Source: Bacteroidota bacterium (lineage in GTDB: Bacteria > Bacteroidota > Bacteroidia > Palsa-948). Taken from it: a stretch of DNA of 64,000 bases. The DNA lies in NCBI GenBank assembly GCA_016195025.1, contig JACQAL010000038.1:1-64000 (forward strand), read 5' to 3'. The notes under the pieces are model-generated. The model was given only the letters and a program-made list of their open reading frames with translations, searched no databases and was not told the origin of the DNA. Both the position numbers and the translations under genes were made by a program. Shown in pieces: positions 1 to 64,000 of this stretch (the stretch's first letter is position 1; every line of letters starts with the position of its first letter).

Positions 1-19
1 AACATCTGGGAGGATTGGG

Positions 20-44
20 AGCGGGCGCGCTCTGCGCGCCCGCT
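20..44. terminator. GC-rich hairpin, possible terminator
   Basis: AGCGGGCGCG at 20-29 pairs perfectly with CGCGCCCGCT at 35-44 across a 5-nt loop. Only a weak pyrimidine run follows on the plus side. It may end a plus-strand gene left of the window or the minus-strand porP transcript, but without a clear U-tract the terminator role is tentative. Confidence 0.4.
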
Positions 45-61
45 TCTCTCCCTATAAAAAT

Positions 62-107
62 TAAAGATGTCATTCCGAATGGAGCGAAGCGAAATGAGGA
101 ATCTCAT
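62..107. repeat. GTCATTTCGA-type dispersed repeat (single arm)
   Basis: The segment gtcattccga followed by gcgaagcgaaatgaggaatctc resembles both arms of the palindrome at 29297-29386. Here only one arm is present. I know this word family as a common dispersed element in Bacteroidota genomes. Confidence 0.6.
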
Positions 108-162
108 TCAATAATGAAGTCCTTAAGCAAAACTCACGTTATTAGTCAGTACAAGAAGTTTC

Positions 163-1221
163 CTATTGAGCAAAACTTGCTTTTGTCTGATAAAGAAATG
201 CACTGGGGGTGTTGAACCGCAATGATATTTCAAAACCGCCCCTGCCGGTGGTTGCTGCTGTTAACCCGGAAATGTTGGTATCGTAACTTATACCGATGGC
301 ATATTTATCCACCTCATACATGAAAAAAGGAATCACGGCATCTCTGTTCCGGTAATAACATCCTAAGGTGAACGCTGAACTTTTAATGAATCCTGTATAG
401 ACCGAATTTTCCTTGAGTTTGTATTTAATCCGCATTCCCGCAGTTAACTCGGTGAGTTTTCCCTGCTGCATATATATCGCTGACGGACCAATGGAGTAAT
501 TGGTATTTTTTATTCCGAAGAATGAACCCAGGTGCCCTGTCCATTTCACGTTAAGCCCGTCAGAAGTTCCAAGATAAGATTGCGGTGGCTGATTCAGGTG
601 CATCACCGATACTCCCGCGTTAATGTGTTTTTGACTGTTGGCTGTCATGTATTTTTCCCCATCGCCATAACTCCACAAAATGCCCGCGCCAAAATCACCA
701 TACGCGAAAGATTGGCTTGAAAATTTTTCACCCGAAGGAGCACCCGGGTCATACACGCCTGAGGTGTATTGACTGTTCCATCTTAATCCATCGGGCGAAA
801 TGCTTTTTTCGGCAATGCCTCCGATAATTCCGCCCGAAAATACATTCTTGTCATTGAGCACGGCATGATAGGCGATACTAAGGTTTGCCTGAAACTGTTT
901 TATGCTGCCATCCCCGGCTTTATCAGAAAACAGGGTGATGCCTGCGGCAAGCCCTTTCTTAAAAGTAGAGGTGGCATTTTTCACCTTCGTCCAGTTGGGT
1001 TGTGCAAATCTCATTTCAAACGTTGCCGCTGAGGTGCGGTAAGCATCCACTACACGCCACTGCTCTTTGTGCTGTAAGGTCGCCTGCAAATCTTTATAAG
1101 CCGCTGTGAGAGCAGGATTTACCGCGAGCGGTGAAAAATCATATTGGGAAAAATGAATATCCTGAGCAGCACCGATTACACTGATTAAAAAAAAGAGTAC
1201 ACCGATAAGAAATGTTGGCAT
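163..1221 (-). CDS. PorP/SprF family type IX secretion outer-membrane protein
   Basis: Resembles PorP/SprF, the outer-membrane beta-barrel proteins that work with type IX secretion and anchor or deliver SprB-like adhesins. After a short signal peptide (hydrophobic to about residue 18, ending near GAAQ) comes the family hallmark DIHFSQYDFSPLAVNPALTA, then a barrel-like alternation to the C terminus. The frame stays open to 1305, but the extra 28 residues are Lys/Arg-rich, lie before the signal peptide and are encoded by a ggaag/cttcc repeat, so I start at the ATG at 1219-1221. It lies 96 nt downstream of the SprB-like gene on the same strand, the usual adhesin-SprF pairing. Confidence 0.85.
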   Translation of the reverse strand: MPTFLIGVLFFLISVIGAAQDIHFSQYDFSPLAVNPALTAAYKDLQATLQHKEQWRVVDAYRTSAATFEMRFAQPNWTKVKNATSTFKKGLAAGITLFSDKAGDGSIKQFQANLSIAYHAVLNDKNVFSGGIIGGIAEKSISPDGLRWNSQYTSGVYDPGAPSGEKFSSQSFAYGDFGAGILWSYGDGEKYMTANSQKHINAGVSVMHLNQPPQSYLGTSDGLNVKWTGHLGSFFGIKNTNYSIGPSAIYMQQGKLTELTAGMRIKYKLKENSVYTGFIKSSAFTLGCYYRNRDAVIPFFMYEVDKYAIGISYDTNISGLTAATTGRGGFEISLRFNTPSAFLYQTKASFAQ

Positions 1222-1284
1222 ACTGGAATATTGGAATGTTGGGATTACATCATCCTTCCATCCTTCCATCCTTCCATTCTTCCG
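1207..1284. repeat. ggaatgtt/cttccatc hairpin repeat at the porP 5' end
   Basis: Tandem words ggaatatt, ggaatgtt on one side and ccttccat repeated about three times on the other make an imperfect hairpin. The same word family lies inside ispE (25236-25318) and the FAH gene (62447-62532). Here it overlaps the start region of the PorP-like gene. Confidence 0.65.
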
Positions 1285-1317
1285 TTTTTGTTTTCTTGTT
1301 TTCATGTCGTTGAATTT

Positions 1318-4300
1318 TTATTTTACCAAACTGATGTTTCCTTTTTGTTTAAATGTGTCCCCGTTGCTGAGTTGGGCTTCGAAGAAATAAACGAACACGG
1401 CAGTGTTCAGTGCTTGTCCCTTGTACATTCCGTCCCAGCAGTTTGAAAGGTCATCCGACTCAAAAACTTTTTCACCCCAGCGGTCATATACTTTCAGAAC
1501 AAAACTGATAATGCAGGCGTTTTGCGGAACACAATACTGATCATTAGTCACATCCCCGTTCGGTGAAAAGGCATTTGGCAAAAGTGCGTCCAATGATTGG
1601 ATGATACATGGAATTTCAATAGTAATTGTTACGCATGCACTGTCGGTGCAGCCGTTGGCATCAGTAACAACTACACAGTAAGCAGTAGTTTGCGCTGGTG
1701 TTGCCACAGGATTTGCGCAAGTAGTACAACTTAATCCGGAAGCAGGCGACCAGGAGTAGGTTCCCCCACCGCTGGTGGCAGTAAGTGTTGTGCTTGCACC
1801 GGTGCTAATAATAGTTGGACTGGCGTTAGCTGTTACGGTTGGTCCGGGTATTTGTGTAACGCTTACGGTTTGTGTTTTTATACATCCGTTGGCATCCGTT
1901 ACTGTTGCGGTATAATTTCCTGCGGCAAGCCCGGTTGCTGCTGCAGTTGTTTGCCCGTTGGTCCAACTGTAAGTGTAAGGAGCAGTTCCGCTGCTGGCAT
2001 TCGCTGTAGCGGTTCCGTTATTCACAGTACATCCGGTTTGAGTAGAAGAAGTGCTGAGCGTTAATGTGTTGACAGATGTTATTGTAACTGTCTGCGTTTG
2101 TGTGCAGCCGTTTGCATCGGTAATTGTTACAGAATAATTTCCTGCGGCAAGCCCGGTTGCTGTTGCAGTTGTTTGCCCGTTGTTCCATAAATAAGAATAA
2201 CCCGGTGTTCCGCCTGAGGGATTGTCGGTTGCTGTTCCCGTTGCAGTGGTGCAGACCGCAGGAGTGGTGGTGGTGGTTGAAGTAATGGCGCTGGGCTGAG
2301 AAACAGAAACGGTGTTTGATTGTATGCATCCCGAAGCATCAGTAATGGTGATGGTATACGTTCCTGCGGAGAGTCCGGTAGCTGAGCTTGTCGAAGCCCC
2401 ATTGCTCCACGCATAGGTATAAGGCGGATTTCCTCCGGTAGCCGTTGCAGTGGCGCTTCCGTTCGTTCCGCCATTGCAGGTAACCGTGGTGGATGCGAGT
2501 GTAACGGTGGGAGCGCCTGCATTGGTAACATTGGCGACATCGGTGAGCGTGCATCCGTTTGCATCGGTAATCGTAACTGTGTAAAATCCTGCGGCAAGCC
2601 CTGTGGCGGTACTCGTGGTTTGTCCGTTGCTCCATATATAGGTATAGGTTCCTGTTCCACCGGAAGGAGTTGACGTGGCATCTCCGTTCGATGCGGAACA
2701 ATTTGCCTGCGTAATGGTCATGCTGTTGGTAATGGCAGCAGGTTCAGTAATTAAAAAAGTTTGTGTGGCAGTGCATCCGTTGGCATCGGTAATGCTCACG
2801 GTGTAATTTCCCTGTGCAAGTCCCGTTGCGGTGGAAGTGGTTTGCCCGTTCGTCCATGAATACGTGTAGTTGGGAGTCCCGCCTGAAACCGTGGCGGTGG
2901 CATCTCCATTGATTCCCCCGTTGCACGAAACATTATTCTGCGAAGGGTTTGTTGTTAACGCGCTGGGTTCGGAAATAAATATGGTGGCAACCTGCGAGCA
3001 GCCGCTGGCATCGGTAATGGTAACGGTGTAATTTCCCGATGAAAGCCCGGTGGCGGTAGAAGTGGTTTGCCCGTTTGTCCATGAATAGGTATAAGGCGGA
3101 TTTCCTCCCGAAACAGTGGCGGTGGCATTGCCGTTATTTCCCCCGTTGCACGAAACACCGGAGGGAGTTACATTGACAGTGGGCGCTCCGCCATTAAGTA
3201 TGTTGGCAAAGTCAACAAAGGTGCAGCCGTTGGCATCGGTGATGGTAACCGTATAAGTTCCTGCTGAAAGCCCGGTGGCGGTGGAAGTGGTTTGCCCGTT
3301 GCTCCATGCATAAGTATAAGCAGGAGTTCCTCCGCTGGTGGTAGCCGTTGCACTTCCGGTGGAAGAAGAGCAGCCCGAAGGAGTAACAGCAGTGGTGTTC
3401 GATAAAATAGTTGGCTCAGTAATGGCAACCGTGTTGGTGGAAGTGCATCCGTTGGCATCGGTAACCGTGATGGTATAATTTCCCTGCGAAAGTCCTGTTG
3501 CGGTACTTGTGGTTTGACCGTTCGTCCATGAATAAGTATAAGCAGGATTTCCTCCGCCCGCAGTAACGGTTGCGCTTCCGTTATTTCCTCCGTTGCAACT
3601 CACATTCGTTTGCGAAACAGGCGAAGTGAGCGCAGCCGGTTGTGTAATCAAAACTGTTTGCGTTCCGGTGCATCCGCTGGCATCGGTAACGATGATGGTG
3701 TAATTTCCCTGCGTAAGTCCTGTTGCGGTACTCGTGGTTTGCCCGTTGCTCCACGAGTAAGTATAAGCAGGGTTTCCTCCCGAACCGCTTGCCGATGCAC
3801 TTCCGTTATTTCCCCCGTTGCATAAAACATTTGTCTGGGCGGTAACGCTTGCCGTCACTGCTGTTGGCTGAGATATGGACACTGTTCCGGTGGCGGTGCA
3901 GCCATTCGCATCGGTAATGGTTACTGTATAATTTCCCTGCGTAAGCCCTGTTGCAGTACTCGTGGTTTGCCCTCCTGTCCATGAATACGTATAGGAGGGA
4001 GTTCCTCCTCCCGCTGTAACCGTTGCGCTTCCGTTATTTCCTCCGTTGCACGAAACAGCAGTGGGGGTGAGGGAGGAAGTGAGCGCGGTGGGCTGTGTGA
4101 GATTGACCGTGATGATTGAAATACATCCTGCATTATCGGTAACAGTTACCGTGCATGAACCTGCTGAGAGTCCGGTTGCATTGGTGGTGGTTTGCCCGTT
4201 GCACCATAAATAGGCATAGGGAGCAGTTCCTCCGGTGGCAGTAATGGAAGCCGTTCCGTCATTTCCCCCGTTGCAACTTACGGGTGAAGAAGAAGTGAGC

Positions 4301-7300
4301 GTTACGGTGGGAGAACTTGCGTTGGATACATTGGCAACTGCCGATTGGGTGCAGCCGCTGTTATCCGTAACCGTAATGGTATAACTTCCGGCAGTAAGCC
4401 CTGTTGCTGTGGTGGTGGTTTGCCCGTTGTTCCATGAATAAGTATAGGCAGGATTTCCTCCTGAAGCCGTTGCGCTTGTGGTTCCGTTATTGCTTCCACA
4501 GTTGGCATTGGTACTGCTCGTGGTAACAGTGATGGCAGTGGGCTGCGTAATGGCAATTGTTGCTGTTTGCGTGCAGCCCTTCGAATCGGTTACTGTCACC
4601 GTATAATTTCCGGCAGACAGTCCTGTGGCAGAAGTGGTGGTTTGCCCGTTGCTCCACGAATAGGTATAAGCGGGTGTTCCGCCTCCTGCGGAAATGGACG
4701 CGCTTCCGTTATTTCCTCCGTTGCACGAAACATTTGCGCCTGCAGAAGCGGTGGTGGTGAGCGCAGCGGGTTGAGTAATTAAAACCGTTTGGGTTCCGGT
4801 GCATCCGTTCGCATCGGAAGTGGTTACCGTATACGTTCCGGCAGAAAGCCCTGTGGCGGTAGCAGCCGTTTGTGCAGGAGCAGTGTTCCAAACATAGGTG
4901 TATGCCGGTGTTCCTCCCGAGCCGCTGGCAGTTGCGTTTCCGTTATTGCCCCCGTTGCAACTCACATTTGTCTGCGAAGAAATGCTGGCAGTAACAGGCG
5001 TTGGTTGAGAAATGGAAACTGTGGCTGTCTTTGTGCATCCCTTTGAATCGGTAACCGTCACGGTATAATTTCCCTGTGAAAGTCCGGTAGCGGTGGAAGA
5101 AGTTCCTCCGCTTGGAGTCCATGCATACGTGTACGCAGGTGTTCCGCCTCCTGCTGTTACGGTGGCGGTGCCGTTGCTTCCTCCGTTGCACGAAACAGTG
5201 GTGGAAGAAATGGCGGCAGTTAATGCCGTTGGCTGAGTAATCGTTATTGTGGGAGTGGAAGCACAGCCGCCTCCATCATTCACCGTGCACGTATAGGTGC
5301 CTGCGCAAAGCCCGGTGGCAACAGAAGAAGTTCCCCCGCTTGGTGACCAGGCATAGGTATAAGGCGGAGTTCCCCCCGATGGTGTAACTGTGGCGCTGCC
5401 GATGCACACTCCGTTGCAATTAAGATTAAGTTGCGATTGGGTAGTAGATAGTGTGCCTGCTCCGGGAACAATTGTTACAGTGGCAGTGTCTATATAAGTA
5501 TAGGGGCATTGTGCCGAACCTTTCACAATTACGGTGTAAGTTCCCGCAGCAAGTCCGGTAACTGTGGAAGTGGTTTGTCCGCCCGGGCTCCAGGTGTATG
5601 TATAAGGAGCCGCACAAAAAGTTGCGGTAACGGTTGCCGAGCCGGTGCCTCCGCATCCAACCGGCTGGGTAGGAGTAACCGTCATTCCGCTGGCGGCTGT
5701 GTTGCAGGTGGGAAGCGCTACCAGCGCGAGAAAGGATTCAGCAGTGCTTAATCCACCGCAGGCAAATAATTTTCCGTTGCTTCCCCATGCCAGATCATAC
5801 ACGGTTCCCGGAACGGCAATGCTTCCGAGGGAATTTAACAAGGCATCGTACACATAAATATTTTTTGCCGAACCCACATATACGTTTCCGCATTTATCCG
5901 TGACGATCCCCGAATTCACCTGCAGAGCCGTAGTGGTTCCTCCCGGAATGGTTACCTGGTTGAAATGCGCGCCTGTTGTCAGGTTCCACCGGTCTAATTT
6001 TACTCCATCCATTGTGTACACATAATTGCATGATGCGGCAACGGCATTCATTCCGATGGAGCCGCCAAACCCTGCGCCCGTTCCGCTGATGGCTTTCTGG
6101 TCGCCATCGTGGTAAGAATATCCTGTATGCACACTGAAAAGTTTGGTGTTGGTAGTGGTGTTGAAACAAGACAGGCGGTTATGTGCGCCTGTTGATGCGG
6201 CACCAGTTCTGTTAGAACCGGCATTGCTGTCGGCAGAAACAAAATAAAGCAACCCATTCGTGGCAAAAACTGCGGAAAGAATTTCACCGATCGTATCGTT
6301 TTCGGTAAGCGCTCCTTCGGCTCCGGTTGCACTGTTCACCGGTTCCAGCACGCTTACGTTGTAAGCCGGAGGATAAATTCCTCCTCCCGACTGGTAGAGT
6401 TTTGTATAGTCGCAGTTGAAGGAGAGCGTCCATGTTTCGTACATGTTGTTTGCGCTGGTAGTTCCGCTGGCGGAACCCCAGACCAATGCAGTGCCGGTTG
6501 TGTTTATTTTAATAGTATTATAATAAGTTCCTCCTGTAGCGCCCAGTCCAACCGTTGCGTAGGCGTTTCCGCCAACATCCACCTGTACATCACCCTGCGA
6601 CTGCGCTTTGTAACTTGCGTTTGCTGTTAAATCAAATGTCCATACCAACGTTCCTGCGGAGTTGTATTTATCTACATTGTATTTCGAATTGGTGGGCCCG
6701 TTTCCGGGTTTAATCGTGTAGACGTATACGTTATCGGAGCCATCCACTGAAATATCTTCGGGAATATAAGTGCCTCCTCCTGTGGGATAAGAAGGTCCAA
6801 CCGTCCACGGGTCAATAATGGTTTCTTCAGAAACTTTTGTCATTCCGTTTTCCAACCGGAAGCCGACTGTGTTTTTATCTGCAAGAAAAAATTGCGATTC
6901 AATACTATTTCCCGATGGCTCCATTCCCGTGTAAGTGAGCGGGGCATGGTCGGTAATATTGCCGAGAGGAGTGGGGATGATTATATTTTTTTCTGCATTC
7001 AATTTTACATCCTCAGAATAAGACATTTTTATTTGTGAAGCATCGGCACCGGCATGAAGGATGTAAGAATATTTTATTCCTTCTTCGGGATGAATAGTGA
7101 ATTCAATGTCAATGTTCGGATAAATGTTTTTGTAACTAATTTTTTTATAGCCATGCACATTTCCGATTACTTTGTCTTTGTCTACATCTGGCGCATAGTA
7201 GTTGAAGTAAAAAGAGGTGCGCTCGCTTCCCGTTACGGCAGGTTGGGGATTGGAACCGAGCCATTTCATCTCCACCCATTTTGTGCGGGTTAAGTATTTG

Positions 7301-7716
7301 GGCGCGCCAACTTTTTCTTCCTCTTCTGCGCGAACGAGATTATGCTCCTTTACAAACTCTTCCCATTCTTCTTCCGATACTTGTTCATCTTTTGTAATTT
7401 TATAGAGCAAACCTTTTTTGGTGAAGTAAACTTCCAGCGCTGTGTTATCGTCAAAGCCGAACAAAACATTTTTTTCTTCGAGCCCTTCTTTGTAATTCAA
7501 CTGCCCTGCATTTTCGATGAACGCCAAATTTTTTCTATCGTTACCTGTGCTGAGAATCTGCGCATGGTAGTTACCGTGGTTTACCACCGAAGGAGTTTTG
7601 AACGGCAAAGAACTTTGTGCGGAACTTTCCTTCTGTTTTTCTGCAACGCGGGCAGTTTGCGAGAAGGTTGTCGAAGCGATGAGTGCACAAACAACGGGCA
7701 GGTAAAATTTATTCAT
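1318..7716 (-). CDS. Giant SprB-repeat adhesin with gliding-motility C-terminal domain
   Basis: About 2132 residues from the ATG at 7714-7716, which begins a clear signal peptide ending near TTFSQ; the longer frame to 7764 lacks one. Residues about 60-270 resemble the N-terminal domain that opens with a FIENAGQ-type motif. A repeat-poor region that looks like a beta-propeller follows to about residue 670. Then come 17 SprB repeats (typical pieces SCNGGNNG, GGTPAYTYSW, NGQTTSTATGL, GNYTVTVTDANGCT) of about 75 residues each, an Ig/PKD-like unit, and a type B sorting domain in the last 95 residues with the motif LPNAFSPNGDVTND. Such proteins are exported by type IX secretion and act as surface adhesins. 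The neighbouring PorP/SprF gene fits. Confidence 0.88.
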   Translation of the reverse strand: MNKFYLPVVCALIASTTFSQTARVAEKQKESSAQSSLPFKTPSVVNHGNYHAQILSTGNDRKNLAFIENAGQLNYKEGLEEKNVLFGFDDNTALEVYFTKKGLLYKITKDEQVSEEEWEEFVKEHNLVRAEEEEKVGAPKYLTRTKWVEMKWLGSNPQPAVTGSERTSFYFNYYAPDVDKDKVIGNVHGYKKISYKNIYPNIDIEFTIHPEEGIKYSYILHAGADASQIKMSYSEDVKLNAEKNIIIPTPLGNITDHAPLTYTGMEPSGNSIESQFFLADKNTVGFRLENGMTKVSEETIIDPWTVGPSYPTGGGTYIPEDISVDGSDNVYVYTIKPGNGPTNSKYNVDKYNSAGTLVWTFDLTANASYKAQSQGDVQVDVGGNAYATVGLGATGGTYYNTIKINTTGTALVWGSASGTTSANNMYETWTLSFNCDYTKLYQSGGGIYPPAYNVSVLEPVNSATGAEGALTENDTIGEILSAVFATNGLLYFVSADSNAGSNRTGAASTGAHNRLSCFNTTTNTKLFSVHTGYSYHDGDQKAISGTGAGFGGSIGMNAVAASCNYVYTMDGVKLDRWNLTTGAHFNQVTIPGGTTTALQVNSGIVTDKCGNVYVGSAKNIYVYDALLNSLGSIAVPGTVYDLAWGSNGKLFACGGLSTAESFLALVALPTCNTAASGMTVTPTQPVGCGGTGSATVTATFCAAPYTYTWSPGGQTTSTVTGLAAGTYTVIVKGSAQCPYTYIDTATVTIVPGAGTLSTTQSQLNLNCNGVCIGSATVTPSGGTPPYTYAWSPSGGTSSVATGLCAGTYTCTVNDGGGCASTPTITITQPTALTAAISSTTVSCNGGSNGTATVTAGGGTPAYTYAWTPSGGTSSTATGLSQGNYTVTVTDSKGCTKTATVSISQPTPVTASISSQTNVSCNGGNNGNATASGSGGTPAYTYVWNTAPAQTAATATGLSAGTYTVTTSDANGCTGTQTVLITQPAALTTTASAGANVSCNGGNNGSASISAGGGTPAYTYSWSNGQTTTSATGLSAGNYTVTVTDSKGCTQTATIAITQPTAITVTTSSTNANCGSNNGTTSATASGGNPAYTYSWNNGQTTTTATGLTAGSYTITVTDNSGCTQSAVANVSNASSPTVTLTSSSPVSCNGGNDGTASITATGGTAPYAYLWCNGQTTTNATGLSAGSCTVTVTDNAGCISIITVNLTQPTALTSSLTPTAVSCNGGNNGSATVTAGGGTPSYTYSWTGGQTTSTATGLTQGNYTVTITDANGCTATGTVSISQPTAVTASVTAQTNVLCNGGNNGSASASGSGGNPAYTYSWSNGQTTSTATGLTQGNYTIIVTDASGCTGTQTVLITQPAALTSPVSQTNVSCNGGNNGSATVTAGGGNPAYTYSWTNGQTTSTATGLSQGNYTITVTDANGCTSTNTVAITEPTILSNTTAVTPSGCSSSTGSATATTSGGTPAYTYAWSNGQTTSTATGLSAGTYTVTITDANGCTFVDFANILNGGAPTVNVTPSGVSCNGGNNGNATATVSGGNPPYTYSWTNGQTTSTATGLSSGNYTVTITDASGCSQVATIFISEPSALTTNPSQNNVSCNGGINGDATATVSGGTPNYTYSWTNGQTTSTATGLAQGNYTVSITDANGCTATQTFLITEPAAITNSMTITQANCSASNGDATSTPSGGTGTYTYIWSNGQTTSTATGLAAGFYTVTITDANGCTLTDVANVTNAGAPTVTLASTTVTCNGGTNGSATATATGGNPPYTYAWSNGASTSSATGLSAGTYTITITDASGCIQSNTVSVSQPSAITSTTTTTPAVCTTATGTATDNPSGGTPGYSYLWNNGQTTATATGLAAGNYSVTITDANGCTQTQTVTITSVNTLTLSTSSTQTGCTVNNGTATANASSGTAPYTYSWTNGQTTAAATGLAAGNYTATVTDANGCIKTQTVSVTQIPGPTVTANASPTIISTGASTTLTATSGGGTYSWSPASGLSCTTCANPVATPAQTTAYCVVVTDANGCTDSACVTITIEIPCIIQSLDALLPNAFSPNGDVTNDQYCVPQNACIISFVLKVYDRWGEKVFESDDLSNCWDGMYKGQALNTAVFVYFFEAQLSNGDTFKQKGNISLVK
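1845..5690 (-). repeat. 17 tandem SprB-type coding repeats
   Basis: Seventeen units of about 225 nt, counted from successive C-(N/S)GG...GGTPxYTYxW...TATGL...TVTDANGC blocks. Units in the middle share long near-identical DNA (for example around NGQTTSTATGL), while outer units diverge, as expected of an array homogenised by recombination. One unit, near 2385-2400, carries a GASTS variant encoded by a cttcgacaagctcag-type repeat fragment. Confidence 0.85.
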
Positions 7717-7741
7717 AGTAAAATTATTTTTTGAATCGTGC

Positions 7742-7749
7742 CAAATATA
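7742..7749 (-). promoter_or_regulatory. Bacteroidota -7 box (TATATTTG) for the SprB-like gene
   Basis: On the minus strand TATATTTG matches the Bacteroidota -7 consensus TAnnTTTG and lies 25 nt before the chosen ATG at 7716. No good -33 TTTG is seen at the usual spacing, so the call rests on the box and its position. Confidence 0.45.
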
Positions 7750-7848
7750 ATCTTTTCGCAACACATAAGCACCTGCTTCAATCTTGTTTTAGACGAATCG
7801 GGTAAAATTGCCGATGAAATTTCTCCATTCTTAATATGAAAAAATATC

Positions 7849-8427
7849 TCAGGCAAGTCCAAGTAACTTCAGTAAGAGAATTATAAGAAGGATAACTATC
7901 AGCAGCCACACGAGGTTGCCCAGCCATGTGCCTGTCAGAAAATCGAGAATAACAATTATCAGCAGAATGACAATGAGCCACCACAGCAAACTATGTTCGT
8001 TGTTGTGATGAGAGGAAATAATTTTTTTGATTTCTTTTTTAGCGGGAGAAAATACTTTAGGAATAGAATTGATTTTTATTTGAGAGGAGAAATTATCCGG
8101 TGAAGAATTTGTTTTTACTGCTTTCACCGGCTTGTATTCTTTTTTTGCATTCTTTATTTTTTCATTTGCAACCGGATTGTCAAGGAGTAATGGCGCTTCG
8201 GTATTTTTCAGCGCGGCAGAAATTTTTTCCTGCTTCACCAACTCGCTTGAAAAAGTTTTTTCGGCTGCAGTATTTGTTTTTGCCGTTGCATGACCGTTGC
8301 CGTACTCAACATAATAACCGCTGCGGTAATGCCGCTTGGTCATGGAAAAATAGGTTTCGTGATTGCAGGAAGAAAAAATAATTGCACAAGCAATTAGTAA
8401 ATACAAGGAAGTAAAAAAGTTTTTCAT
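7849..8427 (-). CDS. Putative lipoprotein with two C-terminal membrane segments
   Basis: About 192 residues. The start at 8425-8427 gives a lipoprotein signal with lipobox IIFSSC near residue 20; the 10 residues upstream in frame add nothing. The middle is a Lys-rich, low-complexity stretch. The last 50 residues hold two strongly hydrophobic segments split by GTWLGN, resembling the small YqaE/DUF-type membrane hairpins seen in Bacteroidota. I do not recognise a named family, and the function is unknown. Confidence 0.65.
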   Translation of the reverse strand: MKNFFTSLYLLIACAIIFSSCNHETYFSMTKRHYRSGYYVEYGNGHATAKTNTAAEKTFSSELVKQEKISAALKNTEAPLLLDNPVANEKIKNAKKEYKPVKAVKTNSSPDNFSSQIKINSIPKVFSPAKKEIKKIISSHHNNEHSLLWWLIVILLIIVILDFLTGTWLGNLVWLLIVILLIILLLKLLGLA

Positions 8428-8526
8428 AGGAATAATATTTAAAGTAATAGTGAGCAATAAAAATATAAAATTACTGCATGGCTGCGGTTTTTAGTTTTTA
8501 ACCGAAATAGTAATAGCAGCAAAAAA

Positions 8527-9798
8527 TTATTCCTTAATCTTTTGTGTAAAAATTTTCACAGGATACCACGCGGCAAAAAAACCAATGAACAGTACGGTTG
8601 CAAATACCAGCAACAAATCCATCGGCACAATCTTTACAGGATAAGCATCTACAATGAATCCTTCGCTGAAAGGAACGGGCTTGAATTGAATTTGAATCCA
8701 GCAGAGTAAAAGTCCAAGCAATAATCCGGCAACTGCCCCAGTGAACGTAATCATTAACCCTTCACGCATGAAAATTTTTCTTATAAGAAGTTTATCTGCG
8801 CCAAGAAACATGAGTGTTTGAATATCTTTTTTCTTTTCGATGATGAGCATGGTGAGTGAGCCAATGACATTGAATGTTGCAATTACGAGAATGAAAGCAA
8901 GAATTAAAAACGTCCACCATTTTTCAGAGTTGATGGTTTTGAAAAGAACTTCGTTTTGTTCGTAGCGGGTTTTTACTTCATACTCTTTTCCCAGAATATT
9001 TTGTATTTCATCTTTAATCTTATTCTTGTCTTTGCCTTTTTCTAATCCAATCTCCACCGCGCTCAATTCATTTTTTCTTTCAAGCAAAGTTCTCGCCAGT
9101 GAAAGAGGAAGAATGCAATACTTAAAATCAAAATCATCGTTCAAAGAAAAAACTCCCGACACTTCCACGCTTCGTATAGTGAAAGCGTCTTCGGGATTCA
9201 GGTAAGATTGCTTGCCGCGTTTCGGAATATATATTTCCAAAGGATGCATGAAATCGGTGAGAGAAATATTTAACCGCCTTGCAATTCCATAGCCGAGCAC
9301 AGCGGAATACAATGGTTGATGGTTAATGGTTGATGGTTGATGGAGAGAATCCACATCATCCATCCTATCTCTTCCCTCATCCATCAATCTGAATTCTCCT
9401 TCACGAATCACTGTGTCGAGCCGCGTCATCTTTACAAAATCATCGCTCACACCTTTGATGGTGGCAATTACTTGCTTGTCGTCATATTTCAGCAAAGCAT
9501 TTTCCTGCAGCACTTCCGTGTAATAAGCAACTCCTTCCAGTTTTTTTATTTTATCGAATGCAATTGAATCGGGCAAAAAAGTTTTTCCTTCCTTGGGAAT
9601 AATTTTTATATCCGGGTCGAATGTGTTGTACAATCCGAAAACCAAATCAGAAATTCCGTTGAAAGCAGAAAGTACAATTATCAAAGCCATTGTTCCAATG
9701 CTAACTCCTGCAACGGAAATGTAAGTGATAATGTTAATCGCGTTATGCGATTTCTTGCTGATTAAATATCTTTTTGCTATGAATAAAGAGAGATTCAT
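8527..9798 (-). CDS. LolC/LolE-type FtsX-family ABC permease
   Basis: 423-residue membrane component of a lipoprotein-releasing (LolCDE-like) ABC system, which extracts lipoproteins from the inner membrane. It begins with the typical FIAKRYLISKKSHNAINII motif, has one membrane segment near residues 25-47, a large periplasmic MacB_PCD-like domain, and three C-terminal segments (about 285-310, 340-365 and 385-410). Residues 138-163 (RDRMDDVDSLHQPSTINHQP) are encoded by an atggttg-word repeat and look like an in-frame insertion in the periplasmic domain. It follows rbfA and a methyltransferase, a common Bacteroidota order. The ATPase partner is not in the window. Confidence 0.85.
   Translation of the reverse strand: MNLSLFIAKRYLISKKSHNAINIITYISVAGVSIGTMALIIVLSAFNGISDLVFGLYNTFDPDIKIIPKEGKTFLPDSIAFDKIKKLEGVAYYTEVLQENALLKYDDKQVIATIKGVSDDFVKMTRLDTVIREGEFRLMDEGRDRMDDVDSLHQPSTINHQPLYSAVLGYGIARRLNISLTDFMHPLEIYIPKRGKQSYLNPEDAFTIRSVEVSGVFSLNDDFDFKYCILPLSLARTLLERKNELSAVEIGLEKGKDKNKIKDEIQNILGKEYEVKTRYEQNEVLFKTINSEKWWTFLILAFILVIATFNVIGSLTMLIIEKKKDIQTLMFLGADKLLIRKIFMREGLMITFTGAVAGLLLGLLLCWIQIQFKPVPFSEGFIVDAYPVKIVPMDLLLVFATVLFIGFFAAWYPVKIFTQKIKE
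9308..9390. repeat. atggttg/catcatcc repeat inside the LolC/E gene
   Basis: Tandem ttgatgg-type heptamers on the left and catcatccatcc, catccatcaa on the right form an imperfect hairpin. The frame stays open through it. The words match those flanking the S23-like gene at 18224-18241 and 18659-18676. Confidence 0.65.
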
Positions 9799-9806
9799 GA
9801 ATCAAC

Positions 9807-9866
9807 AAAAAACGAAAGTATACGAAAAATACGAAATGAAATACAATTAGTGGTAATTAGTGTAAT
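9807..9866. repeat. Intergenic tacgaaaaatacgaa repeat (partial)
   Basis: Between the permease and the methyltransferase, acgaaagtatacgaaaaata resembles one arm of the elements at 15236-15326 and 62902-63035. It is followed by attagtggtaattagtg, resembling half of the tactaat family, so it looks composite. Confidence 0.5.
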
Positions 9867-9873
9867 CAGTTGC

Positions 9874-10683
9874 TTATTTCCATGCTTTGACTATCAATCC
9901 TGTTCCGGTTTTGTGATTTGTGTAAGTGTCAAAAAAATTCAGCACAAAAGAAATCGGATACGCTAGGAGATAATAAAAAGGAAGAAGGATGAAAAATATT
10001 TTTGAAGCGCTGAGCATTTGCATGGGATATTTCATAGACAATCTCCACGAAATTTTTCCGGGAGTTCCGTAAGAATATCCAGGTTCTACTTTTGAAAATC
10101 CTGCCAACTTTAATTTATCTTCAATCTCTTTTATGTTGTAGCCATCGCGCACGTGTTCGCCAATGAAAGAACCTTCATGGCCTTCGTGCACATCGCTCCC
10201 GCCCTGGTCGGATGGAGTGGAGATTAGAAGCATTCCGCCTTTTTTCAGCGAAGCGTGAATGTTTTTAAAAACCAAAACGTCTTCCAAAATATGTTCCATC
10301 ACATCTACAGAAAGCGCGAGATTGTATTTATCTTCCTGAACAAATTTTGTTAAGTCGGCAACTTCAAACTTTACCTTTGTTTTTCCGATTTGCTGAAAAA
10401 AATTATTGCAGTCGGCAACTTGTTCATCTTTTACATCTACCGCCAGAATTTTTGCTTTCGGAAATTTTTTTGTCATCCAGTAACTGTATTGACCAAATCC
10501 TGAACCAGCGTCAAGAATATTTATTTCTTTTTCTCCTGACTCCGAACCCCAATCTCTCAACTCTTTATGCACATGCCAGCATCGCAGCAAAAGCAAGTCG
10601 AGCAGGTTGTAAAATAATTTTCTGAGGAAAGGATTTTTATTAAAAACATTTCCGAGTGAGCGCTTGATTGGGTCGTACTCCAT
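9874..10683 (-). CDS. Class I SAM-dependent methyltransferase
   Basis: 269 residues. The SAM-binding motif I, LDAGSGFGQY, lies at residues 57-66. An acidic residue follows in LAVDVKD, and SVDVMEHILED is a typical motif IV/post-I region of the Methyltransf_11/25 type. The C terminus is hydrophobic. The ATG at 10681-10683 comes 2 nt after the rbfA stop; the frame could extend only to a TTG overlapping rbfA. The substrate is unknown. It is probably co-transcribed with rbfA and the LolC/E gene. Confidence 0.75.
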   Translation of the reverse strand: MEYDPIKRSLGNVFNKNPFLRKLFYNLLDLLLLRCWHVHKELRDWGSESGEKEINILDAGSGFGQYSYWMTKKFPKAKILAVDVKDEQVADCNNFFQQIGKTKVKFEVADLTKFVQEDKYNLALSVDVMEHILEDVLVFKNIHASLKKGGMLLISTPSDQGGSDVHEGHEGSFIGEHVRDGYNIKEIEDKLKLAGFSKVEPGYSYGTPGKISWRLSMKYPMQMLSASKIFFILLPFYYLLAYPISFVLNFFDTYTNHKTGTGLIVKAWK

Positions 10684-10685
10684 AA

Positions 10686-11027
10686 TCAAATCTTCTTAAA
10701 GATTTCATCCATCTTCTCCGCATAATCTGCCGATTCATCTATGAAGAAAGCAATCTCCGGAATGATGCGAACTTGTTTTTTTATTCTTGCTCCTAATAGT
10801 TTTCTTATTTCTCTTGATTGCTTTCTCACTGCTTCCAGAATTTTTTCTTTTTCTTTTACTCCGAAAATGCTGAGATAAGTTTTTGCAAAAGATAAATCAG
10901 GACTCATGAATACGTGCGTAACGGTAATTAATCCTGAGCCGAAAGCATTTTTCATTTCCTTCTGGAAAATGTCAGCAATCTCTTTCTGAATTAAACTTGA
11001 AACTTTATTTTGCCGCAGCGTTGCCAT
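10686..11027 (-). CDS. rbfA: Ribosome-binding factor A
   Basis: 113 residues, usual length. RbfA binds the 30S subunit late in assembly and aids 16S rRNA 5'-end maturation. The start (TLRQNKVSSLIQKEIADI) and the central VTHVFMSPDLSFAKTYLSIF strand-helix region are characteristic of the KH-like fold. It leads the rbfA-methyltransferase-permease group, and upstream lies a palindromic repeat gap shared with the divergent ABC exporter. Confidence 0.9.
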   Translation of the reverse strand: MATLRQNKVSSLIQKEIADIFQKEMKNAFGSGLITVTHVFMSPDLSFAKTYLSIFGVKEKEKILEAVRKQSREIRKLLGARIKKQVRIIPEIAFFIDESADYAEKMDEIFKKI

Positions 11028-11044
11028 GAATCATCAAAAAAAAC

Positions 11045-11178
11045 AACCGTACGAAAGTACGAAAGAAAAACATTTTGGATTATGATTAACATAGAACGAG
11101 TGAAAACTATTTTCATGCAACATTTTTCTAATCTGAGCGTTTCGTATTTTTCGTATACATTCGCTTTTCGAAGATTTA
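11045..11178. repeat. Intergenic cgtacgaaag / tttcgtatttttcg palindrome
   Basis: The left part (11045-11070, cgtacgaaagtacgaaag) and right part (11139-11178, tttcgtatttttcgtata then cgcttttcgaagattt) are inverted relatives, filling the divergent gap between rbfA and the ABC exporter. The same words recur at 15236-15326, 38023-38052 and 62902-63035. Confidence 0.65.
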
Positions 11179-11179
11179 G

Positions 11180-13021
11180 ATGAAACGTTTTCTTCACATC
11201 CTCTCTTACGTTCGCGGTTACTGGCGCTATGGAGTTTTGAATATTATTTTTAATATTCTCTCTGTAATTTTTTCTCTCTTCTCGCTTACCATGATTGCCC
11301 CGTTTCTGAATTTACTTTTTCTGAAGCAGGCGGATGAATACAAAACTATTCTTGCGAAATGCGCGCCTCAGTTTAAAGTTTCTGCCGAATCGCTCATAGA
11401 TAATTTTAATTATTACCTCTCGCAAATCATCATGGAAAAAGGAAAACTGCAGGCGCTGGTTTTTATTTGCCTGTTAGTGGCTGGAATTATTTTTCTGAAA
11501 AATATCTTTCGCTATTTCGGATTGTTTTATATGGCAAATATCCGCAACGGTGTGGTGAAAGATTTGCGCAACGCCATGCACACAAAAATTCTCGCGCTGC
11601 CTTTATCTTATTATTCGAGCGAGCGCAAAGGAGATTTAATGTCGCGCATGACTACTGATGTAATGGAAATTGAATGGAGCGTGATGCAATCCATTGAAAT
11701 GATTTTCCGCAATCCCATCAACATAATTATTTTGCTCGGCACAATGGTTTACATGAGCCCGAAACTTACGCTGCTCGTTCTAGTTTTGATTCCTGTTCCA
11801 GGAGTTTTAATTTCTCTTGTCGCCAGAAGTTTGCGCAGAACATCTGTGAAAGGAAAAACCCGTTTGGGAACTTTATTTTCCATCATTGAAGAAACGCTGG
11901 GCGGTCTGCGAATCATCAAAGCATTCAACGCGGAAAAATTCATAGACAAAAGATTTCAGCAGGAAAATAATTTTTACACGCACACCATGATTCGAATGTA
12001 TCGCAAGCAGGATTTATCTTCTCCGCTCAGCGAATTTTTGGGCGCGTGCGTACTGATGACGCTCGTTTATCTCGGAGGAAGATTGGTGCTGGATGAAACG
12101 CTTTCCGCTTCTGTGTTCATTACCTACATCGCAATTTTTTACCAGGTGATTGGTCCTTCGAAAGAACTCACCATCGCATTTTACGCCATTCAGCGCGGCA
12201 TGGCTTCGGCAGAAAGGATTGAAAAAATAATTAAAGCGGAAGAAGCAATCAAAGAATCTTCCTCACCTGTTACTATTTCTACTTTCAACAGGGAAATTGA
12301 ATACAAAAATGTTTCTTTCTCCTATACGCGCGGAGATGAAGGGCATGTTCTGAAAAATATTAATCTGAAAGTTCCGAAGGGAAAAACAATTGCGCTAGTT
12401 GGACAATCCGGTTCGGGAAAAACCACGCTGGCTGATATGCTTCCGCGTTTTTACGATGCCGACAAAGGAGAAATTCTCATAGATGGAATTTCAATCCGCG
12501 ATGTAAAAATTTCTTCGCTCCGGAATTTAATGGGAATTGTTTCGCAAGAATCAATTCTCTTTAATGATTCTGTGTTTAATAATATTGCTTTTGGATTATT
12601 AAATGCTAAAGAAGAAGATGTTATTAATGCTGCGAAGATTGCAAACGCACATGATTTTATTTTGCAAATGCCCGAAGGTTATCAGACAAATATTGGAGAC
12701 AGAGGCAGCAAACTTTCTGGCGGACAAAGACAGCGGATTGCAATTGCGCGCGCGGTGCTGAAAAATCCTCCTCTACTTATTTTAGATGAAGCAACCTCGG
12801 CTCTCGACAGCGAAAGCGAACGTTTGGTACAGGACGCGCTGAATAAATTAATGCAAAGCAGAACTTCTGTTGTAATCGCTCACCGCCTTTCCACCATTCA
12901 GCATGCCGATGAAATAATTGTTTTAAGCAAAGGAGAAATTGCCGAGCGCGGAAATCACGCTGAACTTTTGGCGAAGAATGGTGCGTACAAAAAATTATAT
13001 GATATGCAAACTTTCGTGTAG
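11180..13021 (+). CDS. MsbA-like ABC exporter (fused membrane and ATPase domains)
   Basis: 613 residues. The membrane domain (about 15-310, six helices) is followed by an ATPase domain with Walker A GQSGSGKTT near 408, signature LSGGQRQR near 511, Walker B LLILDEATSA near 532, and H-loop AHRLS near 566. This is a half-transporter that acts as a homodimer. The closest relatives are the MsbA/lipid A flippase group, but multidrug exporters share the design, so the substrate is not fixed. It stands alone, divergent from rbfA. Confidence 0.85.
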   Translation: MKRFLHILSYVRGYWRYGVLNIIFNILSVIFSLFSLTMIAPFLNLLFLKQADEYKTILAKCAPQFKVSAESLIDNFNYYLSQIIMEKGKLQALVFICLLVAGIIFLKNIFRYFGLFYMANIRNGVVKDLRNAMHTKILALPLSYYSSERKGDLMSRMTTDVMEIEWSVMQSIEMIFRNPINIIILLGTMVYMSPKLTLLVLVLIPVPGVLISLVARSLRRTSVKGKTRLGTLFSIIEETLGGLRIIKAFNAEKFIDKRFQQENNFYTHTMIRMYRKQDLSSPLSEFLGACVLMTLVYLGGRLVLDETLSASVFITYIAIFYQVIGPSKELTIAFYAIQRGMASAERIEKIIKAEEAIKESSSPVTISTFNREIEYKNVSFSYTRGDEGHVLKNINLKVPKGKTIALVGQSGSGKTTLADMLPRFYDADKGEILIDGISIRDVKISSLRNLMGIVSQESILFNDSVFNNIAFGLLNAKEEDVINAAKIANAHDFILQMPEGYQTNIGDRGSKLSGGQRQRIAIARAVLKNPPLLILDEATSALDSESERLVQDALNKLMQSRTSVVIAHRLSTIQHADEIIVLSKGEIAERGNHAELLAKNGAYKKLYDMQTFV

Positions 13022-13039
13022 CAGATAATTTTTTCTTTA

Positions 13040-13047
13040 TACATTCG
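13040..13047 (+). promoter_or_regulatory. -7-like box (TACATTCG) upstream of creD
   Basis: TACATTCG, one mismatch from TAnnTTTG, lies 20 nt before the creD ATG. No clear -33 element is seen, so it is a weak candidate. Confidence 0.3.
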
Positions 13048-13067
13048 TTGCTTAATTCCCATATCAA

Positions 13068-14393
13068 ATGGAAACCATTCAGAAAAATAATTCAGGCGAC
13101 CGCCTCACTGTTAAAGTTGTTGTTATTGTAATCCTTATGTTATTATTATGGGCGTCAACATTTATGATACAGGGATTGATTGATGAAAGACAGCAACGGC
13201 AGAATGAAGCAATTAATGAAGTAAGTTCTAAATGGGGACAAAGACAAACACTTTCTGGTCCAATTATTTCAGTTCCTTATTTTGAATTTCATAAGGATAC
13301 TGGCAAAAGTTATTATAAGGTTATTAAATATGCACATTTTCTTCCAAATGATTTAAAGGTGCAAGGAAAATTATTTCCCGAAAAAAGATATCGTGGAATT
13401 TATGAAGTTGTTGTCTATAATTCTGATTTAAAATTTTCAGGAAAATTTATTCCATTAGATTTTTCTTCTTTAAAAATTCCTAAAGATAATATCATGTATG
13501 ATGATGCTTTTGTTTCAATGGGTATTTCGGATTTGAGAGGAATTGAAGAAGAGGTTTCTCTTACTTGGAATGCAGAAAAAAATTCTTTTAATGCCGGAAT
13601 TGAATCGCCTGATGTATTACAGAGCGGTATTAGTACTAAAATAAAGATCAGCAAGAGTGATACTATAAAAACTGATTATGAATTTTCTTTTAACCTCAAA
13701 TTAAAAGGTTCTGAACTTTTATATTTTACGCCTCTTGGAAAAGAAACAAAAGTTCAAGTTGTTTCAAATTGGAAAACTCCAAGTTTTGACGGTTCGTTTC
13801 TTCCAGATGAAAGAACAGTAAATGATACTGGATTCACAGCGAATTGGAAAATCTTGCACTTAAATAGAAATTATCCTCAAAGTTGGATTGGTTCCGGTTA
13901 CTCCATTCAGAACTCTTCTTTTGGTGTTAATCTTCTCACGCCAGTAGATAATTATCATAAATCAACTCGTTCAGTAAAATATGCCATACTCATTATTACT
14001 CTAACATTTCTTGTGATATTTTTTATTGAGATTCTAAATCAATATGCAGTGCATCCGCTTCAATACACACTAATCGGACTTGGTCTTTGTATTTTTTACT
14101 CTCTTTTAATTTCAATATCTGAACATACTAATTTTAATTTCTCTTATTTTATTTCTGGACTATCAACTATTATATTAATAGCAGCATATTTGAAAAGTAT
14201 TTTTAAAGCAAACCGAATAGTTTTGCTTGTTGCTGGAGTTCTTGCAATTTTACACGGCTATATTTTCTCGCTTATTCAATTGGAAGATTATGCATTATTA
14301 ATGGGAAGTATTGGATTGTTCATTACGCTTGCCATTGTAATGTTTTATTCAAGAAAAATAGATTGGTATAATTTGAGTAAGACAAAAAAATAA
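13068..14393 (+). CDS. creD: CreD family inner-membrane protein
   Basis: 441 residues resembling CreD: one N-terminal membrane segment (about 17-37), a large periplasmic domain starting QRQNEAINEVSSKWG and QTLSGPIISVPYFE, a LPNDLKVQGKLFPEKRYRGIYEV stretch typical of the family (quoted here in parts only), and five or six C-terminal membrane segments from about residue 305. In E. coli CreD belongs to the CreBC regulon and affects envelope integrity; its role in Bacteroidota is unclear. Codons favour A/T-ending forms more than the adjacent genes do. No regulator gene is adjacent. Confidence 0.82.
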   Translation: METIQKNNSGDRLTVKVVVIVILMLLLWASTFMIQGLIDERQQRQNEAINEVSSKWGQRQTLSGPIISVPYFEFHKDTGKSYYKVIKYAHFLPNDLKVQGKLFPEKRYRGIYEVVVYNSDLKFSGKFIPLDFSSLKIPKDNIMYDDAFVSMGISDLRGIEEEVSLTWNAEKNSFNAGIESPDVLQSGISTKIKISKSDTIKTDYEFSFNLKLKGSELLYFTPLGKETKVQVVSNWKTPSFDGSFLPDERTVNDTGFTANWKILHLNRNYPQSWIGSGYSIQNSSFGVNLLTPVDNYHKSTRSVKYAILIITLTFLVIFFIEILNQYAVHPLQYTLIGLGLCIFYSLLISISEHTNFNFSYFISGLSTIILIAAYLKSIFKANRIVLLVAGVLAILHGYIFSLIQLEDYALLMGSIGLFITLAIVMFYSRKIDWYNLSKTKK

Positions 14394-14395
14394 TT

Positions 14396-15235
14396 TTATA
14401 AAATAAATTCTTTCACCGCTTCTGCAAACTCCTTTGGCTTATCCGCATGCACCCAATGCCCGGCACCGGCAATGGTTTTAATCCCGATAGCTATCGGGAC
14501 TGAGCTGGGGAAATATTTTTTGATTTGCGGAATATCCGAATCCAAAATATAATTTGATTTTTCTCCGCGAATGAAAAGGGTAGGAGTGTTAATTGGTTTT
14601 TCTCCAAGTGAAAAAGTTTTTCCAATCTTGTTTTGATTTTCGGCAATGACTTGCAGATTAAATTTCCATTCTAAAGAACTCACCCCGACTTCGTCACCCC
14701 TCTCTTTCTGAAAGAGAGGGGAAGGTGGTGAGTTTTTCCATTGAATATTTTTCAAAAGCAATTGTATTGTCGCTTCATCCCTGATTATTTTTCTCAATTC
14801 AACTTCCGCTTCTTTTCTTGATTTCATTTTCGAAAGATTTATTGAAAGAAGTTTCTCAATAAAGTCAAACTGGTTTCCAGGATAATCTTTCGGTGCCATA
14901 TCAACTACAATCAACTTTTCTATTTTCTCTGGATACATGCTTGCAAACTGCATGGCAACTTTTCCTCCTAATGAGTGCCCTATTAAAATAATTTTTCCAT
15001 CTGCCATCTGACCTTTTACATCTTCCATTACATCCTTAATGTCATTCGCCATAGCAGAATATGTCCATTCATCGCTGTGAGGAGAATTCCCGTGATTTCG
15101 TAAATCAATTAAATAAACTTCGAAAGAGTCGGAAAGCATTTTTCCGATTGTTGCCCAGTTGTCCGATAATCCAAAAAGCCCGTGAAGAATGAAGAGAGGT
15201 TTTCCTTCTCCGAGTTTTCTAAAAAATAATTTCAT
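14396..15235 (-). CDS. Alpha/beta hydrolase (YbfF-like esterase)
   Basis: 279 residues. An N-terminal LHGLFGLSDNW oxyanion-side motif, the nucleophile elbow GHSLGG (Ser near 87) and the late GAGHWVHADKP (catalytic His near 262) are typical of YbfF-type esterases. The start is the ATG at 15233-15235, because the longer frame (to 15271) runs through an intergenic palindrome. Two repeat elements are inserted in frame: PSPLFQKERGDEVG (about 168-182) and SSVPIAIG (about 244-251). Their effect on activity is unknown, but both probably fall in surface loops. Confidence 0.82.
   Translation of the reverse strand: MKLFFRKLGEGKPLFILHGLFGLSDNWATIGKMLSDSFEVYLIDLRNHGNSPHSDEWTYSAMANDIKDVMEDVKGQMADGKIILIGHSLGGKVAMQFASMYPEKIEKLIVVDMAPKDYPGNQFDFIEKLLSINLSKMKSRKEAEVELRKIIRDEATIQLLLKNIQWKNSPPSPLFQKERGDEVGVSSLEWKFNLQVIAENQNKIGKTFSLGEKPINTPTLFIRGEKSNYILDSDIPQIKKYFPSSVPIAIGIKTIAGAGHWVHADKPKEFAEAVKEFIL
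14482..14499. repeat. Perfect palindrome tcccgatagctatcggga in the esterase gene
   Basis: An 18-nt perfect palindrome encoding the VPIAIG stretch just before the catalytic GAGHWVH motif. I recognise this palindrome as a frequent dispersed sequence in Bacteroidota genomes. Confidence 0.7.
14682..14737. repeat. GC-rich palindromic element in the esterase gene
   Basis: CCCCTCTCTTTC (14697-14708) pairs perfectly with GAAAGAGAGGGG (14710-14721), with caccccgacttcgtca and aaggtggtgag flanks. It is related to the elements in ggt (17026), ccmF (43655) and the UXS-type gene (54264). Confidence 0.75.
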
Positions 15236-15326
15236 AAATCTTCGAAAAACGAAACGATACGAAAAATACAAAAAAAGGAAATGGTTTTCATTTCGTATTT
15301 TTCGTACAAGTTCGTGTTTCGCGGAT
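15236..15326. repeat. Intergenic aaatcttcgaaaaacgaa palindrome
   Basis: Left arm 15236-15269 (aaatcttcgaaaaacgaaac then gatacgaaaaatac) and right arm 15291-15326 (tttcgtatttttcgtac then gtgtttcgcgga) are imperfect inverted copies filling the whole gap between the esterase start and the purE stop. Confidence 0.72.
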
Positions 15327-15838
15327 TAACTAACGCGACTGTTAAATTTATGCTGCTTAAGTTCTTCATTCGCCTTGAGAACTTTCTCTTTCAGTTTTTC
15401 TTTGAAAGTTTTTAATTCAGCAGAAAGTTTTTCATCGCCTGTAGCAAGAATTTGCACGGCAAGTATTCCGGCATTTTGTCCGCCATCCACGCCAACAGTC
15501 GCAACCGGAACTCCCGGAGGCATTTGCACAATCGAGAGAAGAGAATCCCATCCATCGAGAGAAATAGTTGATTTGCACGGAACGCCAATCACAGGACAAG
15601 TAGTGAAAGCCGCAATCACTCCGGGAAGATGCGCTGCGCCACCAGCGCCAGCAATGACAACTTTAATTCCGCGCGAAAAAGCATTTTTTCCAAACTCCGC
15701 AACTTGCTCGGGAACCCTGTGAGCCGAGAGCGCATTCACCTCGAAAGGAATTTTAAACTGGTCAAGAATTTTTGCTGCTTCCTGCATGACAGGCCAATCG
15801 CTGGTGCTTCCCATGATGATTGAAACTTTCGGAGTCAT
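15326..15838 (-). CDS. purE: N5-carboxyaminoimidazole ribonucleotide mutase
   Basis: 170 residues, standard for class I PurE, which rearranges N5-CAIR to CAIR in purine synthesis. The motifs GSTSDWPVM (about 8-16), SAHRVPE and GAGGAAHLPGVIA are all present. The start is the ATG at 15836-15838; upstream in-frame sequence has no family similarity. The purK partner is not in the window. It is divergent from the gamma-glutamyltransferase gene. Confidence 0.93.
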   Translation of the reverse strand: MTPKVSIIMGSTSDWPVMQEAAKILDQFKIPFEVNALSAHRVPEQVAEFGKNAFSRGIKVVIAGAGGAAHLPGVIAAFTTCPVIGVPCKSTISLDGWDSLLSIVQMPPGVPVATVGVDGGQNAGILAVQILATGDEKLSAELKTFKEKLKEKVLKANEELKQHKFNSRVS

Positions 15839-15898
15839 ACGTTGTGATTTTGAGTCGTAAAGATAAACCTTTTGCAATAAATGGTAGATTTGCCGCCA

Positions 15899-17650
15899 AT
15901 GAAAATTATTTTTCAAATATTTATTTTTCTTAGTGCAATATTTCTTTTTTCCTGTGGAAATCCAAAAGAGAATGTAAAACAGGAATCGCAAACTACCAAA
16001 AGAGATTCCGGATTGATTGCCGATTCAGGAATGGTTGTTTGCGCTCATCCACTCGCAGCAAAAGTTGGCGTTGACATTCTGAAGAAAGGAGGAAATGCAA
16101 TTGATGCAGCCGTTGCAGTTCAGTTTACGCTCGCAGTTATTTATCCGAATGCGGGAAATATTGGCGGTGGTGGATTTATGGTTGTGCGAATGAACAGCGG
16201 AGAAATAAATTCTCTCGACTTCCGCGAAAAAGCTCCGCTCAACGCTTCGCGCGATATGTATCTCGATAAAAACGGAAATGTAATTCCGAATTTAAGCACG
16301 GAAGGTTTGCTTTCCGTTGGAGTTCCGGGTTCTGTGGATGGAATGTTTCGCGCGCACGAAAAATATGGAAAACTTCCCTGGAAAGATTTGGTTCAGCCTG
16401 CAATTGATTTGGCAGAGAAAGGATTTTCGATTACAAAAATGCAGGCAGAAGAAATGAACGAGACTAAAAATAATTTTCTGAAGTGGAACGATTCGCTTTG
16501 TTCGTTAGTAAATAAGGAATGGAAAGCAGGCGACATGCTTATTCAAAAATCTCTTGCAAAAACTCTCACGCTCATTCGTGATAAAGGAAAAGACGGATTT
16601 TATTCCGGAGAAACTGCCAGCAATATTGTGAATGAAATGAAACGCAAGGGCGGAATTATTTCTTATGATGATTTAAAAAACTATGAATCAAAATGGAGAG
16701 AGCCAGTTGTTGGCTGGTACAAGAATTATAAAATTATTTCCATGCCCCCTCCTTCCAGCGGTGGAATTGCGCTTATGCAATTATTAAATATGGCAGAAAA
16801 TTTTCCTGTGAAAGATTTTGGATTCAATTCCGAAAAATCAATTCACTTATTTGCTGAAGCAGAAAAAAGAGTTTATGCCGACCGGCAAAAATATCTTGGC
16901 GACCCGGATTTTGTTTCTGTTCCCGTGAAACAACTTTTGGATTCTCTCTATATTATTTCCCGTATGAAAGATTTTAATCCTGACAAAGCAAAACCAAGTT
17001 CAGAAATTTCTGCAGGTGAATTTCTCCCCTCTCCTATAGGAGAGGGGTCGGGGGTGAGGTCTGAAAAAGAACAGACAACTCATTTTTCCATAGTGGATAA
17101 ATGGAAAAATGCAGTCGCGGTCACCACAACCCTTAACGGTGATTATGGAAATTACATTTTTGTTTCCGGCTCGGGATTTCTTCTCAATAACGAAATGGAT
17201 GATTTTAATTCTAAAATTGGCGCGCGAAATATGTTTATGCTCGTCAGTTCTTCAGAGGCAAACGCAATTGCTCCCAGGAAAAGAATGTTGAGTTCAATGA
17301 CTCCAACAATCATAGAGAAGGACGGAAAGCTTTTTATGGTCGTTGGAACTCCGGGCGGTTCAAAAATTATCACAACAGTTTTTCAAAATATTCTGAATGT
17401 AATTGAATACGAAATGACCATGCAGGAAGCGGTGAATTCAAAAAAAGTTCATTGTCAATGGAAGCCGGATACTATTTTTGTCGAAGAGAATGCGATTGAT
17501 AGTTTGACAATTTTAAATTTGGAAAAGAAAGGACAGCATATTGTGAAGCGCGCGCCTATCGGGAGAAGCGATTGCATTCTTATTCTTCCGAATGGAAAAC
17601 TCGAAGGCGCTGCTGACCCGAGAGGTGATGATAAAGCAATGGGATATTAA
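15899..17650 (+). CDS. ggt: Gamma-glutamyltransferase (lipoprotein form)
   Basis: 583 residues. Gamma-glutamyltransferases cleave or transfer gamma-glutamyl groups (glutathione-type substrates) and self-cleave before a catalytic Thr. The start at 15899 gives a lipoprotein signal with lipobox LFSC, so it is probably envelope-anchored. Family motifs include GGNAIDAAVAVQ, NAGNIGGGGFMVV and TPGGSKI. The catalytic Thr is T393 in EQTTHFSIVD. A palindromic repeat encodes residues about 376-388 (PSPIGEGSGVRS), immediately before the cleavage site and thus at the C-terminal tail of the large subunit. Confidence 0.9.
   Translation: MKIIFQIFIFLSAIFLFSCGNPKENVKQESQTTKRDSGLIADSGMVVCAHPLAAKVGVDILKKGGNAIDAAVAVQFTLAVIYPNAGNIGGGGFMVVRMNSGEINSLDFREKAPLNASRDMYLDKNGNVIPNLSTEGLLSVGVPGSVDGMFRAHEKYGKLPWKDLVQPAIDLAEKGFSITKMQAEEMNETKNNFLKWNDSLCSLVNKEWKAGDMLIQKSLAKTLTLIRDKGKDGFYSGETASNIVNEMKRKGGIISYDDLKNYESKWREPVVGWYKNYKIISMPPPSSGGIALMQLLNMAENFPVKDFGFNSEKSIHLFAEAEKRVYADRQKYLGDPDFVSVPVKQLLDSLYIISRMKDFNPDKAKPSSEISAGEFLPSPIGEGSGVRSEKEQTTHFSIVDKWKNAVAVTTTLNGDYGNYIFVSGSGFLLNNEMDDFNSKIGARNMFMLVSSSEANAIAPRKRMLSSMTPTIIEKDGKLFMVVGTPGGSKIITTVFQNILNVIEYEMTMQEAVNSKKVHCQWKPDTIFVEENAIDSLTILNLEKKGQHIVKRAPIGRSDCILILPNGKLEGAADPRGDDKAMGY
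17026..17060. repeat. GC-rich palindromic element in ggt
   Basis: CCCCTCTCCTA (17026-17036) pairs perfectly with TAGGAGAGGGG (17037-17047), followed by tcgggggtgagg. It is the same layout as the element at 54264-54299. The frame is kept. Confidence 0.78.
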
Positions 17651-17681
17651 AATATCTAAGATGTAAAATGTAAGAAGGCAA

Positions 17682-18224
17682 ATGGCAAAGACAGTAACAA
17701 TACACGGAAAAAAATTTAAGTCGTTGATTGCTTCTGCGAAGATTCAGAAAACTATTTCTTCGATTGCAAAAAAGATTGATAAAGATTTTGCAAATCAAAG
17801 ACCGCTTTTTCTCTCTGTGCTGAATGGCTCTTTTCTTTTCTCTGCCGATTTGCTGAAAAAAATAAAATGCGAATGCGAAATTTCTTTCATCAAAGTTTCT
17901 TCCTATTCAGGAATAAATTCAACAGGAAATGTAACTACACTAATCGGACTTAATGAAAATCTCGCAGGTAGAACTGTAATTATTGTAGAAGACATTGTTG
18001 ATTCCGGCAACACACTTGAGAAAGTAATTGGCGAATTAAAAAAACATAATCCGAAATTAATAAAAGTTGCTGCGCTGTTTTTCAAACCCGAAGCATACAC
18101 AAAAAAAATTAAACTCGACTATAAAGGAATTGATGTGCCGGATAAATTTTTGCTTGGCTACGGTTTAGATTATGACGGGCTTGGAAGAAATTTGCAGGAC
18201 GTTTATGTGATGGATGAGGTTTGA
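17682..18224 (+). CDS. hpt: Hypoxanthine phosphoribosyltransferase
   Basis: 180 residues, usual length. It salvages hypoxanthine/guanine to IMP/GMP with PRPP. The PRPP-binding loop is VIIVEDIVDSGNTL (near 103-116), and the N-terminal VLNGSFLFSADL and C-terminal LLGYGLDYDGLGRNL motifs are typical. It opens the hpt-adk-obg group that is common in Bacteroidota; here an S23-like gene is wedged between hpt and adk. The stop codon overlaps the first bases of a repeat arm (18224-18241). Confidence 0.92.
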   Translation: MAKTVTIHGKKFKSLIASAKIQKTISSIAKKIDKDFANQRPLFLSVLNGSFLFSADLLKKIKCECEISFIKVSSYSGINSTGNVTTLIGLNENLAGRTVIIVEDIVDSGNTLEKVIGELKKHNPKLIKVAALFFKPEAYTKKIKLDYKGIDVPDKFLLGYGLDYDGLGRNLQDVYVMDEV

Positions 18225-18241
18225 TGGATGATGTATGATGG
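18224..18241 (+). repeat. Left inverted repeat flanking the S23-like gene
   Basis: atggatgatgtatgatgg matches, with one mismatch in 18, the reverse complement of 18659-18676. It starts at the last base of hpt, 26 nt before the S23-like ATG. Confidence 0.85.
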
Positions 18242-18267
18242 AAATACAAAATAAATAATACTATTAC

Positions 18268-18639
18268 ATGGATCCCAAGACGCAATTATTGTTAGACAGA
18301 ACTTTTGAATTTGGTATCGAGATTTTGAAATTTCTCGGACAACTTCCTTTCAATAAAATTCATGATATTCCTAAAATGCAATTGGCGAGAGCTGCCACTT
18401 CTATCGGAGCAAACTACGAGGAATCTCAAGCTGCAGAATCTAAAAGAGATTTTTGTCATAAGATTGGCGTTGTTTGTAAAGAATCGAGAGAATGTGTTTA
18501 TTGGTTGAGAGTTTTGCTGAAGTTATATTCTGAAGATAAATACTCTGCAAAACTGAATAAGTTTTTATCAGAGGCAAAAGAATTCAAAGCAATATTTACT
18601 TCTATAAAAATGACTGCTGAAGGCAAAAAGCGCAAGTGA
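18268..18639 (+). CDS. Four-helix-bundle protein of the S23 (23S rRNA intervening sequence) family
   Basis: 123 residues with the family pattern LARAATSIGANYEE near 45-58, then DFCHKIGVVCKESRECVYWL and a helical C terminus. S23-family proteins were first seen encoded inside intervening sequences that interrupt 23S rRNA genes; their biochemical role is not settled. Relatives of the fold serve as accessory proteins of diversity-generating retroelements, but no reverse transcriptase or template repeat is present here. The gene lies between hpt and adk and is bracketed by an 18-bp inverted repeat (17 of 18 matches), so it looks like an inserted cassette. No obvious promoter of its own. Confidence 0.85.
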   Translation: MDPKTQLLLDRTFEFGIEILKFLGQLPFNKIHDIPKMQLARAATSIGANYEESQAAESKRDFCHKIGVVCKESRECVYWLRVLLKLYSEDKYSAKLNKFLSEAKEFKAIFTSIKMTAEGKKRK

Positions 18640-18658
18640 TTTTAACATCATCCATAAA

Positions 18659-18676
18659 CCATCATACATCAACCAT
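18659..18676 (-). repeat. Right inverted repeat flanking the S23-like gene
   Basis: ccatcatacatcaaccat, inverted partner of 18224-18241, ends at the base before the adk ATG. A further catcatccat word lies at 18646-18655, suggesting a longer imperfect stem. Confidence 0.85.
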
Positions 18677-19252
18677 ATGTTAAATATTGTTTTATTCGGA
18701 CCTCCGGGAGCTGGCAAAGGAACACAAGCGGTTAAACTTGTAGAAAAATATAAACTCATTCATCTTTCCACGGGAGATATTTTCCGCGCGAATATTAAAG
18801 GCGGAACGGAACTTGGAAAACTTGCGAAGAGTTATATGGATGCAGGAAATTTAGTTCCCGATGAAGTCACAATAAAAATGCTGGAATCGGAAGTGAGCAA
18901 AGAAAAAAATCCGAAGGGATTCATTTTCGATGGCTTTCCCCGCACTACTGCGCAAGCGCAAGCGCTCGATAAATTTCTTGCAGGAAAAAATCTTTCTATT
19001 ACAATGACGCTTGCTCTCGAAGTGGACGAAGAAGAACTTACGAAAAGAATTATTCTTCGAGGAAAAGAATCCGGAAGAGCCGATGACCAGAATGAAGAAA
19101 TTGTTCGCAACCGAGTGAAAGAATACAATAACAAAACCGCACCTCTGAAAAATTTTTATAAAAAGCAAAACAAACTGAGAGAAGTAAAAGGAATCGGAAG
19201 CATTGAACAAATTTTTTCTGCTTTATGTAAACAAATTGAGAGCATCTACTAA
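18677..19252 (+). CDS. adk: Adenylate kinase
   Basis: 191 residues, the short type without a zinc-finger LID. It converts AMP and ATP to two ADP. The P-loop GPPGAGKGT is at residues 7-15, with HLSTGDIFRA and the FDGFPRT nucleotide-binding motif. The ATG follows directly on the right arm of the S23 cassette. The final codons (ESIY) and stop lie in the first bases of the tactaat palindrome at 19246. Confidence 0.95.
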   Translation: MLNIVLFGPPGAGKGTQAVKLVEKYKLIHLSTGDIFRANIKGGTELGKLAKSYMDAGNLVPDEVTIKMLESEVSKEKNPKGFIFDGFPRTTAQAQALDKFLAGKNLSITMTLALEVDEEELTKRIILRGKESGRADDQNEEIVRNRVKEYNNKTAPLKNFYKKQNKLREVKGIGSIEQIFSALCKQIESIY

Positions 19253-19337
19253 TGTACTAATGGATACTAATCTACTAATGAATACATGCAGCGGCTGTTG
19301 ATTAGTATATTAGTACAGATTGGTAAATTAGTAGATA
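19246..19337. repeat. Intergenic tactaat-family palindrome between adk and obg
   Basis: Left arm 19246-19280 (tctactaatgtactaatgga then tactaatctactaat) and right arm 19301-19337 (attagtatattagtacaga then ttggtaaattagtagata) are imperfect inverted copies, each with four TACTAAT-like words, around a short loop. Confidence 0.8.
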
Positions 19338-19343
19338 ACAATT

Positions 19344-20351
19344 ATGGCTGAAAGTAATTTCATAGATTACGTAAAAATCTGCTGCCGCTCGGGAAAAGGC
19401 GGAGCAGGCATGGTGCATTTTCATAGGGAAAAATTTGTTGACAAGGGCGGACCGGATGGTGGCGATGGAGGAAGAGGCGGTCATATTATCGTTCGCGGAA
19501 GTAAAAATGTCTGGACGCTTTTACATTTGAAATACCGTAAGCACGTGATTGCCGAAGAAGGAAACAAAGGCGAAGGAAGATTGCGTTCAGGAAAAAATGG
19601 CAAAGATGAAATTCTTGAAGTGCCGCTCGGAACAATTATCAAAGATGCGGAAAGCGGAGAAGTGGAAGCGGAAATTACAAAAGACGGAGAAGAAAAAATT
19701 ATTTCTGCGGGCGGAAGAGGGGGAAAAGGAAATGCGCATTTTAAATCCGCTACCAATCAGGCGCCAAGAAATGCGCAGCCGGGCGAAGCAGGAAAAAACG
19801 AATGGAAAATTTTTGAACTGAAAGTTTTAGCCGATGTTGGACTTGTTGGTTTTCCCAATACAGGAAAATCTTCCCTGCTCTCGGTGGTTTCTGCAGCCAA
19901 ACCTGAGATTGCAAATTATCCATTCACTACGCTCGTTCCGAATCTTGGAATTGTAAAGTACCGCGAGCATAAATCTTTTGTGATGGCAGATATTCCCGGA
20001 ATTATTGAAGGCGCTGCCGAAGGAAAAGGATTGGGTTTGCGTTTTCTCCGACACATTGAAAGAAATTCTGTTTTGCTTTTTCTTGTTCCTTGCGATGCGA
20101 ATGAGATTGTGAAGGAATATAAAATCTTGGTGAACGAACTAAAAAAATATAATCCCGAACTTTTAAAAAAAGAACGCGTACTCGGAATTTCAAAATGCGA
20201 TATGCTCGATGAAGAACTTTTTTCCGAACTGAAAAAAGAACTGAAAAAGAAATTCAAAGAGAAAAAAATTCCTGTTGTTTATTTTTCTTCTCACACGCAA
20301 ATGGGATTGATTGAATTAAAGGAGGTGCTGTGGAAATCCATTAATTCATAA
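19344..20351 (+). CDS. obgE: GTPase ObgE/CgtA
   Basis: 335 residues. An N-terminal glycine-rich Obg domain ([30 protein letters not shown]) precedes a GTPase domain with G1 GFPNTGKSS near 169, G3 DIPGIIEGA and G4 SKCD. There is no C-terminal OCT extension, as in many Bacteroidota. The protein acts in 50S assembly and stress response. It is the last gene of the hpt-adk-obg group and ends 14 nt from a convergent gene. Confidence 0.94.
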
Positions 20352-20364
20352 ACAACAATTCTTC

Positions 20365-21426
20365 TTATTTCTTTTTTATTTCTGGCGGAGCCATTTCCAT
20401 ATTTCTGTGCGGACGCTCCGGTCTTGGAAAAACCGGTGCAGGTTTTGGAAACATGTGCGGCTTTTCCGGTTTTGGCTGAGGCATAGGCGTTGGCTTCGGT
20501 GGAACTACGGGCGGTTCTTGTTTTGGCTGCGGAGAAGGAACTTGTTTCGGAGGAATTGATGGCGGTTCTCCTTTCGGCAATTTATCTTTTTTAGCAGGAG
20601 GATTTTTTTCCGGCTCCGGTTCTTTTGGTTTCTCCATTTTTTCCGGTTTCTTTTCTGAAGGATTTCTTTCTTTCAGGTTCACCACTTTTGCAGGCGCAGG
20701 TTTTTTTTTACCTTCGGCAGTTGGTTTTATCACCGGGCGATACATGCTGAGTTCATTCTTATTTATTTTCTGTCCGGGCTTTTCACTTTCTTTTACCACT
20801 AATGGAGTAATTGTTTTTCCTGTGGCTTTTTCAATTTCTTCTTTCTTCGGGCCCGAAACATAAGTTGTGTTTCTTGGTTTATCTTCGAAAGTATTTTTCA
20901 CAACCGAAGTATTGTTATAAATTTTTTGATTGTCAGTTCGCGGACCATAGTAGGTGGAAATATTTTGAGCGCCTAAATATTGCTGGTCAACAAAAACCCA
21001 TTGCTCAATTGGAATAGTATGCACAACTCCGAATGAAACACTCATGCCCGGAGCCATCGGAGCCCAGCCGCAATATCCTCCGCCCATTCTCCACATCACC
21101 CACGCAGGTCCCCAATAATAATCGGGCGTCCAAAGCCAACCATAAAGCGGGTCGAAAATCCAGCGGCCATAGTGAAAAGGCGCCCAGCCCCAGGGATAAT
21201 ATGAAATCCATGTCCATCCGAAATCAGCATATTCCCAATAGCCGTTTGAATAATAAGGCGAGAAATTTTTATAGCCAGCCGGCATCCACACATAACCGTA
21301 TTCGGGATAATCTACCCAGTTTCCATAGGGAGAAAGTTCATCGTAAAAAACCTGAAAACTTACAGTTGCATATTGAGCGGCAATTTTTTCAGAAGAAATA
21401 ATTTCAATAGTTACAGATAGCAACAA
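20365..21426 (-). CDS. DUF6600-like secreted protein with proline-rich tail; start frameshifted
   Basis: About 353 residues as open frame. The N-terminal half is rich in Tyr/Trp/Gly (SPYGNWVDYPEYGYVWMP, YWGPAWVMWRMGGG), matching the DUF6600/YXWGXW-type exported proteins. The C-terminal half is a long Pro/Lys-rich stretch. The frame has only TTG near its start (21424-21426). An ATG at 21453-21455 would begin MRTLKK plus a hydrophobic signal peptide joining this frame if the A7 run at 21438-21444 held one more base. I therefore suspect a one-base slip there (error or phase variation). Function unknown; probably envelope-associated. Confidence 0.7.
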   Translation of the reverse strand: MLLSVTIEIISSEKIAAQYATVSFQVFYDELSPYGNWVDYPEYGYVWMPAGYKNFSPYYSNGYWEYADFGWTWISYYPWGWAPFHYGRWIFDPLYGWLWTPDYYWGPAWVMWRMGGGYCGWAPMAPGMSVSFGVVHTIPIEQWVFVDQQYLGAQNISTYYGPRTDNQKIYNNTSVVKNTFEDKPRNTTYVSGPKKEEIEKATGKTITPLVVKESEKPGQKINKNELSMYRPVIKPTAEGKKKPAPAKVVNLKERNPSEKKPEKMEKPKEPEPEKNPPAKKDKLPKGEPPSIPPKQVPSPQPKQEPPVVPPKPTPMPQPKPEKPHMFPKPAPVFPRPERPHRNMEMAPPEIKKK

Positions 21427-21597
21427 GGAAATAAATATTTTTTTAATGTTCTCATGATTCTTATTTCAACAAAGCAAATGCCATTAAAATATTTAATAGA
21501 AAAGGTTTTTTCCGGAAATATTTTTTCGTTTAGAGAAATTTTTTTCAAAATGAAAAATATTTTTTGACTATGAGGATTTACTAACTTCGCGTGAACT

Positions 21598-23019
21598 ATG
21601 AAGTGTATTTATTATTGTTTCTATTTTTTTATTTTTTATTCCTGCTCTTCCGGAACGAAGAATGAAGCCGAAATCCCTGCGCCAATTAATACCGTTTCTT
21701 CAAAAGATACTTCCTTGCCCGGAGGAATTATCATTCATACAATAAAATGCAAAGCAGATTCTTCAATCAAGTATGCGTTGTATCTTCCGAAAAAATATCC
21801 TGTGAATGAAAAACTTCCCGTTATTTTCTTTTTTGACTCGCATGGAAGCGGAGAACTTCCTTTAAATAAGTATAAAGAGTTAGCAGAGAAATACGGATAT
21901 ATTCTTGCGGGCTCGAACAATTCTAAGAACGGAATGCGCTGGGAAGACAATGAGCCGCAGATAAAAATTTTTATGAATGATGTGAAGGAGAAAATAAATG
22001 TTGACGCAAAAAGAATTTATGCCTGCGGATTTTCGGGCGGCTCGCGTGTGGCAAGTTCGGTGGCAATTTTTGACGGAGGAATTTCAGGAGTGATTGGAAT
22101 GGGCGCAGGGTTTCCTTCGCTCAGCGAGCCAATCAAAAATAAATTTGATTACATCGGCTTTGCCGGCAACGAAGATTTTAACATGAACGAAATGATTTCT
22201 CTCGCTGCGTCAATGGACAATTCATCCATTCGGCATCATCTGATTATTTTTAACGGAAAGCATGAATGGGCTCCTGCAGAAGAGGTGGAAAATGCTTTTC
22301 TCTGGTGCGAAATGAATGCAATGAAAGATGGATTGATTTCAAGAAAAGATTCGCTTGTAAATAATTTTATAAAAAGGAATGAAAGTAAAATAGATTCTTT
22401 GGAAAAGAGAAAAAATATTTATGATGAATTTATTTTGACTAAACGAATGGCAAATTTTCTCGATGGGCTCACCGATATTTCCTCCTGTAAAAAGAAAGCG
22501 AATGACTTAAAGAATTCTGAAGAGATGAAAAAGATTTTGCAGAAAAAAGAAAAACTTTCCAAAGAAGAAATGATGGCGCAGCAAGCATACAGAAATAATT
22601 TTCTTTTGAAAAATCTGGAATGGTGGACGAAAGAAATAAATTCTCTCAACCAAAAATTAAAAATTAAAAATGATTTGGAAAGTGCTGCTATGAATAAGCG
22701 CCTGTTGAGTTATCTGAGTTTGCTTGCGTATATGAATTGCTCCAATGCTCTTCAGCAACGTCAACTTGATTTGCTCGAAACGTATTTAAAAATTTATGAA
22801 ATGGCTGAACCGAAAAATTCAGAACATCAATATATGTTTGCAGAGTTATACGCCATGAAAAATAATAACGACAAAACCATTTCTTATTTGCAGAATGCAG
22901 TTATACTCGGATTCAATGATAGTGCGCGAATGCAATCCGATACTTTATTTTCTTCCGTAAAAAATTCCGAAGCATTTTCAAAAATAATTGAAGAGATAAA
23001 AAACAATAAGCATGATTGA
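21598..23019 (+). CDS. Lipoprotein with alpha/beta-hydrolase domain and helical/TPR-like tail
   Basis: 473 residues. The lipobox FYSCSS near residue 16 predicts a lipoprotein. Residues about 45-250 look like a PHB-depolymerase/esterase-type alpha/beta hydrolase, with FFFDSHGSG as the oxyanion region, nucleophile elbow GFSGGSR, and a late HEW that could carry the His. The second half is highly charged and helical, ending in a short TPR-like segment. The substrate is unknown. It overlaps the next gene by 8 nt, so the two are probably co-expressed. Confidence 0.68.
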   Translation: MKCIYYCFYFFIFYSCSSGTKNEAEIPAPINTVSSKDTSLPGGIIIHTIKCKADSSIKYALYLPKKYPVNEKLPVIFFFDSHGSGELPLNKYKELAEKYGYILAGSNNSKNGMRWEDNEPQIKIFMNDVKEKINVDAKRIYACGFSGGSRVASSVAIFDGGISGVIGMGAGFPSLSEPIKNKFDYIGFAGNEDFNMNEMISLAASMDNSSIRHHLIIFNGKHEWAPAEEVENAFLWCEMNAMKDGLISRKDSLVNNFIKRNESKIDSLEKRKNIYDEFILTKRMANFLDGLTDISSCKKKANDLKNSEEMKKILQKKEKLSKEEMMAQQAYRNNFLLKNLEWWTKEINSLNQKLKIKNDLESAAMNKRLLSYLSLLAYMNCSNALQQRQLDLLETYLKIYEMAEPKNSEHQYMFAELYAMKNNNDKTISYLQNAVILGFNDSARMQSDTLFSSVKNSEAFSKIIEEIKNNKHD

Positions 23020-23575
23020 TTTTCTGAAATCAGTTGACACACGGCTTTTTCTTTTATTTAACGGGCATCATACTCCGTTCATGGATAAAGTAATGAGTTT
23101 AGCTGGAGGAAAATTAACATGGATTCCTCTTTACATTTTGCTTTTGTTTTTTGTGTGGAGAAAAAAGCAGGAAAAAATGTGGCTGGTAGTTTTATCGGTT
23201 GCTATTCTTATTACGTTCTCTGACCAGATTTCTGTTCACCTGTTCAAAGAAACTTTTCAGCGCTACCGCCCTTGTCATAATCTTCTGCTTCAGGGAAAAG
23301 TTCAACTGATAAATGGCGAATGTGGCGGCTTGTACGGATTTGTTTCCAACCACGCTGCAAATTCTTTTGCATTGATAACTTTTCTCAGTTTATTTTTTCG
23401 GAAAGTGAGTATTGCGCTTTGCTTGTATCTTTGGGCAAGTTTTGTTTGTTACGGCCGCGTGTATGCAGGAGTTCATTATCCATTCGATATTGTTGGAGGA
23501 ATGGCGCTTGGAATTTTTTTAGGACTTGTCACGTATAAATTATATAAGAACTTAGACAAAAAATATGCTCAATAA
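23012..23575 (+). CDS. PAP2-family membrane phosphatase
   Basis: 187 residues with five or six membrane segments. The three PAP2 motifs are present: KETFQRYRP, SNHAANSF and GRVYAGVHYPFDIVGG. Such enzymes dephosphorylate lipid phosphates, for example undecaprenyl pyrophosphate or PgpB-type substrates; which one is not clear. It overlaps both neighbours (8 nt upstream, 11 nt with crcB), indicating translational coupling. Confidence 0.87.
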   Translation: MIDFLKSVDTRLFLLFNGHHTPFMDKVMSLAGGKLTWIPLYILLLFFVWRKKQEKMWLVVLSVAILITFSDQISVHLFKETFQRYRPCHNLLLQGKVQLINGECGGLYGFVSNHAANSFALITFLSLFFRKVSIALCLYLWASFVCYGRVYAGVHYPFDIVGGMALGIFLGLVTYKLYKNLDKKYAQ

Positions 23576-23936
23576 TTTTCTTTATGTTTTTCTTGGCGGA
23601 GGAATAGGAAGCGCGGTTCGCTTCGGAATTGCTATGCTCATGGTAAATTATTACCGAGGAAGTTTTCCAATCGCCACTTTAATTTCAAATACACTGAGCT
23701 GTTTTTTTCTGGGGCTCACTGTTTTTTTAATGGGAGAAAAATTAAATTCCGATTTGCCAATTCGCTTTCTAATCATTACCGGATTCTGCGGAGGGTTCAG
23801 CACATTTTCTGCTTTCAGTTACGAGACAGTTGAAATGATTAAGGGCGGTTATAATTTATATGCAGCGTTGAATATTCTTCTCAGCATTTTGGTTTGCTTC
23901 GGAATAATGTCGATTTTCATTCGTTCAAATGCATGA
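23565..23936 (+). CDS. crcB: Fluoride exporter CrcB
   Basis: 123 residues, four membrane segments. GGGIGSAVRFG, the channel region TLISNTLSCFFLG and GFCGGFSTFSAFS match CrcB/Fluc, a dimeric fluoride channel. No fluoride riboswitch is visible, and it lies within a tight run of overlapping genes. Confidence 0.92.
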   Translation: MLNNFLYVFLGGGIGSAVRFGIAMLMVNYYRGSFPIATLISNTLSCFFLGLTVFLMGEKLNSDLPIRFLIITGFCGGFSTFSAFSYETVEMIKGGYNLYAALNILLSILVCFGIMSIFIRSNA

Positions 23937-25012
23937 TGAAGAAATTAGATTTATACATCATCAAAAAATTTCTCGGAACATTTTTTCTTTCCATTGTTTT
24001 AATCCTGATGATTGTGGTGGTATTCGATATTTCCGAGCGCATGGAGGACTTCATAGCGAAAAAACCCCCGCTCAAAGAAATTATTTTCGATTACTATTTT
24101 AATTTTCTTCCCTTCTTCGCCAATCTTTTCAGCCCGCTGTTTACTTTTATTGCGGTGATTTATTTTACATCGCGCATGGCGTATCGCTCTGAAATAATTG
24201 CCATTCTCGGAAGCGGAGTGAGTTTCAAACGCCTGCTTCGCCCGTATTTACTTTCTGCAACCGCCATTGCGTTGCTTTCGCTTTATTTCAATCACTATGT
24301 AATTCCGAAGGCAAATAAAACCCGCCTTGCGTTTGAAGAAATTTATCTGCACAGCCCTTACCAGTTTTTAGACCGCAACATTCACGTGCGCATTGCGCCC
24401 GATACCTATGCCTACTTTGCCGCTTTCGATAACAACAGCGTGGCGGGTTCTTATTTCGCGCTTGAAAAAATTCAGGAGGGCAAGCGGAATTTTTATCTGA
24501 AGGCAGATAGGATTTTTTGGGACAGCATAAAGGGAAAATGGACGCTGCAGAATTTTTTTGAACGGAAAATTAACGGCATGAATGAAAAAATAAAAACCGG
24601 TTTGGCAATGGATACTATCATAAATATTTCTCCTGCCGAATTCAAGCGGAGAGAAAATCGCACCGAAGCCATGCAAACACCGGAACTCACGGGTTTTATT
24701 TCTGAAGAAAAACAAAAAGGGTCGCACCTTATTCCTTTTTATGAAGTGGAAAAATACAGGCGAAGTTCTTTTCCGTTTGCAACGTTTGTGCTCACGCTGA
24801 TTGGCGCCACGGTTGCCAGCCGCAAAGTGCGTGGAGGAATTGGCTGGCACATAGGTGTAGGACTGACCATCAGTTTTTCGTATATACTTTTCATGCAGGT
24901 GAGCACCACCTTTGCCACCAACGGAGGAATGCCTGCGCTTATTGCCGTGTGGATTCCGAATGTGATTTTTACCGCGCTTGCTTTGTATATGCTCCGGTTT
25001 GCTCCGAAGTGA
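23936..25012 (+). CDS. LptF/LptG family permease
   Basis: 358 residues from the ATG at 23936, which overlaps the crcB stop (an alternative ATG is one codon earlier). It begins KKLDLYIIKKFLGTF, typical of LptF/G (YjgP/YjgQ). Two or three membrane segments before about residue 115, a periplasmic jellyroll-like middle, and three C-terminal segments fit. The family moves lipopolysaccharide from the inner membrane as part of LptB2FG. I cannot tell F from G. Confidence 0.87.
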   Translation: MKKLDLYIIKKFLGTFFLSIVLILMIVVVFDISERMEDFIAKKPPLKEIIFDYYFNFLPFFANLFSPLFTFIAVIYFTSRMAYRSEIIAILGSGVSFKRLLRPYLLSATAIALLSLYFNHYVIPKANKTRLAFEEIYLHSPYQFLDRNIHVRIAPDTYAYFAAFDNNSVAGSYFALEKIQEGKRNFYLKADRIFWDSIKGKWTLQNFFERKINGMNEKIKTGLAMDTIINISPAEFKRRENRTEAMQTPELTGFISEEKQKGSHLIPFYEVEKYRRSSFPFATFVLTLIGATVASRKVRGGIGWHIGVGLTISFSYILFMQVSTTFATNGGMPALIAVWIPNVIFTALALYMLRFAPK

Positions 25013-25014
25013 TT

Positions 25015-25905
25015 TTATAAAATTCCTTCCGACACATGATAATTTGAAAAATATTTTTTTATTTTTTTTTCGCTTTCAAAAATTCCATACACAGCCGATC
25101 CGCTTCCGCTCATGGAAGCATAGAGCGCTCCATGGGAATAAAGTTTCTCTTTTATTTTTTTCAGTTCCGGATGTTTTGGAAAAATCACTTTTTCAAAATC
25201 GTTCACAATAGTTTCTTTCCACTTTTTAATAGGTAATTTGGAAGGTTGGAAGAATGGAAGGTTGGAAGGTTGGGGAGTTTTCCATTCTTCCATTCTTCCA
25301 TTCTTCCATTCTTCCATCATTGAATATGCTTCAGCCGTGCTCACATGAATAGTTGGATAAACAACAGCAATGTGACAGCCGCTTAAATTTAATTGTATGG
25401 ATTCAAGTTCATCTCCTTTGCCTTTTGCCAATGCGGGCTGGTTGCTGATGAAAAAAGAACAATCGCTTCCGAGTTGCCGCGCATAATGGTGAAGTTCTCC
25501 CCATGCCAATCCCAGTTCAAATTCTTCGTTCAGCAATTTGAGCATGAAGGCGCCATCAGCCGAGCCACCACCCAGCCCTGCCCCCATGGGAATTGCTTTG
25601 TGAAGAAAAATTTTTACCGCAGGAAGCGGAAAATCTTTTTTTAGAAGTTCGTATGCCTTCACGCATAAATTATTTTTTTCTTCTCCCTGAATTTTTATTC
25701 CCGAAATCAGAATTTCAATTTTTGACTTTTCCGTAAGGAGTCCTTCGGACTGACTTTTGACTTTTGACTTGGAAATTATTTCCAGCGCATCAAACAAAAT
25801 TCCTTTCAGCGGCACCATCACCGTTTCAATATCGTGAAAGCCGTCTTCGCGCTTGCGGATAATTTTTAAACCGATATTTATTTTTGCGTTAGGAAAAGTA
25901 ATCAT
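25015..25905 (-). CDS. ispE: 4-diphosphocytidyl-2-C-methyl-D-erythritol kinase with two in-frame repeat insertions
   Basis: 296 residues, longer than the roughly 265-270 usual in related bacteria. It phosphorylates CDP-ME in the non-mevalonate isoprenoid pathway. FPNAKINIGL opens the protein; the GHMP ATP loop PMGAGLGGGSADGAF is intact. The excess length comes from two repeat-encoded stretches: about residues 45-62 (SKSKVKSQSEGLLTEKSK) and about 196-224 (MEEWKNGRMEEWK and PSNLPFFQPSKLP). Both flank the core motifs and keep the frame, so the enzyme is probably active. Confidence 0.9.
   Translation of the reverse strand: MITFPNAKINIGLKIIRKREDGFHDIETVMVPLKGILFDALEIISKSKVKSQSEGLLTEKSKIEILISGIKIQGEEKNNLCVKAYELLKKDFPLPAVKIFLHKAIPMGAGLGGGSADGAFMLKLLNEEFELGLAWGELHHYARQLGSDCSFFISNQPALAKGKGDELESIQLNLSGCHIAVVYPTIHVSTAEAYSMMEEWKNGRMEEWKTPQPSNLPFFQPSKLPIKKWKETIVNDFEKVIFPKHPELKKIKEKLYSHGALYASMSGSGSAVYGIFESEKKIKKYFSNYHVSEGIL
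25236..25318. repeat. ggaaggtt/cttccatt hairpin inside ispE
   Basis: About four ggaaggtt-type octamers on the left, about five cttccatt octamers on the right, forming an imperfect hairpin. It closely resembles 62447-62532 and 1207-1284. Confidence 0.78.
25718..25773. repeat. tttgact-word repeat with small palindrome inside ispE
   Basis: Copies of ttttgac words flank agtccttcggact (stem AGTCC/GGACT, 25739-25751). The same heptamer occurs four times in tandem in parB (37205-37235) and near accA (25960-25999). Confidence 0.68.
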
Positions 25906-25909
25906 AGTA

Positions 25910-26024
25910 CGGATAACAAATCTTATGCGAATCTACGAATAACAACAAAAGATAATTTTTCACTTCTGACTTTTGAATTTTGTCTTTTGACTTCTTTCGT
26001 ATATTCGTAGACAATTCGTTATCC
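25910..26024. repeat. Intergenic palindrome between ispE and accA
   Basis: cggataacaaat...tctacgaat (25910-25940) is inverted as attcgtagacaattcgttat then ccg (26002-26024); an 8-nt difference separates the arms. The loop holds gacttttgaattttgtcttttgact-type words. Confidence 0.7.
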
Positions 26025-26030
26025 GCACCT

Positions 26031-26999
26031 ATGAATTATCTGGATTTTGAAAAACCCATTGCCGAACTCAGAGAGCAAATTGAAAAACTGAAGCAGACCG
26101 CGCAGAAAAGTAAAATAGATGTCAGCAAAACGGTTCTCGAACTTGAAACAAAAATAAAAGGCAAGCGCGCAGAAATTTTTTCCAACCTCACCCCCTGGCA
26201 GCGTGTTCAACTTTCCCGCCACCCCGACCGCCCTTATACATTGGATTATATAAATGCGCTCACCAAAGGAAATTTCATTGAGTTTGCAGGCGACCGGTTT
26301 GTGAAAGAAGATAAAGCAATGGTCGGTGGATTCGGTTCGCTTGATGGAAAAACAATCCTGTTCATCGGTCAGCAGAAAGGAAGAACAACGAAAGAACGGC
26401 AACTGCGGAATTTCGGAATGGCGAATCCTGAAGGATACAGAAAATCTTTGCGCCTCATGAAACTCGCAGAGAAATTTAACAAGCCCATCGTAACTTTGAT
26501 TGATACTCCGGGCGCTTATCCCGGCATTGAAGCCGAAGAGCGCGGGCAAGCCGAAGCCATTGCGCGCAATCTCTATGAAATGGCGCGGCTGAAAGTTCCC
26601 GTTATCTGCATCATCGTTGGCGAAGGCGCATCGGGCGGTGCTCTTGGCATTGCAATTGGCGATAAAGTTTTGATGCTGGAAAACACCTGGTACTCGGTGA
26701 TTTCTCCCGAATCGTGTTCTTCTATTTTATGGCGCAGTTGGGACTTCAAAGAAAAAGCAGCCGAAGCGCTTAAACTCACTGCGGAAGATATGCTGAAACA
26801 AAAACTCATTGACGGAATTATTCCCGAACCGCTCGGAGGTGCGCATACAAATCCCGAAGAAACGTATAACTTTGTCAAAAAAGAAATTCAAAAATATCTT
26901 GCGGAATTAGAAACTATAAATTCAGATGCGCGGATGAAAATGAGAGTTGAAAAATTCTGCTCCATGGGTGTAGTTGCAAGAGAAACCGTTTCAGGATAA
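26031..26999 (+). CDS. accA: Acetyl-CoA carboxylase carboxyltransferase subunit alpha
   Basis: 322 residues, normal length. It transfers CO2 from carboxybiotin to acetyl-CoA with AccD. The start [15 protein letters not shown], then [14 protein letters not shown], and [15 protein letters not shown] are characteristic. The ATG at 26031 follows the palindromic gap; upstream in-frame sequence is repeat. Confidence 0.95.
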
Positions 27000-27030
27000 A
27001 AAATATGTGCAGCAAATCACAATAAAAATA

Positions 27031-27038
27031 TATCTTTG
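27031..27038 (+). promoter_or_regulatory. Bacteroidota -7 box (TATCTTTG)
   Basis: A perfect TAnnTTTG match 27 nt before the lipoprotein ATG at 27066, placing a start site near 27045. The -33 element is not clear. Confidence 0.5.
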
Positions 27039-27065
27039 GCGCAACTTATTTAATAACCCCATAGT

Positions 27066-27923
27066 ATGCTCAGAAAAATTTCTCCCATCACAATTTCTTT
27101 CGCTGCAATTTTTGTGGCGTTAGCAGGTTTATTTTTTTCTTCCTGCGGAGGAAGCAAGGAAGAAAATCCTGAACTAAAAGATTTTGAACAAACCACCGAT
27201 ACGGTTAGTTCACAAGTCAGAGTAGATTTTGATTTGATTCGCGTGAACATTCCCAAGCCGGCAGAATTAACATCCAAACTTTCCGCTGCAAAAATCGCCT
27301 ACAACAAAAGTTTTCTTCTTCCATCGGGAAAAGCCGGAGGTTATTCTTCCAATTACCAGAAAGCAATCGGCATGGGCGCGCTGGGCGCTGATTTGGGAAT
27401 TGCCGCTGCTTACAATCAGCCGCAGGATGCGCTGGAATATCTTACTCAAATCAGCAAACTCGCAACCGATCTTGGCATCAGCAGCGCATTTGACCCGGAG
27501 TTTTCAAAACAACTTCTTTCAAACATCAGCAAGCCCGATACTTTTAATATGATGCTTGATAAAGCCTTTGACAAAGCGGAAAAAAATCTTCGTTCCAATC
27601 AGCGCGTGGCAACAACCGTTATGCTCGTTACCGGAGGATGGGTGGAAAGCGTATTCATTTCCATTGAAGGGCTGAATACAAATCCAACAGGGGCGAACAC
27701 GAAAGACATTTATAAAAACATTTCTGCGCATTGCAGTGCATTTACCTATATATATCAACTCCTCGAAGCATATAAAAGCAATGCCGATTGCGCAAAACTT
27801 TTGCAGGAAATGCAGCCGATGAAAACTATTTTTGCTTCCTATGCCCGTCCCGGCTGGAATGCGGATGGACTTCCTGCCCTGCGGGAAAAAGTTTCTGCTC
27901 TGAGAAATAAAATCACAAGTTAA
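27066..27923 (+). CDS. Conserved hypothetical lipoprotein
   Basis: 285 residues. A lipoprotein signal ends in the lipobox LFFSSC near residue 24, followed by an acidic linker and a mainly helical domain. SFLLPSGKAGGYSSNYQKAIGMGALGAD (seen in pieces around residues 78-105) and the repeated Lys/Asn-rich helices resemble uncharacterised Bacteroidota lipoproteins. I know no function. It has its own -7 box and a strong terminator after the stop, so it is a single-gene unit. Confidence 0.65.
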   Translation: MLRKISPITISFAAIFVALAGLFFSSCGGSKEENPELKDFEQTTDTVSSQVRVDFDLIRVNIPKPAELTSKLSAAKIAYNKSFLLPSGKAGGYSSNYQKAIGMGALGADLGIAAAYNQPQDALEYLTQISKLATDLGISSAFDPEFSKQLLSNISKPDTFNMMLDKAFDKAEKNLRSNQRVATTVMLVTGGWVESVFISIEGLNTNPTGANTKDIYKNISAHCSAFTYIYQLLEAYKSNADCAKLLQEMQPMKTIFASYARPGWNADGLPALREKVSALRNKITS

Positions 27924-27942
27924 AAAATGATACTGAAAAACA

Positions 27943-27979
27943 AAAAGTCCTCTGAAAATTTTTTAGAGGACTTTTTTTA
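27943..27979 (+). terminator. Rho-independent terminator after the lipoprotein gene
   Basis: AAAAGTCCTCT (27943-27953) pairs with AGAGGACTTTT (27965-27975) and runs into a T-tract; 20 nt after the stop. Confidence 0.88.
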
Positions 27980-27986
27980 TCCCTAA

Positions 27987-29291
<1,305 letters not shown>

Positions 29292-29296
29292 ATAAA

Positions 29297-29386
29297 TGTC
29301 ATTTCGACCAAAGGGAGAAATCTCATTACTATAATTGCAAATTATCAGGAGATTCCTCACTGCGTTCGGAATGACAAATCCCAAAT
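29297..29386. repeat. GTCATTTCGA-family palindrome between eno and the citrate synthase gene
   Basis: aatgtcatttcgaccaaag through gagaaatctcat is inverted as gagattcctcactgcgttcg then gaatgacaaat. It fills most of the 98-nt gap. Confidence 0.78.
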
Positions 29387-29389
29387 AAC

Positions 29390-30712
29390 ATGGACACATT
29401 ACAGGAAAAATTCGGAGAGAAAGCGCTGCCCATTGCGGCTGATGTAAAAGCGTTCATCAAAGAGCACGGAGAAAAAAAGTTGGGTGAATACACCATCGCG
29501 CAAACTTACCAGGGCATGAAAGGAATTGTCGGGCTGATTACCGAAACTTCCAAACTCGATCCGGAAGAAGGAATCCGTTTTCGCGGCTACAGCATTCCTG
29601 AACTCCGCGACAAACTTCCTAAAGCGCCAAAAGGTTTTGAACCGCTTCCCGAAGGAATTTTTTATCTCATGTTAATGGGAGAACTTCCCAGCAAAGATGA
29701 TGTGATGAATGTTTCAAATAATTGGGCAAGACGTTCCATTGTTCCGCGCCACGTGTTTGACACGATTGATCATTTACCAATCAACACGCATCCAATGACG
29801 ATGTTCAGCATTGGAGTGATGGCGCTTCAGACAGAATCTGAATTCGCGGAAGCCTATCACAAAGGCATCAGCAAAAAAGTTTATTGGGAATATACCTATG
29901 AGGACGCGATGAATTTAATTGCCCGCCTGCCGCGTGTGGCTGCCTATATATATAGGAAGAAATATCACAAGGACGATCACATTGAGCCCGACCCAAAACT
30001 GGATTGGGCGGCAAACTTCGCTCACATGCTCGGTTATAATTCCATTGATGTAAGAAGATTGATGAGGTTATATTTGACGATTCACGCTGATCACGAAGGT
30101 GGAAATGTTTCCGCGCACGCAACACATTTGGTTGGTTCTGCCTTGAGCGATCCGTATTTATCTTTTGCCGCAGGATTAAATGGTTTGGCTGGTCCGCTTC
30201 ATGGTCTTGCAAATCAGGAAGTGGTTCACTGGATTTTTGAAATGCAGGAAGAACTCAAAACAAAACTTCCCACGGAAAAACAAATTGCTGATTATATCAA
30301 AAAAACTTTGGAAGAAGGAAAAGTAGTTCCGGGTTATGGTCACGCGGTGCTGAGAAAAACCGATCCTCGCTTCACCGCGCAGCAGGATTTTTATAACCGC
30401 TACATAAAAAAAGACGGACAAGTGAGCGAACTTTGTGAAATTGTGCAGATGATATATAAAGTTGCTCCGCCAATTTTGGAAGGAACCGGAAAAATAAAAA
30501 ATCCCTGGCCAAACGTTGACGCGCACAGTGGAGCATTGCTCATGCACTACGGAATAAAAGAGTTTGAATATTACACCGTGCTCTTCGGAGTTTCGCGAGC
30601 ACTGGGTGTAATGGCTTCTTTAATCTGGGACAGAGTGCTTGGCCTGCCGATTGAACGTCCGGGTTCTATTACCATTGATGCGTTGAAAAAGAAAGTTGGA
30701 GTTACTGCGTAG
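29390..30712 (+). CDS. gltA: Citrate synthase
   Basis: 440 residues of the eukaryote-like citrate (Si)-synthase type. It condenses oxaloacetate with acetyl-CoA. [10 protein letters not shown], catalytic His in [26 protein letters not shown] and a late Asp in WPNVDAHSG fit the family. The next gene begins at the base after its stop, so the two are probably co-transcribed. Confidence 0.94.
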
Positions 30713-32584
30713 ATGTTCAAGTCTTCTCAACATTTTATTGAAGCGCTTGAAAAAGCCGGAGAACTCATCCGCATTAGAGAATTTGTAAATCCCGAATTGG
30801 AAATTGCAGAAATAGTTGACAGGATTTCAAAATCACAACACAACAAAGCTTTATTATTTGAGAACACTGGAAAAGATTTTCCCCTTCTAATCAACGCCAT
30901 GGGTTCTGAAAAAAGAATGTGCATGGTTTTGAGAGTGGAAAAGTTGGATGATGTAGCAAAGGACATCGAAAAACTTTTTCATTCGCTTACTTCTCCAAAG
31001 AATTCTTTGTCAGATAAACTAAAAATGCTTCCTGAACTGGGAAAAATTTCTTCCTGGATGCCGAAAACCAAATCAGGCAGAGGGGAATGCCAGGAAGTAG
31101 TAATGGAAAATACCGACATCACAAAATTTCCTGTGATGAAATGCTGGCCGCACGATGGCGGAAAATTTTTAACGCTTCCTGTCATTCATACTGTTTCTCC
31201 TGAAACCGGAATAAGAAATGTCGGCTTGTACAGAATGCAGGTGTTCGGACCGAAACTCACCGCGCTTCACTGGCACAAGCATAAAGTTTCTGCCGGGCAT
31301 TTTAATGAATATAAAAAACTCGGCAAACGAATGCCTGTTGCAGTTGCGCTGGGCGGTGACCCGCTCTATGTTTTTTCTGCTGCTTGTCCGCTTCCGCCAA
31401 ACTTTGATGAATATATGTTCACCGGCTTTCTACGGAAGAAAAAAGTGGAACTAGTAAAATGTTTAACACAGGAGATGTATGTGCCTGCCGATGCGGATAT
31501 AATTATTGAAGGATATGTTGACCCCAATGAAGAATTTATTTTAGAAGGACCATTTGGCGACCACACCGGATATTATTCTCTCGCAGATTATTATCCGAAA
31601 TTTAATATTACTTGTATCACGCATAAGAAGAATCCGGTTTATCCTTCCACGATTGTTGGAATTCCTCCGCAGGAAGATGCCTGGATGGGAAAAGCTATTG
31701 AACGGATTTTTCTTGCTCCTATCAAGATGACAATCCTCCCAGAAATAATTGACATGCACATGCCGGTGGAAGGTGTATTTCATAATCTTGTCATCGTGAA
31801 AATTAAAAATGAATATGAAGGCCACGCGCAGAAAGTAATGAATGCCATGTGGGGAGCGGGGCAAATGATGTTCAATAAGATTTTAGTGATTGTGGATGGA
31901 GAAACAAATATTCATAATTATGAAGAAGTCGCGAAAGCAATTTCAGAGAATGTAAATCCTGCCGATGATATTTATTTTTCGCAAGGCCCCATGGATGTGC
32001 TCGACCATGCCTGCTCTAAGTTTGCGTTTGGAGGAAAACTTTGTTTAGATGCAACAACAAAGTCTCAAGTTCCAAGTTCCAAGTTCCAAGTTCCAAGTCA
32101 AATACAAAATATCAAGCAACAATTTCCAGAAATAATTGCAATCAATGATTCACTTTTGCAAAAAGGAATTTCGGTTGTATTTATTTCTGTGAAGAAGAAT
32201 AGAAAGAATCATATTAAAGAACTGAATGAAAAACTTTTTTTCTTAAAAGAGTTTGCAGGAGTTAAGTTTGTAATTTATGTAGAAGACAAGGCAGATATTT
32301 CAGATATCAAAGATTGCATCTGGCGTTTCGCAAATAACTTTGACCCTAAGCGTGATTCTTTTCTCTATGAAAATGGAATTGGATTGGATGGAACGCGAAA
32401 GACAAAAGAGTTTGATAATTTTAACAGACCCTGGCCCAATATTATTTGCGCAGATGAAGCAACAATAAAATCTGTTGATGAAAAGTGGAAAAAAATGTTC
32501 GGAGAAAAAAGTTCCTTCATACAATCACCTTCTTTGAAATATAGAAAGCAACTTTATGCCGGTGGAGCGGTAGCGGAAGAATGA
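30713..32584 (+). CDS. UbiD-family decarboxylase
   Basis: 623 residues, matching the long Bacteroidota UbiD group annotated as menaquinone-biosynthesis decarboxylases (prenylated-FMN dependent). ENTGKDFPLLINAMGSEKRM, WPHDGGKFLTLPV, GDPLYVFSAACPLPP and EGPFGDHTGYYS are typical, with the Glu/Arg pair of the active site probably in the last. Residues about 450-463 (SQVPSSKFQVPSQ) are encoded by a 7-nt tandem repeat in a linker before the C-terminal domain. The exact substrate cannot be read from sequence. Confidence 0.88.
   Translation: MFKSSQHFIEALEKAGELIRIREFVNPELEIAEIVDRISKSQHNKALLFENTGKDFPLLINAMGSEKRMCMVLRVEKLDDVAKDIEKLFHSLTSPKNSLSDKLKMLPELGKISSWMPKTKSGRGECQEVVMENTDITKFPVMKCWPHDGGKFLTLPVIHTVSPETGIRNVGLYRMQVFGPKLTALHWHKHKVSAGHFNEYKKLGKRMPVAVALGGDPLYVFSAACPLPPNFDEYMFTGFLRKKKVELVKCLTQEMYVPADADIIIEGYVDPNEEFILEGPFGDHTGYYSLADYYPKFNITCITHKKNPVYPSTIVGIPPQEDAWMGKAIERIFLAPIKMTILPEIIDMHMPVEGVFHNLVIVKIKNEYEGHAQKVMNAMWGAGQMMFNKILVIVDGETNIHNYEEVAKAISENVNPADDIYFSQGPMDVLDHACSKFAFGGKLCLDATTKSQVPSSKFQVPSQIQNIKQQFPEIIAINDSLLQKGISVVFISVKKNRKNHIKELNEKLFFLKEFAGVKFVIYVEDKADISDIKDCIWRFANNFDPKRDSFLYENGIGLDGTRKTKEFDNFNRPWPNIICADEATIKSVDEKWKKMFGEKSSFIQSPSLKYRKQLYAGGAVAEE
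32067..32098. repeat. aagttcc heptamer tandem repeat in the ubiD-family gene
   Basis: Four exact copies of aagttcc (32067-32094) plus aagt. With a 7-nt period the frame cycles, giving a 7-residue peptide pattern. Confidence 0.88.
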
Positions 32585-32588
32585 ACTT

Positions 32589-33887
32589 TTACTTGGCTTC
32601 CTTCGCAATCTCCTCCACTGCTTTCACAAACCTGTCCAAATCTTTTGTGGAAGTATAAACGCTCGGAGTTACGCGCAAGCCATGCACATTTTCCCAGTTA
32701 ATGGTGATGACGTGAATTTTATATTTATCCAAAAGTTTCGCTTCAATGTCTTCGGGCTTCCATCCTTCAATGGAAAAAACACAAAGCGCGCAGGAGTGTT
32801 TCGGATTTTTTGACGTGTGAATTTTTACTTTCGGATTTTTTGTAACTTTTTCAACCCAGTACTCTTTAAGGAAACGCAGGCGTTCTTCTTTTCTTTTTGC
32901 GCCAATCACATTGTGAAAATCCACAGCCGCACCAATCGCCATTTCGCTGGCGAACGAGCGCGTGCCAAGGTTTTCAAATTTCCGTATGTCGTCTTCCTTT
33001 TGCGTATCGGGCGCGGAAAGCAGGGGCCAGATGTTTTTTATTTTTTCTTTCCTTATATATAGCAGTCCGCTTCCAAACGGAGCGCAGAGCCATTTATGTA
33101 AACTCACTCCGGCATAATCGCAGTTCAAATCGGAAAACTTAAAATCAATTTGCGCAAACGAATGCGCGGTGTCGGCAAGCACATCAATGCCGCGTTTCTT
33201 CGCTTCATCGGCAATCATGCGCGCGGGTAAAATATTTCCGCTCCAGTTCACCATGTGCGTGATGTGAACGAGTTTTGTTTTGTCCGTGAATTGGTCGGTG
33301 AACTGCTTCGTAATTTTAGCATCGTCTTCTTCGGGCAGCAGCAACTCAATTCTTTTTATCACCACTCCTTCTCTTTTCTCGCGCTGCTTCCATGCGTTCA
33401 CCATGTTCGGATAATCCATTTTGCTTGTTACTATTTCATCGCCTGCTTTCAGGTTCAATCCGAAAATGCATGTGTTCAATCCCTCTGTCGAATTCCGGTT
33501 AATTGCAATTTCATCGGGCGAACTTCCCGCAAGGTCGGCAAGTTTTTCGCGAAGCGCTTCTCTTCCCTGGTCCAAAATGCGCCACATATAATAGGAAGGA
33601 CCTTCGTTGCACATCTGGTAATATTTTATGTGCGCGTCCTGCACAATTTTTGGCTGAGGAGAAACTCCGCCATTGTTCAGGTTGAGAAGATTGGGTGAAA
33701 CGGTGAACTGCTCCTTAATCCATCCCCAGAAATCTTCATCGGAAGACGAAGCATCCGGTAGAAGCAAAGAATTTTTTTCCGCGCGCTTCTGAAATTCTTT
33801 CGCGAAAGATGAATTGGTAATTTCCAGAAACGGAAATGCGCCCGTGAAACAGGCGGCTTGCTTGAGAAAGTTTCTACGTGATGGCAT
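32589..33887 (-). CDS. Tat-exported class V PLP-dependent enzyme (isopenicillin N epimerase-like)
   Basis: 432 residues. An N-terminal twin-arginine signal SRRNFLKQAACFTGAFP suggests folded export. The body is aminotransferase class V (NifS-like fold): NLNNGGVSPQP, INRNSTEGLNT, DTAHSFAQID, and the PLP-binding Lys in GVSLHKWLCAPFG. Relatives are named isopenicillin N epimerase-like, but penicillin chemistry is not implied here. Function unknown. It is convergent with the UbiD gene (4 nt apart). Confidence 0.83.
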   Translation of the reverse strand: MPSRRNFLKQAACFTGAFPFLEITNSSFAKEFQKRAEKNSLLLPDASSSDEDFWGWIKEQFTVSPNLLNLNNGGVSPQPKIVQDAHIKYYQMCNEGPSYYMWRILDQGREALREKLADLAGSSPDEIAINRNSTEGLNTCIFGLNLKAGDEIVTSKMDYPNMVNAWKQREKREGVVIKRIELLLPEEDDAKITKQFTDQFTDKTKLVHITHMVNWSGNILPARMIADEAKKRGIDVLADTAHSFAQIDFKFSDLNCDYAGVSLHKWLCAPFGSGLLYIRKEKIKNIWPLLSAPDTQKEDDIRKFENLGTRSFASEMAIGAAVDFHNVIGAKRKEERLRFLKEYWVEKVTKNPKVKIHTSKNPKHSCALCVFSIEGWKPEDIEAKLLDKYKIHVITINWENVHGLRVTPSVYTSTKDLDRFVKAVEEIAKEAK

Positions 33888-33933
33888 GTGAAATTTTTCC
33901 CGAAGGTGAGAAATGTTTTGGAACTGCCAAAAA

Positions 33934-35664
33934 TTATTTCGTGGTGTCTTGATTCTTCTTCTCCTTATAAAATGATTTTATACCGGGAACAGCCATGGAT
34001 TCCGGCATCTTCTTTCCCTTATACCATTGCCAGCCGAAGAATCCGATAAGAATAATTAAGAAGGGAATAAAGAACGAGCGCGATAATCCTTCGGCAGAAA
34101 TAAAAGTAAATGCCCTGTTCCACCGGAATTTTTTTATTCCCGAAACAAACGGGTCGAGCGACATCCAGATGAAAACTCCTTTTCCCACCACGTGGTCTTC
34201 GGGAACAAAACCCCAGTAGCGCGAGTCGAGCGAATTATGACGATTGTCTCCCATCATCCAGTAATAATCTTGTTTGAAAGTGTAGGCGTTTGCTTCGGCT
34301 CCGTTGATATAAATTTTTCCATCCTTCACTTTCAAATCATTTTTTTCATAGAGAGAAATAATTCTTTCCCACAAAGGCAAACTATCTATGGTTAATTTAA
34401 CAGTCACTCCTTTTTTCGGAATCACAAGCGGACCAAAATTATCTCTGTTCCATTTGAACTTTGGTGAGTGAGGAAAAACATCATCTACTAATTCTGCGAG
34501 CCCTTCGGCATTGAAAGAACCTTCAATCATTTGTGGCAAGTATTCTCCTGGCTGATAATGTTGCACAGATATTTCTTTAATAGCAGAAAACTGTTTTAAT
34601 TTTTCTTTATTTTTTTCTGTTAGAGGATATGAAAGTTGAAAGCTATCTCTTGAAGGTTGGCTTCCTTCATATAATTCTAGATCTTCAGCTTTTTTAGGAT
34701 TCAATATTCCTTCTAACTTAATATCATAATTAAATTGAGCTGTAGAAGCGAAATATGCTTCTTTTCCATTGATTAGAAGTTTTCTATTTATAATCTGTAG
34801 AGTATCTCCAGCAATTGCAACACAGCGTTTAATATAGTTGTCCTCTTTATCGACTGGACGATAAATAACAGTATAATTTTGTTTTATCCATTGTCGTGGA
34901 TCTATATTTAATTTTTTCATTTTAAACTCTCTTTCTTTAATTCTAACTCTTGAATAATAACTTTCATTTGATCTTTCTAATTCAACCGTATCTCCTTCCG
35001 GAAAATTAAAAACAACCACATCGTTACGTTTCACTTTTCCAAAACCGGGAAGGCGATAATAAGGAAGCTGTACACTTTCCACATACGATTTTTTCCCCAT
35101 GAAACTGCTGTGAACAAATGGAATTGAAAGTGGTGTCATCGGAATTCTCGGACCATAACTTAATTTGCTGACGAATAAATAATCTCCGTTGAGCAAAGTT
35201 CTTTCCATTGAAGAAGAAGGAATGGTGAATGCTTCGATGAGAAAAGTGCGGATGATGGTTGCGGCAATCACGGCAAACACAATTGCGTCTGCCCATTCGC
35301 GGATGGTTCCTCGTTTTAATTTGTCTTTGTCTGAATATCCAACTATTTTCAGATTACTGAATCCAAGATAGGGTAAGTAGATAAAAGGAAAAAGCCACGC
35401 GCCCAAGTGGTCAACAAAACTTCTTTTTCCGAAAACATTTGCAAGGTCAGCGCGCATCAGGAGAAGCGCAATCATGTTAATAAACGGAATCACCAAAAAA
35501 ATCATCCACCACTTTGGTTTGCCGATAATCTTTAACCAGATTGTATAATTATAAAAAGGGACAAGCCCTTTCCATCCGGGATAACCTGCTTTCTCAAAAA
35601 TTTTATAGAGGCCGATAAAAGGAAGTATAACACCGAGAAGAAAAAGTAGGATGAGTAAATTCAT
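33934..35664 (-). CDS. lepB: Signal peptidase I, long Bacteroidota type
   Basis: 576 residues, longer than the E. coli enzyme. An N-terminal DUF5684-like membrane part (GWKGLVPFYNYTIWLKI) precedes the peptidase. The catalytic Ser is in IPSSSMERTLLNGDYLF near residue 150, the general-base Lys in NYIKRCVAIAGD near 275, and MGDNRHNSLDSRYWG is the box E motif. The segment between is expanded, as in Bacteroidota homologues. It removes signal peptides. It closes the parA-parB-DUF5683-dapB-lepB group. Confidence 0.93.
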   Translation of the reverse strand: MNLLILLFLLGVILPFIGLYKIFEKAGYPGWKGLVPFYNYTIWLKIIGKPKWWMIFLVIPFINMIALLLMRADLANVFGKRSFVDHLGAWLFPFIYLPYLGFSNLKIVGYSDKDKLKRGTIREWADAIVFAVIAATIIRTFLIEAFTIPSSSMERTLLNGDYLFVSKLSYGPRIPMTPLSIPFVHSSFMGKKSYVESVQLPYYRLPGFGKVKRNDVVVFNFPEGDTVELERSNESYYSRVRIKEREFKMKKLNIDPRQWIKQNYTVIYRPVDKEDNYIKRCVAIAGDTLQIINRKLLINGKEAYFASTAQFNYDIKLEGILNPKKAEDLELYEGSQPSRDSFQLSYPLTEKNKEKLKQFSAIKEISVQHYQPGEYLPQMIEGSFNAEGLAELVDDVFPHSPKFKWNRDNFGPLVIPKKGVTVKLTIDSLPLWERIISLYEKNDLKVKDGKIYINGAEANAYTFKQDYYWMMGDNRHNSLDSRYWGFVPEDHVVGKGVFIWMSLDPFVSGIKKFRWNRAFTFISAEGLSRSFFIPFLIILIGFFGWQWYKGKKMPESMAVPGIKSFYKEKKNQDTTK

Positions 35665-35710
35665 ATTGGCAAAAATATTTTATTATTTCGAGCGACTAAG
35701 TTAATTAATG

Positions 35711-36427
35711 TTAAAGGTTCAGCAAGTCGTTCATTCCAAAAATTCCTTTCTTCCCCTTCACAAACTCTGCTGCGAGAACTGCACCGAGCGCGAAACCTTT
35801 TCTGCTATGCGCTTTGTGCATAATTTCAATATTGTCAACGGTAGAATGGTATTTTACAATGTGCGTTCCCGAAATTTCTCCTTCGCGCTTTGAAATAATT
35901 TCCAATTCATTTTCTTTTTCAGTTTTTGAATTTACCCATTTAGTTTTCTTCGAGATGGTTTGCATTACTTGATTTGCGAGAGAAATTCCTGTTCCGCTCG
36001 GAGAATCTAATTTATGAATGTGATGAATTTCCTCTATGGAGATTTTATAATCGGGATAGTTGTTCATCATCTTCGCCAGGCATTCATTAACTTTGAAAAA
36101 AATATTTACTCCCACGCTAAAGTTGGAAGCATAAAACAAACATCCATTTTTTTGGTTGCAAATCTTTTTTATTTCTTCCAATTTATCATACCAGCCGGTT
36201 GTGCCAACCACCACAGGAACTCCCGCATCAAAACATTTATTCATATTTGAAATCGCAGTATGCGGAGTGGAAAACTCAATTGCAGAATCACATTTTTTCA
36301 AATCTTCTTTCAAAAATGTTTCGGCATTGTGCACATCAACCTTCAAAATAATTTCATGCCCGCGCTGAAGAGCGAATTGTTCAATTTCTTTCCCCATTTT
36401 TCCGTAGCCAAAGAGTGCGATTTGCAT
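35711..36427 (-). CDS. dapB: 4-hydroxy-tetrahydrodipicolinate reductase
   Basis: 238 residues, normal for Bacteroidota. It reduces the HTPA-derived intermediate in lysine/diaminopimelate synthesis. GYGKMGKEIE binds NAD(P), VGTTGW is present, and the substrate motif is EIHHIHKLDSPSGTG. Confidence 0.94.
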   Translation of the reverse strand: MQIALFGYGKMGKEIEQFALQRGHEIILKVDVHNAETFLKEDLKKCDSAIEFSTPHTAISNMNKCFDAGVPVVVGTTGWYDKLEEIKKICNQKNGCLFYASNFSVGVNIFFKVNECLAKMMNNYPDYKISIEEIHHIHKLDSPSGTGISLANQVMQTISKKTKWVNSKTEKENELEIISKREGEISGTHIVKYHSTVDNIEIMHKAHSRKGFALGAVLAAEFVKGKKGIFGMNDLLNL

Positions 36428-36456
36428 TTGAAAAAAAATTGAAAGCGAAGATACGA

Positions 36457-37080
36457 TTAGAATCGTAATGTCATAGTCAAACCAAGCGCAGGGTTTTTCT
36501 GAGAAGTTAAATTTATGCTGGGGAAAATTTTCATAGAAAGATTATCGCTCACGTCAAAAGTTTTCAGTTGCGCATCCACATACGCATCCACAATATTCAG
36601 CGTGTAAAATAAACTTGTTAGAATTACGCTCAGGTCGCGGTATCTTCGGTAATAGGCAACCTGCTCTTTGAGTTGCGTTTCGTCATAATAAGGATAGAGG
36701 TCAATCGTGTTTGGGTCATTATCGGTTTTGTAAATGTAGGCCTGCTTGTATTGCCTGTATAACTTATTATTGAAATCAAAAAAATAAATTGTGGAGCCCA
36801 TCGTAGCATACACAATGGGAATCTTCCAGTATTTTTTGTTGTATGCCTGTCCGAGTCCGGGAATGACTGCGGAAAATATCATGGCTTTCTTTGGAGAATG
36901 AATAGAAACTTTTTTCTTTTCCGCAGAAGAAGAAATTGTTTTGACAGAAGTTTTTGCTGTGTCCTGAGAAAAAAGAAATGAAAAAAGTAGAAAGTGAAAA
37001 GCAAAAAGTAAAAAAAATGGAAGCGAAAAAGATTTAGTCAAGTTCAAGAATAGATTTGATTCTTTTGAGAGTTTGTTCAT
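36457..37080 (-). CDS. DUF5683 domain protein
   Basis: 207 residues. A very hydrophobic N-terminal signal or anchor ends near FLFSQ, followed by the DUF5683 hallmark SAVIPGLGQAYNKKYWKIP and two more hydrophobic stretches. Its function is unknown. It overlaps parB by 47 nt, the DNA there being rich in aagtaaaaag-type words. Conserved position between parB and dapB. Confidence 0.85.
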   Translation of the reverse strand: MNKLSKESNLFLNLTKSFSLPFFLLFAFHFLLFSFLFSQDTAKTSVKTISSSAEKKKVSIHSPKKAMIFSAVIPGLGQAYNKKYWKIPIVYATMGSTIYFFDFNNKLYRQYKQAYIYKTDNDPNTIDLYPYYDETQLKEQVAYYRRYRDLSVILTSLFYTLNIVDAYVDAQLKTFDVSDNLSMKIFPSINLTSQKNPALGLTMTLRF

Positions 37081-37945
37081 TGAAGTGAATCACTATTTTT
37101 CCTTCTTTATCATTATTTTTTTCGAAAAATACTTTTGTCTTAAACAAATCTGCAAGGTCTTCGCTTAATTTTTGTTCCTCAAATGAAAGAGCGGCTGTTT
37201 TATTCTTTTGACTTTTGACTTTTGACTTTTGACTTGGCTGCTTTCCCGAATAATTCCTCGCGTATTCCTCAATTCTTCTCACCGACAATTCATTTTTCAG
37301 AATATCATTCAGAATTTTTATTTGCGCTGCAGAATCATTGACCGAAAGCAACGCGCGCGCGTGTCCCATTGAAATTTTTTTATCGCGCAGCGCTGCCTGA
37401 ATTTGTTCCGGAAGTTTCAGTAGGCGTAAAAAATTTGTAACCGTAGTTCTGTCCTGTCCGACTTTTTGGCTGAGTTGTTCCTGTGTCAAATTGCATTCTT
37501 CAATCAAACGTTTGTAGCCGAGCGCAATTTCAATGGAGTTTAAATCTTCGCGCTGAACATTTTCCACCAGCGCCATCTCAAGCATTGTTTTATCATTTGC
37601 AATACGGATGAAGGCGGGAATTTCTTCCAGCCCTGCCAACTGTGACGCGCGGAATCTTCGTTCACCGGAAATAATCTGAAATTTATTTGTAGAAACTTTT
37701 CGAACAGTAATCGGCTGAATCAATCCATATTCTTTTATTGACTGCGAAAGTTCAAGCAACGCCTGTTTTTCAAATTCATTTCTCGGCTGAAAAGGATTTG
37801 CTTCTATTTGCGAGAGAGAAATATTTGCAACTGTTCCTGCAATGGCAGAATTTCCACTTGCAATTCTCGATGCTGAAGATATTTCAGAAGAAGAATCTTC
37901 GAGCAATGCGCTGAGTCCTTTTCCGAGTGAAGTTCGCCTTGTCAT
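37034..37945 (-). CDS. parB: Chromosome-partitioning protein ParB
   Basis: 303 residues. ParB is a CTP-switch clamp that loads at parS sites and partners ParA. GLSALL opens the protein, ISGERRFRASQLAG and ENVQREDLNSIEIA are the N-terminal ParB motifs, and the helix-turn-helix is in LTQEQLSQKVGQDRTTVTNF. A repeat-encoded Lys/Ser peptide (SQKSKVKSQKNK, about 237-248) lies in the linker before the C-terminal dimer domain. Confidence 0.94.
   Translation of the reverse strand: MTRRTSLGKGLSALLEDSSSEISSASRIASGNSAIAGTVANISLSQIEANPFQPRNEFEKQALLELSQSIKEYGLIQPITVRKVSTNKFQIISGERRFRASQLAGLEEIPAFIRIANDKTMLEMALVENVQREDLNSIEIALGYKRLIEECNLTQEQLSQKVGQDRTTVTNFLRLLKLPEQIQAALRDKKISMGHARALLSVNDSAAQIKILNDILKNELSVRRIEEYARNYSGKQPSQKSKVKSQKNKTAALSFEEQKLSEDLADLFKTKVFFEKNNDKEGKIVIHFNEQTLKRIKSILELD
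37205..37235. repeat. cttttga heptamer tandem repeat in parB
   Basis: Four exact copies of cttttga (37205-37232) plus ctt. It encodes the Lys/Ser-rich linker of ParB. Confidence 0.88.
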
Positions 37946-37970
37946 TTTGCTAATATACTATGAATTTTCT

Positions 37971-38052
37971 GGTAACGAAGTAATGAATCTTGGTACGAAT
38001 TTCACAAATGACATTTTTTGCTTTTCGTATCGTTTCGTTTTTCGAAGATTTT
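37971..38052. repeat. Intergenic ggtaacgaag / tttcgttttt-type repeat
   Basis: Left words ggtaacgaagtaatgaat (37971-37988) resemble 45949-45966. The right words (38023-38052, tttcgtatcgtttcg then tttttcgaagatttt) match the arms at 15236 and 63001-63035. Pairing between the two sides is weak, so it looks composite. It fills the parB-parA gap. Confidence 0.6.
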
Positions 38053-38864
38053 TATTCTTCCGCTATATTGATAATTCTCTCCGCCTCTGTCAAGCGGGTA
38101 AGTTCGTTCTTCTGCAGAATTTCCCGCGCGAGGTTGAGATAATTTACAGCCGCGCTGCTGCCTGCATCGTGCATGATAATTGTTTCACCGAAACTTGGCG
38201 CTTCGGCTGCGCGAACGTTGCGGTGAATAATCGTATCGAAAACAATATTCTGAAAATGCAATTTCACTTCTTCCACCACTTGCTTGGAAAGATTCAGGCG
38301 CGAGTCGAACATGGTGAGAAGAATTCCTTCGAGGGCAAGTTCGGAATTTAATTTATGCTGAACAATTTTTATTGTGTTCAGCAATTTTCCCAAACCTTCG
38401 AGCGCAAAATATTCACACTGCACGGGAACAATTACGGAATCGGAAGCACAAAGCGAATTTACAGTTACGAGCCCGAGCGAAGGCGAGCAGTCAATGATGA
38501 TGAAATCGAATTTATTTTTCAGTTTCTCAAAAACTTTTTTCATCATATATTCTCGGTTCGGCTGGTTGATGAGTTCAATTTCTGCTCCCACCAAATCAAT
38601 ATTCGCAGGAAGAAGTTTCAGGTGCGGTGTTTGTGTTTTCAGAATTGCTTCCGAAGGGTCAATATCATTCAGCATGCATTCATAAATTGTTCCTCCCACT
38701 TTTTTCGGGTCGAAGCCAACTCCTGTAGTTGCGTTGCCCTGCGGGTCGGCATCAACAAGCAACGTTTTATGTTCAAGCACCGCGAGCGAAGCGGCAAGAT
38801 TTATTGCGGTGGTGGTTTTTCCAACTCCGCCTTTCTGATTTGCAATTGCAATGATTTTTCCCAT
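38052..38864 (-). CDS. parA: Chromosome-partitioning ATPase ParA/Soj
   Basis: 270 residues. The deviant Walker A ANQKGGVGKTTTAINLA is at residues 7-23, DADPQGNAT follows, and IIDCSPSLG is the Walker B region. It works with ParB in chromosome segregation. Start and length are normal. Confidence 0.95.
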   Translation of the reverse strand: MGKIIAIANQKGGVGKTTTAINLAASLAVLEHKTLLVDADPQGNATTGVGFDPKKVGGTIYECMLNDIDPSEAILKTQTPHLKLLPANIDLVGAEIELINQPNREYMMKKVFEKLKNKFDFIIIDCSPSLGLVTVNSLCASDSVIVPVQCEYFALEGLGKLLNTIKIVQHKLNSELALEGILLTMFDSRLNLSKQVVEEVKLHFQNIVFDTIIHRNVRAAEAPSFGETIIMHDAGSSAAVNYLNLAREILQKNELTRLTEAERIINIAEE

Positions 38865-39008
38865 AAGGATTTTCTTTTGTAATAAAATTTATTGTGGTAA
38901 AAGTACTCTGAAATGATTTTGAAGCGAAGCGAAACTATAAACAATGGCGTGTTAATTACCCTGTGTTGAAAACGCTAATGAATTGTTAATAGCGAACCGG
39001 AAAAAAGT

Positions 39009-39599
39009 TTAGCAGGATTGAAACTTCATCAGCTCTTCGTACAATTCTTTTACCGGAAGCCCCATCACATTGAAATAAGAGCCGATAATTTTTTTCACGC
39101 CCACATATCCAATCCATTCCTGTGCTCCGTATGCGCCTGCTTTGTCAAAAGGTTTGTAGTTGCTCACGTAAAAATGAATTTCTTTCTCAGAAAGTTTTTT
39201 GAAAAATACTTTTGTCGCCACACAAAAAATTTTTTGCTTTTGATTTGTTGTTAGAGAAACGCCTGTATAAACAACATGCATTTTTCCGGAAAGAAGTTTG
39301 AGCATTTGAACTGCTTCAGAATAATTTGCAGGCTTGTTCAACACTTTATTTTTTATCCAAACGATTGTATCGGCAGTAATCAGCAAATCATTCTTCTTTA
39401 ATTCATCTTTGAATGCTTCCGCTTTCTTTTTACAGAGATAAAAAGCAATTTGTTTTCCTTTCAGTTTTTGAGGAAAAGATTCATCTACATCTTTTGTCCT
39501 AATCTCAAAATCTAATCCGAGTTCTTTCAAAAGAAATTTCCTTCGCGGAGATTTTGAAGCGAGAATGATATGATATTTTTTGAGTTTATTGCTGAGCAT
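39009..39599 (-). CDS. maf: Maf-family nucleoside triphosphate pyrophosphatase
   Basis: 196 residues. ASKSPRRKFLLKELGL and ADTIVW are family motifs. It hydrolyses non-canonical nucleotides (dTTP/UTP-type). It starts one base after the UbiA gene ends and is probably co-transcribed with it. Confidence 0.92.
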   Translation of the reverse strand: MLSNKLKKYHIILASKSPRRKFLLKELGLDFEIRTKDVDESFPQKLKGKQIAFYLCKKKAEAFKDELKKNDLLITADTIVWIKNKVLNKPANYSEAVQMLKLLSGKMHVVYTGVSLTTNQKQKIFCVATKVFFKKLSEKEIHFYVSNYKPFDKAGAYGAQEWIGYVGVKKIIGSYFNVMGLPVKELYEELMKFQSC

Positions 39600-40571
39600 T
39601 TATTGAAGCAAAAGAAATCGAAATAAAAACAAATAACAAATTCCAGCGAGCATAATAAATTTTACCAGCATGCTTGCGAAGTGAAATTGTTTTTTCTCGT
39701 GCGATTTTAAAATCCGGAAGACAAGAATCAAAAGTGGAATCTGGACAAGGATTAAAAAATAAAGGAAAGAATATTTATCCTTTAATTGCTCGTGAAGATA
39801 ATTTTGTCCGTATGCGACTCCTGCCATTGTGAGAATGATTAGTGGATAAAGAATGAGTTTTGCTTTTTTCATTCCCAGTACTATCGGAATTGTTCTGCAG
39901 CCGTATTCTTTATCGCCTTCCACATCTTCCATGTCTTTTATCATTTCGCGGATGAGAGAAAGTGCGAACGCAAAAATTCCATAGGCACCGCATAAAAGCA
40001 GAATAGTAGTAGTAGCAGCAAATCCGTATTTGGAAAGTTGCTGAATAAGTTGCGTGTTGTATGCGAGAATGATTCTTGGAATTTCAAAAAGCGCTACCAT
40101 AAACGGAACTATTCCTGTGAGAAACGATACAACCAAATTCCCTGTGAGAAATTTATATTTAAAAGTTGTAGAATAAAACCAAAGTGCAATTACCGAAATT
40201 GTAAACAGAACTCCGCCTGTGATGAGAATATGACTTTTCCAGGAAAGAAAAATTCCAATCAGCACTCCGAGAACGCTTAAAACAGCATGCGCGCCCATTG
40301 CAACTCTGCGTTTCACTTCTTTGTCTATCACATTTTCATCGGGCTTGTTGATGTTGTCAATGCGCACATCAAAATAATCGTTGATGATGTATCCGCCCGC
40401 AGAAACAAAAACAGTTGCGAGAACGAGTAACGCAAATTCCCATTCTTTCATCTGCAATTCAAATCCGGAAAGTTTAAGAATCGGTTGAAGCAAACAAAAC
40501 CGAATCATGTATTGCGTGAAGGCAATGATGAGCAGGTTGGGAAAACGGATTAATCGCAGAAAAGCAATCAC
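39600..40571 (-). CDS. UbiA-family prenyltransferase (geranylgeranylglycerol-phosphate type)
   Basis: 323 residues with about eight membrane segments. The two Asp-rich motifs are NDYFDVRID (near 64-72) and DMEDVEGDKEYG (near 215-226). Bacteroidota homologues are annotated as geranylgeranylglycerol-phosphate geranylgeranyltransferase-like; the acceptor is not certain. It overlaps the DUF2520 gene by 4 nt. Confidence 0.85.
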   Translation of the reverse strand: MIAFLRLIRFPNLLIIAFTQYMIRFCLLQPILKLSGFELQMKEWEFALLVLATVFVSAGGYIINDYFDVRIDNINKPDENVIDKEVKRRVAMGAHAVLSVLGVLIGIFLSWKSHILITGGVLFTISVIALWFYSTTFKYKFLTGNLVVSFLTGIVPFMVALFEIPRIILAYNTQLIQQLSKYGFAATTTILLLCGAYGIFAFALSLIREMIKDMEDVEGDKEYGCRTIPIVLGMKKAKLILYPLIILTMAGVAYGQNYLHEQLKDKYSFLYFLILVQIPLLILVFRILKSHEKKQFHFASMLVKFIMLAGICYLFLFRFLLLQ

Positions 40572-41341
40572 GATTTTTTGTTTTGCGCTCTGAGAATGCT
40601 TGCGCTGAGAAGTTTGTAAAGTGTTTTATAATTTTTATCCGGAAGAAGTTTCAGATGGGCGCTCATTGTTTTCTTGTCATTTCGTTTTGCCGGACCGGTT
40701 TGGGCTGCTTTGGGATTTTTCATTCCGCTTTGAACGGTAGATAGCATGAGCGGACCAAATAATTCAAATGGTAAATTATATTTTTTCAGAAGTGTTTCTG
40801 CTAAAACATAAAGATGATTCGGAAAATTATTTACCCATACCGCGCCAAGATGGAGAACTCTTCTCTGCTTTGAATTAAAAGAATAAACTTTATCGCTTAA
40901 ATCGTTTGCAAGTTTTTTCAAAATCTTTTCAGATGATGGATTGCTTGCTTCAATCACCAGAGGAACTTTTTTAAAATCTATTTTGCTTCTTAACTGAATG
41001 GTTTGCGCCTGCCACAGCACTCCGCAATTTTTAAATTTCTTTTTAAGAATTGAAATATCTGTTGCGCCCGAAGTGTGAATGACAAATTTATTTTTTATCG
41101 CAGGCATTTGTTTTATTACTTCAGCAATTGCGTCATCTTTTACCGCAATGATGTAAACATCTGCAGGAAAATGCGCAATTGCTTCCAGCGATTTTCCCCA
41201 TGCACATTTTAATTCTTTTCCTAATTTATTTGCGTGAAGAATATTCGGACTGTAAACAAAAACAATTTTATGTCCGCATTGCCTGAATGCTTTGCCGAGT
41301 TGTGTGGCCACATTGCCTGAGCCGATCAGAAAAATTCTCAT
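40568..41341 (-). CDS. Rossmann-fold DUF2520 oxidoreductase-like protein
   Basis: 257 residues from the ATG at 41339-41341, giving MRIFLIGSGNVATQLGKAF, a dinucleotide-binding start; the longer frame runs into ccmF. DUF2520 proteins resemble F420/NADP-dependent or ketopantoate-type reductases. Conserved neighbours in Bacteroidota are maf and UbiA, but the reaction is unknown. The stop of ccmF overlaps its start. Confidence 0.85.
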   Translation of the reverse strand: MRIFLIGSGNVATQLGKAFRQCGHKIVFVYSPNILHANKLGKELKCAWGKSLEAIAHFPADVYIIAVKDDAIAEVIKQMPAIKNKFVIHTSGATDISILKKKFKNCGVLWQAQTIQLRSKIDFKKVPLVIEASNPSSEKILKKLANDLSDKVYSFNSKQRRVLHLGAVWVNNFPNHLYVLAETLLKKYNLPFELFGPLMLSTVQSGMKNPKAAQTGPAKRNDKKTMSAHLKLLPDKNYKTLYKLLSASILRAQNKKS

Positions 41342-43788
41342 TCTGTTTTTCTTTTTAACCGTCTGCGAATCGCCATCACCGTTCCGATGATCATGATGAT
41401 GCAGCCCATCCACAACACATTTATATAGGGGAAAACAATTGCTTTCATCACAATGAAATCTTTTTTATCAGATTTTTTTTCTGAAACGGAAATGTCCACT
41501 TTTCCTGTTTCAGGATTTATCTGCCAGAAGGCGAATTTTAATCCGAGTTCATCTACTTTCGCTTCGATGACATTTGGAATGCTGTCGGTTATATAATAGA
41601 TGGGCATTGCGCTGTGAACTTTTCCATACACATCTAAAATTTTCAGATTTGCTCCTACAATAATATCTGCTTTTTGTATTCCAAGTTTTTCTTTGTCGAG
41701 GGCTGTAGTAAGATTTCCAAGAACGATAATACTGTTCTTTGAAAAAAATGTATCTCCTTTTGCAATGTTGTTGTTATGCGGTTCAGAATATTCATCCGAA
41801 GAATTATTTTCCTTATTGATGTTTTCCAGATCTGCATAAGTAATATGTGTGTAAATATCTTTTTTCCAAAAATGTTTCGTGTCAGGTTCTGCCACATTTC
41901 CCATTTGCTGGTTGAGTTGTATGCGCGGACTAAGAATGAATGCGCTGGAATATTTTCCACCTTCCTCTTTCTTCAGATATTCAACATCGTAAAAAATATT
42001 CACGCCTTCTTTTCTTTTGTCTTTGTAAGTGACATAATAATCTCCCATCTTCACCGTATCATTTTTCGCCAGAAGAATATTTTCCCTGTTTGAAAAATCT
42101 TTTCCGAAAATTTCAACATCGCCTTTCTGGTTGATGGATATTTTTTCACTGCGTGAAGTGGAGATCATTGCGCCCAGCAGGATCATTCCGAAGCCAATGT
42201 GGGCAACTGAAGCGCCTGCATGGTCAAATTTTCCTTTTAATATTTTGAAAAAATAGTTCATGTTTCCTAAGATGGCAAACAGGCACGCAAATAAAAGAGC
42301 AGAATAGAAAACAGTTCTTCCTTGAGAAAACCAATTGAAATGAAAACTGATGGCTATAGCAATCACCAAAGCAATTCCCATCGGTATAGAAATGATTTTC
42401 AGAAATTCTTTTGAATCTGTTTTTTTGTATTTAAGAAATTGTACGGAAGCAATCAGAATCAAAACTAAAATTGCAAACGGAATCTGCCACTGGTGATAAT
42501 GCTGAATCACTTTTCCTTCGGCTGGCGGAGCCATGTTGGTTCCGAAAACTTTATTGATGACGGGAATGGAAGTGGTGAGTGAAATCTGAAAAGCCGCAAT
42601 CAAAAGTACAAGCGCTCCGATCAACATCCAGAACTCTCGCGACCAAATACTGTCTTCGTGTTCTTCTCTCGGAAGTTTTTTGAAATTCATAATGAGAAGA
42701 GTAATTGCAAGCAGCGTAAAAAATCCTAAATAAATTAAAAGTTGCCCGCTCATTCCTAAATCTGTAAATGCGTGAACGGAAGTGTCTCCTAAAATTCCGC
42801 TGCGAGTGAGAAGAGTAGAGTAGAGGACAAGAATAAAAGCGATGAGCGCAAGAAAATGTGTTGCAAATAAAGATTGCCCTTTGTTTTTGTGAATCATCAT
42901 CACGTGTCCGGCACCAACAAGCGTGAGCCAGGGAACGAGCGAAGCATTTTCTACGGGATCCCACGCCCAAAAACCTCCGAACGAAAGCGCTTCGTATGCC
43001 CACGCGCCTCCCATGAGAACTCCTGTTCCCAAAACCATGATTCCGAAAAATGTCCAGGTGAGCGCGGGCTTTTGCCACTCGTTAAATTTTTTCTTCCACA
43101 ATCCTGCGATTGCAAATGCAAATGGAATTACTGTGGAAGCGAATCCTAAAAATAAAGTCGGAGGATGAATCACCATCCAGTAATTCTGCAGAAGAGGATT
43201 CAAACCTTTTCCATCCAACTTAGAAAGATAATTTGCATTCTGAACAAAAGGCAAATCTTTGAACTGCGGATGTTCCCGTAGAAGAACCGCAAAAGGATTG
43301 CTGCCGACTTTATATCCGAGCACATAAATTCCAAGTAACATGGAAGTAAGGAAAACTTGCACGAGAGAAACGGTGGTGAGCACGGGCGCTTCCCAATCTT
43401 TTGAACGTTTCATTAAAAAAGTTCCGAGCACTGCGTTCCAGAAGATCCATAGGAGAAAACTGCCTTCCTGTCCTTCCCAGAAACAGGAAGCGATGTAGCG
43501 CAGCGGCATTGTTTTGTTGGAATGATGCCAGATGTATTCATACTCAAAATAATGCCCGATGAGCATGACGAAAAGTGTTCCCACCATTCCGAAAACAGAA
43601 AGTGTGTGAATTAAAAAAGACCAGCGAGCGATTTTTTTCCAGCCCTCACCCTGTCCCTCTCCCGAAGGGAGAGGGGAATTAGCAGCAGAGAAATAAGAAA
43701 GTGAACAGAGCAGAGCTGAGACAAAAGAAATAATTACAAAAATATTTCCGAGTTGACCAGCCCAAAGATGTTCACCAATATACTGCAT
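41338..43788 (-). CDS. ccmF: Cytochrome c maturation protein CcmF
   Basis: 816 residues, with about 14-15 membrane segments. The tryptophan-rich heme-handling motif GGFWAWDPVENASLVPW lies near residue 270. CcmF/CcmH-type complexes ligate heme to apocytochrome c. A repeat element encodes SPLPSGEGQGEGWKK near residues 37-50 in a loop between the first membrane segments. It is the last ccm gene of the cluster. Confidence 0.9.
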   Translation of the reverse strand: MQYIGEHLWAGQLGNIFVIISFVSALLCSLSYFSAANSPLPSGEGQGEGWKKIARWSFLIHTLSVFGMVGTLFVMLIGHYFEYEYIWHHSNKTMPLRYIASCFWEGQEGSFLLWIFWNAVLGTFLMKRSKDWEAPVLTTVSLVQVFLTSMLLGIYVLGYKVGSNPFAVLLREHPQFKDLPFVQNANYLSKLDGKGLNPLLQNYWMVIHPPTLFLGFASTVIPFAFAIAGLWKKKFNEWQKPALTWTFFGIMVLGTGVLMGGAWAYEALSFGGFWAWDPVENASLVPWLTLVGAGHVMMIHKNKGQSLFATHFLALIAFILVLYSTLLTRSGILGDTSVHAFTDLGMSGQLLIYLGFFTLLAITLLIMNFKKLPREEHEDSIWSREFWMLIGALVLLIAAFQISLTTSIPVINKVFGTNMAPPAEGKVIQHYHQWQIPFAILVLILIASVQFLKYKKTDSKEFLKIISIPMGIALVIAIAISFHFNWFSQGRTVFYSALLFACLFAILGNMNYFFKILKGKFDHAGASVAHIGFGMILLGAMISTSRSEKISINQKGDVEIFGKDFSNRENILLAKNDTVKMGDYYVTYKDKRKEGVNIFYDVEYLKKEEGGKYSSAFILSPRIQLNQQMGNVAEPDTKHFWKKDIYTHITYADLENINKENNSSDEYSEPHNNNIAKGDTFFSKNSIIVLGNLTTALDKEKLGIQKADIIVGANLKILDVYGKVHSAMPIYYITDSIPNVIEAKVDELGLKFAFWQINPETGKVDISVSEKKSDKKDFIVMKAIVFPYINVLWMGCIIMIIGTVMAIRRRLKRKTE
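43643..43680. repeat. GC-rich palindromic element in ccmF
   Basis: CCCTCTCCC (43655-43663) pairs with GGGAGAGGG (43667-43675) with a gaa loop; the flank gccctcaccctg resembles that of 54264-54299. In frame. Confidence 0.75.
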
Positions 43789-43800
43789 GCAAAAATTTTA

Positions 43801-43908
43801 TCTACGAATTTACTAATTGGTACTAATGTACTAATGAAATACAAAACACAAATAGAAATAAAGATGCTGTTATTAGTAAATTAGTAGAGATTGGTACATT
43901 AGTAGATA
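43801..43908. repeat. tactaat-family palindrome between ccmF and ccmE
   Basis: tctacgaatttactaattgg then tactaatgtactaat (43801-43835) is inverted as attagtaaattagtagag then attggtacattagtagata (43872-43908). No gene lies in the loop. Confidence 0.8.
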
Positions 43909-43922
43909 CCCGAAATCAACTA

Positions 43923-44306
43923 TTAAATTTGTTTCTTCGTATCCACATATTTGGAAGGACACTTCATTAAAACAGAACTTGCGTGAAAATCATTTCCCAC
44001 GCATTTCCCGATGGCTACAATTTGTTCGGTGTGTTCAAAATCCTGCGGCTTGCCCTGGTGAAGCGTAACTTTTCTTTCGGTACTGTCGCTGTCTTTCATG
44101 TAGAAGACAAACATATTTGGGTCTTGCTGCGGATTATAAACCATTTCTTTTGACTTGTCGAGTTTTCCTACTACGTGAAATTCTTTTCCTTCTTTTTGCT
44201 GAGCTTGTGTAAAAGTTGCGTACGTGCTTGCATCACTCAACGAAGCAAAGATGGCTCCAATGGCAACTGCGATTAAAATGATACCGATGATGTGAGTTTT
44301 CTTCAT
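43923..44306 (-). CDS. ccmE: Heme chaperone CcmE with a CxxxY heme-binding motif
   Basis: 127 residues. An N-terminal membrane anchor (about 5-22) precedes an OB-fold domain with KEFHVVGKLDK. CcmE carries heme from CcmC to CcmF. The usual heme-binding His of HxxxY is replaced: the C terminus has CPSKY with Cys 116 and Tyr 120, as in the CxxxY variants of archaea and some Deltaproteobacteria. It lies between the tactaat palindromes flanking the ccmE-D-C block. Confidence 0.87.
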   Translation of the reverse strand: MKKTHIIGIILIAVAIGAIFASLSDASTYATFTQAQQKEGKEFHVVGKLDKSKEMVYNPQQDPNMFVFYMKDSDSTERKVTLHQGKPQDFEHTEQIVAIGKCVGNDFHASSVLMKCPSKYVDTKKQI

Positions 44307-44324
44307 AGCAACACGAATATACGA

Positions 44325-44534
44325 TTACTTCTTTAATTTCTTTTCTATATCCGAAACTTTTCTGTCAATCATAATAAGGAAGAGAATAATTCCGAGAAGA
44401 ATGGTTACGAGCACTGCCACCACCACATAAATTTTTCCATCCGCGCGAAGTCCGTCAGCCATTTCTACTTGCTCTTGTGAAAAGCAGAAGCAAGAAATAA
44501 GAGTCAAGAGCCAGGACAAAATAATTTTTTTCAT
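44325..44534 (-). CDS. CcmD-like small membrane protein
   Basis: 69 residues. A cleavable-type signal (ends near CFSQ), then one membrane segment (VVVAVLVTILLGIILFLIM) and a charged C-terminal tail DRKVSDIEKKLKK. The position between ccmC and ccmE and the topology match CcmD, the small partner that stabilises the CcmC-CcmE complex; sequence alone would not prove it. It overlaps ccmC by 4 nt. Confidence 0.75.
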   Translation of the reverse strand: MKKIILSWLLTLISCFCFSQEQVEMADGLRADGKIYVVVAVLVTILLGIILFLIMIDRKVSDIEKKLKK

Positions 44535-45190
44535 AGGTCAGTTTGTAATTTTATTTTTTGAATTCTAATTCTCAGTGTCATTATCCAAACGCCAAGCAAT
44601 GTCCAGCCGATGACAGCGGGATAAAAGACCATTCGCATGTGGTTATCCAAATCATATTTTCCAAAACCCGGATTTCCTCCGTTGCCGGGATGAAGCGAAT
44701 CGCTCAGGCGCGGATAAATCATGATGAAGACGAGCATCATCACATAAGCGAAAATATTATAGACCGCAGAAACTTTTCCGCGCTTCTGTTCATCGGTGAT
44801 TGCGTTGCGTAAAACCAGATATGCAAAATAAGTAAGCATGGTGATTGCCGCTCCATTTAATTTTACATCATTCGTCCACCACGCTCCCCAGGTGTAGCGA
44901 GCCCAAATGCTTCCTGTGAGTAAACCAAGAATTCCAAACATGATTCCGACATTGGTTGCTTCTGAGGCAATAATATCCCGCTCTTGTTTTCCCGATGAAA
45001 GATGACGAATGCTGAACACTAATGAAACAGTAAATAAAATCATCATCGCAAACCACATGCACACATGAAAATATTGGTTGCGGATGGTTTCGTGAAGAAT
45101 GGGAAGGCGGGGAACATCAGAAAGGAATCCTGCTGTAATTGTATACACTAAAAATAAAACGCAAAGTATTTTCCACCAATTTTTTCTCAT
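44531..45190 (-). CDS. ccmC: Heme handling protein CcmC
   Basis: 219 residues with six membrane segments. It contains the tryptophan-rich WARYTWGAWWTNDVK motif near residue 105, the CcmC/CcsA heme-handling signature. It loads heme onto CcmE. Its 5' end abuts the tactaat palindrome at 45187. Confidence 0.9.
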   Translation of the reverse strand: MRKNWWKILCVLFLVYTITAGFLSDVPRLPILHETIRNQYFHVCMWFAMMILFTVSLVFSIRHLSSGKQERDIIASEATNVGIMFGILGLLTGSIWARYTWGAWWTNDVKLNGAAITMLTYFAYLVLRNAITDEQKRGKVSAVYNIFAYVMMLVFIMIYPRLSDSLHPGNGGNPGFGKYDLDNHMRMVFYPAVIGWTLLGVWIMTLRIRIQKIKLQTDL

Positions 45191-45286
45191 CTACTAATTT
45201 ACTAATCTCTACTAATGTACTAATATGAGTTTTCTTTTGGAGTTTTGCAGTTCATTAGTACATTGGTACTAATTAGTACATCCGTA
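45187..45286. repeat. tactaat-family palindrome between ccmC and ccmB
   Basis: atctactaatttactaat then ctctactaatgtactaat is inverted as attagtacattggtactaat then tagtacatccgtagat; a short loop and no gene. Confidence 0.8.
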
Positions 45287-45288
45287 GA

Positions 45289-45945
45289 TTAATCTTTCCA
45301 AAGATATGGAAATAATAAGTAAGCAAGAATGATAACAATCACATCTAAAGAAAAAAGTACTCCGAAATATTTCAGGTTGTAATAAAAATCAGTTCCGTCA
45401 ATTGCGTTTTGAGAAAGGCGTATTATCACTATGAGAATCGGCATGATGATAGGAAAAGAAAGAATAGCCATGATGGTAAAATTATTATGCGCTTTGGACG
45501 CAATGGCAGACATCATGCTGAGCAAAGAAGAAATTCCAATGGAGCCAAGAATAATAATAAGGAAGAAGAGCGAAAGATTGGAAACAATATTTCCCATGAA
45601 CAACGAATAAAACCCGAAACATATCAGAGAAAGAATCAGCATGAGAATTGAATTGTAAATTATTTTAGAAAGAACAAATGCTTGCGGACTTGCAATTGTA
45701 AAGTAGTAAAGCATTCTTCCTTTACTTTCCTGCAAAAAACTTTTTGCGATTGAATTAATCGAAGCGAATAAAATGATGATCCAGAACAAAGCGTTCCATG
45801 TATTCACTTCAATACTATTTTTGAAAGAAAGATAGCAGATGAAAACCGTTGCAACTACATAAAGAAGAATTCCTCCGAGCGCATAACGCTGGCGGAATTC
45901 AATTAATAATTCTTTTCCGATTAAAGCGGAGATTTCTTTCAGCAT
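45289..45945 (-). CDS. ccmB: Heme exporter CcmB
   Basis: 218 residues with six membrane segments. The start EISALIGKELLIEFRQRYAL and ASPQAFVLSKIIYN are CcmB-like. It is the permease of the CcmAB ABC transporter that drives release of holo-CcmE; ccmA is not in the window. Confidence 0.87.
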   Translation of the reverse strand: MLKEISALIGKELLIEFRQRYALGGILLYVVATVFICYLSFKNSIEVNTWNALFWIIILFASINSIAKSFLQESKGRMLYYFTIASPQAFVLSKIIYNSILMLILSLICFGFYSLFMGNIVSNLSLFFLIIILGSIGISSLLSMMSAIASKAHNNFTIMAILSFPIIMPILIVIIRLSQNAIDGTDFYYNLKYFGVLFSLDVIVIILAYLLFPYLWKD

Positions 45946-45948
45946 TCC

Positions 45949-45990
45949 GGTAACGAAGTAACGAATTCAATTACGAATATAACGAATCTT
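45949..45990. repeat. ggtaacgaagtaacgaat repeat upstream of ccmB
   Basis: acgaa-type words repeated about five times (ggtaacgaagtaacgaat, attacgaatataacgaat). Related to 37971-38000. Single-armed. Confidence 0.5.
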
Positions 45991-46008
45991 GCAACGAGCA
46001 TTTCTTTT

Positions 46009-46016
46009 TATCTTCG
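46009..46016 (+). promoter_or_regulatory. -7-like box (TATCTTCG) upstream of the peroxidase gene
   Basis: One mismatch from TAnnTTTG, 16 nt before the start at 46033, with a TTGC about 17 nt further upstream. Confidence 0.35.
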
Positions 46017-46032
46017 CTTAAATATTTTTACA

Positions 46033-46569
46033 ATGAAAACCATTCTTCTTTCTTTCTTTCTGCTTTTCTCTTTTTTTGGCGGAGACAAAAAATCTTTTTA
46101 TGATTTCAAGGCAAAAGACCTTGAAGGCAACGATGTGGATTTGCATAAGTACAAAGGCAAAAAAATTCTGGTGGTGAATGTGGCTTCCGAATGCGGCTAC
46201 ACTCCGCAGTATAAAGAACTGGAATGGCTTTACAAGAATTACAAGGACAGCAATTTTGTCATTCTCGGTTTTCCCTGCAATGATTTTGGCGGACAGGAAC
46301 CGGGCACGCCTGCTGAAATAAAATCTTTCTGTTCGAAAAACTATGGCGTAACATTTCCTTTAATGGCGAAAATTGATGTGAAGGGAAAAGACATTGCTCC
46401 GATTTACAGTTGGCTTCAGAAAAAAGAGGAGAATGGCATGCAGGATAACGATGTGAAATGGAACTTCAATAAATTTCTCATAGGAAGAAACGGAGAATGG
46501 CAGGGATATTATCCTTCCAAAATAAAACCCGATGATAAAATTATTACGGACTGGATAATGGATAGATAA
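46033..46569 (+). CDS. Glutathione peroxidase family thiol peroxidase
   Basis: 178 residues with a short hydrophobic N-terminal signal. The peroxidatic Cys is C54 in NVASECGYTPQY, in place of selenocysteine; a resolving Cys may be in FPCNDFGGQEPG. WNFNKFLIGRNGEW is the usual C-terminal motif. Bacterial Cys-type members mostly use thioredoxin. The signal suggests a periplasmic location. It sits just before bshB1. Confidence 0.9.
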   Translation: MKTILLSFFLLFSFFGGDKKSFYDFKAKDLEGNDVDLHKYKGKKILVVNVASECGYTPQYKELEWLYKNYKDSNFVILGFPCNDFGGQEPGTPAEIKSFCSKNYGVTFPLMAKIDVKGKDIAPIYSWLQKKEENGMQDNDVKWNFNKFLIGRNGEWQGYYPSKIKPDDKIITDWIMDR

Positions 46570-46579
46570 AATAATTGTT

Positions 46580-46645
46580 AAATGGCTATATGGTTATATG
46601 GCTAAAAACTATTCAACCATTCAACCATTCAGCCATTCAACCATG
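46580..46645. repeat. aatggcta / caaccatt repeat before bshB1
   Basis: atggctatatggttatatgg (left) and ttcaaccat repeats (right; attcaaccattcaaccatt and attcagccattcaacc) form an imperfect hairpin. The bshB1 ATG lies in the last word. Confidence 0.65.
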
Positions 46646-47350
46646 AAACTAGATATTCTCGCCTTTGGCGCTCACCCTGATGATGTAGAACTTTCCTGCT
46701 CGGGAACTATTCTGAAAAATATTTCTGAAGGAAAAAAAGTTGGCATTGTTGATTTGACAAGAGGGGAATTGGGAACAAGAGGCACTGCCGCCATCCGCGA
46801 GAAAGAAGCGAAGAACGCAGCAAAGATTCTCGGAGTATCTTTTCGCGAGAACTTAAAACTGCCAGATGGTTTTTTTGAAATCAACAAAAAAAATATTCTC
46901 AAAGTCATTCAGAAAATCCGCCACTATAAACCGGATGTTGTTCTTGCTCCTGCAATTTCCGACCGCCATCCTGACCATGGAAGGGCAGCGCAGTTAATTG
47001 CCGAAGCAAGTTTTCTTTCCGGGCTTCCGAGAATAGGTACAAAAGAAAAAAGCAAAAAGCAACCATCGTGGAGACCGAAAGCGGTGTATCATTATATACA
47101 ATACCGGAAACACAAACCTGATTTTGCAATTGACATTACTCCTTATATAGAGAAAAAGATGGAAGCCATTCAGGCATTTGCCTCGCAGTTTTATAATCCT
47201 GTTTCAAAAGAGCCCGAAACCTTAATTTCTCATCCTAAGTTTTTTCACTACGTGCGCCAGCGCGAAATGGAATACGGAAAACTTATTGGCGCGCAGTATG
47301 CCGAAGGGTTTAATGTGATGGAAGAATACAGGGGAGAAGTTCTGGTATAA
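46643..47350 (+). CDS. bshB1: Bacillithiol biosynthesis deacetylase BshB1
   Basis: 235 residues. The PIG-L/LmbE fold zinc motif AHPDDVE is at residues 10-16 and RHPDHGRA near 111. It deacetylates GlcNAc-malate in bacillithiol synthesis. The ATG at 46643 is chosen because the earlier frame is repeat. Adjacency to a peroxidase suggests a thiol-redox role. Followed by 458 nt without a gene. Confidence 0.88.
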   Translation: MKLDILAFGAHPDDVELSCSGTILKNISEGKKVGIVDLTRGELGTRGTAAIREKEAKNAAKILGVSFRENLKLPDGFFEINKKNILKVIQKIRHYKPDVVLAPAISDRHPDHGRAAQLIAEASFLSGLPRIGTKEKSKKQPSWRPKAVYHYIQYRKHKPDFAIDITPYIEKKMEAIQAFASQFYNPVSKEPETLISHPKFFHYVRQREMEYGKLIGAQYAEGFNVMEEYRGEVLV

Positions 47351-47478
47351 TTTTGTTGGTTAACAAATCCTCGCATTTGTGAAACCATTCCTTCCCTTCA
47401 ATTTATCACTGCAACGGTGGTGAATAATGAAACTAAAATTTTCAAAAAGAAAGTAAAATTCCAAATTAATGAAGCCCG

Positions 47479-47687
47479 AATTTGGTTTCTATAATTTTAA
47501 ATTTGGAAACTATTACTTCAAATTTGGTTTCTGTTAACCAAAATTCAGAAACTATTTCTTCAAAATTGGTTTCCGGTTTCCAATTTTTGGTTTCCGCTTT
47601 GTCAAATTAAGTTAATTGTTTCTTAAATCGGGCTAATAGTTTCTCTAATTTGGCTAATAGAATCTCTAATTTGGTTAATGATTTCGC
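47479..47687. repeat. Degenerate 21-nt tandem repeat, 10 units
   Basis: Units start at 47479, 47500, 47521, 47542, 47563, 47584 (20 nt), 47604, 47625, 47646 and 47667. Early units resemble aatttggtttct plus 9 nt; later units resemble taatttggctaatagaatct. The period equals seven codons, and both strands show heptad-like peptides (minus strand LAKLEKLLARFKKQ). Confidence 0.82.
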
Positions 47688-47760
47688 TGAAAATGTATTA
47701 TTGTTTAAAATCTTTTTAAAAATAGCTTTTGTTTTTATTGGAATAAGCGCAAAAACAAAA

Positions 47761-47792
47761 AAACCCCTCTGAAAAATCAGAGAGGGTTTTTT
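47761..47792 (-). terminator. Terminator for the frameshifted T9SS gene
   Basis: AAACCCCTCTGA pairs with TCAGAGAGGGTTT (one bulge), followed on the minus strand by a long T-run (the a-run before 47763). It lies 17 nt after the stop of the minus-strand gene, and could act in both directions. Confidence 0.82.
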
Positions 47793-47808
47793 AATGAGAA
47801 GGAATCAA

Positions 47809-49699
47809 TTACTCGCGCACTAATTTTTTAGTAACGCTGCTGTTTCCTGTTTTCACTGTGTAGAAATAAACACCGCTGTTCCATTTGCTTGCATCAACAG
47901 AGAAGGTATGCGTGCCCGCAGCCAATTCTTTGCCGGTGTGGTAAATGGTTTGACCAACAAGGTTGCTTATTTCAATCAAAACTTTTCCGCCCGTTGCCAT
48001 GTTTATAGCAAGAGTTGTGAAACCATTGGAAGGATTCGGATAAATAGTGAAAAGATTTTCTGCTGAATGTGTTTCAGAAGTTCCCAACGGAATTACCGAA
48101 CAGGCGTTTCCTATGGAAGCCGAAGTGGTGGATACAGTTATGCCTTGCAGATAATGAAAATCTACCGGCTGTGTATCGGTGCCTGTTAAAAACTGATAGC
48201 CGATATGAATGGTGTAAGGAGAAGCAGAACCTTGCGCCCAATATGCCACATATCCGAAGGTAACCACTCCATCACCCGCAGTTCCCGAAGTAAGATTGGT
48301 TACAGCGCCCCAGTTTCCTGAAGCCACATCATAAAATCTGCAAACAGCATTCGGGTTGGTGTTTCCGCCAAAGGGATAAGAGTTGGTATCTGTATCAAAC
48401 CAGATATAGAAAACTTTATCGCCTGCTTTTGAAACTGCAATTTGTCCGCGGCTGTCTTCAGTAATTCCTCCGAAAGTTCCTCTGAAAGACATGGGCTTGT
48501 CAAGTAATTTAATAGAAGCGCTGCCACTGGCAACTCCATCGGTAATCACAGAAAATTCTCCCCATGTACCCGGTATTGTATTAATGGAACCGCCCGAAGC
48601 CCAGGGAGCAATTCCAAGAATGAGATGAAGTTTTCCATTCATATCCACCGCGCCATCTAATTGGAAAGCCGTGTTGTAAATTGTTCCTGCGCTTGCGCCC
48701 AGTTGCTGGTAAACGCACTGCAAATTAATGCGGGCGGGTCCCACCCAGGTAATTCCTCCATCGGTGGTTTTGAAAACGCAGATGTAAAAGGCGCTGTCGG
48801 CTTCAAAAGAAAAATCATCGTGCGCGGTGCAGCTTAAATATCCGGTTTGTCCGTCTTTGGAAAAAGCAATATTGGTAGTGCCGAACATTTTTGCTCCTTT
48901 ATTATCAGCATTTACAGGGAAACCAATTTTAAGTGTTGTGTATGTATATCTTTTTAGCGAGGCGTTCCAAATTCCTTTGCGGGCAATAAGAGTATCGTTG
49001 TAATCAATGCCGTTATATTCCTCATCGCTCACCCACGTAACTCCGTTTGCTTCCACCATGCAATCAGGAATTAATCCTGCAATAGAGGGAGGAAATGAAT
49101 CCACCGTCCACGTTGCCGTAGCAGTTGGAGTTCCGATTACAGCCGCTCCCGAAATATATTTATTAAAAACCGCAGGAGAAACACACGTTCCGCAGGAAGG
49201 TGCATGGTAGGCAATGCTTGCGCTGTCAGCAATTATATTTCCCGATGGATTATGAATTACTGCAGAAGGATAGCGCGCCAGCAAAGAAGCCGTTGCTACA
49301 AAAAATAACTCCTTTGTTTCCGGTCCATGTGTTGCCTCCGTTTTTTGAATAGTCAAAATTTAAACAGCCGGAGTTAGGAGAGCCGTCTCCGCACGCAGGG
49401 CAGGAGCGGTGAATAAGAGTTAACGTATTTAGGGAATCATTGTAATCAATCACCGAACGCCCGGGGCGGGTAAAACCTCCGTACGCATTATTGGAATGAC
49501 CGCCTGTAGGAATATCATTTACAACTAAAGCATTCGGATTTTTTTTGAAAGGAGTTTTTCTTTCGTGTTTAATGAAAGAAACCCCAGCAGAAGTTTCCGC
49601 AACATCTCTTTGTGGTTTGCTTGCAATGTATTTTTCATTTTGAGCAGAGGATGTAAATGAAATTGCTGCAAGAGTTGAAAAGAATAATAATTTTTTCAT
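47809..49699 (-). pseudogene. Frameshifted T9SS-exported exo-sialidase-like paralogue
   Basis: Two overlapping frames together match the intact paralogue at 49793-51715. The N-terminal piece starts at the ATG 49697-49699 (signal peptide ending SSAQ), runs to a stop at 49250, and contains NNAYGGFTRPGR and HRSCPACGDGSP. The second frame resumes at LFFVATASLLARYP and runs to a type A sorting domain (ends VTKKLVRE). They join if the A6 run at 49300-49305 is one base shorter. The fold is beta-propeller or BNR-like with repeated GG-T-W blocks; catalytic role unknown. It may be a real pseudogene, a phase-variable gene or a sequencing slip. Confidence 0.82.
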
Positions 49700-49726
49700 G
49701 CTGTTTGTTTTTAATGGAATGGAAAT

Positions 49727-49734
49727 GCAAATAT
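49727..49734 (-). promoter_or_regulatory. -7 box (TATATTTG) of the frameshifted paralogue
   Basis: On the minus strand, TATATTTG fits TAnnTTTG, 27 nt before the ATG at 49699. Confidence 0.5.
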
Positions 49735-49742
49735 AAAAATAA

Positions 49743-49772
49743 AAAACCCCGAACATTTCTGCCCGGGGTTTT
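49743..49772 (-). terminator. Terminator of the intact T9SS paralogue
   Basis: AAAACCCCG pairs with CGGGGTTTT around a 12-nt loop, 21 nt after the stop of the minus-strand gene; the a-run on the other side is its T-tract. Confidence 0.85.
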
Positions 49773-49792
49773 CAATTGGATTATCGGAAAAT

Positions 49793-51715
49793 TTACTCGC
49801 GCACTAATTTTTTAGTAACGCTGCTGTTTCCTGTTTTCACTGTGTAGAAATAAACACCGCTGTTCCATTTGCTTGCATCAACAGAGAATGTATGCGTGCC
49901 CGCACCAAGTTCTTTGCTTGTGCTGTAAATAGTTTGCCCAACCATATTACTTACTTCAAGAACCGCTTTGCCGGCTTCTTTCATTGTAATTTCAATGGTA
50001 GAAACTCCTGTTGTAGGGTTTGGGTAAAGATTAAAAGAACTTATATCCGAATTCAGTTCATGCACAGCAAGACTTCCGCAGGGGCTTCCTGCCGAAGTTG
50101 AACCGGTTGCCACAGTAACTCCTGTGAGATAGTGGAAATCCACCGGCTGTGTATCCGTTCCGGTCATGAATTGATAACCGATATGAAGCGTGTAAGGAGA
50201 TGCTGTGCCTTCCGCCCAGTAAGAAACATAACCGAAAGTAACCACGCCTTCAGCAGCGCTTCCTGCAGTAAGATTGGTTACGGCTCCCCATTGACCTGCT
50301 GTAACATCATAATATCTGCAAACAGCATTGGGGTTGGTGTTTCCGCCACCGGGAAAAGCATTCGTATCGGTATCAAACCATATATAGAAAACTTTATCGG
50401 CTGCTTTGTTAATAGAAACCTGCCCGCGGCCGTCTTCAGTAATGGCGGCAAAAGTTCCTCTAAAAGTCATGGGTTTGTCAAGCAGTTGAATGGCTGCAGC
50501 ATTATCTGCAGAACCATCTGTGATGATGGAAAACTCACCCCATGTTCCGGGAACAGTTGTAACTGCACCGCCTGTTGCCCAGGGAGCAATGGCGAGTATA
50601 AGATGTAAATTTCCATTCTTATCCACCGCACCGTCTAATTGAAAGGCGGGATTGAACAAAGTATCTGAAGTTCCTAATTGAGCGCCCACACAATTTACAT
50701 TGATGCGGATGGGTCCTGACCATGTGTTTCCTCCGTTTGTAGTTTTGAAAACATTAACAGTATAGTTGCTGTCAGGATTAAATGTCCATGAAGTATCATG
50801 TCCGGTTGCAGTTATATAACCAATCTGCCCGTTTGAAGAGAATGCCACATTAGTGGTTCCGAACATTTTTGCACCGGCTGTATTTGATGCAACAGGAAAA
50901 GGAATTTTAATGGTTGTGTAATCATGCATGCGTGTGGAAGTATTCCAAACTCCCTTGCGAATCATAATAGAATCGGTATAATCAGTTCCGTCATATCCCA
51001 TGTCGCTCACCCAGGTAACTCCGTTTGCCTCTATCATGCAATCCGGAATTAAACCATGAGAAGCAACGTTAGCTGTAAAATTAGTTTCACCTTGCTTGGC
51101 GGTGTTAGCAGCATCACCCAATACGGCAGTACCGTATAAATAATGTATCCACTCATCACCGGCTCCTGCGCAGGTAGTGCACGAAGGTCCGTGATAAGAA
51201 ATAAAACAACTGTCAGCAATGGTATTTCCGGCAACGTTGTAAATAACACCGGCAGGATAGCGCCCAAAGTCAGGGCTGGGAATATAAATACCACCGAGTT
51301 GTCCTTTCCATGTGGTGCCTCCGTCTATGGAATAATCAACCCTGTACTCTCCTGAACCGGAAGAGCCATCACCGCAAGCGGGGCAGGCGCGGTGAGTGCA
51401 CGTTAAAACTCCTGTGCCTGAAGCATCGCTCCAGTCAATAATTTCGCGGCCCGGGCGGGTAAATCCTCCGTAGGCATTGTTGGCATGTCCCATGGTTGCC
51501 ACATCGGCAATTACAAGCGCCTTCGGATTAATTTTCAGAGGAGATTTTCTTTCGTGTCTTACCAGCGGAACAGAAGTTGTTGGTTCTGCCATTTCGCGGT
51601 CTTTGAAACTGGGCTTGGCGCAAAGATATTTTTGGTCTATCTTTTTTCTGCCTGTTTGCGCTCCGGCTCCAATTGCAATTGCAAAACCGAAAGCGATAAG
51701 TAATGTTTTTTTCAT
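49793..51715 (-). CDS. T9SS-exported exo-sialidase/BNR-like surface protein
   Basis: 640 residues. Signal peptide to about 19 (GAGAQ). The N-terminal NNAYGGFTRPGREI and HRACPACGDGS are shared with the neighbouring paralogue. Repeated blocks such as GGTTWKGQ, GGNTWSGP and TWSFNPDS suggest a BNR/Asp-box-like propeller. The C-terminal type A sorting domain (YPNPTTGVSTIEI then FYTVKTGNSSVTKKLVRE) directs export by type IX secretion. The target is unknown. It has its own promoter box and terminator. Confidence 0.85.
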   Translation of the reverse strand: MKKTLLIAFGFAIAIGAGAQTGRKKIDQKYLCAKPSFKDREMAEPTTSVPLVRHERKSPLKINPKALVIADVATMGHANNAYGGFTRPGREIIDWSDASGTGVLTCTHRACPACGDGSSGSGEYRVDYSIDGGTTWKGQLGGIYIPSPDFGRYPAGVIYNVAGNTIADSCFISYHGPSCTTCAGAGDEWIHYLYGTAVLGDAANTAKQGETNFTANVASHGLIPDCMIEANGVTWVSDMGYDGTDYTDSIMIRKGVWNTSTRMHDYTTIKIPFPVASNTAGAKMFGTTNVAFSSNGQIGYITATGHDTSWTFNPDSNYTVNVFKTTNGGNTWSGPIRINVNCVGAQLGTSDTLFNPAFQLDGAVDKNGNLHLILAIAPWATGGAVTTVPGTWGEFSIITDGSADNAAAIQLLDKPMTFRGTFAAITEDGRGQVSINKAADKVFYIWFDTDTNAFPGGGNTNPNAVCRYYDVTAGQWGAVTNLTAGSAAEGVVTFGYVSYWAEGTASPYTLHIGYQFMTGTDTQPVDFHYLTGVTVATGSTSAGSPCGSLAVHELNSDISSFNLYPNPTTGVSTIEITMKEAGKAVLEVSNMVGQTIYSTSKELGAGTHTFSVDASKWNSGVYFYTVKTGNSSVTKKLVRE

Positions 51716-51759
51716 GACTTTTTTTGTTTTTAGTTATACGGAGTTTTTAATTGAGGTTG

Positions 51760-51767
51760 CGAATATA
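51760..51767 (-). promoter_or_regulatory. -7-like box (TATATTCG) of the intact T9SS paralogue
   Basis: Minus-strand TATATTCG differs from TAnnTTTG by one base and lies 44 nt before the start at 51715. Confidence 0.4.
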
Positions 51768-51822
51768 TATTCTTTTTCTATACTGCCAAAAATATATTTT
51801 CCTCCGGTTCTTCACATTCAAT

Positions 51823-52419
51823 TCACGGAGAGAGGCGCTGCATTTTCCACTTTCCGTTTTTTTCTTTCCTGAAAATAATTCTATCGTGAAGGCGGCTTTC
51901 TCTTCCGTGCCAGAATTCAAAATAAACAGGAATGAATCTGAATCCTCCCCAGTGCGAAGGGCGTTTTACTTTTTTCCCTTCAAAAAGTTTTGTGTATTCT
52001 TCCACCCATGCATCCAATGAACTGCGGCTTGGAAGCAATTGGCTTTGCGGAGATGCCCATGCTCCTATCTGGCTTGCGCGCGGACGAGCGTCAAAATAAT
52101 TATCCGATTCTTTGGCAGAAAGTTTTTCTACATAGCCCAGCATTTTAACCTGTCTTAATAATCGCGGCCAGAAAAAAAGCAAGCATGCATTTTTGTTTTT
52201 TATTAATTCTTTTCCTTTGCTGCTTTTGTAATTTGTAAAAAACCAATACCCTTTTTTATCCTGCCCCCGCAGGTAAACTGTTCTGGCATTGGGATGATTT
52301 TTCAGGGAAGTGGCAAGCGTCATTGCGCTGGCATCTTCTCCTGAAACTTTATATGCTTCACCATACCATTTTTCAAATTGATGAAACGGATTTTTATCTA
52401 TGGAAGATTCATTTAGCAT
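51823..52419 (-). CDS. pdxH: Pyridoxamine 5'-phosphate oxidase
   Basis: 198 residues, normal length. It oxidises PNP/PMP to PLP with FMN. ARTVYLRGQDKKGYWFFTNY, QSQLLPSR, WGGFRFIP and the C-terminal FWHGRESRLHDR are the family motifs. Transcribed divergently from the PD40 gene, with close promoter boxes between. Confidence 0.95.
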   Translation of the reverse strand: MLNESSIDKNPFHQFEKWYGEAYKVSGEDASAMTLATSLKNHPNARTVYLRGQDKKGYWFFTNYKSSKGKELIKNKNACLLFFWPRLLRQVKMLGYVEKLSAKESDNYFDARPRASQIGAWASPQSQLLPSRSSLDAWVEEYTKLFEGKKVKRPSHWGGFRFIPVYFEFWHGRESRLHDRIIFRKEKNGKWKMQRLSP

Positions 52420-52442
52420 GAAAAATTTTCTTGGAAAAGTAA

Positions 52443-52476
52443 TTTGTCATTTGTTTTACCAAAGGTATTATTTTTG
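52443..52476 (+). promoter_or_regulatory. Promoter of the PD40 gene (TTTG -33, TATTTTTG -7)
   Basis: TTTG at 52443-52446, a 22-nt spacer, and TATTTTTG at 52469-52476, 37 nt before the start at 52514. Slightly longer spacing than the 19-21 usual for the Bacteroidota consensus. Confidence 0.5.
52460..52467 (-). promoter_or_regulatory. -7 box (TACCTTTG) facing pdxH
   Basis: On the minus strand TACCTTTG fits TAnnTTTG, 40 nt before the pdxH start at 52419 and one base from the opposite box. Confidence 0.45.
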
Positions 52477-52513
52477 CAAACAGCCGCACGATTCTAATAT
52501 GCGAATTGTACCA

Positions 52514-54121
52514 ATGAAACGAATACTGCAAATGATACGAATGGTTATTTTTTTCTGCTTTCTGCTGCTGCCTCCTGCAACTTGTTTTTCCCAGCCCATC
52601 ATTATTAAAGGCGACCCCGATTTAGCCAAAGATTATTTCGCCAAGCATAATTATCCTGCCGCCATAAAATGTTATTTGCTTCTACTGAAAAAAGAATCGG
52701 ATAATATAGAATACAATCATAAAATTGCGCAGTGTTATCTTCTTTCACACTCCATCAAAGCAAAAGCAATTCCGCATCTGGAACTTATCATCAAACAGGA
52801 AAAATTTCCGGATGATGTTTGGTTTGATTTGGGAAAAGCATATCATTATGCAAACCGTTTTGACGATGCCATCAACGCCTACAATAAATACAAATCAAAA
52901 ACAAAAGACAAAAAAGAAATTGAAACCATTGACCGCCTCATTGAGCAATGCCACAACGGAAAAGAATTAGTGAAGCGCCCGCTCAATGTTACGTTTCAGA
53001 ATTTAGGCAAGGAAGTAAACTCCGAGTATCCTGATTTTTATCCTATCATTTCGCCTGATGAAACCATGCTCTATTTCACTTCGCGCAGAAAATCTCCCAC
53101 CGCGCAGCAGCCCGAGTTTGACGGCTTCTATCCTTCCGATATTTTTTCGGTGGAAATAAAAAACGGAAAGCCCGCAAAGGTTCAGCCCGTTGCTGCCGTG
53201 AATACAAACCTCGATGAGCAGGTGGTGGATGTTTCTGCCGATGGAACCATTATGCTTTTTTACATTGACCACATAGAAGTGTTTGGCGATATTTGGATTG
53301 CCAGGCGGCTGAACAATAAAATGCAATGGCTCAAACCCGAGCGGCTTCCCGAAAATATAAATGCAGGACTCGAAACTTCCGCTTCCATCTGGAAAAATCC
53401 GTTAACCGAAGAAGAAGTGCTGCTTGTTGCAAGCAGCCGCCCGGGAACTTCCGATAATCCCAATTACGGAGAAACCGACATATATATATGTAGAAAACTT
53501 CCGAACGGGCAATGGAGCGAATTAAAAAATCTCGGGCCCAACATCAACACTAAATACAAGGAAGAGTTTCCGCATTTTTCAGAAGATGGAAAAACCATTT
53601 ATTTCGCTTCGCAGGGGCATTCGAGCATGGGCGGTTTTGATATTTTCAAATCGGTATGGGATGAAGTGAATCAAACATGGAGCGCTCCGAAAAACCTCGG
53701 CTATCCCATCAACACTGCCGATGACGACCTCAGCATCAGTTTCACTTCGGGCGGAAGAATTGCCTACCTCTCCGCCATGCGCGAAGGCGGGCTGGGCGAT
53801 TTGGATATTTACCGCGTGATTCTCGAAGATGTGGAAGGAAAAGAAACTGTTTACAGGGGATACATTCAAAGCACTGACTCGCTGACGAAAATTAAAAAGG
53901 CAAAAGTTGAAATCATCAACAAGAAAACAAATGAACAACAGGGAATTTATTCTCCCGATGCGAACAGCGGATACTATGTTATAGCTCTTCCCCCGGGAAA
54001 ATGGACTATGAAAGTGGAAGCCGAGGGCTACCAGCCCTACTCTGAGGATATAAATATCTTTGACGAAGTTTTGAAATTCAGTCCGGAGGTGACAAAAAAT
54101 ATCAAACTGAAAAAACAATAG
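52514..54121 (+). CDS. TPR/PD40/carboxypeptidase-regulatory-domain protein (PorE-like, no OmpA domain)
   Basis: 535 residues. The start at 52514 gives a signal peptide (ends TCFSQ); the frame is open further upstream without similarity. Residues about 25-140 are TPR-like ([33 protein letters not shown]). PD40 propeller blades follow ([33 protein letters not shown]). The last 90 residues are a carboxypeptidase-regulatory-like beta domain ([20 protein letters not shown]). The order resembles PorE of type IX secretion, but the C-terminal OmpA peptidoglycan-binding domain is missing. The stop overlaps the next start (TAGTG). Confidence 0.82.
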
Positions 54122-55134
54122 TGAAGAAAGAAAAAGTTCTCATCACAGGTGCTGCCGGATTTCTCGGCTCGCATCTCTGCGACAGATTTATTAAGGAAGG
54201 TTTTCATGTTATCGGCATGGATAATTTTATTACCGGTGACCGGAAAAATATTGCACATCTGCTCCCCTCTCCTTTGGGAGAGGGGTTGGGCGTGAGGTCT
54301 TTTCAGTTTATTGAACACGATTTAACCAAACATATTTCCATTGAAGGAGAAATAAAATACATTCTTCATTTTGCTTCTCCCGCTTCTCCGATAGATTATT
54401 TAAAAATTCCGATTCAAACATTAAAAGTAAGTTCGCTCGGTACGCATAATTGTCTCGGACTTGCCAAAAATAAAAACGCGCGTATTCTTATCGCTTCCAC
54501 TTCTGAAGTGTATGGCGATCCGCTGGTTCATCCGCAAACAGAAGATTACTGGGGAAATGTAAATCCAATCGGCCCGCGCGGATGTTACGATGAAGCAAAA
54601 CGTTTTGCCGAAGCCATCACGATGGCATATCACACCTATCATAAAGTAGAAACCCGCATCGTCAGAATTTTTAATACGTATGGTCCGAAAATGCGTTTGA
54701 ATGACGGAAGAGTTCTTCCTGCTTTTATCGGACAAGCATTACGCGGAGAAGATTTAACTGTGTTCGGAGATGGAAGCCAGACGCGTTCGTTTTGTTATGT
54801 TGACGATTTGGTGGAAGGGATTTATCGTTTGCTGCTGAGTGATTATTCTCTTCCGGTAAATATTGGCAATCCCAATGAAATCACTATTAAAGAATTCGGA
54901 GAAGAAATAATTAAGTTGACAGGAACAAAACAAAAAATGATTTACAAAGACTTGCCGCAAGATGATCCGAAACAGCGCCAGCCGGATATTTCTCTCGCAA
55001 AAAAACTTTTAGGATGGGAACCAAAAGTAAATCGTGCGGAAGGATTGAAAATTACCTACGCATATTTTAAATCGCTCACCAAAGACGAACTTACAAAAGT
55101 GGAACACAAGAATTTTGAGAAGTACGTGAAGTGA
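54121..55134 (+). CDS. UDP-glucuronate decarboxylase-like NAD-dependent epimerase
   Basis: 337 residues from a GTG at 54121. The Rossmann motif [10 protein letters not shown] (about 9-18), the Tyr-Lys pair in [12 protein letters not shown], the active-site serine region [10 protein letters not shown], and [11 protein letters not shown] match the UXS (UDP-glucuronate to UDP-xylose) group, though other 4,6-dehydratase/epimerase roles are possible. A repeat inserts [14 protein letters not shown] at about residues 47-60. It leads the nucleotide-sugar operon. Confidence 0.87.
54264..54299. repeat. GC-rich palindromic element in the UXS-type gene
   Basis: CCCCTCTCC (54264-54272) pairs with GGAGAGGGG (54277-54285), followed by ttgggcgtgagg. 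Nearly identical to 17026-17060 in ggt. Confidence 0.8.
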
Positions 55135-55167
55135 TTTCTCTGCGCTCTCTGCGTCTCTGCGAGAAAT
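55134..55167. repeat. ctctctgcg tandem words between the UXS-type gene and acyP
   Basis: ATTTCTC (55134-55140) and GAGAAAT (55161-55167) bracket about three ctctctgcg-like words. It fills most of the gap. Confidence 0.65.
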
Positions 55168-55174
55168 ATTTCTG

Positions 55175-55444
55175 ATGAAACATTACAATATAATAGTCAC
55201 CGGAAAAGTTCAGGGAGTTTTTTTCCGCCAATCCGCTATGGAAATTGCAAATCAATCAGGCGTGAAAGGATTTGTGCGCAATGAACCGAACGGAAATGTT
55301 TTCATCGAAGCCGAAGGAGAAGAAGAACAACTGAAAAAATTAATTGACTGGTGCAAAAAAGGACCGACACGTGCAATTGTTTCAGAAGTTAAAATCTCAG
55401 AAAGTGAATTAAAAAACTTTTCATCCTTTGAAATCAGAAGATAA
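55175..55444 (+). CDS. acyP: Acylphosphatase
   Basis: 89 residues. It hydrolyses acylphosphates. GKVQGVFFRQ holds the catalytic Arg, and GFVRNEPNGNVFIEAEG the catalytic Asn. It overlaps thpR by 17 nt. Confidence 0.93.
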   Translation: MKHYNIIVTGKVQGVFFRQSAMEIANQSGVKGFVRNEPNGNVFIEAEGEEEQLKKLIDWCKKGPTRAIVSEVKISESELKNFSSFEIRR

Positions 55445-55994
55445 GAGCAGAAGAATATTTTTGGCGGTTCCTGTTCCTGCTGAAATAATTTCTTTGCAGG
55501 ATAAACTTCGCGGGAAAAATTCTCATCTGAAAAAAATAAAATGGATGAGAAATCAAAATATTCATCTCACCATTTATTTTATCGGAAACATTCCTGCCGA
55601 AGAAGTTGAAGATGTAATCGAATTAATTCTTCCCGTCATTACCGAGCAAATAGAATTCACGTTGAAATTTGATTCGCTTTTCTTCGCTCCTTCGCATAAA
55701 CCGGAAATGCTCTGGGTGAAATTTCATAAGCATGAATTATTTTCTTTCTTCTCTGAAAATATTCATAACGCATTAAGTAAATATCTTCCGGAAAATAAAT
55801 TTTTCCGAAAAGATCCGGTTCCTCATATAACTCTTGCGAGATTTCGCTCCATGAAAAATTATTCTGATATAAACCTCGTAAGTTTTGAAAGCCTTCGGGG
55901 TTTGGAAATAAAAATAAATTCCTGCGAACTTTGGGAAACAATTAAAGTTGAAGGAAGAAGCGATTACCGTTCGGTGATGAAATTCTCTTTCTGA
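55428..55994 (+). CDS. thpR: RNA 2',3'-cyclic phosphodiesterase (LigT/ThpR)
   Basis: 188 residues from a TTG at 55428, inside acyP; no nearby ATG fits before the conserved RRIFLAVPVP. Both HxTx catalytic motifs are present, NIHLTIYFIG and VPHITLARF. The family opens 2',3'-cyclic phosphates; its cellular substrate is unclear. Confidence 0.88.
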   Translation: MKSEDKSRRIFLAVPVPAEIISLQDKLRGKNSHLKKIKWMRNQNIHLTIYFIGNIPAEEVEDVIELILPVITEQIEFTLKFDSLFFAPSHKPEMLWVKFHKHELFSFFSENIHNALSKYLPENKFFRKDPVPHITLARFRSMKNYSDINLVSFESLRGLEIKINSCELWETIKVEGRSDYRSVMKFSF

Positions 55995-56034
55995 ATTTGT
56001 CAGTTCGAGAGTAGCCGAGAACTATCAAAGTTTC

Positions 56035-56042
56035 TATCTTTG
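56035..56042 (+). promoter_or_regulatory. -7 box (TATCTTTG) at the start of the WbpD-B-A-like run
   Basis: A perfect TAnnTTTG match 13 nt before the ATG at 56055; no good -33 box at normal spacing. Confidence 0.45.
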
Positions 56043-56054
56043 ACCTCTTTAATT

Positions 56055-56624
56055 ATGGACTATTACGCTCATCCAACCGCAGTCATAGACGAGGGCTGCA
56101 CAATCGGCAAGGGAACAAAAATCTGGCACTTCGTTCACATTATGCCTAATTGTGTGATTGGAGAAAATAATATTATTGGTCAGAACTGTGTTGTGTTCCC
56201 TGATGTAGTGCTTGGAAAAAATGTGAAAGTGCAGAACAATGTTTCTATTTACACAGGTGTTACTTGCGGAGATGATGTTTTCCTCGGACCTTCAATGGTT
56301 TTTACAAACGTTACAAATCCCCGCAGCGCTGTGGTAAGAAGAGGGCAATATGAAAAAACTTACGTTGGGAAAGGCGCAAGCATTGGTGCGAATGCAACGA
56401 TAGTTTGCGGAAATGACATAGGAGAATTTGCTTTCATTGGCGCTGGCTCAGTTGTTACAAAAAATATTCCGGCATATTCTTTATGGGTTGGAAATCCTGC
56501 AAAGCAAATTGGCTGGATGAGTGAATACGGTCATCGTTTGAATTTCAAAAAAGGTGTTGCTGTTTGTCCGGAATCAAAAGATAAATATAAACTTGTACAG
56601 GGTAAGGTTATAAAAACAAAATGA
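56055..56624 (+). CDS. Left-handed beta-helix acetyltransferase (WbpD-like)
   Basis: 189 residues of hexapeptide repeats ([20 protein letters not shown] seen in part). It resembles WbpD, which N-acetylates a UDP-3-amino sugar glucuronate in the UDP-2,3-diacetamido pathway. The next two genes resemble WbpB and WbpA of the same route. The 3-aminotransferase (WbpE-type) is not in the window. The stop overlaps the next start (ATGA). Confidence 0.82.
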
Positions 56625-57667
56625 AAATAAAATTTGGAATAGTCGGCTGCGGACATATTGGCAAACGCCATGCTGAAATGGTTTCGCGCCATCCCGAAGC
56701 AGAACTGGTTGCTCTCTGCGATATTCTTCCGAAAGAAAAATTATCGCTTGAAAAATTTTCTGCTCCGTTTTATTCTTCTATAGATGAAATGCTCGCGGAT
56801 GCTGAGCGGAGTCGAAGCATTGAAGTAGTGAATATCTGCACGCCAAACGGATTGCATGCTGCTCTTTCCGTCAAAGCGCTTGAAGCAAAAAAACACGTGG
56901 TGTGTGAAAAACCGATGGCGCTTTCAAAAGCAGATTGTGAAAACATGATTCACAAATCCATGCAGGTGCAGAAAAATATTTTTGTGGTGAAGCAAAATCG
57001 TTATTCACCGCCTTCCGCCTGGATAAAAGAATTGATTGACAAAAAAAATCTCGGGGATATTTATTTGGTGCAGTTGAATTGTTACTGGAACCGCGATGAG
57101 CGCTATTATAAAAAAGGAAGTTGGAAAGGAACAAAAGAATTTGATGGCGGAGTTCTCTTTACTCAGTTCTCACATTTCATAGATATTATGTACTGGCTTT
57201 TCGGAGATATAAAAGATATTCAGGCGAAGTTCAAAAACTTCAATCATAAATCAACAACAGAGTTTGATGATGACAGCGGATTGGTAAGCTTTAATTTTCT
57301 AAATGGCGGAATGGGCTGCATTCAGTATTCAACTTCGGTGTGGGATAAAAATATGGAGAGCAGCATTGCCGTGATTGGAAGCAAAGGCACGGTGAAAATT
57401 GGCGGGCAGTATATGGACAAAGTTGAATATTGCCACATTGAAAATTATTCTATGCCGAATTTGGCTGAGACAAATCCTGCGAATGATTACGGTGGATACA
57501 AAGGTTCTGCAAATAATCATCCATTGATGATTCAAAATGTAATCGATACGTTGAAAGGAAGAAATACCATCACTGCCAACGCGCTCGAAGGAATGAAAGT
57601 GGTAGAGATAATTGAAAAGATATATTCTTTAAAACCTGCTTATGAGCATTTACAAAAAACTTTCTAA
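56621..57667 (+). CDS. Gfo/Idh/MocA oxidoreductase (WbpB-like)
   Basis: 348 residues. [15 protein letters not shown] binds NAD, and [11 protein letters not shown] is the EKP motif. WbpB-type enzymes oxidise C3 of UDP-GlcNAcA. Residues 61-66 (AERSRS) are encoded by a gctgagcggagtcgaagc repeat, extending the loop before VVNICTPNG. It overlaps the next gene by 26 nt. Confidence 0.85.
56801..56818. repeat. gctgagcggagtcgaagc repeat in the WbpB-like gene
   Basis: Matches a common Bacteroidota dispersed word (cttcgac...gctcagc) seen also near 2385-2400. Encodes AERSRS in frame. Confidence 0.55.
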
Positions 57668-58937
57668 GAGAGAATCTAAACTCGCGGTCATCGGTCTCGG
57701 CTATGTGGGTCTTCCGATTGCGCTGGAGTTCGCGCGGAAAATTTCTGTGATTGGTTTTGACATCAATCAGAAAAGAATTGATTTGATGAAAAAGAAAATT
57801 GATCCGAGCAACGAGCTGGAGAAAAAAGATTTTGAGGGCTGCGATATTTCTTTCACCACTTCGCTGGATGAACTGCGCAAAGCAAATTTTTTAATCGTCA
57901 CCGTTCCCACTCCGATTGACGAGCACAATCTTCCCGATTTGAAACCGCTCATTGGTGCTTCCACATCTGTAGGAAAAGTTTTGAAGAAAGGAGATTATGT
58001 GGTGTACGAATCCACAGTTTACCCCGGCTGTACAGAGGAAGATTGCATTCCTGTTCTCGAACAACATTCGAAATTGAAATTCAAAAAAGATTTTAAAGTT
58101 GGTTATTCTCCTGAGCGAATTAATCCCGGAGATAAAAATCACACCATCACAAATGTGAAGAAAGTTGTTTCCGGCTGTGATGATGAATCGCTTGAGGAAG
58201 TTGCAAAAGTTTACGAGATGATTGTGAAAGCAGGAGTTCACCGCGCGCCAACAATCAAAGTTGCCGAAGCGGCAAAAATTATTGAGAACACGCAGCGCGA
58301 TCTAAACATTGCGCTGATGAATGAACTGAGTATCATCTTCAGCAAAATGGATATAAACACGTTTGATGTGCTCGAAGCCGCTGGAACAAAATGGAACTTT
58401 CTGAAATTTTATCCGGGACTTGTTGGCGGGCATTGCATCGGAGTGGATCCATATTATCTCACGCATAAAGCAGAATCGCTCGGCTATCACGCGCGCGTGA
58501 TCAATGCCGGCAGATATGTAAATGATTCCATGGGATTTTATGTGGCGAAAAATACGGTGAAGAAAATTATTTCTTCCGGAAAAGATATTTCAAAAGCAAA
58601 AGTTTTGGTGATGGGTGCTACGTTCAAAGAAGATGTCACAGACATTCGCAATTCAAAAGTTGCCGATGTTGTGAAAGAATTAAAGTCCTATTCCGTTCAG
58701 GTGGATGTTACCGACCCTCACGCTGATTCGGATGAACTCATGCACGAATATGGTTTTGGATTAGTGAAGATGAATGGAAAAAATTATGACGCGGTGATCG
58801 TGGCGGTGAATCATAAAGATTATTTGAAGCACGATGAAAAATATTTTAAATCCATTCTTACTTCGCAGGGAATTTTGGTTGACATAAAAGGAATCTACAG
58901 AGGGAAGATCAAAAATATTTCTTACTGGAGCCTATAA
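57642..58937 (+). CDS. Nucleotide-sugar dehydrogenase (WbpA/TviB type)
   Basis: 431 residues. The NAD motif LGYVGLPIALEFA is near 18-30 and the catalytic Cys is C265 in GLVGGHCIGVDPYY. STVYPGCTEEDC and the C-terminal half match WbpA/TviB UDP-N-acetylhexosamine 6-dehydrogenases. It makes the UDP-HexNAcA used by the WbpB/D-like enzymes. The next gene cluster is interrupted by a GxxExxY insertion 38 nt on. Confidence 0.88.
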   Translation: MSIYKKLSKRESKLAVIGLGYVGLPIALEFARKISVIGFDINQKRIDLMKKKIDPSNELEKKDFEGCDISFTTSLDELRKANFLIVTVPTPIDEHNLPDLKPLIGASTSVGKVLKKGDYVVYESTVYPGCTEEDCIPVLEQHSKLKFKKDFKVGYSPERINPGDKNHTITNVKKVVSGCDDESLEEVAKVYEMIVKAGVHRAPTIKVAEAAKIIENTQRDLNIALMNELSIIFSKMDINTFDVLEAAGTKWNFLKFYPGLVGGHCIGVDPYYLTHKAESLGYHARVINAGRYVNDSMGFYVAKNTVKKIISSGKDISKAKVLVMGATFKEDVTDIRNSKVADVVKELKSYSVQVDVTDPHADSDELMHEYGFGLVKMNGKNYDAVIVAVNHKDYLKHDEKYFKSILTSQGILVDIKGIYRGKIKNISYWSL

Positions 58938-58940
58938 CTC

Positions 58941-58974
58941 CTACTAAATACCAATAAAGTACCAATGTACTAAT
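58941..58974 (+). repeat. Left tactaat-family arm flanking the GxxExxY gene
   Basis: ctactaaataccaataaagt then accaatgtactaat aligns with the reverse complement of 59371-59403 at 28 of 33 positions with one gap. Confidence 0.85.
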
Positions 58975-58975
58975 C

Positions 58976-59368
58976 ATGGAGAAAAAACTTATTGATGATT
59001 TAGTATATCCCGAACTTAGTTTTGAAATTGTCGGTTGCGCATTTGAGGTTTACAATGAATTAGGATTCGGACATTCAGAAAAAGTTTATCAGAAAGCACT
59101 ATCTGTGTCTTTTAAGAATCACAAAATTAACTATAAAGAACAAGTTTATTTTCCTGTGAAATTTAAAAATGAATTAGTTGGCAAAGGGTTTTGTGACTTC
59201 ATTATAGATGAGAAAATAATTGTTGAATTAAAAAAAGAAGACAGGTTTTCCAAATCAAATATTGATCAGGTGAATCAGTATTTGAAATCAAGTAACCTTA
59301 AATTAGCACTGCTTATCAACTATACTTCTACAGGAGCAATTTTTAAACGATTAGTTAACATTAAGTAA
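58976..59368 (+). CDS. GxxExxY family protein
   Basis: 130 residues. GHSEKVY gives the GxxExxY motif near residue 32, in a helix before a PD-(D/E)XK-like core (DFIIDEKIIVELKKED near 76-91). The family is suspected to be nuclease-like, but its role is not established. It is placed between two capsule-sugar genes and bracketed within a few bases by inverted repeats of the tactaat family, so it looks inserted as a cassette. Confidence 0.87.
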   Translation: MEKKLIDDLVYPELSFEIVGCAFEVYNELGFGHSEKVYQKALSVSFKNHKINYKEQVYFPVKFKNELVGKGFCDFIIDEKIIVELKKEDRFSKSNIDQVNQYLKSSNLKLALLINYTSTGAIFKRLVNIK

Positions 59369-59370
59369 AG

Positions 59371-59404
59371 ATTAGTAAATTGGTATCAATTAGTATTTGG
59401 TAGA
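59371..59404 (-). repeat. Right tactaat-family arm flanking the GxxExxY gene
   Basis: attagtaaattggtatcaat then tagtatttggtaga, the inverted partner of 58941-58974, starts 3 nt after the GxxExxY stop. Confidence 0.85.
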
Positions 59405-59422
59405 AATAATAAAAACTGAAAA

Positions 59423-60487
59423 TTGAAAAAGATTTTAATTACAGGCGGAGCAGGATTTATCGGAAGCCATGTCGTTCGATTATTTGTAAATAAATATTCC
59501 GATTATAAAATTGTAAATCTCGATAAACTTACTTATGCTGGCAATCTTGAAAATCTTCGCGATGTTGAGAAGAAATCAAATTATGAATTTGTAAAAAGAG
59601 ATATTGTTGATGCAAATTTCATTCAAGAACTTTTTTCCAAAAATAATTTTGATGCTGTCATTCATCTCGCTGCCGAATCTCATGTGGACAGAAGTATAGC
59701 AACTCCGATTGAATTTGTAAATACAAATGTGATTGGCACAGTTACTCTCCTGAACACTGCAAAAAAATTCTGGCAATCTTCTTTAGAAAATATTCCGAAA
59801 AGAAAATTATTTTATCATGTGAGTACGGATGAGGTATACGGTTCGCTCGGAAAAAAAGGAAAGTTTAAAGAAACTACCTCCTATGATCCGCATAGTCCGT
59901 ATTCAGCAAGCAAAGCAAGCTCGGATCATTTTGTGAGAGCATATCACGATACGTATGGCTTGCCCGTAAAAATTTCTAATTGTTCGAACAATTATGGCTC
60001 GTATCATTTCCCTGAAAAATTAATTCCGCTGGCGATAAATAATATCAAGAATAATAAATCCGTTCCTGTTTATGGAAAAGGACAAAATGTTCGTGACTGG
60101 CTTTTTGTAGAAGACCACGCGCGCGCGATTGATGTCATTTTTCATAGGGGAAAAGTTGGAGATACTTACAACATAGGTGGAAACAATGAATGGAAAAATA
60201 TTGATTTGATAAAACTTCTTTGCAAAATAATGGATAAGAAACTCGGAAGAGAAAAAGGCGCGTCTGCAAAACTCATCACGTTTGTAAAAGACAGAGCCGG
60301 ACATGATTTACGTTACGCAATCAACTCCTCTAAACTTCAGCGCGAATTAAAATGGAAACCAAGTTTGAAATTTGAAGAAGGCCTTGAAAAAACTGTTGAC
60401 TGGTATTTGTCGAATGATGCGTGGTTGAAAAATGTAACGAGCGGTGATTATCAAAAATATTACGAGCAGCAATACATAAAGCGATAG
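59423..60487 (+). CDS. rfbB: dTDP-glucose 4,6-dehydratase
   Basis: 354 residues from a TTG at 59423 (no ATG fits before KKILITGGAGFIGSH). HVSTDEVYGSLG, YSASKASSDH, NNYGSYHFPEKLIPL and DRAGHDLRYAI are RmlB hallmarks. It makes dTDP-4-keto-6-deoxyglucose for deoxysugar synthesis. The rmlA, C and D genes are not seen here. The stop overlaps the next start (TAGTG). Confidence 0.93.
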   Translation: MKKILITGGAGFIGSHVVRLFVNKYSDYKIVNLDKLTYAGNLENLRDVEKKSNYEFVKRDIVDANFIQELFSKNNFDAVIHLAAESHVDRSIATPIEFVNTNVIGTVTLLNTAKKFWQSSLENIPKRKLFYHVSTDEVYGSLGKKGKFKETTSYDPHSPYSASKASSDHFVRAYHDTYGLPVKISNCSNNYGSYHFPEKLIPLAINNIKNNKSVPVYGKGQNVRDWLFVEDHARAIDVIFHRGKVGDTYNIGGNNEWKNIDLIKLLCKIMDKKLGREKGASAKLITFVKDRAGHDLRYAINSSKLQRELKWKPSLKFEEGLEKTVDWYLSNDAWLKNVTSGDYQKYYEQQYIKR

Positions 60488-61467
60488 TGTACGATTCACC
60501 TTTCCATACAAAAGATTTATCAAAACATTCTTTCCTTGTTACAGGAGGCGCAGGATTTATCGGCAGCAACATTGTTGAATATCTTTTAAAGTACAAGTCG
60601 AAAAAAGTTGTTGTGCTTGATAATCTTTCAACTGGCTTTGAAGAAAACATCAGGCAATATGGACATCTTTATAATTTCAAATTCATTCATGAAAATATCT
60701 GCGACTTGAACGAGTGCAGAAAAGCGTTTGAAGGAATTGATTTTGTTTTTCATCAGGCAGCGCTGGGTTCTGTTCCGCGTTCAATAGAAAATCCGATTGC
60801 AACGCATAATGCAAATGCCAGCGGATTTCTTTCCGTGCTGGTTGCGGCAAAAAATGCCGGAGTGAAAAGAATTGTTTATGCAAGTTCCTCTTCCGTGTAT
60901 GGCGACAGCACCGAATCTCCCAAGCACGAAGAAAAAATCGGCAAGCCGCTTTCTCCCTATGCGGTTTCAAAATTGGTGAATGAATTTTATGCGGATATTT
61001 TTTCCCGCACTTATAACATGGAAATCATCGGGCTGCGCTACTTCAATATTTTCGGGCCGAAACAAAACCCGAGAGGAGCATATGCTGCGGCAATCCCGTT
61101 GTTCATTGATGGCTTGATGAAGAATAAACCTGTTTTCATAAATGGTGACGGAGAACAATCACGCGATTTTACTTTTGTTGAGAATGCCGTGCAGGCAAAC
61201 ATCAAAGCAATGTTTTGTGAAAACAAATCTGCGCTCGGACAAGTGTTCAACATTGCACTGGGAGAAAAAATTTCTGTGAATGATTTATTCAACACGCTGA
61301 AAAAAATAACCGGCTCATCGTTAAATGCTACTTACCGCGAAGAGAGAAGGGGAGACGTAAAAAATTCCCTCGCAGATATTTCAAAAGCAAAATCTATTTT
61401 AGATTATTCTCCTTCTGTTTTTGTAGAGGAAGGATTGAGGCAAACTGTTGAATGGTTTCGTAAATGA
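60487..61467 (+). CDS. UDP-N-acetylglucosamine 4-epimerase-like (WbpP/TviC type)
   Basis: 326 residues from a GTG at 60487. TGGAGFIGSNIVEYLL, ALGSVPRSIENP, ASSSSVYGDS, YAVSKLVNEFYA and GPKQNPRGAYAAAIP are typical of WbpP/TviC-type SDR epimerases acting on UDP-HexNAc or its uronic acid. The exact sugar is uncertain. It overlaps the CpsB gene by 4 nt. Confidence 0.87.
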   Translation: MYDSPFHTKDLSKHSFLVTGGAGFIGSNIVEYLLKYKSKKVVVLDNLSTGFEENIRQYGHLYNFKFIHENICDLNECRKAFEGIDFVFHQAALGSVPRSIENPIATHNANASGFLSVLVAAKNAGVKRIVYASSSSVYGDSTESPKHEEKIGKPLSPYAVSKLVNEFYADIFSRTYNMEIIGLRYFNIFGPKQNPRGAYAAAIPLFIDGLMKNKPVFINGDGEQSRDFTFVENAVQANIKAMFCENKSALGQVFNIALGEKISVNDLFNTLKKITGSSLNATYREERRGDVKNSLADISKAKSILDYSPSVFVEEGLRQTVEWFRK

Positions 61468-62210
61468 GTTTTTTTTCAAATATATTTAAAAGTTCAAGAG
61501 AAAAATTTCCTTGTGACTTATCTGTTTTGAAAACCGATATGCATTCGCATTTCATTCCGGGCATTGACGATGGCGCGCAAACCATGGACGATTCCGTTGC
61601 GCTCATCCGCGAATTTCATAAACTCGGTTATAAAAAAGTAATTACCACTCCGCATATTCTCAGCGATGGATATAAAAACAATCCTCAAATTATTTTATCG
61701 GGCTTGGAAAAAGTCCGTGTGGCGCTCAAGAATGAAAACATTCCCATGCAGATGGAAGCCGCTGCGGAATATTATTTGGATTTTGATTTTGAACGTAAAC
61801 TTGAGCAGGAAAAACTTTTAACATTTGGAAATAAATATTTGTTGTTTGAAGTTTCGTATGTGAATTCTCCCGATAACCTTGAGAGCGTTATTTTTAAATT
61901 GCTTACTGCCGGATACAAGCCCGTGCTCGCTCATCCCGAGCGCTATCCTTTCTGGATGGGAAATTCAGAGAAGTACGAAAAATTAAAAGCGAAAGGAATT
62001 TTATTTCAACTCAACATTAATTCTCTTGCGGGCTACTATGGAAATGATTCAAAAAAAACTGCCGAACTTCTGATTGAAAAGAACATGATTGATTTTTTAG
62101 GAAGTGATTGTCATAAACTCAGGCATGTGGAAGTTATGCGTGAAGCAGTTTACCAAAAAGCAATTCATAAATTAATTGAGAGCGGGAAACTGCTGAACAG
62201 TACGTTGTGA
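61464..62210 (+). CDS. CpsB/YwqE-type tyrosine-protein phosphatase
   Basis: 248 residues of the PHP-fold capsule phosphatase group. Metal-binding DMHSHFIPGIDDG (His 27, His 29), TTPHI, LAHPERYPF and GSDCHK are present. Such enzymes dephosphorylate the Wzc-type tyrosine kinase to control polysaccharide export, which fits the preceding sugar genes. Confidence 0.9.
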   Translation: MSFFSNIFKSSREKFPCDLSVLKTDMHSHFIPGIDDGAQTMDDSVALIREFHKLGYKKVITTPHILSDGYKNNPQIILSGLEKVRVALKNENIPMQMEAAAEYYLDFDFERKLEQEKLLTFGNKYLLFEVSYVNSPDNLESVIFKLLTAGYKPVLAHPERYPFWMGNSEKYEKLKAKGILFQLNINSLAGYYGNDSKKTAELLIEKNMIDFLGSDCHKLRHVEVMREAVYQKAIHKLIESGKLLNSTL

Positions 62211-62211
62211 T

Positions 62212-62901
62212 TTATTTCACCTCAAACGCTAATAATTTTTCTCCTTCTAAAAACGCTTCAAGTTTATCTCCGATCTTTACCGCGCCAACTCCCACCGGAG
62301 TTCCCGTAAAAATTAAATCGCCAATCTTGAGGGTGATGAATTGAGAGAGGAAAGAAATTATTTTATCGAAAGAAAAAAGTAAATCGCTGGTGTTTCCTTT
62401 CTGAACGGATTTTCCGTTTATGTTCAGATGGAAATTCAAATTCCGCATGGAAGGTTGGAAGATAGGAAGGTTGGAAGGTTGGGAAACAGCACGCTCATCC
62501 GCTCTTCCATTCTTCCATTCTTCCATTCTTCCGAATTTTTTCTTTGAAATAAATTTCCCCACAGGCGCTGAACCATCAAACCCTTTTGCTTTTTCCCATG
62601 GCAATCCTTTTGCCTTTTGCTCCTTCTGAATATCGCGCGCGGTAAAATCAATTCCCACAGTGAGTTCATCGTAATATTTATGTGCGAATTTTTCATCAAT
62701 ATGTTTTCCGAGGCGGTTTATCTTCAAAACAATTTCACATTCGTAGTGAATGTCATTTGAAAACGAAGGAAGAAAAAATGGTTTGTTGTCTGTGAGAAGA
62801 GAAGTATCGGGCTTCAGAAAAAAAACCGGCTCATCGGGAATGGCGGAGTTCAGTTCCTTTATGTGTTCAAGATAGTTTTGTCCTATGCAGATAATCTTCA
62901 T
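62212..62901 (-). CDS. Fumarylacetoacetate hydrolase family protein
   Basis: 229 residues; FAH-fold enzymes include acylpyruvate hydrolases and oxaloacetate decarboxylase-like members. IGQNYLEHIKEL, the metal ligands in HYECEIVLKI, and IFTGTPVGVGAV match. A repeat inserts about 28 residues (RMEEWKNGRADERA and PSNLPIFQPS) near 124-151, between GSAPVGKFI and the next strand. Convergent with cpsB. Confidence 0.87.
   Translation of the reverse strand: MKIICIGQNYLEHIKELNSAIPDEPVFFLKPDTSLLTDNKPFFLPSFSNDIHYECEIVLKINRLGKHIDEKFAHKYYDELTVGIDFTARDIQKEQKAKGLPWEKAKGFDGSAPVGKFISKKKFGRMEEWKNGRADERAVSQPSNLPIFQPSMRNLNFHLNINGKSVQKGNTSDLLFSFDKIISFLSQFITLKIGDLIFTGTPVGVGAVKIGDKLEAFLEGEKLLAFEVK
62447..62532. repeat. 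ggaaggtt/cttccatt hairpin in the FAH gene
   Basis: Left ggaaggttggaagataggaa words, right cttccattcttccattcttc words, around a loop. Nearly the same peptide (MEEWKNGR and PSNLP) appears in ispE. Confidence 0.78.
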
Positions 62902-63035
62902 AAATCTTCGAAAAGCGAATTTATACGAAAGTACGAAATGAAAAAATCGTAGGTTGTTTTGACTTATAACAACTGATTATTGTTATTGAGTATTGGCTTT
63001 CGTATTTTTCGTATTGTTTCGTTTTTCGAAGATTT
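62902..63035. repeat. aaatcttcgaaaagcgaat palindrome at the exonuclease 3' end
   Basis: Left arm 62902-62937 and right arm 62999-63035 share the aaatcttcgaaaaRcgaa / atacgaaaRtacgaa pattern, R standing for the variable base. The right arm lies inside the exonuclease gene and encodes its C-terminal FEKRNNTKNTKANTQ. Confidence 0.75.
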
Positions 63036-63783
63036 CAGTAATTACTTTCTTCGTGTGCAGCGAAAACTCTCCGTTCATCATCCAGGAATAATAGGACGGC
63101 TCTTTTGTAAAAACTTCTTCAGCGGATTTTCCCGTATGCTTTCCAAAATTAAAAACGATTATATTTTTTTCATTGTAAATAAATCTTCCTGCAAAATCAA
63201 CTTTACGCGAACGTGAAGTAAAACCGTGAAGGTATGCAACATCATTTTGTAAGTCAGGATATCTTTCCAGTTGCGCTTCAAGGATTTCCGCAGTGGCAGT
63301 AATGTCTGCTTCCGCGCTGTGCGCTTTCTCTAATGATTTTCCGCAGTAAAATTTATAAGCGGCAGTGAGCGTGCGCTCTTCTTTCTTGTGAAAAATTCCC
63401 TGCACATCCACAAACTTTCTGTCCTTCACATCAAAATCAATTCCTGCGCGGAGAAATTCTTCCATCAATAATGGAATGTCAAAATAGTTGCAGTTGTATC
63501 CTGCCAAATCACAATCGTGAAGAAAATCTGACAGTTCTTTTCCGCATTCAGAAAATGTTGGTGCGTCTGCAACATCCACATCGCTGATGCCGTGAATTTT
63601 TGTAACTTCTTTCGGAATAGGAATCGTTGGGTTGATGAGAATTGTTTTGCTTTCTTTTTTATTTCCTTCGGGAGGATAAATTTTCAGAATGGAAATTTCT
63701 ACAATGCGGTCGGATGCAATGTTCAATCCGGTTGTTTCAATGTCGAAGAAGGCGAGCGGGCGGGTGAGATTTAGTTTTGCCAT
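62983..63783 (-). CDS. DnaQ-family 3'-5' exonuclease
   Basis: 266 residues. The DEDDh exonuclease motifs are FFDIETTG (Asp 14, Glu 16), YNCNYFDIPLL and HSAEADITATAEIL. A second part (FNFGKHTGKSAEEV then EPSYYSWM) is the usual Bacteroidota extension. The last 12 residues (NNTKNTKANTQ) come from a repeat arm. Probably DNA repair or proofreading. It overlaps the preceding gene end by one base. Confidence 0.88.
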   Translation of the reverse strand: MAKLNLTRPLAFFDIETTGLNIASDRIVEISILKIYPPEGNKKESKTILINPTIPIPKEVTKIHGISDVDVADAPTFSECGKELSDFLHDCDLAGYNCNYFDIPLLMEEFLRAGIDFDVKDRKFVDVQGIFHKKEERTLTAAYKFYCGKSLEKAHSAEADITATAEILEAQLERYPDLQNDVAYLHGFTSRSRKVDFAGRFIYNEKNIIVFNFGKHTGKSAEEVFTKEPSYYSWMMNGEFSLHTKKVITEIFEKRNNTKNTKANTQ

Positions 63784-64000
63784 TATCTTCCAATGCTTGA
63801 ATAATCAAATCCGAGTTCTTTCATTTGTTCTTTGCTGTAAAGATTTCTTCCGTCAAAGATTATTTTTCCTTTCATCAGTTTTTTCATCTCATCAAAATCG
63901 GGCGTACGGAAAACACTCCACTCGGTGCAAATCACCAGCGCATCGGCATCTTTCAGAATTTCATAATGGTCTTTTCCGAAATGAATCTTTCCATCATAAT
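63783..64000 (-). CDS. UDP-glucose 6-dehydrogenase, C-terminal part (cut by window edge)
   Basis: The last 72 residues, translated from the edge, read DGKIHFGKDHYE, ADALVICTEWSVFRTPDFDE, KGKIIFDGRNLYSKEQMKE and LGFDYSSIGR. This is the C-terminal domain of UDPGDH/Ugd, which makes UDP-glucuronate, the substrate for the UXS-type gene at 54121. The stop TAA overlaps the exonuclease start (TAATG). Confidence 0.85.
   Translation of the reverse strand, partial: YDGKIHFGKDHYEILKDADALVICTEWSVFRTPDFDEMKKLMKGKIIFDGRNLYSKEQMKELGFDYSSIGR

Follow-up and report, generated by a model that had tools for sequence, protein, structure and literature searches.

Why does a small GxxExxY gene lie inside a pair of inverted arms between two genes of an operon, and how is it related to the gene-less palindromes that repeat the same word elsewhere in the same DNA? 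We examined a 64,000-nt stretch (the window) of contig C38 from a 3.5 Mb Bacteroidota assembly, and compared it with genomes of the same genus and class and with contigs from other phyla. The results lead us to regard the segment at about 58939-59406, with moderate confidence, as a mobile genetic element that consists of one GxxExxY gene in the loop of an inverted repeat.

A gene in a hairpin between two operon genes

The arms fit tightly around the gene. As the first-pass annotation had claimed, the left arm ends one base 5' of the ATG at 58976 and the right arm starts at the third base past the stop codon, and the arm pairing that it reported is reproduced on recomputation (Table 1). The pair has a local alignment score of 39, equalled by 5 of 20,000 random 393-nt spans of the same genome, some of which may themselves be real palindromes. 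Against the consensus of the gene-less tactaat palindromes the left arm scores 42 (shuffle maximum 24); the right arm alone scores 34 against the corresponding right-arm consensus, a value not above the maximum from 500 shuffles (35).

Table 1. Features of the window discussed in the text, with the evidence for each.
Feature	Position	Strand	Evidence
Left arm of S23/IVP element, word TGATGGATGA	18208..18234	+	inverted-repeat search, locus L015
S23/IVP four-helix-bundle ORF	18268..18639	+	PF05635 E 8.8e-13; TIGR02436
Right arm of S23/IVP element	18645..18671	+	inverted-repeat search
Gene-less palindrome, tactaat word	19244..19336	.	palindrome search, alignment, covariance model
Gene-less palindrome, S23-type word TGGAAGG	25239..25321	.	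inverted-repeat and palindrome search
Gene-less palindrome, tactaat word	43799..43908	.	palindrome search, alignment, covariance model
Gene-less palindrome, tactaat word	45189..45289	.	palindrome search, alignment, covariance model
Upstream host gene, nucleotide-sugar dehydrogenase	57642..58937	+	ORF; same-genus junctions
Left inverted arm, words TACTAAA/TACCAAT/GTACCAAT/GTACTAAT	58941..58974	+	28/33 complementary to right arm, one gap
GxxExxY (PDDEXK_3) ORF, 130 aa	58976..59368	+	PF13366, TIGR04256, nuclease residues, AlphaFold model
Right inverted arm	59371..59403	+	pairs with left arm
Downstream host gene, RfbB-like nucleotide-sugar dehydratase	59423..60487	+	ORF; same-genus junctions

The ORF belongs to the GxxExxY family (TIGR04256 / PF13366) by both profile and motif: it matches PF13366 with E 1.5e-31 (109.6 bits against a cut-off of 22) and TIGR04256 with E 1.8e-31 (108.9 bits against a curated cut-off of 35), and carries the GxGxxExxY motif as GFGHSEKVY. 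It is the sole ORF of at least 80 aa filling the space between the arms, and it is not a HUH/Tyr transposase. The catalytic D and ExK and the following QxxxY expected of a RecB/Cas4-like member of the PD-(D/E)XK superfamily are present as D74, E84xK86 and Q98xxxY102, with D74, E84, K86 and Y102 invariant in 37 sequences and Q98 conserved in at least 90%; D/ExK/QxxxY is the signature of the RecB/Cas4 branch of that superfamily. In a fold search with the AlphaFold model (pLDDT 91), the best PDB matches were SSO0001 (E 6e-4), which we take to be a Cas4, followed by AddAB and lambda exonuclease. The best reading of residues and model is that the window protein is a predicted small PD-(D/E)XK nuclease of the end-processing RecB/Cas4 branch. 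It shares fold and the D, ExK and QxxxY residues with the Cas4/RecB-family nucleases; unlike them, it is a free-standing protein of 120-140 aa within an inverted repeat rather than part of a CRISPR or recombination operon, and its TM-score to SSO0001 is only 0.53-0.58. A PADLOC search gave no match. In one published case, GxxExxY was annotated at a position where cas4 would have been expected (PMC8934634).

In four other species of the genus (G001, G003, G004 and G005) the two host genes adjoin at 1-14 nt with no palindrome between them, which bears out the earlier claim that the gene interrupts a tight operon. Arms and gene together form an inserted unit, which lies downstream of the stop codon of the dehydrogenase gene and ahead of the start of the dehydratase gene. 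In G006 the corresponding junction is occupied by a different insert, 1.46 kb long, whose ORF is unrelated (L136, G006:C163:4500-6690). Comparable empty or near-empty junctions were found in relatives for most other GxxExxY and S23 loci of this genome that we tested, among them those beside genes read as nuoE/nuoF, FKBP/panB, hpt/adk and rpsK/rpsD. In other species some of these junctions bear short repeats of other kinds, which makes the junctions themselves sites of repeated use. No target-site duplication was recognised by eye at pairs of filled and empty sites, the species compared being divergent.

Short intergenic repeats such as gtcattctgagcgcagcgaagaatct are frequent at empty junctions (L127-L131, L161-L165), which suggests that further repeat families use the same gaps as the elements. 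At the junction before a pdxA-like gene (L172-L177, G001-G006), an S23 gene is present in the window's own genome and in G006, and gene-less palindromes of two other words are present in G003, G004 and G005.

The window holds a second gene of this design. The best reading of the S23/IVP ORF and its arms (Table 1) is a parallel gene-in-hairpin element, with S23 as a parallel system. At another S23 locus (L011), G005 has the full gene, whereas G004 retains the same arms and the same leader but lacks most of the ORF; the G004 palindrome is an internally deleted, gene-less derivative of the S23 element. The first-pass expectation that arms should occur with and without a gene at one locus therefore holds in part: it is borne out at this S23 locus, where the genome under study also has the gene, and, with other words, at the pdxA-like junction; for the tactaat word itself the relatives offer only the fully empty site with no palindrome.

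The motif AATAC[AT] occurs within 45 nt 5' of the start of 21 of 80 S23 genes and 2 of 72 GxxExxY genes. S23 loci bearing it include L006, L011, L012 and L015, and the same AAATACAAAA lies in the loop of the tactaat palindrome at 43799.

Arms, words and gene-less palindromes

The genome encodes 5 PF13366 and 11 PF05635 genes, most with inverted arms and each locus with its own word. Using a single threshold throughout (arm score of 28 or more), we found arms at 42 of 72 GxxExxY genes (Fisher 2e-21) and 57 of 80 S23/IVP genes (Fisher 6e-31) in the class, against 7 of 183 other ORFs of the same loci (4%); mismatched flank pairs gave null rates of 3.3% for GxxExxY and 1.3% for S23. That the two unrelated families share a gene-in-hairpin design, as the first-pass annotation proposed, is thus upheld, and the outcome that it named as telling against its reading, that most GxxExxY genes lack arms, is not what the class presents, although about 40% of them fall below the threshold. 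The median gap between arm end and start or stop codon is 4-14 nt, and the arms begin a median of 5 nt (GxxExxY) or 1 nt (S23) after the upstream stop codon. Neighbours were called from longest ORFs rather than annotation, and since most of the genomes are drafts, their assemblies may have lost or broken some repeats. A scan of genome contigs across phyla found arms at 35 of 71 GxxExxY loci (null 4.6%) and reached Acidobacteria, Verrucomicrobia, Planctomycetota and Proteobacteria; its query was a single GxxExxY protein, an alignment of diverse members being too poorly conserved to serve as seed.

The notion of one tactaat word family proved too narrow, and a universal tactaat family can be discarded: words are specific to loci, and it is the grammar of the arms that is specific to the protein family. 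S23 arms are 7-nt tandem repeats (z 27 at lag 7 and 21.7 at lag 14). GxxExxY arms have a looser spacing of 8-10 nt and a degenerate core, RCN[ACG]AK, which occurs at least twice in 86% of the GxxExxY arms of the class (8% when shuffled) and in 14% of S23 arms. The core recurs at least twice in 80% of cross-phylum GxxExxY arms (shuffled 13%), a figure that is not a clean held-out test because the core was framed after viewing the GxxExxY arms of both sets. TACTAAT fits this core, so the tactaat palindromes of the window belong to the GxxExxY class.

Arm similarity tracks protein similarity, and does so even among GxxExxY pairs with less than 50% identity (Spearman 0.31, p 0.002, 500 permutations). 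The link is weak for S23, and there it vanishes (not significant) below 50% protein identity. Among arm differences between related elements, 107 are paired and 164 have lost pairing in at least one element, so pairing is only partly kept as the words drift. Compensatory changes inside the tactaat family are uninformative because its copies are nearly identical.

The three gene-less palindromes of the same word that had been reported in the window are real, and they are part of a larger population. A 462 kb sample of the genome yielded 26 palindromes, of which 8 carry the tactaat word or one near it; model and pattern searches supplied the remaining counts. Gene-less palindromes outnumber gene-bearing ones. 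When seven tactaat palindromes (the three of the window and four from elsewhere in the genome) are aligned, their arms are almost invariant, which suggests recent spread. A covariance model of the tactaat palindrome gives 76 strand-hits in the genome. Because palindromes are usually hit on both strands, this amounts to roughly 40 places. Other members of the genus have 6-41 strand-hits and four other genomes 0-16.

Three observations concern the loops and arms of gene-less palindromes. First, GGCTGT, a motif picked after being seen, is common to the loops of 5 of 26 gene-less palindromes with arms of both GxxExxY and S23 type, where about 0.3-0.4 would be expected (19244-19336 in the window; L252:15262-15352 and 17775-17882; L254:5977-6055; L266:5869-5977). 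Second, another dispersed gene-less family (AATCTTCGAAAAACGAA...TACGAAAAATACGAAA) is present in the window at 15237-15327 and 62902-63035 and also at L255:1909-2035 and L256:13165-13255; we identified no gene-bearing copy of it. Third, cgaa arms of this family at 9800-9836 and 11140-11176 of the window bracket genes at 9874-11027, which we considered as a third cargo family and rejected; they match RbfA and a methyltransferase, and the arms are probably two separate palindromes rather than the ends of a cargo element.

Word abundance depends on the presence of the gene. Among 247 genomes of the class, five or more copies of the word CRCARAGNCRCARAG occur in 54 of the 158 genomes with GxxExxY and in 0 of the 89 without it (p 7e-13); the former hold 1576 copies (mean 10, maximum 172) and the latter 26 (mean 0.29, maximum 3). 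The association persists when the label is permuted within the 28 taxonomic families having both states (p 5e-5), with the family mean higher in GxxExxY-bearing genomes in 22 and lower in 3. CRCARAGNCRCARAG was chosen as a GxxExxY-arm word and copies flanking the genes themselves were counted, but where a genome has only a handful of the genes, such flanking copies are too few to explain tens of occurrences. The S23 word AGTNGGCAGTNGGCAGT behaves similarly (43 of 192 genomes with S23 against 0 of 55 without), in a comparison unstratified by family. Reversed-pattern controls were near zero.

The match of word to protein clade is less exact. A GxxExxY gene of the cognate clade is present in 6 of 11 genomes bearing the word AACGCNGATGACNCNGAT and in 2 of 25 others (p 0.005), with the 60% identity cut set after viewing the values and a rank test giving 0.05. 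The five exceptions leave a strict rule of one word to one protein unsupported, and the one-to-one match of word and clade is only a loose one.

Mechanism and competing explanations

A gene between inverted palindromes, dispersed gene-less copies, arms linked to the protein and abundance dependent on the gene together point to a mobile, REPtron-like palindrome with GxxExxY as its factor, an explanation that we consider reasonably probable. The same pattern is the basis on which RAYTs were proposed to mobilise REPs (PMC2817692). On this view the element, whose arms are tandem degenerate octamers, entered the gap that separates two consecutive operon genes, and the dispersed gene-less palindromes are its putative non-autonomous relatives, at least some of which would have arisen through internal deletion. 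The trans-acting factor of the family would be GxxExxY: it may recognise the arm word and cut or process the palindrome as a single-strand hairpin or cruciform, and this processing would lead to copies elsewhere. S23/IVP proteins would have a parallel role for palindromes of their own. What the sequences show directly is the anatomy, the insertion as judged from empty sites, the arm grammar of each family, the covariation of arms with protein, the link between word abundance and presence of the gene, and one deletion derivative, which belongs to an S23 element. We infer the binding, the cutting and the movement, including movement at the level of DNA, and all function discussed here is read from sequence. 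The wider proposition, that GxxExxY mobilises REP-like palindromes in many phyla by a RecB/Cas4-type nuclease reaction on hairpin DNA, with no known transposase chemistry, and that S23/IVP is a second, convergent class with arms of 7-nt words, we offer only tentatively.

Several observations count against the REPtron-like reading. S23 shares the design without a nuclease, no target-site duplication was recognised, the match of word to clade is loose, and a sizeable minority of GxxExxY genes in the class have no arms at the threshold used. The strongest competing observation is orientation, since plain DNA transposition does not predict co-directional insertion: leaving out loci with an uncalled neighbour, 40 of 45 GxxExxY loci and 34 of 40 S23 loci are co-directional with both neighbours, against 50% for genes in general (40 of 47 on including two GxxExxY loci, absent from the 45, whose neighbours both lie on the opposite strand). 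This fits a role at the transcript level, or selection for expression and against antisense inserts.

A transcript-level element would have its arms pair in the operon mRNA with the gene in the loop, and RNase III would cut the stem so that the insert is tolerated, the protein being cargo or a help in RNA folding. Besides the orientation bias, the window element folds with its arms paired at -99 kcal/mol, and there is a precedent in the S23-encoding intervening sequence of Coxiella, a stem-loop that RNase III excises in vitro and whose stem measures 28 bp (PMC4990558). However, such a role leaves the dispersed gene-less copies and their dependence on the gene unexplained; gene-less palindromes show no preference for gaps between co-directional genes (13 of 21 lie there, whereas 69% of all adjacent pairs are co-directional); and only 30 of 71 cross-phylum loci are co-directional on both sides, with ORF calling unreliable in GC-rich genomes. 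As a rival explanation we think it rather unlikely, and the two ideas are compatible: an element may move as DNA and be tolerated through RNA.

If instead the palindromes were pre-existing targets, spread by something else, and GxxExxY and S23 were separate small mobile genes entering their loops, the excess of gene-less over gene-bearing palindromes would follow, as would the different elements at the same gene junctions (L014 and L013 loci). We regard this as improbable, given that arm grammar differs between the two protein families, that arms track protein similarity, that many empty sites have no palindrome and that the words are rare in genomes without the gene. More improbable still is selfish homing, by which GxxExxY would cut insert-less alleles and break repair would copy the block, the palindromes being unused in trans. 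Known homing nucleases include PD-(D/E)XK folds, and the predicted nuclease and the clean insertion between two genes are in keeping with such a role, but within one genome the elements differ in word and lie at unrelated junctions, and homing would not explain why gene-less copies are abundant. Finally, although arms built of short repeats raise the odds of accidental self-complementarity, an artefact of AT-rich, microsatellite-like spacers has almost nothing left to commend it in view of the mismatched-pair (1-3%), shuffle, random-span, other-ORF and reversed-pattern controls, and of GC-rich phyla that show the same design with GC-rich words.

Known systems and significance

The REPtron-like reading invites comparison with REP/RAYT systems (REPtrons; PMC2817692, PMC3733652), in which a gene is likewise flanked by inverted palindromes near its start and stop, gene-less palindromes are dispersed, arms vary with the protein and abundance is tied to the presence of the gene. 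The differences are that the protein here has a PD-(D/E)XK fold whereas RAYT is a HUH/Tyr transposase, that the arms are tandem degenerate octamers around RCN[ACG]AK whereas a REP is a single imperfect hairpin tagged GTAG, and that the elements are strongly co-directional inside operons. The 23S rRNA intervening sequences with an S23 ORF (PMC4990558) also place an S23/IVP gene in an inverted-repeat stem-loop. Here that design occurs outside rRNA: the elements, including that of the window, lie within operons and are flanked by protein genes. GxxExxY is a family unrelated to S23, the arms consist of tandem words and gene-less copies are dispersed. With MITEs and their parent insertion sequences the elements share internally deleted, non-autonomous copies that retain the terminal inverted repeats; unlike those, they are without a DDE, HUH or other transposase family, their arms differ between copies, and target-site duplications were not recognised between the divergent species compared. 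We found no paper linking GxxExxY or PDDEXK_3 with flanking repeats in a search limited to openly licensed PMC papers, which is weak evidence of absence.

The GxxExxY gene and the scattered hairpins look like one so far undescribed system of jumping DNA. GxxExxY is present in 158 and S23/IVP in 192 of the 247 class genomes, where they are frequent annotations without a function, and the word repeats found around the two families (CACAGAG, CGCAAAG, TGGAAGG, CAGTNGGCAGT) occur dispersed in many genomes. Once each class of repeats is assigned to one protein family, two unknowns become a single system open to test. The source of many intergenic palindromes may thereby be explained, S23, known mainly from rRNA inserts, gains a wider setting, and there may be a new chemistry for moving palindromic DNA.
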